A DNA stretch of 46,114 nt from Bacteroidales bacterium (GTDB taxonomy: Bacteria; Bacteroidota; Bacteroidia; Bacteroidales; VadinHA17): assembly GCA_025455395.1 (NCBI GenBank), contig JALOMO010000044.1, positions 1 through 46,114 on the forward strand, read 5' to 3'. How positions within the stretch are numbered: position 1 is the first letter of the stretch; every line of letters begins with the position of its first letter. The translations under genes were made by a program, and so were the position numbers. Positions 1 through 46,114 of this stretch are shown one piece after another. Under the pieces are notes generated by a model that made no database searches, had not been told where the DNA came from, and saw nothing but the letters and a program-made list of their open reading frames with translations.

Positions 1-1252
1 AGGAAATTCTGGCGCCAAGCAGACGCAGGTATTCAAAAAACTCCGGAAATGATTTATTGATAGCTTCGGCACCTGTTATGGTTACCTCTCCCCTGCTGCC
101 CAGGGCCATTACTGCGGCCATCATTGCAATGCGGTGGTCATTGAATGAAGAGACAACAGCCCCGCGTACCTCTCCGCCGTCAATCAGCAGGTCGTCACCC
201 TCGACCCGTGCAGAGATGTTCATGGCAGCCAGAACATCAATAATCGCTCTGGACCGGTTACTTTCCTTATGTGCCAGCCTGCTGACTCCTGAGATTCTGG
301 AGGTGCCTTTGCAGTAAGCTGCCAGGGCAGCAAGGGGTGGGAATAGATCGGGTGAGTCGGCAGCCTCAAACGTAAAGGCTTTCAAGGGGGATTGGATTGA
401 GGTTATCATCCCGGCATCTGCAACTAATTTAGCACCGGATTTACGAAGAACATCAACAACAGCCATGTCAGCCTGGAGACTGTCAGGGATAAGGTTTGTC
501 AAGGTAACCTTACCGGCAATGGCTCCGGCAACAAGCAGAAAAGCTGCCCCGCTCCAGTCGCCCTCAACAATATATTCGCGGGCCTTGTATTTCTGGTTAC
601 CAGGGACTTTAAACCTGGTAAAGGAGTTATTCTCAATCGAGATCCCAAAATCCTCCAGAAGCTTAACAGTAAGGCTTATATAGGGTCTGCTTTTAAGGTT
701 GTGAACTATTATTTCGCTGTCAGAACTGAGTAATGGAAGTGCCATCAGCAGGCCGGTCAGCAGTTGGGAGCCGGCAGAACCGTCAATTGAAATTGTCCCG
801 GGTGATAACTCGCCTGTCAGGGTAACAGGGAGGTGCCCCCCGCTTGTCTCAACCCTGACACCCATCTGCTCAAGGGCATCCTTTATCATCAATACAGGCC
901 TGCCGGTGAGTGACCCTTCTCCTGTAAATGTTACCTCTCTTCTAAGCAGTACTGCCAGGGGTGCAAACATCCTCATAGCGAGGCCTGACTCACCGCAATG
1001 GAGGGTAACCGGGGAAGAGCCAGGTCTTAGACCTGACTCTATCATAAGGGCATCACCGTTTCGGGTTACAGATGCACCCAATGACTCAGCCATACCAGTT
1101 GCAGCCACTGCATCGCTGCAATATGACGGATTACGAATGACAGTGGTGCCCTGTGAAAGAAGTCCTGCCGCTATGGCCCTCTGCGTGAGACTTTTGCTGG
1201 GCGGGGCATTGACAGTACCTATCAGATGCGATGGATGTATGGTGATTTTCAT
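1..1252 (-). CDS. aroA: 3-phosphoshikimate 1-carboxyvinyltransferase (EPSP synthase), C-terminus cut off by window edge
   Basis: Open minus frame from ATG at 1252 (MKITIHPSHLIGTVNAPPSKSLTQRAIAAGLLS...) continuing through ...SGAAFLLVAGAIAG...FNDHRIAMMAAVMALGSRGEVTI... to the window start; typical EPSP synthase motifs. Absent from the ORF list because the stop lies outside the window. Confidence 0.95.
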   Translation of the reverse strand, partial: MKITIHPSHLIGTVNAPPSKSLTQRAIAAGLLSQGTTVIRNPSYCSDAVAATGMAESLGASVTRNGDALMIESGLRPGSSPVTLHCGESGLAMRMFAPLAVLLRREVTFTGEGSLTGRPVLMIKDALEQMGVRVETSGGHLPVTLTGELSPGTISIDGSAGSQLLTGLLMALPLLSSDSEIIVHNLKSRPYISLTVKLLEDFGISIENNSFTRFKVPGNQKYKAREYIVEGDWSGAAFLLVAGAIAGKVTLTNLIPDSLQADMAVVDVLRKSGAKLVADAGMITSIQSPLKAFTFEAADSPDLFPPLAALAAYCKGTSRISGVSRLAHKESNRSRAIIDVLAAMNISARVEGDDLLIDGGEVRGAVVSSFNDHRIAMMAAVMALGSRGEVTITGAEAINKSFPEFFEYLRLLGARIS

Positions 1253-1300
1253 CTTGTTAATTTCCAACAGGATTTATTCGTGAGTATTCACCATGCGAAT

Positions 1301-2413
1301 TTATGCTTCTTTCATCACTTTCATCTGGTGATTTATTGATTCCTGGTGTATTGCTTCAAGAATCACCGTAATGAAATCAGAAGAGAGCCCTCTTTTCTCT
1401 CCCTTTTCTATTGCTCTGGTAAGGATCTCCTTCCACCGAGCGCTCTGAAGAATTGTAATATTATGTTCTTTCTTGTACTTTCCTATAGTCTCCGCAACCA
1501 GCATACGGCTCTCGAGAATGTCAAGAAGCTGATCATCATAAATATCTATCTGACTTCTTAGTTCGTGAAGTGCATTGATGAAGTCAGAATCCTTCGTTTC
1601 CGGGTCTCTGAGCACTATCTGGCTGATAAGTTGTACAAGGTCAGAGGGTGTGAGTTGTTGTTTCTTGTCGCTCAGGGCGTTGTCAGGGTCAATATGAGAT
1701 TCGATCATCAGACCGTCGTAGTTGAGGTCCATCGCCTTCTGAGCAAGATCGAGGATGAATTTTCGGTGACCGCCCATATGACTTGGGTCGCAAAGAAGGG
1801 GTATATCAGGTATTCTCTGCCGCAGTTCGATGGCAATCTGCCATTTGGGCTGGTTACGGTAGGCTGTTTTCTCATAAGATGAGAATCCCCTGTGAATAGC
1901 ACCAACGTGCTTAATTCCTGCCTTACAGAGCCTCTCAACAGCTCCCACCCAGAGGTCGGGTTCAGGATTTATGGGGTTCTTGACCATGACCATTGTATTA
2001 ACACCCTGCAGCGCGTCTGAGATAGACTGCATTGCAAACGGATTAACAGAAGTCCTGGCACCGATCCACAGGATATCAATACCAAATTTAAGAGCTTCAT
2101 ATACATGTTTCTCAGTAGCGACTTCAACGGCAGTCGGCAGGCCATAATGCTCTTTAACCTGTTTCAGCCATTTAAGCCCCTCGGTTCCTACTCCTTCAAA
2201 CGAGTCTGGTCGTGTTCTGGGTTTCCACATCCCTGCGCGAAAGACATCTACTCTGCCTGACTCTGCAAGCAGCCTGGCAGTCTCCATCACCTGCTCTTCC
2301 GTCTCAGCACTGCATGGACCGGCAACCATCAGAGGTCTCTGCTTATATACTTTCCAGTTCTTCATCGGTACTATATCAAGTACCTTCTCCACCTCTTTTA
2401 TTTTTGTTTTCAT
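1301..2413 (-). CDS. bifunctional 3-deoxy-7-phosphoheptulonate synthase / chorismate mutase type II
   Basis: VAGPCSAETEEQ...FRAGMWKPRTRPDSFEG...CDPSHMGGHR DAHP synthase (KDO8P/DAHP family) plus C-terminal AroQ-type chorismate mutase (ELRSQIDIYDDQLLDILESRMLVAETIGKYKKE). Confidence 0.95.
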   Translation of the reverse strand: MKTKIKEVEKVLDIVPMKNWKVYKQRPLMVAGPCSAETEEQVMETARLLAESGRVDVFRAGMWKPRTRPDSFEGVGTEGLKWLKQVKEHYGLPTAVEVATEKHVYEALKFGIDILWIGARTSVNPFAMQSISDALQGVNTMVMVKNPINPEPDLWVGAVERLCKAGIKHVGAIHRGFSSYEKTAYRNQPKWQIAIELRQRIPDIPLLCDPSHMGGHRKFILDLAQKAMDLNYDGLMIESHIDPDNALSDKKQQLTPSDLVQLISQIVLRDPETKDSDFINALHELRSQIDIYDDQLLDILESRMLVAETIGKYKKEHNITILQSARWKEILTRAIEKGEKRGLSSDFITVILEAIHQESINHQMKVMKEA

Positions 2414-2438
2414 ATTAGTATTGTATGATAGTAATTTT

Positions 2439-3299
2439 TCAGTTTAGTATACGTGTTACCGCATTGGCTGTTATGATCAGTTCTCTGAGAGAAGCGGAGT
2501 CACCCGCTTCAATATATTTCTTAAACAGGTTCATCTTTTCAATATAAGTATCAATTGCTTCAATTATTGACTTTGCGTTGCCAGTGAAGATAGGCGCCCA
2601 GGTTTCGGCTTTGCTCTTTGAGAGCCTGACAGTGCTTTCGAACCCGCCAGCGGCAAGGGATAGAATATTCTTTTCGTCCTTTTCCTTTTCCAGGACACAC
2701 AGGGCAAGGGCGAAGGATGTTATATGGGATATATGCGAGACATAGGCTACATGAATATCATGTTCTGTTGAGTTCATAAACTGAAGCTTCATGTGAAGGG
2801 ACTGAAACAGTGCGGTGATGAGATGGAGAGCATCATTATCGCTACGTTCCGGATCACATATTATCGCCACCTTGTCGGTGAAGAGCGAGTCGATTGCAGC
2901 TGCCGGCCCCGAATATTCGGTACCAGCCATCGGATGGGCTGAGACATATCTTCCCCTTGCCGGATGATGGGCTACCGTGGCAGCTATATCTGCCTTTGTT
3001 GAACCCATGTCAGTGACCACTTTGTCTGTGCCGGCGATCATATTGAGTACCTGGGGCAGCAATATGCAATTGGTGTCGACGGGAGTACAAAGCAGAGTGA
3101 TATCTGCATTTTTAACAGCCTCCTCAAGCGGCAGAAATTCATCAGCGAGTCCGCGGTACATAGATATGGTACAATGCTGCTGATTGTTATCCACTCCAAT
3201 AATCTTACCCGTAAAGCCATTTGATCTCAATCCCTTTGCCAGGGAACCCCCGATCAAACCAAGTCCAACAATGGATATTGTAACTTTCATTTTCGTCAT
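2439..3299 (-). CDS. tyrA: prephenate dehydrogenase
   Basis: N-terminal Rossmann ISIVGLGLIGGSLAKGLR and AHPMAGTEYSGP motif; overlaps upstream aminotransferase by 4 nt. Confidence 0.92.
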   Translation of the reverse strand: MTKMKVTISIVGLGLIGGSLAKGLRSNGFTGKIIGVDNNQQHCTISMYRGLADEFLPLEEAVKNADITLLCTPVDTNCILLPQVLNMIAGTDKVVTDMGSTKADIAATVAHHPARGRYVSAHPMAGTEYSGPAAAIDSLFTDKVAIICDPERSDNDALHLITALFQSLHMKLQFMNSTEHDIHVAYVSHISHITSFALALCVLEKEKDEKNILSLAAGGFESTVRLSKSKAETWAPIFTGNAKSIIEAIDTYIEKMNLFKKYIEAGDSASLRELIITANAVTRILN

Positions 3300-4477
3300 C
3301 TTGATAGGTTTAACATGTGCTTTATCCGGTCATTTGCCTCATTAATAACAGCTTCTTTGGAACAGAGAGATATTCTTACATAGTTGTTGCCATTACTGCC
3401 GAAGACAGAGCCCGGAGTGATAAAAACATAAGCTTCATTCAGAATCTTTTCTGCAAGTTCATCTCCATCCTTCCAGTTGGCAGGTACTCTCCCCCAGAGA
3501 AAAAGTCCTGACTGCTCCGGGTCATAAGAACAGCCGAGCGTGCTCATAAGCTCCTCTGCAGCCCTTCTCCTGTCGCGGTAAATTTTATTCAGTTCATTGT
3601 ACCATGTCTTCGGGGCTGAGAGCGCTGCGACGGCTGCTGCCTGGAGAGGCTGAAACATCCCCGAATCCATATTGCTTTTAACTTTCAGGATGGCATTGAT
3701 AAAATCAGCGCGACCGGCGACCATACCTATCCTCCAGCCGGCCATATTATGTGATTTGCTCAGTGAGTTAAGCTCAAGAGCAACATCCCTGGCCCCGTCA
3801 GCAGAGAATATGCTTAAGGGGTTATCATTCAGGATAAAGCTGTATGGATTATCATTGCAGAGCAGAATACCGTGCCTGCCCGCAAACGAGACAAGATTGC
3901 TGAAGATCTCCTGTGATGCTTTTCTGCCTGTGGGCATATGAGGGTAGTTTATCCACATTATTTTTACATGGTTTAACCCTGCATCTTCAATCTCTTTCAA
4001 GTCAGGAACCCAGCCGTTTTCCCGGGTCAGATTATAATATCTTACAATACCCCCGGCAAGTTTTGTTGCTGCCTCATATGTAGGGTATCCCGGATTGGGA
4101 ATAAGAACTTCATCGCCAGGATCAAGGAAAGCCATGCTGATATGCATGATCCCCTCTTTGGAGCCCATCAGCGGTAGTATCTCATCAACCGGGTTCAGGT
4201 CAGTATCGAACCACTTGTTGTACCACTGAGCAAATGCAGTGCGCAGGCCGGGGATACCGATATAGCTCTGGTAACCATGGTTGGCAGGATTTAAGGAGTT
4301 CTGATGAAGAACCTGAATAACATCCCCGGAGGGAGAAAGATCGGGGCTTCCGATTCCGAGGCTGATGACATTGATTCCGTTTTGCCTCATGGCAGCTATC
4401 TGCTTGAGTTTACTGGAGAAATAGTACTCCTGTACAAGGTTAGCTCGTGCTGCGGGTTTAATTGTAACTTGTTTCAT
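3296..4477 (-). CDS. class I/II pyridoxal-phosphate aminotransferase (probable aromatic/aspartate-type)
   Basis: Full-length 393 aa, NPGYPTYEAATKLAGG, SLSKSHNMAGWRIG PLP-lysine motif; first structural gene of aromatic operon. Confidence 0.9.
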   Translation of the reverse strand: MKQVTIKPAARANLVQEYYFSSKLKQIAAMRQNGINVISLGIGSPDLSPSGDVIQVLHQNSLNPANHGYQSYIGIPGLRTAFAQWYNKWFDTDLNPVDEILPLMGSKEGIMHISMAFLDPGDEVLIPNPGYPTYEAATKLAGGIVRYYNLTRENGWVPDLKEIEDAGLNHVKIMWINYPHMPTGRKASQEIFSNLVSFAGRHGILLCNDNPYSFILNDNPLSIFSADGARDVALELNSLSKSHNMAGWRIGMVAGRADFINAILKVKSNMDSGMFQPLQAAAVAALSAPKTWYNELNKIYRDRRRAAEELMSTLGCSYDPEQSGLFLWGRVPANWKDGDELAEKILNEAYVFITPGSVFGSNGNNYVRISLCSKEAVINEANDRIKHMLNLSR

Positions 4478-4480
4478 ATC

Positions 4481-4509
4481 AAAAAAAAAGTCCCGTTCTC
4501 GCGGGACCT
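4481..4509 (-). terminator. intrinsic terminator (attenuator) in leader of aromatic amino acid operon
   Basis: On the minus strand: AGGTCCCG-CGAGAA-CGGGACTTTTTTTTT; 6 bp GC-rich stem (8 with A-U/G-U pairs) plus 9 consecutive T, ending 3 nt before the ATG at 4477. Confidence 0.85.
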
Positions 4510-4548
4510 CTCTGTTTATATTTCTGTATTATTTAATACACTATACAA

Positions 4549-4623
4549 CTATTCAGTCCCTCTTCCTTTCTGATAATAGAAAAAGTTAAACGAATAGGTA
4601 TATTTTGCAGTTTTGCCTGTCAT
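4549..4623 (-). CDS. Phe/Tyr-rich attenuator leader peptide MTGKTAKYTYSFNFFYYQKGRGTE
   Basis: 24-codon minus-strand ORF from ATG at 4623 to TAG ending at 4549; 4 Tyr + 3 Phe within 11 codons; followed by terminator hairpin and U-tract immediately before the aminotransferase start. Below the 60-aa cutoff of the supplied ORF track. Confidence 0.8.
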   Translation of the reverse strand: MTGKTAKYTYSFNFFYYQKGRGTE

Positions 4624-4680
4624 ATCAGGTGCTAAAGTACAAAAAAACTCATACGTTGATTCCCCGGAGACAAATTAAAA

Positions 4681-4688
4681 TAATTTTG
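4681..4688 (+). promoter_or_regulatory. Bacteroidota -7 promoter element upstream of CYTH gene
   Basis: TAATTTTG matches TAnnTTTG, 32 nt before the ATG at 4720; no convincing -33 TTTG. Confidence 0.4.
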
Positions 4689-4719
4689 TATACGGTGTTA
4701 AAGTAAAACCTCCAGCAAT

Positions 4720-5190
4720 ATGGCAATAGAAATTGAGAGAAAATTCCTGGTGACAGGGGATTTCAGGAATGAGGTCATTGAATCAGTAAATATCAGACAA
4801 GGTTACCTGGCGTCTGCACCGGAGCGTACTGTAAGAGTAAGGATAAAGGGCAACAGGGGATTTCTGACTGTGAAGGGAAAGACCGATGCCTCAGGTATAG
4901 GGAGGTTTGAATGGGAAAAGGAGATTGACAATGATGAGGCTGAGGATCTGTTGAACCTTTGTGAGCCCGGTATCATTGAGAAGACAAGGCACATAATTTA
5001 TGCGGGTAGCCATACATTTGAGGTGGACGAGTTTCGGGGGGAAAACAGCGGATTGATTATTGCTGAGGTCGAGCTCACATCTGCCGGGGAGGCTTTTGAT
5101 AAACCGTCATGGCTTGGACCTGAGGTTACCCATGACCATCGATACTACAACGCATGGTTGTCAAAGAATCCTTTTCGTCTCTGGAAATAG
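4720..5190 (+). CDS. CYTH domain-containing protein (triphosphate tunnel metalloenzyme)
   Basis: N-terminal MAIEIERKFLV signature, RVRIKGNRGFLTVKGK, FEWEKEI, FEVDEF motifs. Confidence 0.93.
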   Translation: MAIEIERKFLVTGDFRNEVIESVNIRQGYLASAPERTVRVRIKGNRGFLTVKGKTDASGIGRFEWEKEIDNDEAEDLLNLCEPGIIEKTRHIIYAGSHTFEVDEFRGENSGLIIAEVELTSAGEAFDKPSWLGPEVTHDHRYYNAWLSKNPFRLWK

Positions 5191-5269
5191 GAAATTCTTC
5201 CGGCACAGGGTGCAACTTGTAAAGGAAAGATAAATTGCTACATTTATAAAAAAACTCCGGACCCTTAAA

Positions 5270-5800
5270 ATGAAATTGAGGAAGGCAGATATAATGAAGT
5301 GGGTCATCGGATTCCTGCTGGTTGCTGTTGCCGTCACTATCGCATCATTAACGGTAGGCCGTGACATCTACTACGGGTCACGTGAAAACGGGTTATGGTC
5401 CTTCGCAATAGTAAATGCCGCGGGATATCTTTTTTTCCTATTCATGCCCGTGGAGCTGGCCTTCATCTACTATCTGTCGGGAGACATCAGCATCTGGGCT
5501 CTAAACTTCGTTGCTCTTGGCACAGCCATCCTGTCACAGTCAATCGATTATCTTATAGGATACATTCTCAGTGATAAAATCATTGACAGTCTTATCGGTC
5601 GCAGACGGTATGAAAAGGCAGAGGACAGGATAAGGAAGTACGGAAACATAGCAATACTGGTATTCAATGCCCTGCCTCTCTCCTCGCCTGTTATATCCCT
5701 TGCGGCAGGTATGCTCCGTCACAGGATACTCGATGCGTTAATCTGGACTGTTGCAGGGCTGGTCATGAAATACCTGCTACTTACAATAGTGTTTTCTTAG
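5270..5800 (+). CDS. small integral membrane protein, possibly DedA/VTT-like
   Basis: 176 aa, several hydrophobic segments, YLIGYILSDK...RKYGNIAILVFNALPLSSPVISLAAGMLR resembles VTT/DedA family; weak assignment. Confidence 0.6.
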   Translation: MKLRKADIMKWVIGFLLVAVAVTIASLTVGRDIYYGSRENGLWSFAIVNAAGYLFFLFMPVELAFIYYLSGDISIWALNFVALGTAILSQSIDYLIGYILSDKIIDSLIGRRRYEKAEDRIRKYGNIAILVFNALPLSSPVISLAAGMLRHRILDALIWTVAGLVMKYLLLTIVFS

Positions 5801-5873
5801 CTTCTCACCGGAGCCGGGAGGTTAATCTGATAAGTTCAAGATCAGAGGTACTTAAAGGCATGGTGAAGAAGAC

Positions 5874-6788
5874 TTAAAGCGGAAATTTTACCCCGGTAAG
5901 TGTTTCTGACATTTTCCACAGTAGTGCAGCCTGATCAGGCTTAAAGAGTTTCTTTGATTCGTCAGTAACTATCGGATAACCTCTGGTGCCATTTGGTCCG
6001 TCAGGTCCGATATATTCGCCACCCTTCAGACCTGGTTCCGTAGCTGCGTACAGAGTAGGCAGCGAACCCATCTCAGCTGACTGGATAAATAATTTCATAA
6101 GTTGTTTAACAAGCCACCCTGCCTCTTTCCCGGAGCCCCTTGATATCAGGTTTGTTGCACTGACACCAGGGTGGCAGGCAATGCTGATCAAACCATTTGC
6201 TGAACCATTGATACGATTCTGCAGTTCAATGGCAAAAAGCAGGTTACACAGTTTACTCTGCCTGTAGAATGTCATCGGGTTATATCCCTTTGATCCGTCG
6301 AGGTTATCAAAATTGATCTTTGCTTTTCTTGCGGCAATGCTGCTTACAGTCACTATTCGCGACCCGGGTGTGGCTGACAGCAGGGGGAGCAAATGTCCGG
6401 TAAGTGCAAAATGGCCGAGGTGGTTGACACCAAACTGCAGCTCAAAACCCTGTTCTGTCTTTCGGTACGGTGGCACCATTACTCCCGCATTATTTATCAG
6501 TATATCAAGGTTATTGAACCTGACCGAGAATTCCTCTGCAAATTGCCTCACTGATTTCAGGTCTCCCAGATCGAGATGCATCACTGTTACATTTGCATCA
6601 GGGTGCGAGTCTTTAATTTTTGTGGCTGCCTTCTCGCCTTTGTCAATGGTCCTGACAGCAAGTATTACCTCAGCACCTTTCGCAGCCAGCTTGACAGCCG
6701 CCTCATACCCGATACCGCTGGCTCCGCCTGTTATAATAACCCTTTTCCCGTTAAGATCACCTATCCGGTCTGCATCCCATTTTGTCAT
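5874..6788 (-). CDS. SDR family NAD(P)-dependent oxidoreductase (retinol dehydrogenase-like)
   Basis: ITGGASGIGYEAA, NNAGVM, YRQSKLCN (YxxxK) motifs. Confidence 0.92.
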   Translation of the reverse strand: MTKWDADRIGDLNGKRVIITGGASGIGYEAAVKLAAKGAEVILAVRTIDKGEKAATKIKDSHPDANVTVMHLDLGDLKSVRQFAEEFSVRFNNLDILINNAGVMVPPYRKTEQGFELQFGVNHLGHFALTGHLLPLLSATPGSRIVTVSSIAARKAKINFDNLDGSKGYNPMTFYRQSKLCNLLFAIELQNRINGSANGLISIACHPGVSATNLISRGSGKEAGWLVKQLMKLFIQSAEMGSLPTLYAATEPGLKGGEYIGPDGPNGTRGYPIVTDESKKLFKPDQAALLWKMSETLTGVKFPL

Positions 6789-6898
6789 TTCGATTTATTC
6801 TTTTAATAAGCACAACAAGCTTCTTTCTGAATTGTTCCCGTAAAGCCGGAGTATAGATAATACGAAATATCTAACTTCATTAATATCGGATAGCAATG

Positions 6899-7576
6899 TC
6901 AGAAGCTTAAAGCATAATTGACTGTGATAATATTTCTGTAGGCTGGTTTTGTAATATTACTTACATGATAAAGGTATTCCAGACCGATTGCGCTATGCTT
7001 AAAGATTCCATATTCTGCACCGATTGTATACCTTGTTTCTTCAATGAAAATATCATTATCGGCAAACATCTGGTTCCATACTTCAATGTTGGCATAGGGT
7101 TTCAGGGGGAGCCCCTTGACATCATAATCAACTTCAAATCTTGTCCTGCTGAACCAGATCGGCTTCTCGTCCTCCGGATCTTTAATATAGGTTTTTGTCT
7201 GTTCCTGGAATCTGTACCTGAGAGATAATGTAAACCTTCCCACCGGCATGTCACCTTTTGCCTGCAGCGCCCAGCGGTGTCTTGCATAATAATCCCCGTC
7301 TTTTTCCATCTTCATGATGAACCGGTAATAAACACCCGCGGAGAAATACTTATTGAATTTGTACCTGATCCCCGGCTCAAGATACCAGGAATCTATCTCT
7401 GAGGCATCATTAACCGTTCTGAGACAAGCTTCGAAATCAGCCCTGAAACCTTTGGCAAAATTGTAATCTGCTTTTAAATCATACCATATCCCGAAATCTG
7501 AATCCTGTGCTTTCAATAAGGAAGAGAGCAGAACGAACAGAGGGAGCAGAATGAACCTTCTATTCATCATCGTCAT
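6899..7576 (-). CDS. DUF2490 domain-containing outer-membrane protein
   Basis: Signal peptide plus beta-strand pattern, FGIWYDLKADYNF...LEPGIRYKFNKYFSAGVYYRF. Confidence 0.8.
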   Translation of the reverse strand: MTMMNRRFILLPLFVLLSSLLKAQDSDFGIWYDLKADYNFAKGFRADFEACLRTVNDASEIDSWYLEPGIRYKFNKYFSAGVYYRFIMKMEKDGDYYARHRWALQAKGDMPVGRFTLSLRYRFQEQTKTYIKDPEDEKPIWFSRTRFEVDYDVKGLPLKPYANIEVWNQMFADNDIFIEETRYTIGAEYGIFKHSAIGLEYLYHVSNITKPAYRNIITVNYALSF

Positions 7577-8258
7577 CCTCAGTTTTTATGCTTCCGTTGA
7601 GATCAGCCAGATTGACAGTTCTCTCCTTATCCTCATAATAGATTATAATGCGGCAGGTGTCCTTAAGGAAGTTGATTGGACCTATTTCAATCTTTCTTAT
7701 ATCCGTTATCCCTGTTCTTTCGCGGAGATCTGCAATCATCTCTTCGCGTTTATCCGGGGTGATAAGATTTATCTTTTCATAAACAATAGTTTTCGATGAG
7801 ATATGTCTCAACAGCCATACCTTTTCAAGCCCAAACACTATGAGAATCAATGCAAGGTTGGCAAAAAGGATCTCTGCGATGCCGGTCACTGCAGTAAGTG
7901 CATTTATAACAGATATGCCAATGACAAGAAAGAGGTAGGTCATTTCCCTGATAGGCATAGGGTTGGTTCTGTACCTTATTATCCCGAAGATCGCGAATAG
8001 CCCCAGTGCAAATCCTATCTGCAGGCTGACGCTTTCAAGGAGATAACAAAGAAGGAATACAACACTGGAAATGAGAATGTATGTAAAGAGATAATCCTTT
8101 CTCCTGGTTGAGCTATAGTAGAGCCAGCGTACCAGAAGGAGGATTGACGCTATGTTTATGCCGAAACGAAGTATAAGCTCAGGCATGGCCTGAAGATTAA
8201 ACAATTCCGTTGATGATGCTAAAACGAGGTTAATCCAAGCCATTCCTGTCATATTCAT
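7560..8258 (-). CDS. DUF4956 domain-containing membrane protein
   Basis: LGLFAIFGIIRYRTNPMPIREMTYLFLVIGISVINAL motif; overlaps genes on both sides. Confidence 0.88.
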   Translation of the reverse strand: MNMTGMAWINLVLASSTELFNLQAMPELILRFGINIASILLLVRWLYYSSTRRKDYLFTYILISSVVFLLCYLLESVSLQIGFALGLFAIFGIIRYRTNPMPIREMTYLFLVIGISVINALTAVTGIAEILFANLALILIVFGLEKVWLLRHISSKTIVYEKINLITPDKREEMIADLRERTGITDIRKIEIGPINFLKDTCRIIIYYEDKERTVNLADLNGSIKTEDDDDE

Positions 8259-9006
8259 TTTTAATCTTATTTAAGAGCAGTATTTTTGGTTTTATATTAT
8301 TCCTTTTGGGAATGTTATTCAGAAGAGCCATGCCGGTACAGTACTTACTGAATCCTGTGCTTCTCACACCCATGCTTTTCAGCCTCTGATAAAACATTGA
8401 CAGTACATTTGATTTATCTCTTTTTATTTCAGCGATTGCCAGGAAGGGCATTTCAACTGCATCACCCCTGAAATTGTGCCAGGACAGGTTATAGTCAACA
8501 GTTATTCTCTCCTCGTCGGCCAGGTTTACCAGGGTAATCCTTGTAAATCCGGTGTTAATAACCGGTTTAAGCAAAGCAGCATCGGCAGATACCAGTTCCT
8601 GAAGGAAGCTGCGCGAGGGTTCATCTTCATGTGGATCACCCTCATCACTTCTGATACGGGTCTTTGAAGTCCTTCCCTTGTTAGATTTCTCCTTAACCTC
8701 AAGGAATGTCAGTCCGTTGGTTTCGTAAGTCCTCATCCTTACCTTATACCTTGTCAGTTTGCCGGTGACATGCTGGTTATAGAAAAGCAGCGAGGGTGTA
8801 TCAAAATAGACTGTCTTATAATTGTACTCCCGTTCTCCATCAATTTCGAGTACCTGATAGTTGCTGCTGATGCTCGAAAGCAGTTCAGACATCCTGCTTA
8901 CCGGAAAGAGATATTTAGTATCGATCCGCGTCATAAGTCTGACGCTTGTCATCTCATCAAGCCCGATCGGTGCGAAATTATCAAGAATCTGTCTGAAGCT
9001 GGTCAA
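8230..9006 (-). CDS. VTC domain (polyphosphate polymerase-like) protein
   Basis: RIDTKYLFPV, YKTVYFDTPSLLFYNQH, RYKVRMRTY, FLEVKEKSNKGRTSKTR, IAEIKRDK, STGFSKYCTG tunnel motifs. Confidence 0.9.
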   Translation of the reverse strand: MTSFRQILDNFAPIGLDEMTSVRLMTRIDTKYLFPVSRMSELLSSISSNYQVLEIDGEREYNYKTVYFDTPSLLFYNQHVTGKLTRYKVRMRTYETNGLTFLEVKEKSNKGRTSKTRIRSDEGDPHEDEPSRSFLQELVSADAALLKPVINTGFTRITLVNLADEERITVDYNLSWHNFRGDAVEMPFLAIAEIKRDKSNVLSMFYQRLKSMGVRSTGFSKYCTGMALLNNIPKRNNIKPKILLLNKIKNEYDRNGLD

Positions 9007-9063
9007 ACCCTGGATTTAAAATTTTAGCAGAAATAATCGACTTTTTGGTCAATCTGGTTGTGC

Positions 9064-9375
9064 TTAGAATGCCTTAAACCATGACTGAAACTGTTCACCA
9101 ATCCATGGAACAGGTTTCATTTCGCCCTGAATTGACCATATCAGACTCAGCAGCCAGAAGACAAAAAGGACAATGCTTCCCACTGCCCATATTATCTGAC
9201 CAAGAATGGGAATTATATTTAGGAAGCCAAGGCCTATCCCGAAAATGATTATCCCGAGATTCTGCCTGATATAGTAACTTGCATATTCCTCTTTGTTATT
9301 CATGTTTACTATCAGTGCTATCAGCCATCCGATTCCGAAGAGATGTGATACGATGGCTTTCATTTTTGCGTCCAT
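9064..9375 (-). CDS. DUF4870-like small membrane protein
   Basis: Start likely at MDAKMKAIVSHLFGIGW (9375) rather than 9441; NKEEYASYYIRQNLGIIIFGI...IWSIQGEMKPVPWIGEQFQ. Confidence 0.75.
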   Translation of the reverse strand: MDAKMKAIVSHLFGIGWLIALIVNMNNKEEYASYYIRQNLGIIIFGIGLGFLNIIPILGQIIWAVGSIVLFVFWLLSLIWSIQGEMKPVPWIGEQFQSWFKAF

Positions 9376-9479
9376 TGTGTTTAGTTTTAAGGTTCGTCCA
9401 AAATTAGGAATAATTAACCTGATAATATACATCCCAGTCATTCTCTTTGCTATTTTTGTGCCCTGATATTTTTAACCGG

Positions 9480-10382
9480 ATGGAATATGTAACCAGTCAC
9501 CTGGGAGAATTTGCCGCTTTGGCAGTGGCATTATTCTGGACTGTCACAGCGCTGGCTTTTGAATCTGCAAGCCGCAAGATAGGCTCACTGACAGTCAACA
9601 TCATGAGGCTGGTGCTTGCTTTTCTCTTCATCGGTCTTTTCACTATTTTCAGCCGCGGGCACTTTCTTCCTGTCGATGCCACCCGTCACAACTGGATTTG
9701 GCTGGCTCTCTCCGGAATAATTGGCCTTGTACTTGGCGACTATTTCCTTTTCAAATCCTACGCACTTATTGGTTCCAGGTTTGCGATGCTTGTCATGACA
9801 CTTGTACCTCCCCTGGCAGCATTTTTCGGGTATATAATTCTTGGGGAGTCACTCGAGCTGATACAGCTGACAGGTATGGTTGTGGTCATCTCAGGTATCA
9901 TAATGGCGATATTCAACAGGCCGGTGAAAGGTGAGAGACTCTCCATAAAGATTGCTCCTGCAGGTGTTGTGTTTGCATTTATAGGTGCATTCGGACAGGC
10001 CCTGGGGCTGGTACTAAGCAAGTATGGTATGGAAGGTTATGATCCGTTTGCATCGACACATATAAGGGTTATAGCCGGAGTGGCAGGTTATTCAATTATT
10101 ATCACCCTGTTGCGGCGCTGGCGCCAGGTCGGGGAATCACTCAGTAACACTCCGGCGATGAAAGCTCTGACGCTTGGAGCATTTTTCGGTCCTTTTCTGG
10201 GTATATCCTTCTCACTGCTCTCTGTCAGGCACACGGAAGCCGGCATTGCATCAACCATTATGTCTATTGTACCGATTTTGATTATAGCCCCGTCAGTATG
10301 GCTCAACAAAGAGAAAATTACTGTAGCGGAAGTAATTGGTGCAGTAATAAGCGTTGCGGGCATTGCCCTTTTCTTTATCTGA
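9480..10382 (+). CDS. EamA/DMT superfamily transporter
   Basis: Two EamA repeats, ~10 hydrophobic segments; start probably MEYVTSH at 9480 (ORF extends to 9447). Confidence 0.88.
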   Translation: MEYVTSHLGEFAALAVALFWTVTALAFESASRKIGSLTVNIMRLVLAFLFIGLFTIFSRGHFLPVDATRHNWIWLALSGIIGLVLGDYFLFKSYALIGSRFAMLVMTLVPPLAAFFGYIILGESLELIQLTGMVVVISGIIMAIFNRPVKGERLSIKIAPAGVVFAFIGAFGQALGLVLSKYGMEGYDPFASTHIRVIAGVAGYSIIITLLRRWRQVGESLSNTPAMKALTLGAFFGPFLGISFSLLSVRHTEAGIASTIMSIVPILIIAPSVWLNKEKITVAEVIGAVISVAGIALFFI

Positions 10383-10388
10383 CGCCGG

Positions 10389-11798
10389 TCAGACTTTTCT
10401 GAGCTTCCATTTTCCCCTTCTGAATACCAGCCATGCTGTAAAAGTAAGCAGCGTCTCGCTGAAGACAATCGCATAGTATACACCGAGCTGATCCAGACCA
10501 AGCGGTAATGCCAGAAGCCATGCGAGAGGTATCTCAACCATCCAGAACACGAATAGGAATATTTTTGTGGGCGTGAAGGTATCGCCTGCTCCGTTAATAG
10601 CGCCTATCAATACCATCCCGAGAGCATAGGAGATGAAGCCGGCGCTTATAATACGGAGTGCAGGTATGCCTTCAGAGATGACGGCCTGATCATCAATAAA
10701 GAACCTGATGAAGGGTTCGGGCCAGAGAACCAGTATAAGACCAATTAGCCCCATCAGTACAGAGTTTACCCAGCCTACATTCCATGCAGCTTTTTCGGCT
10801 CTCTCAGGCTTACCGGCCCCAAGGTTCTGACCCACAAGGGTTGATGAAGCATTGCTTATCCCTGATGAGGGAAGAAGGGCAAAGATCACAACACGGATGG
10901 CAATAGTATAGCCGGCAACAGCAGCGCTTCCGAACTCAGAGACAATTCTCATCATGAATATCCAGCTGGTGGTGCCGATGAGATTCTGTCCAATGCCTCC
11001 AAGTGAAAGCCTGAAAAGCTTGGCAATGATTACAGGGTCAGGAACGATATGTCGTAAACGGAGCTTAACTCTCTTATGTCCGCGGAAGAGTATTATGAAC
11101 TGCCATACTACGGCGACACCTCTGCCTGTTGCTGTTGCGACAGCAGCACCTTTTATTCCCAATTCCGGGAAAGGCCCCCACCCGAAGATGAGGCAGGGAT
11201 CAAGAATGATATTGAGTATATTTCCCAGCCAGAGTACTTTCATTGCTGTGGCGGCATCACCTGAGCTTCTGAATACACTGTTGATGATAAAAAGGAGCAT
11301 AATGACGGTGTTTGAGCCGAGCATTATGGAAGTATATCCTGATAGGTCGCGTGCCATTGCCGGTGAGGCACCCATCAGTGAGAGTATCTCACCTGCAAAA
11401 AGTGACCCCGCAATGGCCAACGGTGCTGAAACAAGTATCCCTGCTACGATTGCCTGAAAAGCTGTGCGTGATGCCTGCTCCGGGTCCTTCTCACCAATCC
11501 TTCTTGAGACCAGCGAGGTGGTGGCAGTGGCAAGCCCCATGCCAATTGCATAAATGATGGTTACTACTGATTCGGTGAGGCCAACCGTTGCAACCGCCTC
11601 AGCTCCCAGACGAGAGACGAAAAAGATGTCAACCACGGCAAACACCGATTCCATAAGCATCTCAAGGACCATAGGAACCGAGAGGAGCATAATTGCCCTC
11701 CGGAGTGGTATCTCGGTAAAGTCCTGATCACTTCCCTTTATTGATGCCAGAAGATCCCGGAAAAACTCCCTGATGCTATTTGTCTTTATTGTCGACAC
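10389..11798 (-). CDS. MATE family efflux transporter
   Basis: RAIMLLSVPMVLEMLMESVFAVVDIFFVSRLGAEAVATVGLTESV signature, 12 TM pattern. Confidence 0.93.
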   Translation of the reverse strand: MSTIKTNSIREFFRDLLASIKGSDQDFTEIPLRRAIMLLSVPMVLEMLMESVFAVVDIFFVSRLGAEAVATVGLTESVVTIIYAIGMGLATATTSLVSRRIGEKDPEQASRTAFQAIVAGILVSAPLAIAGSLFAGEILSLMGASPAMARDLSGYTSIMLGSNTVIMLLFIINSVFRSSGDAATAMKVLWLGNILNIILDPCLIFGWGPFPELGIKGAAVATATGRGVAVVWQFIILFRGHKRVKLRLRHIVPDPVIIAKLFRLSLGGIGQNLIGTTSWIFMMRIVSEFGSAAVAGYTIAIRVVIFALLPSSGISNASSTLVGQNLGAGKPERAEKAAWNVGWVNSVLMGLIGLILVLWPEPFIRFFIDDQAVISEGIPALRIISAGFISYALGMVLIGAINGAGDTFTPTKIFLFVFWMVEIPLAWLLALPLGLDQLGVYYAIVFSETLLTFTAWLVFRRGKWKLRKV

Positions 11799-12952
11799 TA
11801 ATCGCTCTTTTCACTTCTTAACCCGCTGACAATGATGTTAAGCAGTTTACCCTCCGGGTCTTCAGCATATTCCCAGAACATCACTCCGGCCAGGCCATTG
11901 GCTTTGACCCACTTCATCTTCTCAGCGAGAGAGATATCATCGTCATAAGAAATAAAAACAGAATCTCTTTCATTCCATAGAAAAGGAGAACATGCAGATG
12001 AATCATATATTCTGACGAAAGCTGTATCAGCTATGATCTTAATTATATCCGCATTAGAAATAGATTGGCCTGTAGTCCTTGCTTCACGGTAAAGCCCGTT
12101 ATTGACAGGTTCCGTGCCACGCCAGATACGTCCATAGAATGGAACACCGATATTGAGTTTTGAAGGGCTGACACCTGCTTCGAGATGCATCCGGACGCTT
12201 CTCTCAGTTGCATCGCCGTGTGGTGAATCCCATTCAGACAAGAGAAGGTTTGAGTGATGACCTGTCTGTGAGGTCAGTCCGTTGTGCAGGTCGTAACTCA
12301 TAATATTTATAAAATCAAGATATTGCGAGGCTTCTCCGAGTCTTGTATTAGCTATGTATGCCGAGTCGCCTCCTGTTGCAATTGTCAGCAGATAAGGTTC
12401 TTTCCTTCCCTGTTTCCAGGCAAGAGAATCAATATGTTCTCTGACAGCTTTCAGCAGAAGTGTGAAGTTGTCAATATCTTCAGGTCTGTGTATGTTACCT
12501 GCCCCTGCCTGGTTGGGATACTCCCAGTCAAGGTCAACCCCGTCAACCCCGGTAGAAATAATGAAATCAACAGTGCTTTCTGCAAAGCGATTACGGGAGG
12601 AGTCAGTGAGAGCAGCATCGGAAAAATTACCTGACCATCCCCATCCACCCACTGATACAAGAACCTTCAGGTAAGGATTAACTTCCTTAAGCGAGTTGAG
12701 TTTCCTGATATCGTCAATGTTCATCTCGGTATCATCTATCCTTGTTGTGTCGAACATTACCCTTCCGTTTATAATATTGGCAAATGCATAATTAACATGT
12801 GTAAGCCGTGCAGCATCTATTTTTGATACGTCGAATCCTCTGAAACCGGCCACGTATCCCACAACCATGAAATCCTTTTCTTCTGATGGGCTGCCACATG
12901 ATGTGAGAATAGCAAACAGGAGAGACAGAAGGATTGAGCAACTATTTTTCAT
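11798..12952 (-). CDS. glycoside hydrolase family 18 (chitinase-like) lipoprotein
   Basis: Lipobox LLSLLFAILTSC; catalytic DGVDLDWEYP (DxxDxDxE). Confidence 0.92.
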   Translation of the reverse strand: MKNSCSILLSLLFAILTSCGSPSEEKDFMVVGYVAGFRGFDVSKIDAARLTHVNYAFANIINGRVMFDTTRIDDTEMNIDDIRKLNSLKEVNPYLKVLVSVGGWGWSGNFSDAALTDSSRNRFAESTVDFIISTGVDGVDLDWEYPNQAGAGNIHRPEDIDNFTLLLKAVREHIDSLAWKQGRKEPYLLTIATGGDSAYIANTRLGEASQYLDFINIMSYDLHNGLTSQTGHHSNLLLSEWDSPHGDATERSVRMHLEAGVSPSKLNIGVPFYGRIWRGTEPVNNGLYREARTTGQSISNADIIKIIADTAFVRIYDSSACSPFLWNERDSVFISYDDDISLAEKMKWVKANGLAGVMFWEYAEDPEGKLLNIIVSGLRSEKSD

Positions 12953-13046
12953 GATTTGACTTTAGTTTGTTTGGAGGGCAATTTATGAAAATTAGAACAA
13001 TTTATTGTCAAACACGTATAAGTGTAATTACAGTTTCATAACCTGT

Positions 13047-13054
13047 TATATTTG
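13047..13054 (+). promoter_or_regulatory. candidate -7 promoter element for GH130 gene
   Basis: TATATTTG, exact TAnnTTTG match 25 nt before the ATG at 13079. Confidence 0.5.
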
Positions 13055-13078
13055 CGTGAAAATTAAGTCAAAGACCAG

Positions 13079-14278
13079 ATGAAAAGAGAAGATTTCGATA
13101 CTGCAGTTGAGCTATTATTTGAAGAGCATTCCAGGCTTTCAGGAAGGAAGAATCCGAAAAAGGATTCAGGTAATGGAATATTTGACAGATATCTTTTCCC
13201 GGTTCTGACACGTGATCATACTCCTGTCTTCTGGAGGTATGACCTTGACTACAACACTAATCCGCACCTGATGACACGGCTGGGCATCAACACAACATTT
13301 AACGCGGGGGCAATTAAGCTTAACGGCAAATACTGCCTGGCAGTAAGGACGGAAGGATTCGATGTCAAGTCATTCTTTGCTGTGGCCGAGAGCCCGAACG
13401 GAATTGATGAATGGAGGTTTCGTGATCATCCTATAGTGATGCCGGTTACTGATGATCCTGAGATGAACGTCTATGACATAAGGCTGACGCAGCATGAGGA
13501 TGGATGGATCTATGGTCTTTTCTGTGCAGAGCGCAAAGACCTGAGCAAACCTGATGATTCATCAGCCGCACTGGCAAGCTGCGGTATTGCACGAACCAGG
13601 GACCTTGACAGGTGGGAAAGACTTGATGACCTTGTTTCAACGGCAGCACAGCAGAGAAACTGTGTTCTTCACCCCGAGTTTGTCAGGGGCAGGTACATGA
13701 TATATACAAGACCTCAATCTGGATTCATTGAGACCGGTGACAGCGGCATCAGTGCCGGTTTCTGCGATAGTATGGAACATGCCGTGCTGGGTGAGGAGAT
13801 ACTTGTAGACTCAAGGAAATACCATACCGTCAAGGAGGTCAAGAACGGACAGGGGCCCTCTCCTATCAAAACAGAACACGGCTGGATCCATCTTGCTCAC
13901 GGGGTGAGGCGGACAGCGGCAGGACTGAGATACACCCTTTACCTTTTTCTTACTGCTCTGGATGAGCCATGGAGAGTTATCAGAAGACCTTCAGGACATT
14001 TCATTGAACCCCTTGATGAAGAGCGTGTCGGTGATGTATCAAATGTAGTCTTCAGCAACGGCTGGATTGCCGATGACGATGGCACACTATTTGTCTATTA
14101 CGCTTCCTCAGATACTAGAATGCACGTGGCTACTACAACGATGGAAAAACTGATTGATTATGTATTGAATACTCCCGAGGATGCCGGACGTACTCAACTG
14201 TGTGCTGCTCAGAGGGATCAGATGATTGAAAAAAATCTGAAAATTCTTTCCCTGAGGTATCCAAATATCAAATTTTGA
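13079..14278 (+). CDS. glycoside phosphorylase, GH130 family (4-O-beta-D-mannosyl-D-glucose phosphorylase-like)
   Basis: TRDHTPVFWRYDLDYNTNPHLMTRLGINTTFNAGAIKLNGKYCLAVRTEG, GPSPIKTEHGWIHLAHG, YYASSDTRMHVATT motifs. Confidence 0.9.
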   Translation: MKREDFDTAVELLFEEHSRLSGRKNPKKDSGNGIFDRYLFPVLTRDHTPVFWRYDLDYNTNPHLMTRLGINTTFNAGAIKLNGKYCLAVRTEGFDVKSFFAVAESPNGIDEWRFRDHPIVMPVTDDPEMNVYDIRLTQHEDGWIYGLFCAERKDLSKPDDSSAALASCGIARTRDLDRWERLDDLVSTAAQQRNCVLHPEFVRGRYMIYTRPQSGFIETGDSGISAGFCDSMEHAVLGEEILVDSRKYHTVKEVKNGQGPSPIKTEHGWIHLAHGVRRTAAGLRYTLYLFLTALDEPWRVIRRPSGHFIEPLDEERVGDVSNVVFSNGWIADDDGTLFVYYASSDTRMHVATTTMEKLIDYVLNTPEDAGRTQLCAAQRDQMIEKNLKILSLRYPNIKF

Positions 14279-14532
14279 TTTAAGTTTGCGCCTCAATATC
14301 GGGGCATCAATTTTATGCTCATTCACTGACCGGTGAATAACTCAGTTTGAGATGAAGCATATTATTGATAATCAGATATTAATATATGACTTGCATGTGT
14401 TAATATCTTTTGCTCCGGAGGAATACATCAGATATATCATTATTTATCTTAGACGAAAATTTTATAACATTTATTAATAACCAATATCAGTAATTAAAAA
14501 CCAGAAAAAAGGTAATTTTCATTTACCGAAGT

Positions 14533-15777
14533 ATGAACGCTAACAGGAAAGAGGCTACGGTTGCTCATGTTGAGAACCGCCTCATGGGCTGCTCCTCGGA
14601 AGAGGAGCCTGGCGCGGGTACCATGATCTTCCCGCAGATCGGATCCCACGATCGTTTAGTTAGCAACCGGAGTTCGGAATTCATACGCCGCTACTTCCCC
14701 CTAACAAATGTTGATTCATGGAATGACTGGAGATGGCAGTTACGTAACTCCTTTACTTCAGCTGAGGCGTTATCTCGTGTCATGAAACTGACAGAAGATG
14801 AGACACACGCCCTCAACAGTCTGAAGAACAGGTTGCCCCTCAGGGTCACTCCGTACTATCTCTCACTCATCTACGATGCAGCACCTGAGAGTGCTTTGCG
14901 CCGGACAATGATTCCGTCATTAAGCGAACTGACAATCACTGATGCTGAGAAGGCTGACCCGCTCGATGAGATGGGAAGCAGTCCTGTACCTGGTATTGTT
15001 CACCGTTATCCTGACAGGGCGCTGTTCACTGTGACACAGTTTTGCTCATCGTATTGCAGGTATTGCACCAGGTCACATTCAGTTGGCAAGCTCGGACATC
15101 TCACCAAGGGTGAGTGGGAAAGAGCCTTCAAGTACCTCTCAGAACACACTGAGGTGCGTGACGTAATTATCAGCGGTGGTGACCCCCTGACGATGAATGA
15201 TGATAAGCTTGAGTACCTGCTCTCGAGTCTGAGGGCTATAAAACATATCGAGATTCTCAGGATCGGGACAAAAGTTCCGGTGGTACTGCCTCAGCGCATA
15301 ACGCCGCAGCTGGTGGCCATGCTCCGTAAATATCATCCACTCTTCATGAGTCTTCATTTCACACATCCTGACGAGATCACGCCTGAGACGGCAAAGGCCT
15401 GCGAAATGCTTGCCGATGGCGGAATGCCACTTGGCAGCCAGACTGTGCTTCTCAGCGGTATCAATGATGATCCGGTGGTGATGAAGAGCCTCATGCAGCA
15501 GCTTCTTAAGATCAGGGTCAGACCTTATTATCTATATCAGTGCGACCTTATACCTGGTTCAAGCCATTTCAGAACTTCGATTGAGAAGGGCATTGAGATA
15601 ATTGAAAACCTGAGAGGACATACAAGCGGTTATGCTGTACCACAATTTGTCGTTGACGCCCCCGGCGGAGGCGGTAAAATTCCCGTGCTTCCTAATTATG
15701 TGGTTGAAAGCGGGCCTGAAAAATGGGTTCTCAGAAACTATAAGAGGCGGCAATACACATACCCCAATAAAAAGTAA
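14533..15777 (+). CDS. KamA family radical SAM protein (lysine 2,3-aminomutase-like)
   Basis: CSSYCRYCTRSHSVG (CxxxCxxC), ISGGDPL, YQCDLIPGSSHFRT, GHTSGYAVPQFVVDAPGGGGKIPVLPNYV. Confidence 0.92.
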   Translation: MNANRKEATVAHVENRLMGCSSEEEPGAGTMIFPQIGSHDRLVSNRSSEFIRRYFPLTNVDSWNDWRWQLRNSFTSAEALSRVMKLTEDETHALNSLKNRLPLRVTPYYLSLIYDAAPESALRRTMIPSLSELTITDAEKADPLDEMGSSPVPGIVHRYPDRALFTVTQFCSSYCRYCTRSHSVGKLGHLTKGEWERAFKYLSEHTEVRDVIISGGDPLTMNDDKLEYLLSSLRAIKHIEILRIGTKVPVVLPQRITPQLVAMLRKYHPLFMSLHFTHPDEITPETAKACEMLADGGMPLGSQTVLLSGINDDPVVMKSLMQQLLKIRVRPYYLYQCDLIPGSSHFRTSIEKGIEIIENLRGHTSGYAVPQFVVDAPGGGGKIPVLPNYVVESGPEKWVLRNYKRRQYTYPNKK

Positions 15778-15784
15778 TTAAGGT

Positions 15785-16759
15785 ATGACAATCGGGCTTA
15801 CGTATGACCTTCGCTCGTGGTACCTCGAGCGCGGTTATACCATGGAGGAGACGGCTGAGTTTGACAAAGAAGAGACTGTGGTTGCCCTCGAAGAGGTGCT
15901 TGCCAGGCTGGGATACCAGACTGAGCGCATTGGCAACATCTTTGAGCTTGTAATTAAGCTTGCTGCAGGTCTCAGATGGGATATGGTATTCAACATTACG
16001 GAAGGTCTATATGGTGACGGACGTGAGTCTGTTGTTCCTGCTTTGCTTGACCAGTACAGGATTCCCTACGTGTTCAGCGGACCGGTCGTTATGGGTATAT
16101 CCCTTAATAAGTACTATGCCAGGCTTGTGGCTGAAGCAGCCGGAGTACCTGTGAGCCCCGGAATACTTATCTCATCAGCTGATGACATTCACAACGCATC
16201 ATCACTTACATACCCGCTCTTTGTAAAACCTGTTGCGGAAGGTACCGGCAAAGGTATTACTGAGAGAAGTATAGTCAGAGACGCTTCTTCTCTTGCAGTA
16301 CTGACGACTGAGCTTCTTGAAAGGTTTAAGCAACCTGTTCTGGTTGAAGAATATCTTCCGGGAAGGGAGTTTACCGTTGGTATTACAGGCAGCGGAGCAG
16401 ATGCGAGTGTTGTCGGTGGAATGGAAGTAATATGCAAGGATAACCTGCCCTATTCTGTAGAAGTGAAGGAGAATTACCAGGACATTGTTCAATACCGGAC
16501 AATTGATGAGAGTTACAGGGATGAATGCAACGCTGTCGCACTTGCAGCCTGGCGTGCACTCAGTGCTGTTGACGCCGGCCGGGTAGATCTGAGAGCTGAC
16601 AGAAAGGGAAAAATTTGTTTTATCGAGGCCAACCCGCTGGCGGGTCTGAACCCGGTACACTCTGATCTTCCCATCCTGTCACGAATGAATGGCGTCGGAT
16701 TCGATTCACTGCTTGAAATGATAATGAACTCGGCTAAAAGACGTTATGGATTAAAATAA
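15785..16759 (+). CDS. ATP-grasp D-Ala-D-Ala ligase-like protein (1)
   Basis: PLFVKPVAEGTGKGI, VLVEEYLPGREFTVGI, VDLRADRKGKICFIEANPLAGLNPVHSDLP. Confidence 0.88.
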   Translation: MTIGLTYDLRSWYLERGYTMEETAEFDKEETVVALEEVLARLGYQTERIGNIFELVIKLAAGLRWDMVFNITEGLYGDGRESVVPALLDQYRIPYVFSGPVVMGISLNKYYARLVAEAAGVPVSPGILISSADDIHNASSLTYPLFVKPVAEGTGKGITERSIVRDASSLAVLTTELLERFKQPVLVEEYLPGREFTVGITGSGADASVVGGMEVICKDNLPYSVEVKENYQDIVQYRTIDESYRDECNAVALAAWRALSAVDAGRVDLRADRKGKICFIEANPLAGLNPVHSDLPILSRMNGVGFDSLLEMIMNSAKRRYGLK

Positions 16760-16761
16760 GA

Positions 16762-17724
16762 ATGAAAAAGTGCCTTATCATATATAACGAGCCGTCGCCT
16801 GACGCCCTGCCTGATGAGCTTGACGTGCTCGACCAGGTGAATTTTATTGGAGATACCCTGCAGAAGCTGGGTTATGAGGTATCTCGCCAGGGTATCACTG
16901 ATAATTTCTTTCATGAGATATCCTGTCTTGAAAGCGGTAAATATGAATTTATATTCAATCTTGTTGAATCAGTTGGAAAGAAAGCCGAGATACTTTATTT
17001 TATCCCGGCACTGCTCAACATGAATCATATTCCATATACTGGATGTCCGCTTGAGGCAACTTTCATCACCGGAAGCAAGGTGCTTGCCAGAAGAATGATG
17101 AAATCGGGTGGCATCCCTGTTGCAGGCGGATACAAAGTTTCTGAGGCTGACAAACTTACACCGGGAAAGAAATATATACTTAAGCCGGTTTGGGAGGATG
17201 GCTCACTTGGGATTACAGAAGAATCCGTTTTCATCTTTGACGGTACCGTTCCTGAGATAGTAAGGGAAAAGAATGACAGTCACTGGTTTATAGAAGAGTT
17301 CATTGACGGCAGAGAATTTAACGTAAGCGTTATGTCAGGTCCTTCCGGGCCTGAGATACTCCCCCCTGCCGAGATGCTTTTTCACGATTACCCTGGTCAC
17401 CTGCCGCGTATTGTCAGTTATAATGCGAAATGGGTGGAGGGGACCTTCCAGTATGAGAACAGCAGGCGAAACTTTCCAGGAGACCTCAGTGAGAAATTGA
17501 TGAATAATATCACTGCTGCTGTGCTGGGATGCTGGCATACATTCGGGCTGAAAGGATATGCCCGTGTCGATATGCGGGTGGATGACGATGAGAATGTTTT
17601 TGTCCTGGAAGCAAATGCCAATCCATGCATATCACCTGACAGTGGTTTTATCTCGGCCGGGTTACATGCAGGCTATACTCATGCGGAGATTATAAACCGT
17701 ATCATCAATGATCTTAATAAATAG
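16762..17724 (+). CDS. ATP-grasp D-Ala-D-Ala ligase-like protein (2)
   Basis: KKYILKPVWEDGSLGI, WFIEEFIDGREFNVSV, ARVDMRVDDDENVFVLEANANPCISPDSGF. Confidence 0.87.
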   Translation: MKKCLIIYNEPSPDALPDELDVLDQVNFIGDTLQKLGYEVSRQGITDNFFHEISCLESGKYEFIFNLVESVGKKAEILYFIPALLNMNHIPYTGCPLEATFITGSKVLARRMMKSGGIPVAGGYKVSEADKLTPGKKYILKPVWEDGSLGITEESVFIFDGTVPEIVREKNDSHWFIEEFIDGREFNVSVMSGPSGPEILPPAEMLFHDYPGHLPRIVSYNAKWVEGTFQYENSRRNFPGDLSEKLMNNITAAVLGCWHTFGLKGYARVDMRVDDDENVFVLEANANPCISPDSGFISAGLHAGYTHAEIINRIINDLNK

Positions 17725-17728
17725 AACA

Positions 17729-18208
17729 ATGGCCGAAATTTCATTCGAGATTACCGCTGATGACCGTCCCGTTCTTGAGGCAATACTGAAATCTTCAGGA
17801 TATTTTTATGATTTTGAGGTTGAAGTGGCTCTCTCGCTTGCAGATGAGACAATCGAAAAAGGACAGGAGAAGAGCGGTTATTACTGGATACGTCTTATTG
17901 AAGAGGGAAAAGTAATTGGCTTTGCCAATTTCGGCCTCAACCCATCCTCTGTTCATTCTTACGACCTGTACTGGATTGCTATTATGGAGGAGCACAGGCA
18001 AAAGCGTTACGGTTCTCTGATCCTTAAGAATGCAGAGGAGAGGATAAAATCTCTTGGTGGTAAAATTGTATGGATCGAGACATCCGGACGTCCGCTATAT
18101 GAACCGACAAGAGGATTCTATCTGAGGAATGGCTATGAACTTGAGGCTACATTACGTGATTTTTATGGCCCGGGTGATGCCAAACTTGTTTACAGGAAAG
18201 AATTATGA
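17729..18208 (+). CDS. GNAT family N-acetyltransferase
   Basis: IGFANFGLNP...LYWIAIMEEHRQKRYGSLILKNAEERIKSLGGKIVWIETS...GFYLRNGYE; start probably at MAEISFE (17729), ORF extends to 17708. Confidence 0.88.
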   Translation: MAEISFEITADDRPVLEAILKSSGYFYDFEVEVALSLADETIEKGQEKSGYYWIRLIEEGKVIGFANFGLNPSSVHSYDLYWIAIMEEHRQKRYGSLILKNAEERIKSLGGKIVWIETSGRPLYEPTRGFYLRNGYELEATLRDFYGPGDAKLVYRKEL

Positions 18209-18573
18209 AGGGTGTCTGGACAATAGTTCTCCTCATATTTTCCAATTCTTTCATGACTGTAGCCTGGTACGGACATCTGAAGTACAAGAATGTTTCCAAA
18301 TACGAGGCTCTGGGACTTACAGCCATTGTACTCATAAGCTGGGGAATTGCTCTTTTTGAGTATTTCTTTCAGGTCCCGGCCAACAGATTAGGCTACAGGG
18401 GCACAGGTGGCCCTTTTTCGCTCATTGAGCTTAAGCTGATCCAGGAGGTGATCTCAATTTCGGTCTTTATACTCTTTGCCCTGATTGTTTTCCGCACCGA
18501 ACAGTTCAGACTGAATCACCTGTTGGCATTTATGTGCATCCTTGGGGCCATTTATTTCACCTTCACAAAATAG
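18205..18573 (+). CDS. DMT-superfamily DUF486 small membrane protein
   Basis: MTVAWYGHLK...ISWGIALFEYFFQVPANRLGY...FSLIELKLIQEVISISVF; overlaps GNAT by 4 nt. Confidence 0.88.
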   Translation: MKGVWTIVLLIFSNSFMTVAWYGHLKYKNVSKYEALGLTAIVLISWGIALFEYFFQVPANRLGYRGTGGPFSLIELKLIQEVISISVFILFALIVFRTEQFRLNHLLAFMCILGAIYFTFTK

Positions 18574-18632
18574 GGCTGAAATACCACAGCTTTCTATTGA
18601 TACCACCTCAATGATATTAAGGTGAGTAATCA

Positions 18633-18640
18633 TATATTTG
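18633..18640 (+). promoter_or_regulatory. candidate -7 promoter element for ung
   Basis: TATATTTG (TAnnTTTG), 50 nt before the ATG at 18690. Confidence 0.4.
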
Positions 18641-18689
18641 TCAAAGGCTTGATTTCTGACTATTTTTACCAGTTACGGTTTTATCTGAT

Positions 18690-19352
18690 ATGGACGTAAA
18701 AATCGAAGAGAGCTGGAAGAATAAGCTTTCTGAAGAGTTTGAAAAGGAATATTTCTTGTCGCTGACGAAATTTGTCAGGGAGGAATACCGTACGCATCAG
18801 GTCTTCCCTCCCGGGAAAATGATATTCAATGCGTTTGATCTCTGTCCCTTTGATAAGACAAGGGTTGTAATTATTGGCCAGGATCCTTACCATAATGTCG
18901 GTCAGGCTCACGGGTTGTGTTTCTCTGTGACTGAGGGGACAGAGTTTCCTCCCAGTCTTGTGAATATATTCAAGGAACTAAACCGGGATCTTGGTATTGC
19001 AATACCCCGGTCGGGAAATCTCGAGCGCTGGGCAAGGCAGGGGGTTCTGCTTCTGAATGCGATTCTTACAGTCAGGGCACACGAAGCCCTGTCTCATCAG
19101 AACAGAGGCTGGGAAAAATTCACCGATGCTGCAATAAATGCCCTGAACCGTGACAGCGAAGGGATAGTGTTCATGCTCTGGGGCAACTATGCCCTCCGCA
19201 AGGGAGCTTCAATTGACACATCACGCCACCTGGTACTCAAGACAGTGCATCCCTCTCCCCTGTCGGCCAGCAGAGGCTTCTTCGGATGCTCGCACTTCAG
19301 CATATGCAATGACTGGCTCAGGTCAAAAGGAATGGCCCCTGTTGCCTGGTAA
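18690..19352 (+). CDS. ung: uracil-DNA glycosylase, family 1
   Basis: VVIIGQDPYHNVGQAHGLCFSV, HPSPLSASRGFFGCSHFS. Confidence 0.97.
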   Translation: MDVKIEESWKNKLSEEFEKEYFLSLTKFVREEYRTHQVFPPGKMIFNAFDLCPFDKTRVVIIGQDPYHNVGQAHGLCFSVTEGTEFPPSLVNIFKELNRDLGIAIPRSGNLERWARQGVLLLNAILTVRAHEALSHQNRGWEKFTDAAINALNRDSEGIVFMLWGNYALRKGASIDTSRHLVLKTVHPSPLSASRGFFGCSHFSICNDWLRSKGMAPVAW

Positions 19353-20522
19353 TCATGAATGAAGGCCTCTCATGATCACTCTTTCAATTTCCTCCCACTG
19401 TTCAAAGCCAATTGACATCCTTATCATCCCCGGTTCAGGGTATTTGGCTCCCCATACAGCCTCCACCGGCATCAGTATGGTATGAGAATCGCCCAGTGTC
19501 GGGATAAGCCTAATCTCAGGATATACCGCAGCAATGAACCTGTCACGCCTGGCCCTCTTCTCTTCAGCATTATCGCCCTTCAGGTCAAAGGTGACCATTG
19601 CGCCATAGCCTTTGCCACCTGTCAGCTCACTTGCCGCCGCGTGAGTAGGGTGTGTAGAAAGACCGGGATAGAGCACACTGCTGACTTCAGATGAAGAGCT
19701 GAGCAGTGACGCTACACCGGAAGCATTATGACACTGTCGTGTGAATCGCAGAGCGAACGAAGCCAACTGGGTCTGAAGCCTGTATGCGTCGTCAGGAGAG
19801 AGCATATGACCAACAAACTTACGATATTCAATTGCGCTCTTCATCAGTGCAGTGTCGTTACCGCAGATGACACCGGCCGTAAGATTACCGTGACCGGAGA
19901 GATATTTTGTTGCGCTGTGAATGACAATGTCAGCACCGTCATCAAGAGGTTTCCACAACAGAGGAGTGGCAAATGTATTGTCAACCAGCACATAAGCTCC
20001 GTAACGCTTTGCAAGGGCTATGATCCTCCTCGCCTCTGCCACCATCAGCAGCGGATTGGAGATGGTCTCGAAGTATAGTATCTCAGGACGTGTTCCAGCC
20101 AGCGTCCTCTCAAGAAGGTCATAATCATAGTTGTTGCCTGAAGGCCTGAAGAAGTCAATATTAAGGCCCCTTCTCTTTTCGAGAACACTGCTGATATAAG
20201 ACAGAGTACCTCCGTATATCTCCGAGAAGAACAACCATCTGCTCTTTTTTCCAGCCTCCTGGAAGATTGACAAGGCTATATCTATTGCAGACATCCCGGA
20301 CTGAGCAAGGAGGGCCCATGCCGAACCTTCCGTAGCCATGACAGCCTCCTCGGCCGAGACTACTGTAGGGTTACGGTAACGCGAATAAATATAAAGCTCG
20401 GGCTCTCTCTCGTGATCAATCTCGGAGGCAAAGGCATCAGATGTTGTACCTGCTGACGGAAGCTCAAAGCCAGCATCACGATATACCGGCGTCCTGGCGC
20501 TGTTTATTTCTCTCTTTTTCAT
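19353..20522 (-). CDS. trans-sulfuration family PLP enzyme (cystathionine gamma-synthase / methionine gamma-lyase-like)
   Basis: YSRYRNPTVVSAEEAVMATEG, VDNTFATPLLWKPLDDGADIVIHSATKYLSGHGN; start likely MKKREINSARTPVY at 20522 rather than 20636. Confidence 0.9.
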   Translation of the reverse strand: MKKREINSARTPVYRDAGFELPSAGTTSDAFASEIDHEREPELYIYSRYRNPTVVSAEEAVMATEGSAWALLAQSGMSAIDIALSIFQEAGKKSRWLFFSEIYGGTLSYISSVLEKRRGLNIDFFRPSGNNYDYDLLERTLAGTRPEILYFETISNPLLMVAEARRIIALAKRYGAYVLVDNTFATPLLWKPLDDGADIVIHSATKYLSGHGNLTAGVICGNDTALMKSAIEYRKFVGHMLSPDDAYRLQTQLASFALRFTRQCHNASGVASLLSSSSEVSSVLYPGLSTHPTHAAASELTGGKGYGAMVTFDLKGDNAEEKRARRDRFIAAVYPEIRLIPTLGDSHTILMPVEAVWGAKYPEPGMIRMSIGFEQWEEIERVIMRGLHS

Positions 20523-21810
20523 ATAAGTCGTTGAAATCTTCCTGTATGGTTTCCTTGATATTAAGTGGTTTAAAATCATCGTAAAAAAGAACTCTGTCGG
20601 CAGCAATCCCCGTAAAAAAGAGTATAGCTGCAACAATACCAGTTAACTGGCTTTCAGGATATAAAAGCATAAATATAAGTGGAATGGAAAGTGCCCTGTA
20701 ATAATAGAGAAAACGGATCAATGGTTCTTTATCAGATGATCTGTATCTCATCACCACAGACAGTGCTGACAGTAATGAGAAGAGAAGAAAAAGTGTATTG
20801 GGAACAATAAACCATGAGGTAATATAAATTGCTGAAAAGAATGCCTGCCCGGTATGGAGCTTGAGTTTGTATGAACGGTCGGCCGCAAAATAGACCATGT
20901 CAACCGAGATGAGGGTTAGTAATGACACGGATGCCATCAGAACCGGGTGGATTATCCCGGGCTTGAACCAGTCAGCAAAGGCCATTAATGACAACAGTGT
21001 CACTAGTGCTATCTCGCGGCTGAGGGGTGATGAGAAGATGTTGAAGGTTGACCTCCATGCTCTTAACGGAAGTCGGAGGTGGGCAAAAGAGGCTATAATG
21101 GCGCCGGCCAAAAGCAAGGCTGGCATGACACCACCCGGCACATCTGATTTAAGCGCAGAAGCTATTAACAGCGAAGAGGCTGATATGACCAGCAGGGAAA
21201 AGAGGATCAGGCTCCACTCTTTCAGGACACTTTTCCCGGTAACAGCCGTCAGCAGTACCTCCTCATCCTCTTCAGCAGGTATTATCACAGGGCTGCTGTT
21301 ATCGCTGATGCCCTTAAGCACCACTGATGGACCCATTCCTGTCTCAGGGAACCATGTCACTCCTGCTGTGGGAAAATCATCGAGTGTCACCATCCTGAGT
21401 GCTCCGGTAGGGCATGCTGATACACAAGCCGTTTCCACACCTTCTGAGACTCTCTTGAAGCAATACTGACACTTTTCAATGTAGCCTTTTGTTTCATTGA
21501 TCCTGGGTGCATCATAGGGACACCTCCAGGTGCAATAGCGGCATCCCATGCATTTCTCATTATCATAGAGGATCACCCCGGAAATGTCTCTTGAATATGC
21601 ATTTACAGGGCATCCTTCAAGACATTCAGGTTTCTCACAGTGATTACATGCCAGAGAGAGATTGACCACGCTGAAGGGTGTAATTGCTTCATTGTTCCAG
21701 CTGAAGACGGTCCTTGTCCCGGGCTGTAGGCCATTCTCTAGGGTACAGGCTGCGTTGCAGGCGTTGCAATGGACACACAGTGCTGCATCAAATTCAAATC
21801 CTCTTCTCAT
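20476..21810 (-). CDS. DmsB-DmsC-type fusion: 4x[4Fe-4S] ferredoxin subunit plus integral membrane anchor
   Basis: Four Cys clusters (CVHCNACNAAC, CNHCEKPECLEGCP, CMGCRYCTWRCP, CQYC...CVSACP) followed by ~8 hydrophobic segments. Confidence 0.88.
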   Translation of the reverse strand: MRRGFEFDAALCVHCNACNAACTLENGLQPGTRTVFSWNNEAITPFSVVNLSLACNHCEKPECLEGCPVNAYSRDISGVILYDNEKCMGCRYCTWRCPYDAPRINETKGYIEKCQYCFKRVSEGVETACVSACPTGALRMVTLDDFPTAGVTWFPETGMGPSVVLKGISDNSSPVIIPAEEDEEVLLTAVTGKSVLKEWSLILFSLLVISASSLLIASALKSDVPGGVMPALLLAGAIIASFAHLRLPLRAWRSTFNIFSSPLSREIALVTLLSLMAFADWFKPGIIHPVLMASVSLLTLISVDMVYFAADRSYKLKLHTGQAFFSAIYITSWFIVPNTLFLLFSLLSALSVVMRYRSSDKEPLIRFLYYYRALSIPLIFMLLYPESQLTGIVAAILFFTGIAADRVLFYDDFKPLNIKETIQEDFNDLYEKERNKQRQDAGIS

Positions 21811-23733
21811 GCTTTTTCTACCCCCACCCTTGAGTTATGAAAGGCTGCACCATGCCCCATGTCTGTTTCAGCCGCGGTTATGAGGTCATTTACCCCTCCC
21901 CCTTCATCAAGCCAGATTCCGTTAGGAAACACGATGCTTCCCTTCTTTATCCTTGTTGAGACTCTTACCCTGCCCGTTACCTCCCCGTTGTTGTTATAAA
22001 CTCTTATCCGGTCTCCGCTTCTGATGCCCAGCCTGTGCGCATCTGACTGAGACATTTCCCATGCCGGCGGTTCGATGACACCTTTGATAACCTCAAGGTT
22101 GCCGAACTGTGAGTGTATCCTTGAGGCGATATTGGGCGTCATCAGCCTGAAAGGCAGGTATGATTGACCAAAGTCGTCGGGAGGATTGTAAGAGGGTAAT
22201 GGATTCACTCCCCATAGCTTCTCAGCAGTTTCCGAATAAAGCTCAATCTTTCCGGAAGGTGTGTCGAATATCATTTCACGGTATGCCGTCTGCTCCGCCT
22301 GATCAGGAATAAGAGGAGCCATGAAGAGCTCTTCACGTGAAAACCCAGTGGTGCCGCTTATCCTCTCCAATAGCCAGCTGTCATATGCTCCCGGAGAAGT
22401 TATAGCATCTTCCAGTTTCATTCTGCGGGCAAGCTCATAATATATCTCACTTTCAGGCTTAACCTCACCCGGAGGTTCAATTACAGCAGGTTTATACTGA
22501 ACGTATGGGTGCCAGTATGAGCTGACAATATCTGCCTGTTCGAAAAGTCCTTTTGCAGGTTACTTCTATGCTTCCGGGAAGCTGTGTTACCGGGTTTCCG
22601 CGTTCAATCCATGCGAACTCTATTCCCGGCTCTTTCAGGGAAAAGAAGTCATTGCCGAACCTCGCCATGGATATCGCCCTGCGGAAAGGCTTATCACGTT
22701 CATGATCAGGATAATAGCTCAGAGGTTCCTTAAGATTGTCAAAGATATATCCCTGCAGGTTGGCAAAATTGAATCCGCATCCTGCACGCCCAATCTTACC
22801 GGTAATTACCGGTATCGACAGTATTGATCGGATGGTCTGACCCCCGTTTGTATATCGCTGAAGTCCGAAACCGGCCACAATGGTTACAGCCCTGCTCTGG
22901 CCTATCATCAGGGCCAGTTGCACGATATTTTCGGCAGGGATACCTGTTATCTTCTCTGCCTTCTCAGGAGTAATATCAAGTGATGCAGCAAATCTCTCAA
23001 ATCCGCTGACATATTTGACAACAAACTCATTATGGACAAGACCCTTTTCAATTATCACTTTGGCAATTGCCAGGGCCAGTGCAGAATCGGTTCCGGGGAT
23101 AGGACGAATAAGGATGTCAGCCTTGTCAGCCGTTGGTGTTCTTCTCGGGTCAATTACTACAAGTTTTGCTCCGTTCTTTTTGGCTTCATCAATGTGGATC
23201 ATCTCCTGGACATTTGTCTCGGCAGGGTTCTTTCCCCACATTATTATAAGCTGTGCATTTGCGAGGTCCCACGGGACATTATGCTTTACCTCTCCCAGGG
23301 TCAGTCTGACAGCCTCCAGCCCTGCAGGCCAGCAGAGGTTGCCATAGGTTGTGGTTGCTCCGCCGAAACTCTTCCAGAAAAGCGTCGATATATCATTACT
23401 CAATCCTGAATACCCGCTTCCCTTATAGAAGAGCACTGAATGCGGACCATGCTTTGACCTTGCATGAAGCAGCCTTTCAGAGATTGTTGAGTAAGCTTCA
23501 TCCCAGGATATCCGGGTGAAGGTACCCGCTTCAGTTCGTTTGTGAGGATAAAGTATTCTTAATGGAGAGAACTCGCGCTCGAGATAGGAAAGGCCTTTGA
23601 TACACGGGCCCTCCGGAGTCGCCAGGTTGCCACGATATGGCAATATCCTTTTTACCTTTCCATCTTCGGTAAATACCCTGAATGAACAGGTACTGTAACA
23701 GTTGCGCGGACATGCGGTAATAAACTCCTTCAC
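21807..23733 (-). pseudogene. molybdopterin-dependent oxidoreductase catalytic subunit, interrupted by internal deletion/frameshift (or assembly error)
   Basis: N-part ORF 22492..23733 (CPRNCYSTC, GDFERG-type ...WIERGNPVTQLPGSIEVT) runs out of frame near 22555-22563; shifted frame continues PAKGLFEQADIVSSYWHPYVQYKPAVIEPPGEVKPESEIYYELARRMKLED into ORF 21807..22421. Confidence 0.8.
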
Positions 23734-23747
23734 AATCAGATAGCAGG

Positions 23748-24134
23748 TTACAAATCACCCTCTGGAACCACGTCAGTATCGAGTTCCTTAAGGGTCTGGT
23801 TACTGATGAATATCTTGTATGAAATCTTCATTCGGCCCATATATTGCATATAGGTATAGTCCTGCTGAGGTGTTCTGTATGTAATACCTCCGATTGTAAG
23901 AGAGATGTCTGCTTTCGGGAATGCCTTGTCATACCTGTGGTATGCCGAGTAGGCATGAGATGCAACAGTGCCAAAATTGAACTCTCCGCCCGAGGTGTTA
24001 ACAATCACATTCTCAAACACCTGCTCTGTATTATTATAGACTCGGACATCTGTGGGACCTTCCGGTTCAATTTCGGTTTTCCTGCATGAAACAACCGCCA
24101 ACACGAAAAAAAGGAAAAGGAGTAGCTTCTTCAT
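23748..24134 (-). CDS. hypothetical lipoprotein
   Basis: MKKLLLFLFFVLAVVSC lipobox; 128 aa, no recognised domain. Confidence 0.75.
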   Translation of the reverse strand: MKKLLLFLFFVLAVVSCRKTEIEPEGPTDVRVYNNTEQVFENVIVNTSGGEFNFGTVASHAYSAYHRYDKAFPKADISLTIGGITYRTPQQDYTYMQYMGRMKISYKIFISNQTLKELDTDVVPEGDL

Positions 24135-24191
24135 AGTCAGATATCTGTTACTCTTATCTGACCGAAAAGATAATAAAATAGTTGCAACAGG

Positions 24192-24950
24192 TTATATTTT
24201 TTCGATGCATTCCTCTTTCACCCAACCCTTATTGCCGTCTGGCAAACGTACCTCGCTGTAAGCACCAAGTTTCTCTTCTACAGTGACAGTGGTACCGGAA
24301 TGTATGACAAAAAGCTCGTTTCCGCTGTCACCCGGGGCACTCCTGCCAGTCACAATACTGCAGGTTACCACAGCTTTGCGGTTATGATTAACAAGTGAAT
24401 TATTCCTTATGGCAAGTGAAAGTGTTACCAGTGATAATATAATAGTAACCAGAGTCATCCAGAATGGAATAAGCCTTCCACGTGATGCGGATCTGGTAAG
24501 AAAAATAAGTATGAAAAGAAGAGATATGATAAACAGGACCAGTGATACCAAAGCCCATGTGTTTGTGGATGCCAGGAGTGAAAAGAAATCAAACCATCTG
24601 ACAAAGAAGAGTTCGGGCAGGGTCTCAAATTTATCTGTCACCCTGCTGCGCGCTACCTGCAGATTGTAATTTATATCCTCGTCAGCAGGAGAGATCAGCC
24701 GGGCCCTTTCGTAAAAGAGAATGGCAGATGCATTATCACCTGCTTTGAAGAAGGCATTACCGGCGTTGTAGAGCAGCTCTTCGCTCCTGTAACCCTCATC
24801 ATAGAGTCGTTTGTAAATGGCAGCAGCTCCTGAAAAATCGGATGACTCATAGAGTTCAGCAGCATGCCTGTAGCTCTCTTCAGATGTCTGTGATGAAACC
24901 TGTAAGGCAATAATTATCAGCAGCAGATGGATTGCAATTGACCTCTTCAT
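24192..24950 (-). CDS. batE: BatE-like TPR / SH3 domain protein
   Basis: TPR repeats, two TM, C-terminal SH3-like VHSGTTVTVEEKLGAYSEVRLPDGNKGWV; last gene of Bat operon. Confidence 0.85.
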   Translation of the reverse strand: MKRSIAIHLLLIIIALQVSSQTSEESYRHAAELYESSDFSGAAAIYKRLYDEGYRSEELLYNAGNAFFKAGDNASAILFYERARLISPADEDINYNLQVARSRVTDKFETLPELFFVRWFDFFSLLASTNTWALVSLVLFIISLLFILIFLTRSASRGRLIPFWMTLVTIILSLVTLSLAIRNNSLVNHNRKAVVTCSIVTGRSAPGDSGNELFVIHSGTTVTVEEKLGAYSEVRLPDGNKGWVKEECIEKI

Positions 24951-24964
24951 TTTTCCGTACAGTT

Positions 24965-26764
24965 TTAATTAAGCAGAGCATCAAGTTTTTCAATAAGGTC
25001 TGCCGTTCTTCTGTGCAGCTCGGCAGGACTGTCACCCTGCGAAGTCGGCGAGTAGCGCGAGTATTCAGAGGCTGAAAGAATGAGGTCAAGCTCGGTAATG
25101 AGATCCTCGCCTGTATTTCTGGCTCTGAGGGCTGCATAGCATTTTTCCCGCGTGAGATCTGCCCTTGGGATTGAGAGCTTATCTCCGAGATAACCCCATA
25201 GGGCTGCGGAAAGCTCAGCCATGACAAGCTCAGGCCTGCTGCTTTTTAGTAGGTCATACGCCTTGGCAAGCCTCTTTTTTGCGTTTCTTGCTGCTCTCCG
25301 GTTACGGATGCCTGTTATGTCAGCATTGCGACGGATTTGTTCGCGTCTGAGCAGCATCAGCGATGCTGCAAGAAGAAGAGCCATTGCAAATAATAGCCAG
25401 TAGTAACTCTTTTCAACGAGTGTCTCAGGCATGACTCTGAGCCTGCTGTCACCGGTTCTTATAAATCTTATATCCTGTCCCAGGTATTTAACTTCTTCTC
25501 CGGGTATATATGCTGGCTGTGCCGCCTCCTCTGTCACACCTTCATTACCGGTAACTTCTATTGAATAGCCTGGTGTCCGGAGGGTTATGTATTTCTCCAG
25601 TTCCGGATCAAAAACAGTATATGAAACCGGTGGCAGATCAAATGTCCCGGTGTTTCTTGGTATAAGAAGATATTCAAACACTTTTGATCCTGTCGTAGTG
25701 CCAGAACTTTTTACAGTCACCTTGGGGTCATATTTCTCAATCCCCTGCGGGAAATTAATTACAGGGGCACCAGCCAGGTTCAGATTTCCTTTGCCTTTCA
25801 GGGTGACAGAATAAGTAAGGGCATCATTTACTGTTATGTCTGTCTTTGAAAGGTCGGAGACGATTTCGAATGCTCCCACGGCACCATGAAAATCAGACGG
25901 TTGCGGCATGGGCAGTGGTTTTACCCTGATGACTGCAGGTTGAGTGGAGACGCTTCTTGGTACCGTAGTAACGTTTGAGAAAAAATTGTCAAAGAAGGGG
26001 TCATTGAAAAAAGGGTCTCCTCCGGTGGTTCGTTGCTGTACCAGGGCGGTAATCCCGACCGGATCGATCCTGAGCTCACCGGCAATCTGCGGGTAGAGAA
26101 CAAAGCGCTGCAGCACACCTGTGCCATACTGAACACCGTCAATAACCTCTGCCTCAAGGTTTCTTAGTGGCGGTGTCTCAATATCCTCACGCAGGAATCC
26201 TTTGAAATCCGGATATTTAAGATCATTAATTCCGGAAAGATTGATCCTGGTAAAAAGTTTCAGTGTCGCTGTCACAGGCTGACCGATATATACCTCACGG
26301 GTACTCAGGGTAAGCCTCATTGATACTTCCGACCCATTCTCCGGAGGTTGCCCAGCCTGGGTATCATTACCTGAAGGAGCTGTTCCCGCATCAGTTATCT
26401 CTATCTCCACCGGAGCTGAGCTTACAGTAGCTTTTTTCGATTCATACCGGGCAGGCGGTATGATATAACTACCAGGCATTGAAGCAATAACATAATAGAC
26501 CAGCGTTGTTGTTGCAACTGAGGTTACTTCGCCGTTGATCCACTGTACATTACGACTGCTTGAAGTCTGTGGTCCTGAGACTGAGAATGATGGATCAAAT
26601 GCAGGTGGCTGAAATCGGCCGTCTGTTGAGTTGACAGTATAAACTATCCTGAATTGCTGCCCGGCCACTGCACTCTGAGGTGCGTTAACATCAACTGTGA
26701 CCTCCTGAGAGACAACTGTCAGTGGCGCAAGGATAAAGGCTAATATCACAAGGAGGATTTTCAT
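24965..26764 (-). CDS. batD: BatD family protein
   Basis: Oxygen-tolerance BatD pattern: VDVNAPQSAVAGQQFRIVYTVN...KSYYWLLFAMALLLAASL; start likely MKILLVI at 26764. Confidence 0.88.
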   Translation of the reverse strand: MKILLVILAFILAPLTVVSQEVTVDVNAPQSAVAGQQFRIVYTVNSTDGRFQPPAFDPSFSVSGPQTSSSRNVQWINGEVTSVATTTLVYYVIASMPGSYIIPPARYESKKATVSSAPVEIEITDAGTAPSGNDTQAGQPPENGSEVSMRLTLSTREVYIGQPVTATLKLFTRINLSGINDLKYPDFKGFLREDIETPPLRNLEAEVIDGVQYGTGVLQRFVLYPQIAGELRIDPVGITALVQQRTTGGDPFFNDPFFDNFFSNVTTVPRSVSTQPAVIRVKPLPMPQPSDFHGAVGAFEIVSDLSKTDITVNDALTYSVTLKGKGNLNLAGAPVINFPQGIEKYDPKVTVKSSGTTTGSKVFEYLLIPRNTGTFDLPPVSYTVFDPELEKYITLRTPGYSIEVTGNEGVTEEAAQPAYIPGEEVKYLGQDIRFIRTGDSRLRVMPETLVEKSYYWLLFAMALLLAASLMLLRREQIRRNADITGIRNRRAARNAKKRLAKAYDLLKSSRPELVMAELSAALWGYLGDKLSIPRADLTREKCYAALRARNTGEDLITELDLILSASEYSRYSPTSQGDSPAELHRRTADLIEKLDALLN

Positions 26765-26775
26765 CGCAGCCAAAA

Positions 26776-27486
26776 TTACCAATTTTTGATTACCCTTACT
26801 TTTGCCTTTGCAGCCTTTTCATTCTGAACCTTTTCCTGAGTTTTTTTCTCACTCGCCGCAAGGGCATCAAGAAGTCGCTGTGCATCTTCCCTGCTTATTG
26901 ACTGCTGCTGGTTTTGCTGTTGCTGATCCTGCTTCTCATCCTCGTTTTTTTGCTCCTCCGGCTTATTCTGGTCTGACTTGTTGTCATCCTTATTATCCTG
27001 TTTGTCCTGGTCCTGATTCTGTTGTTGCTGTTCCTCCTGTTTCTTCAGTTGATCCTGGGCATATGCAAGATTGTATTTTGCTTCCATATTTTCTGGCTTG
27101 AGCATGAGTGAGTTAATATATGCCTCAATGCTCTCGCTAAACTTCTGTTCCTTCAAAAGTGAGTTGCCCAGATTATAAAGACTCTCTGCCTGCTTCTCCT
27201 TGTCATCGCTGCTTGATGAGGTTGCTCTTCTGAATTCATCTGCAGCCTCATTGTACCTTCCCTGCTTATACAATGCGTCACCCAGGTTGAATCCGCCATC
27301 AACTGCTGGCTTATCCTGTGTAAGTGCGCGGCGATACATACCCTCGCTCCCTGCGAACTCACTCTTCTTGTAAAGACGGTTGCCCTTCCTTATATACTCC
27401 CTCTCCTCCTGTGCCTTCAGGCATGGATTGAGAAGCAGCAATCCTAGCAGTGCGAGGAAAACTTTCTGAAATCTGTTCTTTCTCAT
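26776..27486 (-). CDS. batC: BatC TPR protein with Q/D/K/N-rich C-terminal tail
   Basis: TPR repeats (AEFRRATSS..., YNLGNSLLKEQKFSESIEAY) and low-complexity tail. Confidence 0.85.
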   Translation of the reverse strand: MRKNRFQKVFLALLGLLLLNPCLKAQEEREYIRKGNRLYKKSEFAGSEGMYRRALTQDKPAVDGGFNLGDALYKQGRYNEAADEFRRATSSSSDDKEKQAESLYNLGNSLLKEQKFSESIEAYINSLMLKPENMEAKYNLAYAQDQLKKQEEQQQQNQDQDKQDNKDDNKSDQNKPEEQKNEDEKQDQQQQNQQQSISREDAQRLLDALAASEKKTQEKVQNEKAAKAKVRVIKNW

Positions 27487-28538
27487 CTCCCCTTCCCTTT
27501 CACATTGGTTTGATCGATCCCCAGTCTTCTGAGGATATGATTCTTACGATCCATAATAAGTATATCGGCAAGAAGAAGGATGAACATTATCACTGCAGGT
27601 ATCAGAAACTGCTCATTGTATTCTGTGTACATCACTGCATTGATCTCCGTCTTCTTCATCCTTCCGATGTCGTTGTATATCTCATTCAATCCCAGGCTGG
27701 TGTTATTTGCCCTGACATACCTTCCGCCGGTTAATGAGGCGATCTCCTGCAGTACTTTCTCATCGAGTTTGGTGATGACAGTATTGCCATCCTGGTCTTT
27801 CAGGTATTCTGTCTTTCCTCCTGTATTGAGCTGAATTGGTGAGCCTGACGGTGAACCGATCCCGATTGTGTGAATAACTACTCCCTTTTCTGCTGCCGCC
27901 CGAGCTGCGGTTATTGCATCATCCTCATGATTCTCACCGTCGGTGATAATTATGAGTGCCTTGCTTTTGTCACTCGCCGGAGAAAATGATCTCATCCCAA
28001 GGTCAATTGCAGTTCCAATTGCAGTTCCCTGCTTTGAGACCACATCGGGACCCGCATTTTCAAGAAACATTTTTGCAGAGAGATAGTCATTTGTGACAGG
28101 AATCTGTGTATATGCGTCTCCGGCAAAGAGTATTAATCCAATCCTGTCTTCCCTCAACTGGTCAACAAGTTGTGCAATAGCTTGTTTAGCCCTTTCGAGC
28201 CTTGTGGGCGAGATATCTGCAGCCAGCATTGAGTTACTGACATCGAGAGCGATTATCACTTCGACACCTTCCCGCTTTACTTCTTCAAGTCTTGACCCGA
28301 ACTGTGGTCTGGCTATCAGGAGTACAGCAAAGATAAACGCTGTCAGCCTGATGATGAATTTCAGTGTTAGTCTGATGGAAGAATAGTCAGGTGAGAGCCT
28401 GGCGACGAGTTCAGTATCTCCAAAACGCTCCCTGGCCAGTCTCCTTCGCCTGTTGCCAAGAATCCACAGAACAACAAGTACCAGGACCAGGAGGAGCAGG
28501 TAAAGCATATCAGGCTTTGCAAATCTGAAGGTATCCAT
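27483..28538 (-). CDS. batB: BatB VWA domain protein
   Basis: VIIALDVSNSMLAADISPTRLERAKQAI MIDAS motif (DxSxS). Confidence 0.9.
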   Translation of the reverse strand: MDTFRFAKPDMLYLLLLVLVLVVLWILGNRRRRLARERFGDTELVARLSPDYSSIRLTLKFIIRLTAFIFAVLLIARPQFGSRLEEVKREGVEVIIALDVSNSMLAADISPTRLERAKQAIAQLVDQLREDRIGLILFAGDAYTQIPVTNDYLSAKMFLENAGPDVVSKQGTAIGTAIDLGMRSFSPASDKSKALIIITDGENHEDDAITAARAAAEKGVVIHTIGIGSPSGSPIQLNTGGKTEYLKDQDGNTVITKLDEKVLQEIASLTGGRYVRANNTSLGLNEIYNDIGRMKKTEINAVMYTEYNEQFLIPAVIMFILLLADILIMDRKNHILRRLGIDQTNVKGKGR

Positions 28539-28545
28539 AACTCCT

Positions 28546-29538
28546 CTATGAGATGTTTTTCATTAACAGGTACCTGAGAAGCAACTCACAGGTAAGGATT
28601 ATTGCTGCGGCCAGTGCCCATGGCATAAACACATCTTCACGTTTGCTGTGCTCCCGGGTCTCTATCTTCGACTTCTCAAGTTTATCTATCTCACCGTAGA
28701 CTTTTTGCAGACTTGTGTTGTCAGTAGCCCTGAAGTACATGCCTCCGGTGAGGTCGGCAATCTGTCCGAGCAGCTTCTCGTCAATCTCCACCTGCATCTT
28801 CTGGTACTGAATGCCAAAGGGTGTCTGTACCGGATAGTCGGCATAACCCATGCTGCCGACGCCGATGGTGTATACTCTGATGCCAAATGTCTTTGCAATT
28901 TCTGCAGCTGTCATCGGGTCAATCGATCCTCTGTTGTTAACGCCGTCAGTAAGCAGGATTATTACCTTGCTGATGGCATCCGAATCTTTTATCCTGTTAA
29001 TTGATGTTGCCAGGCCTACTCCGATGGCTGTACCATCTTCAATGATTCCGCTTTTTACTTCCCTCATCAGGTTGATAAGCACAGCATGGTCTGTCGTCAA
29101 TGGGCACTGTGTGAAGCTCTCACCGCTGAATACTGTCAGACCAATGCGGTCATAAGGTCTGCTGCTGATAAATTCAGTAGCGACATTTTTCGATGCCTCC
29201 AGCCTGTCGGGACTAAAATCTCTTGCCAGCATGCTCCCCGACACGTCAAGAGCCATGACAATGTCAATTCCTTCAGTAGTGGAGCTCTGCCACCTGTCAA
29301 CCCTCTGAGGCCGGGCAATTACAACAATGATAAGTGCAATCACAGCCAGCCTCATTCCAAAGAGTATATGGCGCAAATAGTGACGGAAAGTCCTGCTTCC
29401 GGTAGATAAGAACTCTGCTGTCGAGAGTCTGTATGCTGCATGTGACTTTCCCTGCCGGTAAATATAATAAGCAAGCAGGAGCGGAACTGTAAGCCCGAAC
29501 CAGAGAAACCATCCGTTTTCAAACACGATGTTATGCAT
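28546..29538 (-). CDS. batA: BatA VWA domain protein
   Basis: IVMALDVSGSMLARDFSPDRLEASK MIDAS motif, LTDGVNNRG. Confidence 0.92.
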   Translation of the reverse strand: MHNIVFENGWFLWFGLTVPLLLAYYIYRQGKSHAAYRLSTAEFLSTGSRTFRHYLRHILFGMRLAVIALIIVVIARPQRVDRWQSSTTEGIDIVMALDVSGSMLARDFSPDRLEASKNVATEFISSRPYDRIGLTVFSGESFTQCPLTTDHAVLINLMREVKSGIIEDGTAIGVGLATSINRIKDSDAISKVIILLTDGVNNRGSIDPMTAAEIAKTFGIRVYTIGVGSMGYADYPVQTPFGIQYQKMQVEIDEKLLGQIADLTGGMYFRATDNTSLQKVYGEIDKLEKSKIETREHSKREDVFMPWALAAAIILTCELLLRYLLMKNIS

Positions 29539-30499
29539 TCTCTCCTCCTTTTGTGGTTGATGTATCCTCTGCTGTCAGGTCGGGTTCACGGGTAATGTCA
29601 ACAAACTTCATGGCATCATTGAATGAAATCTCATGCATCTCACCACCCGGCAAATATTTTGCAAATTTTACCATGTCTGACAATGAGAGCAGTTCCTTCA
29701 CCAGTGACAGCTCATTCTGTTTAAGCACGGATGCTTTATGGAGCATTCTGACAGTTTCATCGGTTGTAAGCTCGGGAGACATAATCCCATAGCGGTTATC
29801 AATATACCTCCGCATGATATCTGAGAGCCTCGAATAGTAGTGCTTGATCTCGCCTTTCTGCCATAATTCCTCCTCCTTCAGAGAGTTCAGCTCACGTAGT
29901 GCGATCACATGAGCAGGCTCTCGTGGCGGCTGCGGTTTTACAAACCTTCTGAGAGGGTTTCTTGGCAGGAATCTGGCAAGTAACCAAAATAATAGTGTTG
30001 AGAATGCGGCGATGATCAGCCAGGGCAAAATCTCTCCGAATGTAACCGGTGCATCACGCGGTGGCACAATGTCAAATATCACGTCGGTGGTATCAGCAGG
30101 AGTAACTGCAGGCCTCTCAACCTTAATAAATGAGTAGTCTGAATAGAATCTCTTCAGGCTGTCTCCTGAGATGACCTCAACGTAGAATGGAGGTATTTCA
30201 TAATTACCTGAATCAAATGCGGTTATGAGGTACCTGTCAGTCACCATGATATCTCCTCCCTCAGTCAGAATAGTATCCCTTCCCGGTTTCCCGAGGATAA
30301 TTATCTTCCCGGCAAGAGTATCGGCTGCTGAGCTTAATGAGGCAATAATCCCGGCAGGGATTGTTGCTGAGACGGTGAATCCGGTTTGGTCACCAATCAG
30401 AATTGAGGTTGTGTCGGGTAATGATGTTACATTGATCTCCTGCCCCTTAGCCGAGAGTAATAATGAAATTAAGGTCACAAGTAAATATGTTCGCCTCAT
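29531..30499 (-). CDS. Bat-operon hypothetical protein with signal peptide, Ig-like domain and single TM (DUF4381-like)
   Basis: N-terminal signal, ILPWLIIAAFSTLLFWLLARFLPRNP TM; position between DUF58 and batA. Confidence 0.75.
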   Translation of the reverse strand: MRRTYLLVTLISLLLSAKGQEINVTSLPDTTSILIGDQTGFTVSATIPAGIIASLSSAADTLAGKIIILGKPGRDTILTEGGDIMVTDRYLITAFDSGNYEIPPFYVEVISGDSLKRFYSDYSFIKVERPAVTPADTTDVIFDIVPPRDAPVTFGEILPWLIIAAFSTLLFWLLARFLPRNPLRRFVKPQPPREPAHVIALRELNSLKEEELWQKGEIKHYYSRLSDIMRRYIDNRYGIMSPELTTDETVRMLHKASVLKQNELSLVKELLSLSDMVKFAKYLPGGEMHEISFNDAMKFVDITREPDLTAEDTSTTKGGENA

Positions 30500-30503
30500 A
30501 TCT

Positions 30504-31367
30504 TTACCTGTGTTTAAACAATGAGATCAATGGTTTGATATAGTCTTCACCTGTGCTGATTACAGCTACGTCAACGCCACAGCTCCTGAAGGCAGAATTT
30601 ACCGAATCCTCATGCTTTTTCCACCTGAGAGCATACTCTTTTCTTACCCTTAAAGATGATGTGTCTATCCAGTTTTCTTTTCCGGTCTCGGGGTCTGTTA
30701 TCCGGATAAAGCCCACATCGGGTATCTCCTTTTCGCGACGGTCGCTGATATTCAGGGCCACGATGTCATGTTTGCCTGAGGCAATACGCAGAGCTTCTTC
30801 AAATGGTGGAGCCATGAAATCAGAGAGAATAAATGCCGTGCAGCGCTTTCTTAGTACATTCGTCAGGACCCTGAGCGGTTCTGACAGGGAGGTGCCTGGT
30901 GATTGGGGTTCATAACTCAGCATCTCCCTGATAAGTCTGAGCATGTGGGCTTTTCCCTTCTTGGGCGGGATATATTTTTCCACCCTGTCGGAGAAAAGCA
31001 TAAGTCCGACCTTATCGTTATTGACAATAACCGAATATGAAAGAACAGCAGCAATCTCTGTCATCACCTCCCGTTTGGTTGCGGTAAGGGTGCCGAAGTC
31101 GCCGGAGCGGCTGACATCAACAAGCAGCATGACTGTAAGCTCACGTTCTTCCTCGAAGACCTTCACATACGGATGACCGAAGCGGGCTGTGACGTTCCAG
31201 TCGATGCTGCGTATCTCGTCGCCGAACTGGTACTCGCGTACCTCGCTGAAGGCCATACCCCTTCCGCGAAAGGCACTGTGGTACTGCCCTGCAAAGATCT
31301 GTCTCGTAAGGCCTCGTGACCTTATCTCGATCTTTCTTACCTTCTTAAGCAGTTCTGTCGTCTCCAC
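30504..31367 (-). CDS. DUF58 domain-containing protein
   Basis: GRGMAFSEVREYQFGDEIRSIDWNVTARFGHPYVKVFEEERELTVMLLVDVSRSG. Confidence 0.93.
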   Translation of the reverse strand: METTELLKKVRKIEIRSRGLTRQIFAGQYHSAFRGRGMAFSEVREYQFGDEIRSIDWNVTARFGHPYVKVFEEERELTVMLLVDVSRSGDFGTLTATKREVMTEIAAVLSYSVIVNNDKVGLMLFSDRVEKYIPPKKGKAHMLRLIREMLSYEPQSPGTSLSEPLRVLTNVLRKRCTAFILSDFMAPPFEEALRIASGKHDIVALNISDRREKEIPDVGFIRITDPETGKENWIDTSSLRVRKEYALRWKKHEDSVNSAFRSCGVDVAVISTGEDYIKPLISLFKHR

Positions 31368-31785
31368 TCTTTTCTCTATGCTGTGAGATCTTATATGTTA
31401 CAGTGAAAAACCATGTCTCATCTTTCAGGTCAACATTGATAAGTTTACCACGTGACTTGTATACCCAGTTGTCGACACCCTCACTCTTATGAAGGTTGGT
31501 AAGCTCATTTCTTTTCTCATCGATGCTGCTCTTTTCGTAAGTTATCCTTACTCCGTTACAATAGCCTTTTTCATCAAGGAAGATAATCCATGTTTCACCT
31601 CCTTCTCCCGAAGTATACTTAAGATACCTGTATAATTCATTCTTGATCTTGTCATTTATTGTCAATGAAGGATTCTCCTCCGACATAATGACTTTTATTC
31701 TCGGTTCGTTAAGCCCTATCAGGTCTTGTGCTCCGGATGGAATAAATGAAAAGAGGGCAAGAATTATTAGTATCGATCTGCTCAT
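31345..31785 (-). CDS. hypothetical secreted protein inserted between moxR and DUF58 genes
   Basis: Signal peptide MSRSILIILALFSFIPSGAQ; 146 aa; overlaps DUF58 ORF by 23 nt and follows moxR stop closely. Confidence 0.65.
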   Translation of the reverse strand: MSRSILIILALFSFIPSGAQDLIGLNEPRIKVIMSEENPSLTINDKIKNELYRYLKYTSGEGGETWIIFLDEKGYCNGVRITYEKSSIDEKRNELTNLHKSEGVDNWVYKSRGKLINVDLKDETWFFTVTYKISQHREKSGDDRTA

Positions 31786-31790
31786 CAGGG

Positions 31791-32786
31791 TTATGGTACT
31801 TCAACAGTATTAAGTATCTCTGTAATGATCTGGTCCTGTGTAATGTTCTCAGCTTCGGCTTCATATGTCAGGCCGATACGGTGCCTCAGTACATCACCGC
31901 ACAGGTTTCGGATGTCTTCGGGCACAACAAATCCTCTTCTCCTGATGAAAGCATTGGCCTTGGCTGCAATTGCCAGGTTTATCCCTGCACGGGGTGATGC
32001 GCCATAGGCAATCAGCGGAGAGAATTTGGCGAGTCCGAACCGGGCGGGTTCTCTGGTGGCAAAAACAATGTCAAGTATATAGTTCTCTATCTTTTCATCA
32101 AGGTATACCTCCCTGACTACTTTGCGAGCCCTTAGAATATCATCCGGCTTAAGTATTGCTTTTGCCATGGGGAATTCACTTGCCAGGTTTTCACGTATGA
32201 TCATCCGCTCCTCCTCCTTTTCGGGATAAGTTATAACCACTTTAAGCATGAACCGGTCGATCTGGGCTTCAGGAAGAGGATAAGTACCCTCCTGTTCAAT
32301 TGGGTTCTGTGTAGCCAGCACCATGAAAGGTTCATCGAGCTTATAGGTGTGGTCACCTATAGTAATCTGTCTCTCCTGCATGGCTTCGAGCAAAGCGCTC
32401 TGCACCTTTGCCGGCGAACGGTTGATCTCGTCGGCAAGTATGAAGTTGGCAAAAAGGGGCCCCTTGCGAACAACGAACTCTTCCTTTTTCTGACTGTATA
32501 TCATTGTACCAATAAGGTCAGCAGGCAGCAGGTCGGGGGTAAATTGTATCCTGCTGAAGCGGGTATCAATGATAGATGCCAACGTCTTGATTGCCAGCGT
32601 CTTTGCAAGGCCTGGCACACCCTCAAGGAGAATATGTCCATTCGATAGAAGACCGATGAGAAGGGAATCAGTCAGGTGACGTTGCCCCACTATAACCTTG
32701 TTCATTTCCTGTCTCAGCAGATCAACGAATGCACTCTCTTTCTCGATCTTTTCATTTAGAAGCCTGATATCGGTAGTATGTTCCAT
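31791..32786 (-). CDS. MoxR family AAA ATPase
   Basis: Walker A GHILLEGVPGLAKT, Walker B ANFILADEINRSPAKVQSALLEAMQE; start likely MEHTTDIR at 32786. Confidence 0.94.
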   Translation of the reverse strand: MEHTTDIRLLNEKIEKESAFVDLLRQEMNKVIVGQRHLTDSLLIGLLSNGHILLEGVPGLAKTLAIKTLASIIDTRFSRIQFTPDLLPADLIGTMIYSQKKEEFVVRKGPLFANFILADEINRSPAKVQSALLEAMQERQITIGDHTYKLDEPFMVLATQNPIEQEGTYPLPEAQIDRFMLKVVITYPEKEEERMIIRENLASEFPMAKAILKPDDILRARKVVREVYLDEKIENYILDIVFATREPARFGLAKFSPLIAYGASPRAGINLAIAAKANAFIRRRGFVVPEDIRNLCGDVLRHRIGLTYEAEAENITQDQIITEILNTVEVP

Positions 32787-32876
32787 ATAAATAAGTGTAA
32801 TTTCTGCAATGCAAAAAACATTCGCAAAGATCACTTCTGATATCGAAAAAAGGTGTTAAAGGTTGTTAAAGAAGTG

Positions 32877-34040
32877 TTAAAGCGTCTTTCCAAACTCGCA
32901 ATGCCTGAAGATTCTGACCATAATGATCAGGACCAATGGAATAAGTGCAGGATTAATGCCCTGTCCGGCAATAAGTGAAGCCGGTATCCAAAGTAACGAA
33001 ACAGTAAGTGCTATTCTGTTCAATGCTACCGCTTTGCGCTGAACCAGAATATAAAAAAGCAGTACTGGCAGTATTGGATTTATTCCAAGGAGAACCAGGT
33101 TAAAATGAAGAGCATCATGCTCAGACCAAAAATTAGTGAATATCAGAAGTATTGCGATAACAGAATAGATGATGAAAAGTATTATATCGAGGAACCTCAC
33201 CAGGAAGGGTATTCCGAGTACAAATGTTACAAGGAGGACGAATAGCAGCACCGCATATAAAACAAACTGCGGTATCCAGACACGTATACCTTTCATGGAT
33301 ATGCCCGGGAAGTCGGCAACAATAACAGCTTCCTCCAGTAATGGTTCGGTGACGCCATCATGTACTATTTGAGATGAGCTCATGTTCTCTTTAAGAAAGA
33401 TCGGAAGGAACATCTCATCTGCTGTTGTGGCTTTCCGGTCTGCCTGCAATCCGAGGAGCATGTCTGCTCCGAAATCGAGCCAGGGTAATACCTTCTGGTG
33501 AGGATCTATCAATTGTCTGAAACTTGCTCTATCTTTCCTTTCCTTTTCAGGAAATATTATGGTATCAGTTGCAGAAGCGACAAGAATATCTCTTACCCGT
33601 GTTGCACAGTTGTCAAAGAAAAAATCATATCTGTACTTAATATTTTCAGGCTTCAGGTTCTCATTTATGAGCACAAAGAGTCTCTCCTTCTCAGCAGCTG
33701 TAAGATTTATTTTTTGAGACCATACTGCCCTTTCCTCTGAGCGGTACTCATTTACAAATCTGTCATAGCTGTAAGCTCCGAGCATATAGTCAAGTCTGCC
33801 CTTCGCAAAGCGAAGTACAAAATTGGGTGTTGAGAAGTCGAAGATGCCCCAGTTATAGACAACATCAATATTATGTTCCCTGATTACAACCCTCAGAGCC
33901 GTGTGTCCATAGATTGAGTAACTTTCATTTCCCGGAGCACATGTAATAAGATATACTTCGGCGCTGTCTGCAATTTCTCTGCTGTATGACTGACCGGAAA
34001 GAAGGAATAATGCTGTCAGTATAATTATGAACCTTTTCAT
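32877..34040 (-). CDS. DUF4105 domain-containing membrane protein
   Basis: VYLITCAPGNESYSIYGHTALRVV...VVYNWGIFDFSTPNFVLRFAKGRLDYMLG...FFFDNCATRVRD. Confidence 0.88.
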   Translation of the reverse strand: MKRFIIILTALFLLSGQSYSREIADSAEVYLITCAPGNESYSIYGHTALRVVIREHNIDVVYNWGIFDFSTPNFVLRFAKGRLDYMLGAYSYDRFVNEYRSEERAVWSQKINLTAAEKERLFVLINENLKPENIKYRYDFFFDNCATRVRDILVASATDTIIFPEKERKDRASFRQLIDPHQKVLPWLDFGADMLLGLQADRKATTADEMFLPIFLKENMSSSQIVHDGVTEPLLEEAVIVADFPGISMKGIRVWIPQFVLYAVLLFVLLVTFVLGIPFLVRFLDIILFIIYSVIAILLIFTNFWSEHDALHFNLVLLGINPILPVLLFYILVQRKAVALNRIALTVSLLWIPASLIAGQGINPALIPLVLIIMVRIFRHCEFGKTL

Positions 34041-34150
34041 GCCTCAGTTTTGAACCGTAAACGTAAACAAAATTTCAAAACAGTGTATGTGAATACAGGG
34101 ATAGCCTCAATTCCGGTTCATTTTTAGTAGCTTCTTTGAATTGCATGAAA

Positions 34151-34158
34151 TATCTTTG
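34151..34158 (+). promoter_or_regulatory. candidate -7 promoter element
   Basis: TATCTTTG (TAnnTTTG) 29 nt before the ATG at 34187. Confidence 0.45.
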
Positions 34159-34186
34159 AAAGAATTAAATAAGCCTTGATCAACGT

Positions 34187-35656
34187 ATGTCAGCAATAAA
34201 ACCATCAAGGAGGTGGCAGCCTGCATTTTATCCTTTCGGTAACGAAAGGACATTTAAAAGATTAACAGCCAGGACTGAGCTTTTAATCAAGGGCCCTCTC
34301 TTCGGTTGCCGCATGTGTGGTAACTGTCTTTTGCAGGAGACTGCTTTTATTTGTCCGATGGAGTGTCCTAAAGGAATGAGAAATGGCCCGTGCGGGGGTA
34401 CAACACCTCAGCAGAGATGTTATATCGATGAGACACGGTACTGTATCTGGGACCGGATATACCGGAGGGCAGAAAAGCTGGGCAGGGAGGAGATGCTTCT
34501 CGAGGTTCTTCCTCCGCTCGATTGGAATAAAGCCGGTACAGAAACATGGGGAGAAGTTGCCAGCCTTATACGCAAAACTGGTACAAGGACCTTCTTCAGT
34601 GCTCTCTTATCAAAAGACAGGGAGAAGAAAGAAAGAGTATGGGACGGTGTCTTTAAAACAATTCGTCAGCCTGCATGGTGGCAAGGTGACTCTGAATATC
34701 ATGCTCCGGCTTATAATGAGCCTGTCTCTGAACTGGAGCGAGAACTGCGTAGCGGCAGATTTGTCATTGCTACCGAAGTCACTCCTCCGCTTGGTGCTGA
34801 CACTGAAAAGCTGGTAAAAGACATTGAGCTTGTAAAACCCTATGTAACAGCCATAAACTTTACAGATTCTTCATCTTCAAGACCAAGAATGTCAAGTATC
34901 GCCTGCAGCAAGGTGGCTATCGAGCACAAGGCTGAACCGGTATTTCAGATATCTGCCCGTGACACTACACGCACGGGCCTGCAGGCTGATGCTGTTGGAC
35001 TGAATGCGATTGGCATTCATAACGTCCTCTGTCTTACCGGTGACAGCGCAAAGGTTGGCCCGTCACCGACGAGTAACATGAACATGCTTGATATAGATTC
35101 AGTTCAGATGTTGTGGATACTCAGAAGGATGCGTGACGAGGGTATATACCTCGACGGGCGCAAGATGAAGCGGCCTCCGAGACTCTTCCTTGGTGCTGCC
35201 ACCTCTTCGTTTGCTTCAGATCCGGATATGCAGGCCCTTAGAGATCATAAGAAAGTCAATGCCGGAGCACAGTTTATGCAGACCAACCTGATATTTGAAC
35301 CTGAAAAGCTTGATGCCTGGCTGGAGGCCCTGGACAGAAGAAATATTCTTGACAAGGTTTACATCCTGATAGGGATAGCACCTCTTAAGAGCTATAAAGT
35401 AGCTGAATACCTTCATAATAAGGTTCCGGGGGTTACAATACCGGCAAAAATCCTTCAACGTTTGAAACAGGCCGGAGAAGAGGCACCAGTAGAGGGTTTT
35501 CAGATCGCACTTGAACTGATAGATAGAATAAAGGGAAAACAGGGTATAAACGGCATTCATATTATGTCGCTCGGATGGGAATCCATCATACCACAAATAG
35601 TAACAGAATCAGGACTTTGCCTGAATCACAGCACATCCCGGTCAGATTGCAGATGA
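34187..35656 (+). CDS. fused MetV-like zinc domain plus methylenetetrahydrofolate reductase
   Basis: N-terminal CRMCGNCLLQETAFICPMECPKGMRNGPCGGTTPQQRCYIDETRYCIW (MTHFR_C/MetV signature) followed by MTHFR barrel FVIATEVTPPLGADTEKL...QISARDTTR...VLCLTGD. Confidence 0.9.
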   Translation: MSAIKPSRRWQPAFYPFGNERTFKRLTARTELLIKGPLFGCRMCGNCLLQETAFICPMECPKGMRNGPCGGTTPQQRCYIDETRYCIWDRIYRRAEKLGREEMLLEVLPPLDWNKAGTETWGEVASLIRKTGTRTFFSALLSKDREKKERVWDGVFKTIRQPAWWQGDSEYHAPAYNEPVSELERELRSGRFVIATEVTPPLGADTEKLVKDIELVKPYVTAINFTDSSSSRPRMSSIACSKVAIEHKAEPVFQISARDTTRTGLQADAVGLNAIGIHNVLCLTGDSAKVGPSPTSNMNMLDIDSVQMLWILRRMRDEGIYLDGRKMKRPPRLFLGAATSSFASDPDMQALRDHKKVNAGAQFMQTNLIFEPEKLDAWLEALDRRNILDKVYILIGIAPLKSYKVAEYLHNKVPGVTIPAKILQRLKQAGEEAPVEGFQIALELIDRIKGKQGINGIHIMSLGWESIIPQIVTESGLCLNHSTSRSDCR

Positions 35657-35707
35657 AATATTTAAATAAACACTCAATTTAAATTACTGATCTAACAAAA
35701 ACCCGAA

Positions 35708-36013
35708 ATGAAAAGAGTTAAATTATCAGGCATCAAATGGAGCTTACTCTTATGTGCTCTCATTGCAGTTTTATTTCTTGCCGGTTGTGCTGACGCGGTA
35801 AACATTAAACAATGTGTTACCGAAGAGCCTGCGGGATTTCTCAACGGATTATGGCACGGTATTATAGCTCCCGTAAGCTTCTTCGTGTCATTATTCAAGG
35901 ACAGTGTGGCTATCTACGCTGTAAACAATAACGGAGGTTTTTACGACCTCGGCTTTGTTATTGGTGCAGGAATTCTATTTGGCGGCGGCGGGAGAGCAAG
36001 CAGGCGAAGTTAA
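35708..36013 (+). CDS. small hypothetical lipoprotein/membrane protein
   Basis: Lipobox-like AVLFLAGC, FLNGLWHGIIAPVSFFVSLF hydrophobic segment. Confidence 0.75.
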   Translation: MKRVKLSGIKWSLLLCALIAVLFLAGCADAVNIKQCVTEEPAGFLNGLWHGIIAPVSFFVSLFKDSVAIYAVNNNGGFYDLGFVIGAGILFGGGGRASRRS

Positions 36014-36042
36014 GCTAAGCGAGGTACAGATGGGGTATAAAC

Positions 36043-36068
36043 AAAAAGTCCCGCCGAAATGGCGGGAC
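36043..36068 (-). terminator. intrinsic terminator downstream of cspA-like gene
   Basis: Minus strand GTCCCGCC-ATTTC-GGCGGGAC followed by TTTTTG. Confidence 0.85.
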
Positions 36069-36098
36069 TCAGGTGATTAAATTGCTGTATGTTGTTAA

Positions 36099-36290
36099 CT
36101 ATGCAAGTCTTACATTAACGGCATTTAAACCTTTTTTTCCTTCCTGCAGATCAAACGTTACTTCGTCATTCTCCCTGATCCTGTCTTTAAGACCTGATGA
36201 ATGTACAAAATACTCTTTTGATGAGTTGGCATCCTTGATGAATCCGAATCCTTTTGATTCATTGAAAAATTTGACAATTCCTTTATTCAT
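36099..36290 (-). CDS. cold-shock protein, CspA family
   Basis: MNKGIVKFFNESKGFGFIKDANSSKEYFVHSSGLKDRIRENDEVTFDLQEGKKGLNAVNVRLA; RNP1-type motifs. Confidence 0.97.
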   Translation of the reverse strand: MNKGIVKFFNESKGFGFIKDANSSKEYFVHSSGLKDRIRENDEVTFDLQEGKKGLNAVNVRLA

Positions 36291-36313
36291 TACAAATTAA
36301 TTTGATTATGGCG

Positions 36314-36321
36314 CAAAGGTA
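36314..36321 (-). promoter_or_regulatory. candidate -7 promoter element for cspA-like gene
   Basis: Minus strand TACCTTTG (TAnnTTTG), 23 nt before the ATG at 36290. Confidence 0.5.
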
Positions 36322-36406
36322 AGGTCTATTCTTTAATTTCCAACCTTTTGCAACTTTTATTATTGATTTTTATTTTTTTTGACCCGGAGAGGCTTTAGAA
36401 GGGCTG

Positions 36407-37852
36407 TCAATTTTTCCAGAAAGATCTTGTGAACAAGGCAAGTATTGTGAAAATCTCAAGACGACCTATCAGCATCAGCATCATCATGGTAACCTTTGCA
36501 ACAGGATTAAAATGGTCATAGTTACCCATGTTCCCCGAAGCTCCCAGACCGGGTCCAATACCAGCCATACAGGTTGCGCTTGCCCCTGCTGATTCAACTA
36601 TTGATATGCCTGAAATTTGCATAATAACAGCTCCAATCAGGAAGATGAACAGGTAAAGGGAAATGAAGACAGTCATAAGATTAACCAAATTATCGGGCAC
36701 CAATCTGCCATTGAGTCTGATCGGAATCACTGCATTCTGGTGCTGTAACCTGACAAAGGTATTTTTGAGGTTTTTAAGTGAAATAAGGTGCCTGGCCATC
36801 TTTATGCCTCCGGTTGTGGACCCCGTGCTTCCGCCTGCAAACATGATAAGGAACATAAAGAACCACCCCAGGTGCGGCCAGACTGTATAATCAGTAGTGG
36901 CAAAACCGGTACACGATATCTGGGATATTACCTGGAAAAATGCATGTCTGAATGATAATTCGAACCCCCGGTCTGTCCCGAAATAGAGTGTAAGTGTTAC
37001 AAAAACCACACTCGCCGTAACAAAGAATATATAGAACCAGAATTCATCATTCTTTTTGACCTTACTGAAATAACCCTTCACAATATAGTAGAAGACTACA
37101 TAACTGGTTGCTGCCAGAAACATAAAAATTGCTGCAACATACTGAATGTAAGGTGAATATTCTGCCAGGCTGGTATTCCTGGTCGAGAAGCCTCCGGTAG
37201 CTACGGAGCCAAATGAATGACAGATGCTGTCGAACAGATCCATCCCTCCAGCCGTCAGAAGGATGATTTCAGCTGTGGTAAGACTTAAGTAGGTAAGAAG
37301 CACTGTCTTGGCGATAGATTTTGTTTTGGGAAGGATTTTTTCCTTAAGTGACGACTCCAGTGTAAAAAGCCCATAGCCACCGACTTTTAATGTCGGGAGG
37401 ATAATTATGACAAGGAGGATTATGCCTATGCCTCCTATCCAGTGGGTCATACTCCGCCAGAACAGAATTGATTTAGAGAGTGCTTCCACGTCACTCAGTA
37501 TTGAAGCTCCCGTTGTAGTGAAACCTGATGCCGTTTCAAAGAGAATGTTAACGAACCCTTCAATCTCTCCGCTATAAAGATAAGGGAGTGTTCCAGCAAA
37601 AATAAGGGTGAGCCAACCGAGTGTCACGCTTATATATCCCTCCTTTATTGAGACCTTATGTTCAATTGACTTTCTGAGAAGCAGAAAGAGGATTGATCCG
37701 GGTAATAAGGTAGTTATTGATGAAAGTATGAAAGGAGTTACAGGTTCTGAGTAGAGGATTGCAACCGGAATACAAAGCAGGAATGAAGCCGAGGTGATTA
37801 TCAGTATTATACCGACAATGTTGAGAACCGATGAGACTCTAATGAATTTCAT
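36407..37852 (-). CDS. trkH: TrkH family potassium uptake protein
   Basis: ASGFTTTGASILSDVE, SVATGGFSTRN, TGFATTDYTVWP, MFAGGSTGSTTGGIKM selectivity-filter repeats. Confidence 0.94.
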   Translation of the reverse strand: MKFIRVSSVLNIVGIILIITSASFLLCIPVAILYSEPVTPFILSSITTLLPGSILFLLLRKSIEHKVSIKEGYISVTLGWLTLIFAGTLPYLYSGEIEGFVNILFETASGFTTTGASILSDVEALSKSILFWRSMTHWIGGIGIILLVIIILPTLKVGGYGLFTLESSLKEKILPKTKSIAKTVLLTYLSLTTAEIILLTAGGMDLFDSICHSFGSVATGGFSTRNTSLAEYSPYIQYVAAIFMFLAATSYVVFYYIVKGYFSKVKKNDEFWFYIFFVTASVVFVTLTLYFGTDRGFELSFRHAFFQVISQISCTGFATTDYTVWPHLGWFFMFLIMFAGGSTGSTTGGIKMARHLISLKNLKNTFVRLQHQNAVIPIRLNGRLVPDNLVNLMTVFISLYLFIFLIGAVIMQISGISIVESAGASATCMAGIGPGLGASGNMGNYDHFNPVAKVTMMMLMLIGRLEIFTILALFTRSFWKN

Positions 37853-37917
37853 TCAACCATGATGGATACCTGTTTATGACATTTAACAGTCACTAAATGT
37901 AATCCTCAAATAATTAT

Positions 37918-37939
37918 CCGGAGGCACTAATGCCTCCGG
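37918..37939 (-). terminator. hairpin, probable terminator of tRNA-Arg
   Basis: CCGGAGGCA-CTAA-TGCCTCCGG 9-bp perfect stem downstream of the tRNA on the minus strand; only a weak AT-rich tail. Confidence 0.6.
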
Positions 37940-37945
37940 ATCAAG

Positions 37946-38019
37946 TGATTCCGGAGCGACTCGAACGCTCGACCCACAGCTTAGAAGGCTGTTGCTCTAT
38001 CCAACTGAGCTACGGAACC
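37946..38019 (-). tRNA. tRNA-Arg (anticodon TCT)
   Basis: Minus strand GGTTCCGTAGCTCAGTTGGATAGAGCAACAGCCTTCTAAGCTGTGGGTCGAGCGTTCGAGTCGCTCCGGAATCA; acceptor GGTTCCG/CGGAATC, anticodon stem ACAGC/GCTGT with loop CTTCTAA, T-loop TTCGAGT; CCA not encoded. Confidence 0.95.
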
Positions 38020-38101
38020 GGTCATATGATTCTCAAAAAAATCGCCGCAAATATAATCACATTTTTTCGTTTCTCCACAGAGAATGCCGGACAGAACAAT
38101 A

Positions 38102-39877
38102 TCAGGCTGATTTCATCCAGTTAACCAGCCCCTTCTTTTCAATAATCTGCTTCAGTTCAGGAGGCAGCGGTTCAAATTTGAAACTTTTCTTACCTATCAG
38201 CAGTTTCCCCTTGTCAAAATCTATATCAACTTTATCTCCGGGAGTGTAAGCTTCGACAGCTTCGCGGTGAACAATGAGAGGCAATCCCTGGTTAATTGAA
38301 GAGCGGTAGAAGATACGGTTCACTGATTTGATTATCACTGCCTTTATGCCCAGGGCAGCCAGGCCGACTGATGGATGCTCACGGGAGCTGCCACATCCGA
38401 AATTATCACCTGCAATGATTATATCACCAGCAGCTGCGTTTTTACTGAAAGAGGGATCAAAATCGCTGAAGAGGAGTGGCAATATGGCTTGTGCGTCCGA
38501 GCTCATGACACTGTAGGTGTGCTTCCCGGCAAACATCTGATCCGTATTCAGGTTGTCAACATCGGCATAATGCCATACGTTACCCGATTTCCTGTTTTCA
38601 CCCTCCTTAATCACATTGGTCTTACTCTGTGGAGCATTGAAGGGGAAGGTCTCATCCCCCTTTGACATCCGGGGGTCGGTAATGACACCTGTTATGGCAG
38701 AAGCGGCTACCGTAGCAGGTGAGGCAAGATATATTGAAGCGTCCTTGTTCCCCATTCTGCCAAGAAAATTACGGTTAGCAGTTGAGATGACGGTGTGTCC
38801 ATTAGCCGGGATCCCCTGTCCGGTACCCAGGCAGGGTCCGCATGACGGACTGAGAATATTTGCACCTGCCTCTATAAGATCACTTATTATACCTTCCCTT
38901 ATTGCCTGAAGGTAAATGTCTTTTGAGGCAGGAATGATATGAAGCTGAAAGCCGGGTTTTACTTTTTCCCCTTTAAGGACTGAAGCGGCGATGCGAAGGT
39001 CATCTATTCTGCCGTTGGTGCAGGTGCCTATCAGACCCTCCTGCACTGCCGTTCCTGCAACAGAGGCCACTGATCTTATGTTATCAACATGGTGTGGCGC
39101 TGCTACCAGAGGGAATATTTTTGAAAGATCAATGGAGATGCGACAATGATATTCTGCATCTTCATCAGCCCATACTCCGGACGTGTCCTCTCCTGTAAAC
39201 TTTCTCAGGACATCATCACAGGGGAAGACTGCATTTTTAGCCCCCATCTCGGAGGCAAGGTTGGCAATAGTCATTCTCTCACTCACTGAAAGTGTGACCA
39301 CACCCTCTCCATGGAATTCGATAGACATGTAATTGGCTCCGTCAGAACCGAGCATGCCTATAATCCAGAGTGAAAGGTCTTTTGCACTGACTGCCGGACG
39401 AAGACGTCCTTTAAGATCGATCCTCATCGAGGGAGGAACAAGGAACCATGTTTCACCGCGCTTCCATATACCTGCTGCCTCTGTACGGTCTATTCCCGCT
39501 GCAAGTGCATTAAAAGCTCCTGCCGTACAGGTATGGCTGTCAGAGCCAACTATTATCATACCCGGTCGGGCGTGATATGACATCATCTGGTGGCATATAC
39601 CCATGCCTGAATCATAGAAGAGTTTTATGCCCTGCTCGGAGACGATATTCCTTATATCCTGGTACTGAGTGGCAAGTTTGGCATCTGCCGGAGGGGCATT
39701 ATGATCAAGCACTACAAGCATCTGAGAAGGATCTGTGACCTTCTCCCCTCCCATCTTCCTGAAGGTCTGGTAAATGCTCGAGGTGTTATCGTGGGTTAGA
39801 ATAATATCAGGTTTCCTGAAGACAACTGCGCCCTCAGGAGCATCCATAATCTTTTCAACAAATGTTCTTGGTTTCAT
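38102..39877 (-). CDS. single-chain aconitase/3-isopropylmalate dehydratase family protein (LeuC-LeuD fusion), paralog 1
   Basis: GSDSHTCTAGAFNALAAG, IGTCTNGR, SPSCGPCLG (Fe-S Cys), then LeuD-like NLNTDQMFAGKH...NFGCGSSREHP...YRSSINQGLPLI. Confidence 0.88.
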   Translation of the reverse strand: MKPRTFVEKIMDAPEGAVVFRKPDIILTHDNTSSIYQTFRKMGGEKVTDPSQMLVVLDHNAPPADAKLATQYQDIRNIVSEQGIKLFYDSGMGICHQMMSYHARPGMIIVGSDSHTCTAGAFNALAAGIDRTEAAGIWKRGETWFLVPPSMRIDLKGRLRPAVSAKDLSLWIIGMLGSDGANYMSIEFHGEGVVTLSVSERMTIANLASEMGAKNAVFPCDDVLRKFTGEDTSGVWADEDAEYHCRISIDLSKIFPLVAAPHHVDNIRSVASVAGTAVQEGLIGTCTNGRIDDLRIAASVLKGEKVKPGFQLHIIPASKDIYLQAIREGIISDLIEAGANILSPSCGPCLGTGQGIPANGHTVISTANRNFLGRMGNKDASIYLASPATVAASAITGVITDPRMSKGDETFPFNAPQSKTNVIKEGENRKSGNVWHYADVDNLNTDQMFAGKHTYSVMSSDAQAILPLLFSDFDPSFSKNAAAGDIIIAGDNFGCGSSREHPSVGLAALGIKAVIIKSVNRIFYRSSINQGLPLIVHREAVEAYTPGDKVDIDFDKGKLLIGKKSFKFEPLPPELKQIIEKKGLVNWMKSA

Positions 39878-39894
39878 GATATCTGTTAAAGTTA

Positions 39895-41712
39895 TTAAAT
39901 TTTACCCAGCAGGCCGCCCTTAGTATATATATCATATTGTGCATCATAGAACGGATTTACATTGGTCGTGAGGCCGTTTCGCTCATTGGTCACCTCGCCG
40001 GTGATAAGGTTAACCGTGATCATATCCTTGTCTTTCAGGTCTATTGTTACGAGGGAATCGTATGTCAATACAGGAAATGCTGCGTTAATCGCATTGCGTT
40101 CATAAATTGCTCCGAATGAGTGGGCGATTATTGCCTGCACTCCCAGTGAGATGAAGCAGTCTACTGCCTGCTGGCGTGAACTGCCGCTGCCGAAGTTTTT
40201 TCCCGTGATGATAATATCACCTGGCTTAGCCTCTTTGGCAAAATTGCGGTAGCCTTCGAGATTATCGAGCGCATACTGACCCATCTCACGTATATCGGTA
40301 ATCGCGAGATATCGGTTATGAAATATCATATCAGTGTCGATATTGTCACGTTCGATGATCCATACCCTGCCTTTTAAAACAGTAGGTGGCGGTGCCACAT
40401 CGCCAAGCGGTTTGCTTTTTGCCGTCACCTGCTGAGTACTGGCTCTGACAAATTCTGCAGGAGTTGAAGGAATATTATCAGGTGTTGTGATGTAACCTGC
40501 AACGGCTGAAGCAGCAACAACGGCAGGTGATGCAAGATAGACGCTTCCCTGTCCCTGTTTGCCCGGGAAGTTGCGATTCCCAGTGCTAACCGTTATTTCA
40601 CCTTTGCCATTCTGTCCGACCTGTCCTGCTGCACATCCTGCACAACCGGCATTGGATACCAGAGCTCCGGCGTTTTTAAAAATCTCAATCAGGCCTTCCG
40701 CAAGACATTCATTCCACACAACATCTGTTGCTGGCACGATCTTAAGAATAACTCCCGGTGCTACCTTCTTTCCTCTAAGTATACCTGCTGTTGTGCGCAT
40801 ATCCTCAATGCGCCCGTTGGTACAGCTGCCTATGAAAGCGGAGTCTATCTTCGTCAGGGGAAGTTCACCCACGGCTACTGTGTCATGAGGTTCACCGGGG
40901 CGTGAGGCCATAGGGCTGAATGTTGACACGTCAATATCAGCTGTTAACTCATATTTTGCGTCCTTATCAGCAAATACAGGTTCAAATGGCACCAGGGCCC
41001 TGTTACGACAATAGCTTATGATCTCATCTGAAGGCGGAAAGAGTATTATTATGGCTCCCATCTCAGTCGCCATCGACGCAATGGTGATCCGTTCGTCGAG
41101 CGTCATTCTGTCTGCTGACTTTCCGTATAGCTCAATGCTGTATCCGAGAAGTGTATTGGCACCATAGATCTTAAGGAGATTCAGAATGACATCTTTGGCA
41201 CTCACTCCTGCAGGGAGATCCCCATTAAGGTTTATTCTTACAGATGCCGGAACCTTGAACCAGACTTTACCGTTGTTCCAGGCTGCAGCAATATCCATGT
41301 CTCCCATTCCCTGACCGAATGCTCCTACTGCTCCAAGTATATTTGCGTGTGAGTCGGTCGAGACAGCAGTAGCTCCCGGCCAGACATAGCCTTCCTCAAT
41401 CAGAAGATGTGTCCCAATGCCGGCGTTGATATCATAGACCTTGATGTCATTTGCCCGTGCATATTGCCTGCAGATATGCTGGTTAACAGCATATTTCTGA
41501 TCAGAACCGGTAGGATTGCAGTCAAAGGTAAATAGAGTCCTGGCAGGATCATCGATCCTGAGTCCAAAGTCGTTCAGGTTCTTAACAACATTTGCGCCTC
41601 CGAAGTCCCTTGCAGCGCGTGCATCAATAAAAATATCAACTATATCACCTGGTTTTACGGTTTCATATTTTGAGTGAGCCGCAATTATTTTTTCAGTTAT
41701 CGTCATTCCCAT
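39895..41712 (-). CDS. single-chain aconitase/3-isopropylmalate dehydratase family protein (LeuC-LeuD fusion), paralog 2
   Basis: STDSHANILGAVGAFGQG, IGSCTNGR, SNAGCAGCAAGQ, then NIDTDMIFHNRYL...NFGSGSSRQQA...YERNAINAAFPVL. Confidence 0.88.
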   Translation of the reverse strand: MGMTITEKIIAAHSKYETVKPGDIVDIFIDARAARDFGGANVVKNLNDFGLRIDDPARTLFTFDCNPTGSDQKYAVNQHICRQYARANDIKVYDINAGIGTHLLIEEGYVWPGATAVSTDSHANILGAVGAFGQGMGDMDIAAAWNNGKVWFKVPASVRINLNGDLPAGVSAKDVILNLLKIYGANTLLGYSIELYGKSADRMTLDERITIASMATEMGAIIILFPPSDEIISYCRNRALVPFEPVFADKDAKYELTADIDVSTFSPMASRPGEPHDTVAVGELPLTKIDSAFIGSCTNGRIEDMRTTAGILRGKKVAPGVILKIVPATDVVWNECLAEGLIEIFKNAGALVSNAGCAGCAAGQVGQNGKGEITVSTGNRNFPGKQGQGSVYLASPAVVAASAVAGYITTPDNIPSTPAEFVRASTQQVTAKSKPLGDVAPPPTVLKGRVWIIERDNIDTDMIFHNRYLAITDIREMGQYALDNLEGYRNFAKEAKPGDIIITGKNFGSGSSRQQAVDCFISLGVQAIIAHSFGAIYERNAINAAFPVLTYDSLVTIDLKDKDMITVNLITGEVTNERNGLTTNVNPFYDAQYDIYTKGGLLGKI

Positions 41713-41743
41713 AATTCGGTTTTTGATTTATTGTAAAGCATTA

Positions 41744-41772
41744 CAAATTTAGCATTAGAATTTCATTCTAAT
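41744..41772 (-). promoter_or_regulatory. candidate promoter with overlapping inverted-repeat operator upstream of aconitase-family pair
   Basis: Minus strand -7-like TAAATTTG (41744-41751) with perfect 8-3-8 inverted repeat ATTAGAAT-TTC-ATTCTAAT (41754-41772) immediately upstream of it. Confidence 0.5.
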
Positions 41773-41859
41773 TATGCGAATAATCATGTCACAGTTCTGT
41801 GAGGTTACGCGATGGCTTCTCAGATTGAACGCCGGGACGAAGCCCGATCAGGTTAAGGT

Positions 41860-42708
41860 TTACTGAAGATACTGTGCCCGGTAATCGCGGGCTGACATCC
41901 CGGCGTGCTTGCGAAACTGTTTGTTGAAATTTGAGACCGTTGCAAACCCGCATTCAAAAACAATTTCGTTTATCTGGTGATCAGTCTCACGAAGCAGATA
42001 GCATGCCTTGTTTGTCCTCACCTGGTTGACATAATCAACGAAGCCACTGCCTGTGTTGCGTGAAAAAAAACGGCTGAATGAGTGAGGACTCATCTTTGCT
42101 ATTTCGGCAACCTCTGTCACCGGTATGTGCCTGTAAAAGTTCTCCCTGACAAAAGTACACACATCAGTCAGGCGGCTATCCTTTATCTCACGTGCCCCCG
42201 CAGATATCTCCCCGGATAGAAACTCATACTTGTCTGCCGAACAGAGTATTTCGAATAGCTGGAAGAGGCTGACCATTTTTTTCATTCCTGTGGCAGTGAG
42301 CATGCTTCTCATAGGGCCTTCGGCATTTCTTCCTGTCTCTGCTGTAAAGACGATGCCTCTCGCGGCATCGTCAAGAAGCCTTCTTAGTTTCACAGTCTCA
42401 AACTGTGAGAGAAGCGGTTCGCCAAGTGATTCCCGTCTGAAATGACACATTATGGCATGGTTTTCTTTATCAGTCTCCTTATCCCGGTGAAAATTCCAGA
42501 GATGTTTGAGATCAGGGCCGAAAACAACCATGTCATAGTGATCAAAGAGCTCAATTGAGTCACCTGCTACGCGTGCTCCGTTGCCGGTAATATTCAGGAC
42601 AATTTCATATTCAGGGTGAAGATGCAGGAAGCTGCTCTCGCTGTCGACCCATTCGACCCGGAAGCCAGACCCGTCATCATGCCTGATGCTGATAATTTCA
42701 GGTATCAT
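41860..42708 (-). CDS. AraC family transcriptional regulator with N-terminal cupin-like sensor
   Basis: LHLHPEYEIVLNITGNG cupin region, C-terminal HTH MSPHSFSRFFSRNTGSGFVDYVNQVRTNKACYLLRETDHQINEIVFECGFATVSNFNKQFRKHAGMSARDYR. Confidence 0.93.
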   Translation of the reverse strand: MIPEIISIRHDDGSGFRVEWVDSESSFLHLHPEYEIVLNITGNGARVAGDSIELFDHYDMVVFGPDLKHLWNFHRDKETDKENHAIMCHFRRESLGEPLLSQFETVKLRRLLDDAARGIVFTAETGRNAEGPMRSMLTATGMKKMVSLFQLFEILCSADKYEFLSGEISAGAREIKDSRLTDVCTFVRENFYRHIPVTEVAEIAKMSPHSFSRFFSRNTGSGFVDYVNQVRTNKACYLLRETDHQINEIVFECGFATVSNFNKQFRKHAGMSARDYRAQYLQ

Positions 42709-42811
42709 TGCAGGGAGTTATTAGTCTTTTTCCGAATTATTCCGATAATCTCAATAAAAATAGGAAATCAAATGGATTATTACTAATATAGAAATCATAA
42801 ATGAAAAAAAA

Positions 42812-43384
42812 ATGAAGAGAAATTTACTTATCCCTGTCGTTGTGGCCTTGGCGCTAATGTCGTCGTGCAAGCAAAATCCGAAGATTATAATTGAAACAAC
42901 CTTAGGTGACATTGAAGCAGAATTGTTTCCGGAGAATGCCCCTGCAACTGTGGCCAATTTTCTTTACTATGTTGATCAGGGATTGTATAATAACAGCTGC
43001 TTCTACAGGGTGGTACGGGATGATAATCAGCCAAATGACAGTATCAGGATTGCTGTAATACAGGGGGGGAGATATAATGATGAATCAGATACAATCGCGC
43101 CTGTTGTTCATGAAAGGACTGATAGCACAGGCATAAGTCATATTGACGGAACTATATCGATGGCCAGATGGCATCCGGGTACAGCTACATCCGAGTTTTT
43201 CATCACCGTCGGAGACCAGCCGGCTCTGGATGCCGGTGGCATGAGAAACAGAGATGGACAGGGCTTCGCCGCATTTGGAAGGGTAAGGGCAGGGATGGAT
43301 GTTGTTAGAAAGATACATTCAATAAAAGCCCCGGCTCAATATCTTACCGACACCATTCCTATAAACAGGATTTACAGAAAATGA
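42812..43384 (+). CDS. peptidyl-prolyl cis-trans isomerase, cyclophilin type, lipoprotein
   Basis: Lipobox ALALMSSC; ETTLGDIEAELFPENAPATVANFLYYVDQGLYNNSCFYRVV, GTISMARWHPGTATSEFFI. Confidence 0.93.
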   Translation: MKRNLLIPVVVALALMSSCKQNPKIIIETTLGDIEAELFPENAPATVANFLYYVDQGLYNNSCFYRVVRDDNQPNDSIRIAVIQGGRYNDESDTIAPVVHERTDSTGISHIDGTISMARWHPGTATSEFFITVGDQPALDAGGMRNRDGQGFAAFGRVRAGMDVVRKIHSIKAPAQYLTDTIPINRIYRK

Positions 43385-43433
43385 CCTGTTCTTTTCCGGC
43401 ATCGCAGCTCTTCAGATCTTTTTTATTCGTAAA

Positions 43434-43465
43434 TTTGGAAATAGTAAGATTTATTATTATATTTG
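43434..43465 (+). promoter_or_regulatory. strong Bacteroidota-type promoter
   Basis: TTTG (43434-43437) - 20 nt - TATATTTG (43458-43465), matching -33 TTTG / -7 TAnnTTTG. Confidence 0.65.
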
Positions 43466-43471
43466 TTGATA

Positions 43472-43662
43472 GCTAATGCTAAAAAGAGGAGAGTAAGGGT
43501 TACTTGTGGGAATCAATAGGATTGTATTGCAGACATTGACTTTCACATGGGCCTATAGGCTGACTACCATAGGTCACTTCCTTTTATCAGACAGTAGATT
43601 CCGGGATTATCTCATAAGCCCGTTCCTTAAAGTACCACATTGACCCTCTCCTCTTTTTTCTT
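43472..43662 (+). ncRNA. structured small RNA, possibly 6S RNA (SsrS)-like
   Basis: Promoter just upstream; perfect 13-bp closing stem AAAAAGAGGAGAG (43481-43493) / CTCTCCTCTTTTT (43646-43658), extended by GGTTA/TGACC and TGTGG/CCACA; internal hairpin CGGGATTATCTCATAAGCCCG (43602-43622); apical stem CCTATaGG/CCATAGG (43552-43573); 3' U-rich end. Confidence 0.55.
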
Positions 43663-43674
43663 TTCTGCAAACCG

Positions 43675-44376
43675 ATGAAAACTTTCCTGCGCCGATTTGA
43701 AAACAACAGAGACCTGATAATACTCTTTGGCACATGGGGCATTGATGAGAAAGCCTTCTCTAATCTTTGTACCGACAGGTTTGATTTCATTCTCTTTTAC
43801 AATTACTCGGCTGACGAGCCTCTTATCCTGCCTGAGATGAAGACTTACAGGCATGTAACGGTCATAGGATGGTCACTTGGTGTTTGGGCAGCCGAGTTTT
43901 ACATCCCCAGGATTGGCATCAAGCCTGACCTTACTATTGCAATCAACGGCACACCTGTTGCTGCTGATGACCGCTACGGTGTGCCTCTGAAGATATTTGA
44001 AGCTACCCTGAATAGTATTACAAATTACAGCATGGCAAAGTTCTACCTCAGGGTGTTCGGCACTAAAAGCTCTTTTGAACGTAACAGGGATATCATACCA
44101 TCACGCACAATCAAATCACTGCATGACGAGTTGAGATGGATATATAACAGGATGATGGAGCCGGTTCAGACAGGTTTTGCCTGGGATTACTCACTTATCG
44201 GGACAGAGGACAGGGTTTTCAGGGCATCAAACCTGATCAGCTTCTGGGACATGCATCCGGAGACAAGACAAATAATCATTGAGAGCCCTCACTACCTGTT
44301 TGATAATTGGAAGACTCTTGGGGATCTGGTAAGGTATGTCAGACGCCATCGCCTCTCCCCTTTCCGCAATAAATAG
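43675..44376 (+). CDS. bioG: BioG-like (DUF452) pimeloyl-ACP methyl ester esterase family protein
   Basis: LIILFGTWGIDEKAFSNL, VTVIGWSLGVWAAEFY (GWSLG nucleophile elbow), INGTPVAADDRYGVPLKIFE. Confidence 0.85.
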   Translation: MKTFLRRFENNRDLIILFGTWGIDEKAFSNLCTDRFDFILFYNYSADEPLILPEMKTYRHVTVIGWSLGVWAAEFYIPRIGIKPDLTIAINGTPVAADDRYGVPLKIFEATLNSITNYSMAKFYLRVFGTKSSFERNRDIIPSRTIKSLHDELRWIYNRMMEPVQTGFAWDYSLIGTEDRVFRASNLISFWDMHPETRQIIIESPHYLFDNWKTLGDLVRYVRRHRLSPFRNK

Positions 44377-44379
44377 ATG

Positions 44380-45717
44380 TCAGATATCGCGCAGAAGAAC
44401 GTTGGTCTCTGATGCCGCAATGAGTGCCTCCAGCCTGGTGACAGCTGTATCTATCTTTTTATAATCAGAATTGTTAATCACGTTCTTATGCGTAGACCCT
44501 GAATTCTCAAGCTTCTCAACAACAAAAGAGAGAGTCATCTTATTGATATCAGTGGCAGGCTGGTAGACATATCTGTCATTATTTTCGTCATAGACTTCTG
44601 TCACAAGCAATGCATCACGCAATGACTTCAGGCTGTCGCGCACGCTTCTGACAGGTATGGTAAGTTCAAGAGATATCTCTTCCGGTCCCCTCGGTTTTGT
44701 ACCCTTAACAAAGTCTTTTATAAGAGTATGCATGATAAGCAGCGAAAGTCTTTTTTTCTGTTTCGGTGATACTGTCTGAACATCAAATTCAAACTCATAT
44801 CTTGTAATATTCTGGAGGTAATAAGAGAGCTGCGCACCTATGAGCAGAACTACCCAGCTCATCTGTATCCAGATCATGATCAGCGGGATAGCTGCAAAGC
44901 TGCCGTAGAGTGTGCCGAGCTTTGTGGCGCCGATCTGGAACTGGATATAAAGAATCTGAAGAAGCTGCAGTACTATACCTGCCAGCACTCCCGCTACAAT
45001 GGCAGGTCTTATCTTGACTCTTGTGTTTGGCATTACGAGGAATGCAGCTACAGAGATTGAACACATCAGAATGTATGGTATCAGCTGCACCAGGAATGAA
45101 ACGACAGGCTTAAGCCCCTCAAGCATGTCTGATTTACTCAGCATTTCGTTCAGGCTGGTATTTGCAAGCACTGTGGCACTGCTTGATGCGATGAAAAGCA
45201 CAGGGACCATCAGTATGATTGCCAGGTAATCGGTCACCTGCCGGTACCATACTCTGGTCTCAAACACATTCCAGATTGAGTTGAAGGTACTTTCAACGTA
45301 TGTTAGCAGCTGTCCTACCGTATAAAAGAGTAATGCAACGCCAAATGCTGCAAGCCAACCGCCACTGGTTTGCATGAGCAGATCATTCGCAAAATCAAGG
45401 ATCCAGTTCATCACCTGCTCCTGGTTATGAAACTGCTTAATAATTTCAGCCCTGAGTTCATCATGTAACCCAAATCCTTTCGATATCCCGAATGCAAGAG
45501 CAGCCATTGGTATGACTGACAGCATGGTAAAAAAAGTGAGGGCTGAGGCCTTAATATAAATGTGATCTCTCTTTATCCCCTTATAAACAAGATAAATAAT
45601 CCGTACCTGCCTTATAGTATAAGCCTTTGCGCCGGTGAGACTTGTGATCGGTGTCTTCCAGATGTCTGTTCTGACAGTACGGTATATCTTTTGTATCCAT
45701 TCAACTGGTTTGATCAT
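44380..45717 (-). CDS. YihY/virulence factor BrkB family membrane protein
   Basis: IKASALTFFTMLSVIPMAALAFGISKGFG, FQIGATKLGTLYGSFAAIPLIMIWIQMSWVVLLIGAQLSYYLQN; winged-helix-like C-terminus. Confidence 0.9.
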   Translation of the reverse strand: MIKPVEWIQKIYRTVRTDIWKTPITSLTGAKAYTIRQVRIIYLVYKGIKRDHIYIKASALTFFTMLSVIPMAALAFGISKGFGLHDELRAEIIKQFHNQEQVMNWILDFANDLLMQTSGGWLAAFGVALLFYTVGQLLTYVESTFNSIWNVFETRVWYRQVTDYLAIILMVPVLFIASSSATVLANTSLNEMLSKSDMLEGLKPVVSFLVQLIPYILMCSISVAAFLVMPNTRVKIRPAIVAGVLAGIVLQLLQILYIQFQIGATKLGTLYGSFAAIPLIMIWIQMSWVVLLIGAQLSYYLQNITRYEFEFDVQTVSPKQKKRLSLLIMHTLIKDFVKGTKPRGPEEISLELTIPVRSVRDSLKSLRDALLVTEVYDENNDRYVYQPATDINKMTLSFVVEKLENSGSTHKNVINNSDYKKIDTAVTRLEALIAASETNVLLRDI

Positions 45718-45798
45718 CGGTAAACGATTAAGGCTTCGGCAAATTTAAGAAATCATCTTCAAACACTATTATTATCTTCACACTTTGAAAGAGACAAA

Positions 45799-46114
45799 AT
45801 GGTTATTACCATAAAGGAGTTTATTACCGGGGCCCGTGAAGCTGAGGGAGTGACCGTGATCATTGATGTGTTCAGGGCATTTTCGACAGCATGCTATGCA
45901 TATGACAGGGGTATAACGAGACTTATTGATGTTGCCTCACCCCACGAGGCTCTTGCATTAAAAGAAAAACTCAGGCATGGTACGGTTGTTGCCGGTGAAA
46001 AAGATGAGAGAAAGCCGGAAGGATTTGACATGGGTAACAGCCCCACCGAGATGATCACAGGTGACATCATGGGAAAGACCATGATTCATTGCACTACAGC
46101 CGGCACAAACGGTA
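45799..46114 (+). CDS. comB: 2-phosphosulfolactate phosphatase family protein, 3' end outside window
   Basis: MVITIKEFITGAREAEGVTVIIDVFRAFSTACYAYDRG...AGEKDERKPEGFDMGNSPTEM...GKTMIHCTTAGTNG. Confidence 0.88.
   Translation, partial: MVITIKEFITGAREAEGVTVIIDVFRAFSTACYAYDRGITRLIDVASPHEALALKEKLRHGTVVAGEKDERKPEGFDMGNSPTEMITGDIMGKTMIHCTTAGTNG

Follow-up and report, generated by a model that had tools for sequence, protein, structure and literature searches.

The best documentation of leader-peptide attenuation comes from Proteobacteria and Actinobacteria. The trpL leader of E. coli follows a four-segment logic of pairings 1:2, 2:3, and 3:4, with the leader peptide encoded over segment 1. Vitreschak and coworkers are said to have predicted, in 2004, some attenuators in Bacteroidetes/Chlorobi. 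In the C. glutamicum aroR system, a Phe-Tyr-Phe leader precedes the DAHP synthase operon (Neshat et al. 2014, as described in PMC11802643), while the E. coli trpL attenuator has itself been modelled (PMC1183508). Within the Bacteroidota, Guerin et al. 2021 (PMC9723704) reported signs of leader-peptide attenuation at F. psychrophilum amino-acid operons, among them a 5' element of pheA that is conserved in Flavobacteriaceae and has no Rfam hit. Leader-peptide-like sORFs were described in B. thetaiotaomicron (Ryan et al. 2020, PMC7366714), and the Bacteroid-trp RNA (RF01692; Weinberg et al. 2010, PMC2864571) is a Bacteroidetes cis-regulatory RNA that is listed as a non-riboswitch.

We analyzed a 46,114-nucleotide stretch of DNA from a Bacteroidales bacterium (the window), for which a preliminary description had proposed a Tyr/Phe attenuator ahead of an aromatic amino acid operon. 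The letters and their translation confirmed a Tyr/Phe-rich leader ORF of 24 codons upstream of the operon, i.e., a short ORF with a codon run for the operon's own end product, and all four downstream genes that had been named were identified (Table 1). The seven aromatic codons (four Tyr and three Phe) were present as claimed but occupy 10 codons, 8 to 17, rather than 11. A GC-rich hairpin with a U9 tract, an intrinsic terminator with the core GGUCCCG...CGGGACU, was likewise found between the leader ORF and the first gene. Its stem starts 35 nt past the leader ORF, somewhat closer than the 40 nt or so first estimated, and the U9 tract ends 3 nt before the aminotransferase ATG (4477).

Table 1. 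Features of the leader and the operon, in window coordinates
Feature	Position	Strand	Basis or remark
aroA (EPSP synthase)	2-1252	minus	translation inspected; extends beyond window edge
DAHP synthase-chorismate mutase fusion	1301-2413	minus	
tyrA, prephenate dehydrogenase	2439-3299	minus	NF006307 above cut-off
Class I/II aminotransferase (PF00155), first regulated gene	3296-4477	minus	domain match
U9 tract (T9 in DNA) of terminator	4481-4489	minus	sequence
Segments 3:4, intrinsic terminator hairpin	4484-4513	minus	12 pairs including A-U, 5 G-C
Segment 3, GGUCCC, terminator 5' arm and predicted antiterminator partner	4503-4508	minus	
Segment 2b, predicted 1:2 hairpin 3' strand, GAATAGTTGTAT, spans leader stop	4543-4554	minus	RNAalifold
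Leader peptide ORF, MTGKTAKYTYSFNFFYYQKGRGTE*	4549-4623	minus	translation; class of F/Y-rich ORFs kept in relatives
Segment 2, predicted antiterminator strand GGGACU, codons 22-23	4555-4560	minus	
Control codons Y8 T Y10 S F12 N F14 F15 Y16 Y17	4573-4602	minus	translation
Segment 1, predicted 1:2 hairpin 5' strand, ATATACCTATTC, codons 7-11	4592-4603	minus	RNAalifold
TACTTTAG block, alternative -7 box, 8 nt before leader ATG	4632-4639	minus	15-relative alignment
Candidate promoter -7 box TTTTTTTG	4640-4647	minus	5/6 positions match; Bacteroidota TAnnTTTG

We compared this locus to the described systems. It is like E. coli trpL in its four-segment logic, but the amino acid is different and the sequences are unrelated. 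With enterobacterial pheL (RF01859) it shares a short Phe-containing leader ORF, an intrinsic terminator, and a prephenate-pathway gene; unlike pheL, the window leader mixes Tyr and Phe, is followed by an aminotransferase as the first gene plus tyrA, and comes from a Bacteroidales host. Among 4227 Rfam models, the pheL model (Phe_leader) scored highest on the window leader (27.2 bits, E 0.016), but this is below its gathering score of 55 bits, and none of 20 relatives gave a gathering-level hit to it. C. glutamicum aroR, the closest tested system, is similar in being attenuation by ribosome stalling with an aromatic leader, but it is actinobacterial, it is reported to respond to Phe and not to Tyr, and only its Phe-Tyr-Phe motif is described (PMC11802643). 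It was also the only case found in the literature searched for Tyr-specific leader peptides. The F. psychrophilum pheA element belongs to the same phylum and the same pathway, whereas its excerpted description gives no anatomy, spacing, specificity, or tandem form and is limited to Flavobacteriaceae (PMC9723704); it is probably of the same family as the window attenuator. The Bacteroid-trp RNA is also a cis-regulatory RNA in Bacteroidetes but is named for trp, and its covariance model (RF01692) did not match the window leader up to E = 10. The mechanism considered here is classical and of a known kind and was previously suggested for pheA in Flavobacteriaceae (PMC9723704).

AT-rich DNA easily gives Phe, Tyr, Lys, and Asn codons, and the leader could in principle be a chance ORF that happens to precede an ordinary terminator. 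When the 242-nt intergenic region was dinucleotide-shuffled 20,000 times, 0.19% of the shuffles contained an ORF with at least 7 F/Y in 12 codons, and not one contained both such an ORF and a terminator. The neighbor on the opposite side, a CYTH protein gene (4720-5190), is divergent. The sole transcript reaching the hairpin is thus the operon's own, and the terminator can act on the operon's leader alone without serving an upstream gene. For a wider view, loci were gathered by whole-genome searches and by a scan of 85,462 species, one genome each, and the 112 with enough upstream DNA were counted. A locus was scored as having a leader if an ORF with at least 6 F/Y in 12 codons preceded the first operon gene, taken as pheA where present and otherwise as the aminotransferase. 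An F/Y-rich leader ORF was present at 96/112 loci, and at 71/112 it was accompanied by a strict terminator. On the antisense strand of the 112 loci, neither the ORF nor the combination occurred (0 and 0), and the corresponding values for 2240 shuffles were 2.2% and 0. A chance ORF is refuted by this conservation and by the fixed spacing described below, and we give this explanation practically no weight.

The upstream alignment of relatives that had been suggested as a check came out in favor of the attenuator, since both the leader and the terminator were found again at the genus, family, order, and class levels. Leaders are present in Bacteroides, Phocaeicola, Parabacteroides, Muribaculaceae, Chitinophaga, and Saprospiraceae, as well as in Cytophagales such as Arcicella and Flectobacillus, and the named species carrying them include Bacteroides fragilis and Phocaeicola vulgatus. 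In a phylum-wide sample of the highest-scoring pheA genes, most of them from outside the window's class, the leader was mostly absent. Because that sample was dominated by leaderless genomes outside the class, we drew an even class-level sample, in which 12 of the 16 pheA loci had a leader. The putative attenuator is a member of a family that extends through much of the class Bacteroidia and is not peculiar to the window genome.

We then turned to the antiterminator. The pairing of GGGACU with GGUCCC was at the positions first given and comprises 6 bp, including one G-U. Within the genus this helix is almost invariant, with the outermost pair lost in 3/15 relatives, so that pair counts are uninformative there and co-variation has to be drawn from the wider set. 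Terminator arms vary among groups (GGTCCC, AATCCCGC, AAGCCGACT, GGCCTCC, and others), and the partner strand changes in step. Across 84 leader-terminator pairs, predicted pairing of the stretch after the last aromatic codons with the leader's own terminator 5' arm averaged -12.3 kcal/mol, compared to -8.0 kcal/mol with the arms of other species and -5.8 kcal/mol with shuffled sequence, and 82% of the pairs reached a shuffle p of <=0.05. Co-variation across the class supports the predicted antiterminator, a mutually exclusive helix whose 5' strand begins just past the control codons. With a ribosome placed on Tyr16-Tyr17, as if stalled, the uncovered RNA had the antiterminator helix as its predicted minimum; from GGGACU onward, including the U-tract, the predicted minimum was the terminator. 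Since completion of the U-tract makes the terminator the thermodynamic winner, switching has to take place during transcription.

Going by ribosome footprints, the leading edge is at about the antiterminator start when the last aromatic codon occupies the A site. The distance from the first base of the last aromatic codon to the antiterminator start was 14.8 +/- 2.9 nt (n=84; median, 15), and it is exactly 15 nt in the window, where that codon lies at 4575-4573. This spacing was within 9-22 nt in 98% of the leaders versus 26% for shuffled sequence. In comparison with the 2.9 nt of this ruler, the s.d. was 13.5 nt when the antiterminator position was measured from the stop codon and 18 nt by chance, and the stop codon itself moves freely among relatives. 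In three leaders (L009, L016, and L035), the tail has changed frame, yet the RNA is preserved around GGGAC and TAGTT, as is segment 2b. This implies that what is conserved at the 3' end of the leader is the RNA rather than the peptide. The same observation bears on the idea that the nascent peptide binds free Tyr or Phe in the exit tunnel and stalls without uncharged tRNA, as ligand-sensing leader peptides such as TnaC do exist (PMC8429421). A sensor of that type is hard to reconcile with C-terminal residues that change frame over preserved RNA or with peptides that share only F/Y runs of varying order and length. Moreover, for a biosynthetic operon one expects shortage of the amino acid, not its presence, to be the inducing signal. 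We regard peptide-based sensing as highly improbable.

One element was missed in the preliminary description. Given 15 genus-level leaders, RNAalifold paired, unprompted, alignment columns 55-66 with columns 104-115 in addition to the terminator. This 1:2 hairpin has two pairs with compensatory changes and 90% of its cells paired, and the four double-sided changes are C-G to U-A in three sequences and U-A to C-G in one. Class-wide, the RNA from the leader start up to, but excluding, the terminator folded more stably than shuffles (mean z of -1.78, s.e.m. 0.15, n=84), while a cruder test of 1:2 pairing probability against mononucleotide shuffles gave a weak difference (0.73 versus 0.60). Many species have the antiterminator strand paired with the aromatic codons themselves. 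A 1:2 protector hairpin that would allow termination without translation was found as structure only. This predicted hairpin completes a trp-type four-segment design.

These structures also speak to whether a riboswitch, a T-box, or a protein-binding leader controls the terminator, with the ORF being incidental. Although orthologous genes are under tyrosine T-box control in other bacteria (PMC1262725), the Rfam T-box and riboswitch covariance models gave no match at cut-off in the window leader or 20 relatives, nor did any other Rfam family. The conserved structures that we found were the 1:2 and 3:4 helices with the 2:3 alternative only, and the position of the antiterminator is set by the last aromatic codon. 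Such a leader is very unlikely to account for the locus.

Upstream of the leader ORF, the candidate -7 box (genus consensus, GATTTTTG/TATTTTTG) is 16 nt from the leader ATG in the window, compared to a class mode of 17-21 nt. In the neighboring TACTTTAG block, alignment columns T19 A20 T22 T23 T24 are invariant in 15 relatives. Promoter matches of the form TTTG-N18-21-TAnnTTTG, at 9/10 positions or more, were found upstream of 52/84 leaders versus 39/1680 random places. The promoter is degenerate in the window's genus, where the -33 box is weak, so the predicted transcription start is uncertain by about 8 nt. In four of the Tyr-only leaders of Cytophagales (L053, L055, L067, and L073; YYYYY or similar), the ATG is 4-5 nt after the -7 box, and this closeness suggests leaderless leader peptides.

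The short ORF MSFFVL (4632-4652) had been put forward as a possible second translated leader. It lies partly in the conserved promoter block, with the TAG inside TACTTTAG as its stop codon, and it begins upstream of the likely transcription start. In addition, an ATG-started ORF ending at this TAG was present in only 2 of the 15 aligned genus-level leaders (the window and L012), and we rejected MSFFVL as a leader. A further upstream candidate promoter, TTAATTTG, near 4678-4671, would put MSFFVL into the transcript if used, but the ORF would still be unconserved.

Taken together, we believe, with a probability of roughly 0.93, that this leader is a ribosome-mediated transcription attenuator through which the charging of Tyr- and Phe-tRNA controls the aminotransferase-tyrA-DAHPS/CM-aroA operon. 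The interpretation first offered is supported by conservation, antiterminator co-variation, fixed spacing, and codon identity that tracks operon content, all of which, like the parts themselves, were read from sequence comparison. In our model, transcription would start just upstream of the leader ORF. With charged Tyr- or Phe-tRNA scarce, the ribosome would stall on codons 8-17 and open the 1:2 hairpin, and at the last control codon its leading edge would be at the start of GGGACU (4560). The freed GGGACU would capture GGUCCC as it emerges (4508-4503), so that no terminator would form and the operon would be read. With Tyr and Phe plentiful, the ribosome would reach the stop codon and cover GGGACU, and hairpin 3:4 with U9 would terminate transcription 3 nt before the first gene. 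Without translation, the 1:2 hairpin (4603-4592 with 4554-4543, plus an upper stem) would hold GGGACU, making termination the default. We infer the stalling, the termination switch, the response to tRNA charging, and a role for both amino acids at this locus.

The closeness of the U9 tract to the aminotransferase ATG raises the question of whether the hairpin, in addition to attenuating, keeps ribosomes from initiating on readthrough RNA. Among relatives, the terminator can be a few nt or more than 100 nt away from the start codon, so this spacing is unconserved, and we consider such an added effect unlikely.

We next asked how the control codons relate to the genes that follow. The ratio Tyr/(Tyr+Phe) in the leaders was 0.44 with pheA heading the operon (62 leaders) and 0.76 without it (22 leaders) (Mann-Whitney p 4e-10). 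In a phylogenetic regression with 11 changes of pheA presence on the tree, pheA absence raised the Tyr fraction by 0.24 (p 1e-9 at best-fit lambda and 3e-6 under Brownian motion). An independent-pairs count gave 3.8 concordant and 0 discordant of 8, which is too small a number and misses 0.05. Five leaders are Tyr-only, all in Cytophagales. Conversely, four split-off pheA genes are each preceded by a separate attenuator that is Phe-only or Phe-dominated, e.g., MNLSRFFGFFFFGTG and MIDNSCIFTGFFFFIKAG. Two close relatives (L012 and L013) lack pheA in the operon yet have many Phe codons in the leader. pheA (prephenate dehydratase) was not found in genomes G022, G048 (79% complete), and G065, whose leaders (L038, L041, and L047) are almost all Tyr, and these organisms may be Phe auxotrophs.

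In the window genome, pheA (2947-3792 of contig C166) is at the end of a leuA/leuB-like operon, as it is in three genus relatives (L137-L139), and no F/Y leader of its own was found at any of these four genes. The four Tyr and three Phe codons of the window leader would fit an operon that supplies Tyr directly and Phe via chorismate/prephenate. In a narrower form of the same explanation, one amino acid alone, Phe or Tyr, would be sensed in the window genome, and the remaining codons would play no part in sensing. The control codons end in Tyr-Tyr (16 and 17), the pheA gene is in the leu-type operon without its own leader, and C. glutamicum AroR offers a precedent in a Phe-Tyr-Phe leader that is reported to respond to Phe but not to Tyr (PMC11802643). 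However, nearly all mixed leaders keep both residues, and the operon content predicts the mixture. Single-residue sensing is therefore a possibility that we hold only tentatively and rather doubt, and we favor the reading in which both Tyr and Phe count.

Other loci of the same assembly were noted in passing. The his operon (L175, also on C166, about 1194-1330) has a textbook His leader attenuator, MAINKLHHHHSHTCSQAR*, with a TACTTTTG promoter box about 20 nt upstream and then a terminator hairpin and hisG. The N-terminal domain of trpE (PF04715) was not found in this genome, whose assembly is 89% complete, and the organism may be a Trp auxotroph. A second leader-aminotransferase-tyrA-DAHPS copy with its own leader, MKNSRTYYFTFNYFFYYRDKGTDSYMES, is on a 3568-bp contig (L035, contig C189) at about 80% DNA identity; it either comes from a contaminating related species or represents a paralogous operon.

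Leader-terminator units are tandem at 10 loci. Five are in the window's family or order by group code (L026, L032, L034, L038, and L041), three in Chitinophaga (L097, L100, and L121), one in Saprospiraceae (L103), and one in Phaeodactylibacter (L077). Serial attenuators would yield a steeper, multiplied response. In the literature searched, we found no description of the class-wide extent, the fixed ruler, the Tyr-only leaders, the link to pheA, or the tandem units. The Tyr-only forms are a possible new variant.

We think it likely that these leaders make up an unnamed attenuator family, spread through much of the Bacteroidia, in which evolution has re-tuned the sensed residue to the operon product: mixed Phe/Tyr with pheA, Tyr-dominated or Tyr-only (YYYYY) where pheA was lost or moved, and Phe-only on split-off pheA, with about ten loci in tandem form. 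The Tyr-only leaders would then be the first tyrosine-dedicated ribosome-mediated attenuators. For gut and environmental Bacteroidota, the presence of such leaders ahead of the aromatic operon in much of the class, with parts that co-vary and a ruler that is nearly constant, offers an amino-acid switch that can be tested directly. The repeated loss or move of pheA serves as a natural experiment in which leader codon identity follows the operon product, a pattern that points to sensing, not the peptide, as the target of selection. Finally, the genomes with Tyr-only leaders allow one to ask whether attenuation can sense tyrosine at all.

Follow-up and report, generated by a model that had tools for sequence, protein, structure and literature searches.

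Five consecutive genes of a Bacteroidales bacterium (contig JALOMO010000044.1; the window is the whole stretch of 46,114 nt that was analysed) raise the question of what product would call for a KamA-family aminomutase, two ATP-grasp ligases resembling D-Ala-D-Ala ligase (Ddl), a GNAT acetyltransferase and a small membrane protein. A sequence-only reading had proposed that these genes form an operon for a beta-amino-acid peptide. Profile searches recovered all five ORFs on the + strand and in the families that had been named (Table 1). The spacing was also as described, with 7 nt between KamA and ligase A, 2 nt between ligase A and ligase B, and an overlap of 4 nt between the GNAT and DUF486 genes. 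The suggested overlap of the GNAT gene with ligase B holds for the ORF as listed, which begins at 17708 and overlaps by 17 nt, but not for the start at 17729, which leaves a gap of 4 nt. The latter start is more likely because relatives (e.g., L003) begin at the position equivalent to this ATG, giving a protein of 159 amino acids.

Table 1. Features of the aminomutase-ligase locus and the profile or sequence evidence for each.
Feature	Position	Strand	Evidence
KamA-family radical SAM/PLP aminomutase	14533..15777	+	TIGR03820 477 bits, PF12544, PF04055
Ligase A, D-Ala-D-Ala-ligase-like ATP-grasp	15785..16759	+	PF07478
Ligase B, second divergent Ddl-like ATP-grasp	16762..17724	+	PF07478
GNAT N-acetyltransferase	17729..18208	+	PF00583
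DUF486/DMT_6 small membrane protein, accessory rather than core	18205..18573	+	PF04342 E 2e-40
Upstream intergenic region, 254 nt, presumed promoter/5' leader of operon	14279..14532	+	patches conserved in L003-L005

Conservation of the neighborhood, the main check that the sequence-only reading had named, proved very strong. In a set of 80 loci taken from other genomes, KamA adjoins ligase A at 63 of the 68 loci that could be tested, ligase B at 58 of 72, and the GNAT at 47 of 61; in a second, separate sample of 20 loci, KamA was present at 19 and ligase B likewise at 19. Carriers of the cassette include a cultured, non-pathogenic bacterium, Desulfopila sp. IMCC35006 (L060). Many of the cassette members are MAG contigs. 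The clustering is not due to chance because the identical gene set recurs in further phyla, the cassette occurring in at least 15 bacterial phyla (16 phylum-level groups). In a Bacteroidota-wide sample, KamA was held by 29 of the 30 genomes that carry a distant ligase A, versus 100 of 296 genomes overall (Fisher p about 2e-14), and this distant lineage has the same four genes, mostly in the permuted order A-B-GNAT-KamA. Within a sample of a single phylum, prevalence of the cassette was 26% (51 of 198 genomes). KamA, ligase A, ligase B, and the GNAT are thus a real and ancient module. Incomplete loci were also found, with KamA and ligase A only, or with the ligases and GNAT but no adjacent KamA (L034, L041, L042, L049, L052, L065, and L069-L071); since some loci carry only part of the gene set, there is no fixed number of steps.

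The proposal that a radical SAM aminomutase supplies a beta-amino acid gained support, and the enzyme looks specific for lysine. KamA, the only one in the genome, has a shortened C-terminal region and an N-terminal extension of approximately 60 amino acids. It matches PDB 2a5h with an E-value of 1.6e-127, and its scores fall below the cut-offs of both the AblA equivalog (TIGR03820, 477 bits against 525) and the EpmB equivalog (TIGR03821, 251 bits against 369). The CX3CX2C radical SAM motif and the PLP lysine K337 are present in 100% of cassette KamAs, which also keep the lysine-binding residues R134, D293, and D330. Both aspartates are found in 67 of 67 cassette KamAs and in 15 of 15 KamAs from loci of permuted order, whereas position 293 is Gln in all eight members of a sister clade lacking the cassette and Lys in another KamA group. 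Cassette KamAs form a clade of their own, apart from the AblA of AblA/AblB. A prediction of lysine 2,3-aminomutase activity for this cassette-specific clade is therefore strongly supported, the lysine-binding residues and the clade both favoring a role in converting lysine to beta-lysine.

Whether the two ligases might simply be housekeeping Ddl enzymes was a concern of the sequence-only reading, and this identity is rejected: the ligases score 109 and 72 bits against a Ddl family cut-off of 245.65, and a separate Ddl is encoded elsewhere in the genome, as are Ddl proteins above the cut-off in 32 of 36 cassette genomes. The AF2 models of both ligases have a pLDDT of 95; the nearest PDB folds were all Ddl for ligase A and were Ddl for ligase B, and these fold searches returned Ddl-type folds only, with no hint of substrate. 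Residues are numbered here by Escherichia coli DdlB, whose alignment row matches the PDB alignment over residues 73-302, with residue 15 tentatively assigned. The nine catalytic Ddl residues (K97, K144, E180, E187, K215, R255, D257, E270, and N272), which contact ATP and Mg, are all kept in 47 ligase A sequences and in 43 ligase B sequences, except for E270D in two of the latter. The cassette ligases thus share the fold and catalytic residues of Ddl and Van ligases but differ in fixed changes on the acceptor side. In ligase A, G276 and S281 are kept, the equivalent of L282 is Asp in 46 of 47 sequences and that of Y216 is mostly Glu; in ligase B, invariant W224, C289, and G295 replace Y216, G276, and L282 of Ddl. 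Judged by these residues, both ligases appear to be catalytically competent enzymes other than Ddl, with altered and fixed pocket residues.

A profile of the cassette GNATs matches PDB 2r7h, a structural-genomics GNAT from Desulfovibrio alaskensis G20, with an E-value of 1.3e-54. Searches with TIGR03827 (AblB) returned no match in the Bacteroidales genome itself and none in most of the 36 cassette genomes; the model exceeded its cut-off in four of the 36, and in those inspected (G006, G337, and G355) the hit lies beside a different KamA. Identity of the cassette GNAT with AblB is rejected on these searches. The GNAT is fused to ligase B at six loci (L038, L045, L051, L057, L080, and, as a broken fusion, L078), and one such fusion protein weakly matches streptothricin acetyltransferase (E 1e-4), an enzyme that acts on a beta-lysine group. 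Some lineages add a fusion of a GNAT with a deacetylase, seen at 11 loci (e.g., L014) and closest to acetylpolyamine amidohydrolase.

Taken as a pathway, KamA would convert L-lysine to beta-lysine, and ligase A would activate a carboxylate with ATP as an acyl phosphate and form the first amide bond. Beta-lysine is likely to be one partner in that bond, because no gene is linked to KamA more tightly than ligase A and because this ligase carries a fixed acidic residue close to the acceptor subsite of Ddl. Ligase B may form a second amide or ligate an acetylated partner, and the GNAT may N-acetylate either the intermediate or the product at an amine; where a GNAT-deacetylase fusion is present, the acetyl group could be removed or recycled. 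We give about an even chance to the proposition that the four-gene cassette makes a small N-acetylated peptide containing beta-lysine, probably a compatible solute. A stress-protecting small molecule is our best guess for the physiological role and the least certain step. The genes flanking the cassette are mostly diverse and give no hint of osmotic stress. More tentatively, and at somewhat less than even probability, such peptides may constitute a widespread and undescribed class, built by two Ddl-like ligases, turned over by acetylpolyamine-amidohydrolase-like enzymes, and acting inside the cell as a major solute or protectant of uncultured and anaerobic bacteria in at least 15 phyla. With roughly one in four sampled genomes of a single phylum carrying it, and with its presence in many further phyla, the cassette hints at a gap in what is understood of common bacterial metabolism. 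Should a new solute of the beta-amino-acid peptide type prove to be its product, this would explain how many anaerobes and sediment bacteria withstand salt or other stress, many database entries for D-alanine ligase and lysine 2,3-aminomutase would need correcting, and the enzymology toolbox would gain two ligases that accept beta-amino acids.

The sequence-only reading knew of no characterised system with this composition, and none was found in the literature covered, which did not extend to the main ATP-grasp neighborhood survey of 2009; the cassette genes go unmentioned in the Desulfovibrio vulgaris fitness paper. Partial likenesses exist. In synthesis of N-acetylglutaminylglutamine amide (NAGGN), an N-acetylated dipeptide solute, a GNAT is likewise joined to a peptide-forming ligase, but the ligase family is different, the cassette has two separate ligases, and NAGGN synthesis has no aminomutase; no asnO-type (Asn-synthase-like) amidotransferase was found among the cassette genes. 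In beta-lysine antibiotics such as streptothricin, viomycin, and capreomycin, a lysine 2,3-aminomutase also feeds peptide bond formation, but the cassette contains no NRPS modules and has Ddl-like ligases in their place.

The same chemistry could yield a product other than a solute, such as a secreted or cell-bound signaling or antimicrobial peptide, a metal binder, or a group that decorates lipids, polysaccharides, or the cell wall. We regard this as unlikely but as the most serious competitor. Antibiotics such as streptothricin and capreomycin contain beta-lysine and other beta-amino acids, and a few lineages have phosphate-uptake genes next to the cassette (Pst/PhoU in L027 and L032, DUF47/PHO4 in L040, L055, and L056, and porin O/P in L022 and L023). 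However, the lineages share no recurrent gene for a dedicated exporter, a glycosyltransferase, a carrier protein, or self-resistance, and the compact gene set and its prevalence are easier to reconcile with primary metabolism than with a niche secondary metabolite. A general link to phosphate is rejected, as it concerns few lineages and the remaining ABC ORFs around the cassette do not belong to Pst; a polyphosphate-kinase neighbor suspected from ORF lengths is likewise rejected, the ORFs being peptidase M3, PNPase, SpoIIE, and others.

By analogy with the beta-lysylation of EF-P by EpmB and EpmA, in which a KamA-family enzyme also produces beta-lysine, the product might be an amide or peptide tag on a protein or other macromolecule. 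This is improbable: ATP-grasp enzymes do modify proteins and EpmB is a KamA homolog, but the cassette KamA scores far better as AblA than as EpmB, Ddl-type ligases use small molecules, the neighborhood contains no recurrent target protein, and EpmA is absent from the cassette ORFs.

Still less probable is a variant of the AblA/AblB system of methanogens and some bacteria that makes N-epsilon-acetyl-beta-lysine, with the ligases as irrelevant passengers. The likeness drawn by the sequence-only reading stands insofar as both systems pair a GNAT with a KamA-type aminomutase carrying lysine-binding residues and likely yield acetylated beta-lysine products. The pathways are nevertheless distinct: the GNAT is not AblB, the AblA of AblA/AblB pairs belongs to another clade with a longer C-terminus, KamA has no more constant partners than the two conserved ligases, and at least two genomes, G006 and G337, carry a complete AblA-AblB pair in addition to the cassette. 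Finally, that KamA serves lysine fermentation, which it begins in some anaerobes, beside Ddl-type cell-wall enzymes adjacent by accident is very improbable, the Ddl fold of the ligases notwithstanding, given the separate true Ddl, the fixed pocket changes, and gene linkage that persists over 16 phylum-level groups and in a permuted arrangement; lysine 5,6-aminomutase alpha (PF09043) had no match in the 36 cassette genomes, a weak argument because a control set gave no match either.

Riboswitch control is rejected, since Rfam searches of the window and nine cassette loci matched no riboswitch or regulatory element at the cassette and no family in the 254-nt upstream region; the sole riboswitch match, in L040, lies about 4 kb from the cassette on the opposite strand. 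The DMT-type membrane protein, which the sequence-only reading had cast as the transporter of the system, is rejected as a core component: transport by it is not part of the system because DUF486 is a genus-level accessory outside the recurrent gene set. It adjoins the cassette only in its own genus and the nearest Bacteroidales loci, is absent beside it in several members of that genus (L083, L084, L093, and L096-L098), and is present as a single copy in the genome.

With ligase A, the first of two ATP-grasp enzymes resembling D-Ala-D-Ala ligase (Ddl), as query against 84,980 species, a total of 80 loci were recovered, whose neighbours were called with one profile per cassette protein (KamA, ligase A, ligase B and a GNAT acetyltransferase). 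The conservation across Bacteroidota and other phyla on which the sequence-only reading had made its proposal depend was borne out. Among the 68 loci whose upstream sequence reaches far enough, 63 have KamA next to ligase A; ligase B is a neighbour in 58 of 72 and the GNAT in 47 of 61. In a second sample of 198 genomes around Desulfopila, 51 encode ligase A, and at the 20 loci retrieved KamA and ligase B are each next to it in 19. A Bacteroidota-wide sample yielded 30 further genomes with a distant ligase A (34-39% identity), 29 of which encode KamA, versus 100 of 296 overall (Fisher p ~2e-14). Most of these carry the genes in a permuted order (ligase A-ligase B-GNAT-KamA); the ORFs abut or lie close together, and the surrounding genes are unrelated. 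The cassette is a real conserved gene set, and its survival through a rearrangement argues strongly that its genes are functionally linked. Moreover, the acetyltransferase is physically tied to ligase B, the two forming a single ORF in L038, L045, L051, L057 and L080 (broken in L078). Some loci comprise KamA and ligase A alone and others lack an adjacent KamA; product structures may therefore differ.

All five ORFs proposed from the sequence are present in the window, which spans all of contig C63. The genome measures 3.47 Mb at 89% completeness, and the closest relatives are Bacteroidales MAGs. The suspected GNAT overlap with ligase B disappears with the likelier GNAT start, favoured because relatives start at the equivalent position. 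DUF486 adjoins the cassette in close relatives only and is best treated as accessory. Downstream, a cystathionine-gamma-synthase-like ORF, if begun at its listed TTG (20636), shares 161 nt with the ferredoxin-type ORF upstream of it; the true start probably lies within the ORF, since relatives, L002 for one, begin later (MKKREINSARTPVYRDAG).

Features of the window and of related loci (L, loci; G, genomes; C, contigs of the window's genome)
Feature	Location	Position	Strand	Remark
KamA	window	14533-15777	+	ORF
Ligase A	window	15785-16759	+	ORF
Ligase B	window	16762-17724	+	ORF
GNAT	window	more likely start ATG 17729	+	start equivalent in relatives
DUF486	window	18205-18573	+	ORF
Cystathionine-gamma-synthase-like	window	19353-20636	-	
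Ferredoxin-type	window	20476-21810	-	
GNAT-deacetylase fusion	L013, L014, L018, L019	L014: 3206-4945		between KamA and ligase A
GNAT-deacetylase fusion	L020, L054			between ligase B and GNAT
GNAT-deacetylase fusion	L036, L059, L060, L062	L060: 10450-12192		after GNAT
GNAT-deacetylase fusion	L078			before ligase A
Divergent KamA-like	L015	302-2143		
Divergent KamA-like	L066	12568-14382		
Third Ddl-like ATP-grasp paralogue	L112 (own genome, C82)	4684-5700	+	29% identity to ligase B
Third Ddl-like ATP-grasp paralogue	L187 (G006)	5093-6091	+	convergent to complete AblB-AblA pair
Ligase-B-like	L190	6047-7000		near AblA

The window's KamA, the only copy in its genome, matches the Clostridium subterminale structure 2a5h (E 1.6e-127) and scores 477 bits against the AblA profile TIGR03820, under the cut-off of 525. 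The Fe-S cysteines, R134, D293, D330 and the PLP lysine K337 are kept in 67 of 67 cassette and 15 of 15 permuted KamAs. In 2a5h, D293 and D330 contact the side-chain amine of the bound lysine, and the conserved residues fit lysine as substrate. Position 293 also tells KamA groups apart. Eight Bacteroidota KamAs without a cassette (L169-L172, L174-L177) form a clade with Gln in place of Asp and therefore probably act on a different amino acid, and two very divergent KamA-like genes (~30% identity), in L015 and L066, have Lys there alongside a cassette.

Both ligases were modelled confidently (pLDDT 95 each), with Ddl-type best fold matches throughout. Across 47 sequences of ligase A and 43 of ligase B the Ddl catalytic set is kept, the sole exceptions being two ligase B sequences with Asp for Glu at E270. 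A housekeeping Ddl role, raised earlier as a possible objection, is nevertheless ruled out, since both score well under the Ddl cut-off and a true Ddl is encoded on contig C103. Judged by sequence, both have their catalytic residues intact and are distinct from Ddl, with substrate-pocket changes that are constant from phylum to phylum. In ligase A, L282 is replaced by Asp (46 of 47) and Y216 mostly by Glu; in ligase B, Y216 is replaced by Trp, G276 by Cys and L282 by Gly (43 of 43 each). A cationic partner, for instance beta-lysine, would match the acidic residues of ligase A.

The best PDB match to the cassette GNAT profile is 2r7h (E 1.3e-54; the following match only 6e-8), a structural-genomics structure annotated as 'putative D-alanine N-acetyltransferase'. 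Eleven loci also carry, within or beside the cassette, a ~580-aa protein, absent from the window's genome, that fuses an N-terminal GNAT to a C-terminal histone-deacetylase-like domain whose closest solved relatives are acetylpolyamine amidohydrolases. An enzyme of this type, cleaving N-acetyl groups from short amino-alkyl chains, would fit a product bearing an acetylated lysine-type amine.

We infer that KamA would convert lysine to beta-lysine, that ligase A would then form an amide bond, and that ligase B and the GNAT would add a second ligation plus acetylation, giving an N-acetylated beta-lysine di- or tripeptide. The biological role is the least certain part of this proposal; no riboswitch was found at the cassette in the window or at nine cassette loci, and flanking genes are mostly uninformative. 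In a few loci of unrelated lineages (L027, L032, L040, L055, L056, L022, L023), phosphate-uptake genes (Pst/PhoU, DUF47/PHO4, porin O/P) directly adjoin it. The combination is undescribed in the literature searched, although the ATP-grasp neighbourhood survey of Iyer et al. (2009), outside that search, may list it as a prediction; the enzyme families are known ones, joined here in a combination that has no known product.

A close known system is AblA/AblB, which makes the osmolyte N-epsilon-acetyl-beta-lysine with a KamA-type enzyme and a GNAT. In a tree of 104 KamAs, however, 63 cassette KamAs, representing 16 phylum-level groups, cluster in a single clade (SH-aLRT 97), with permuted-order KamAs in a second (99) and AblAs of AblA/AblB pairs in a third (100); four of 67 cassette-labelled rows (L035, L049, L079, L080) fall outside the main cassette clade, some on long branches. 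An AblB search likewise rejected the cassette GNAT as AblB. That the cassette is a decayed or renamed AblAB is ruled out, since it coexists with a complete AblA-AblB pair in G006, from the window's genus, and in G337. A third Ddl-like ATP-grasp paralogue is conserved in the genus; from its position beside AblB-AblA in G006, and from the ligase-B-like gene near AblA in L190, ATP-grasp enzymes may accompany AblAB too.
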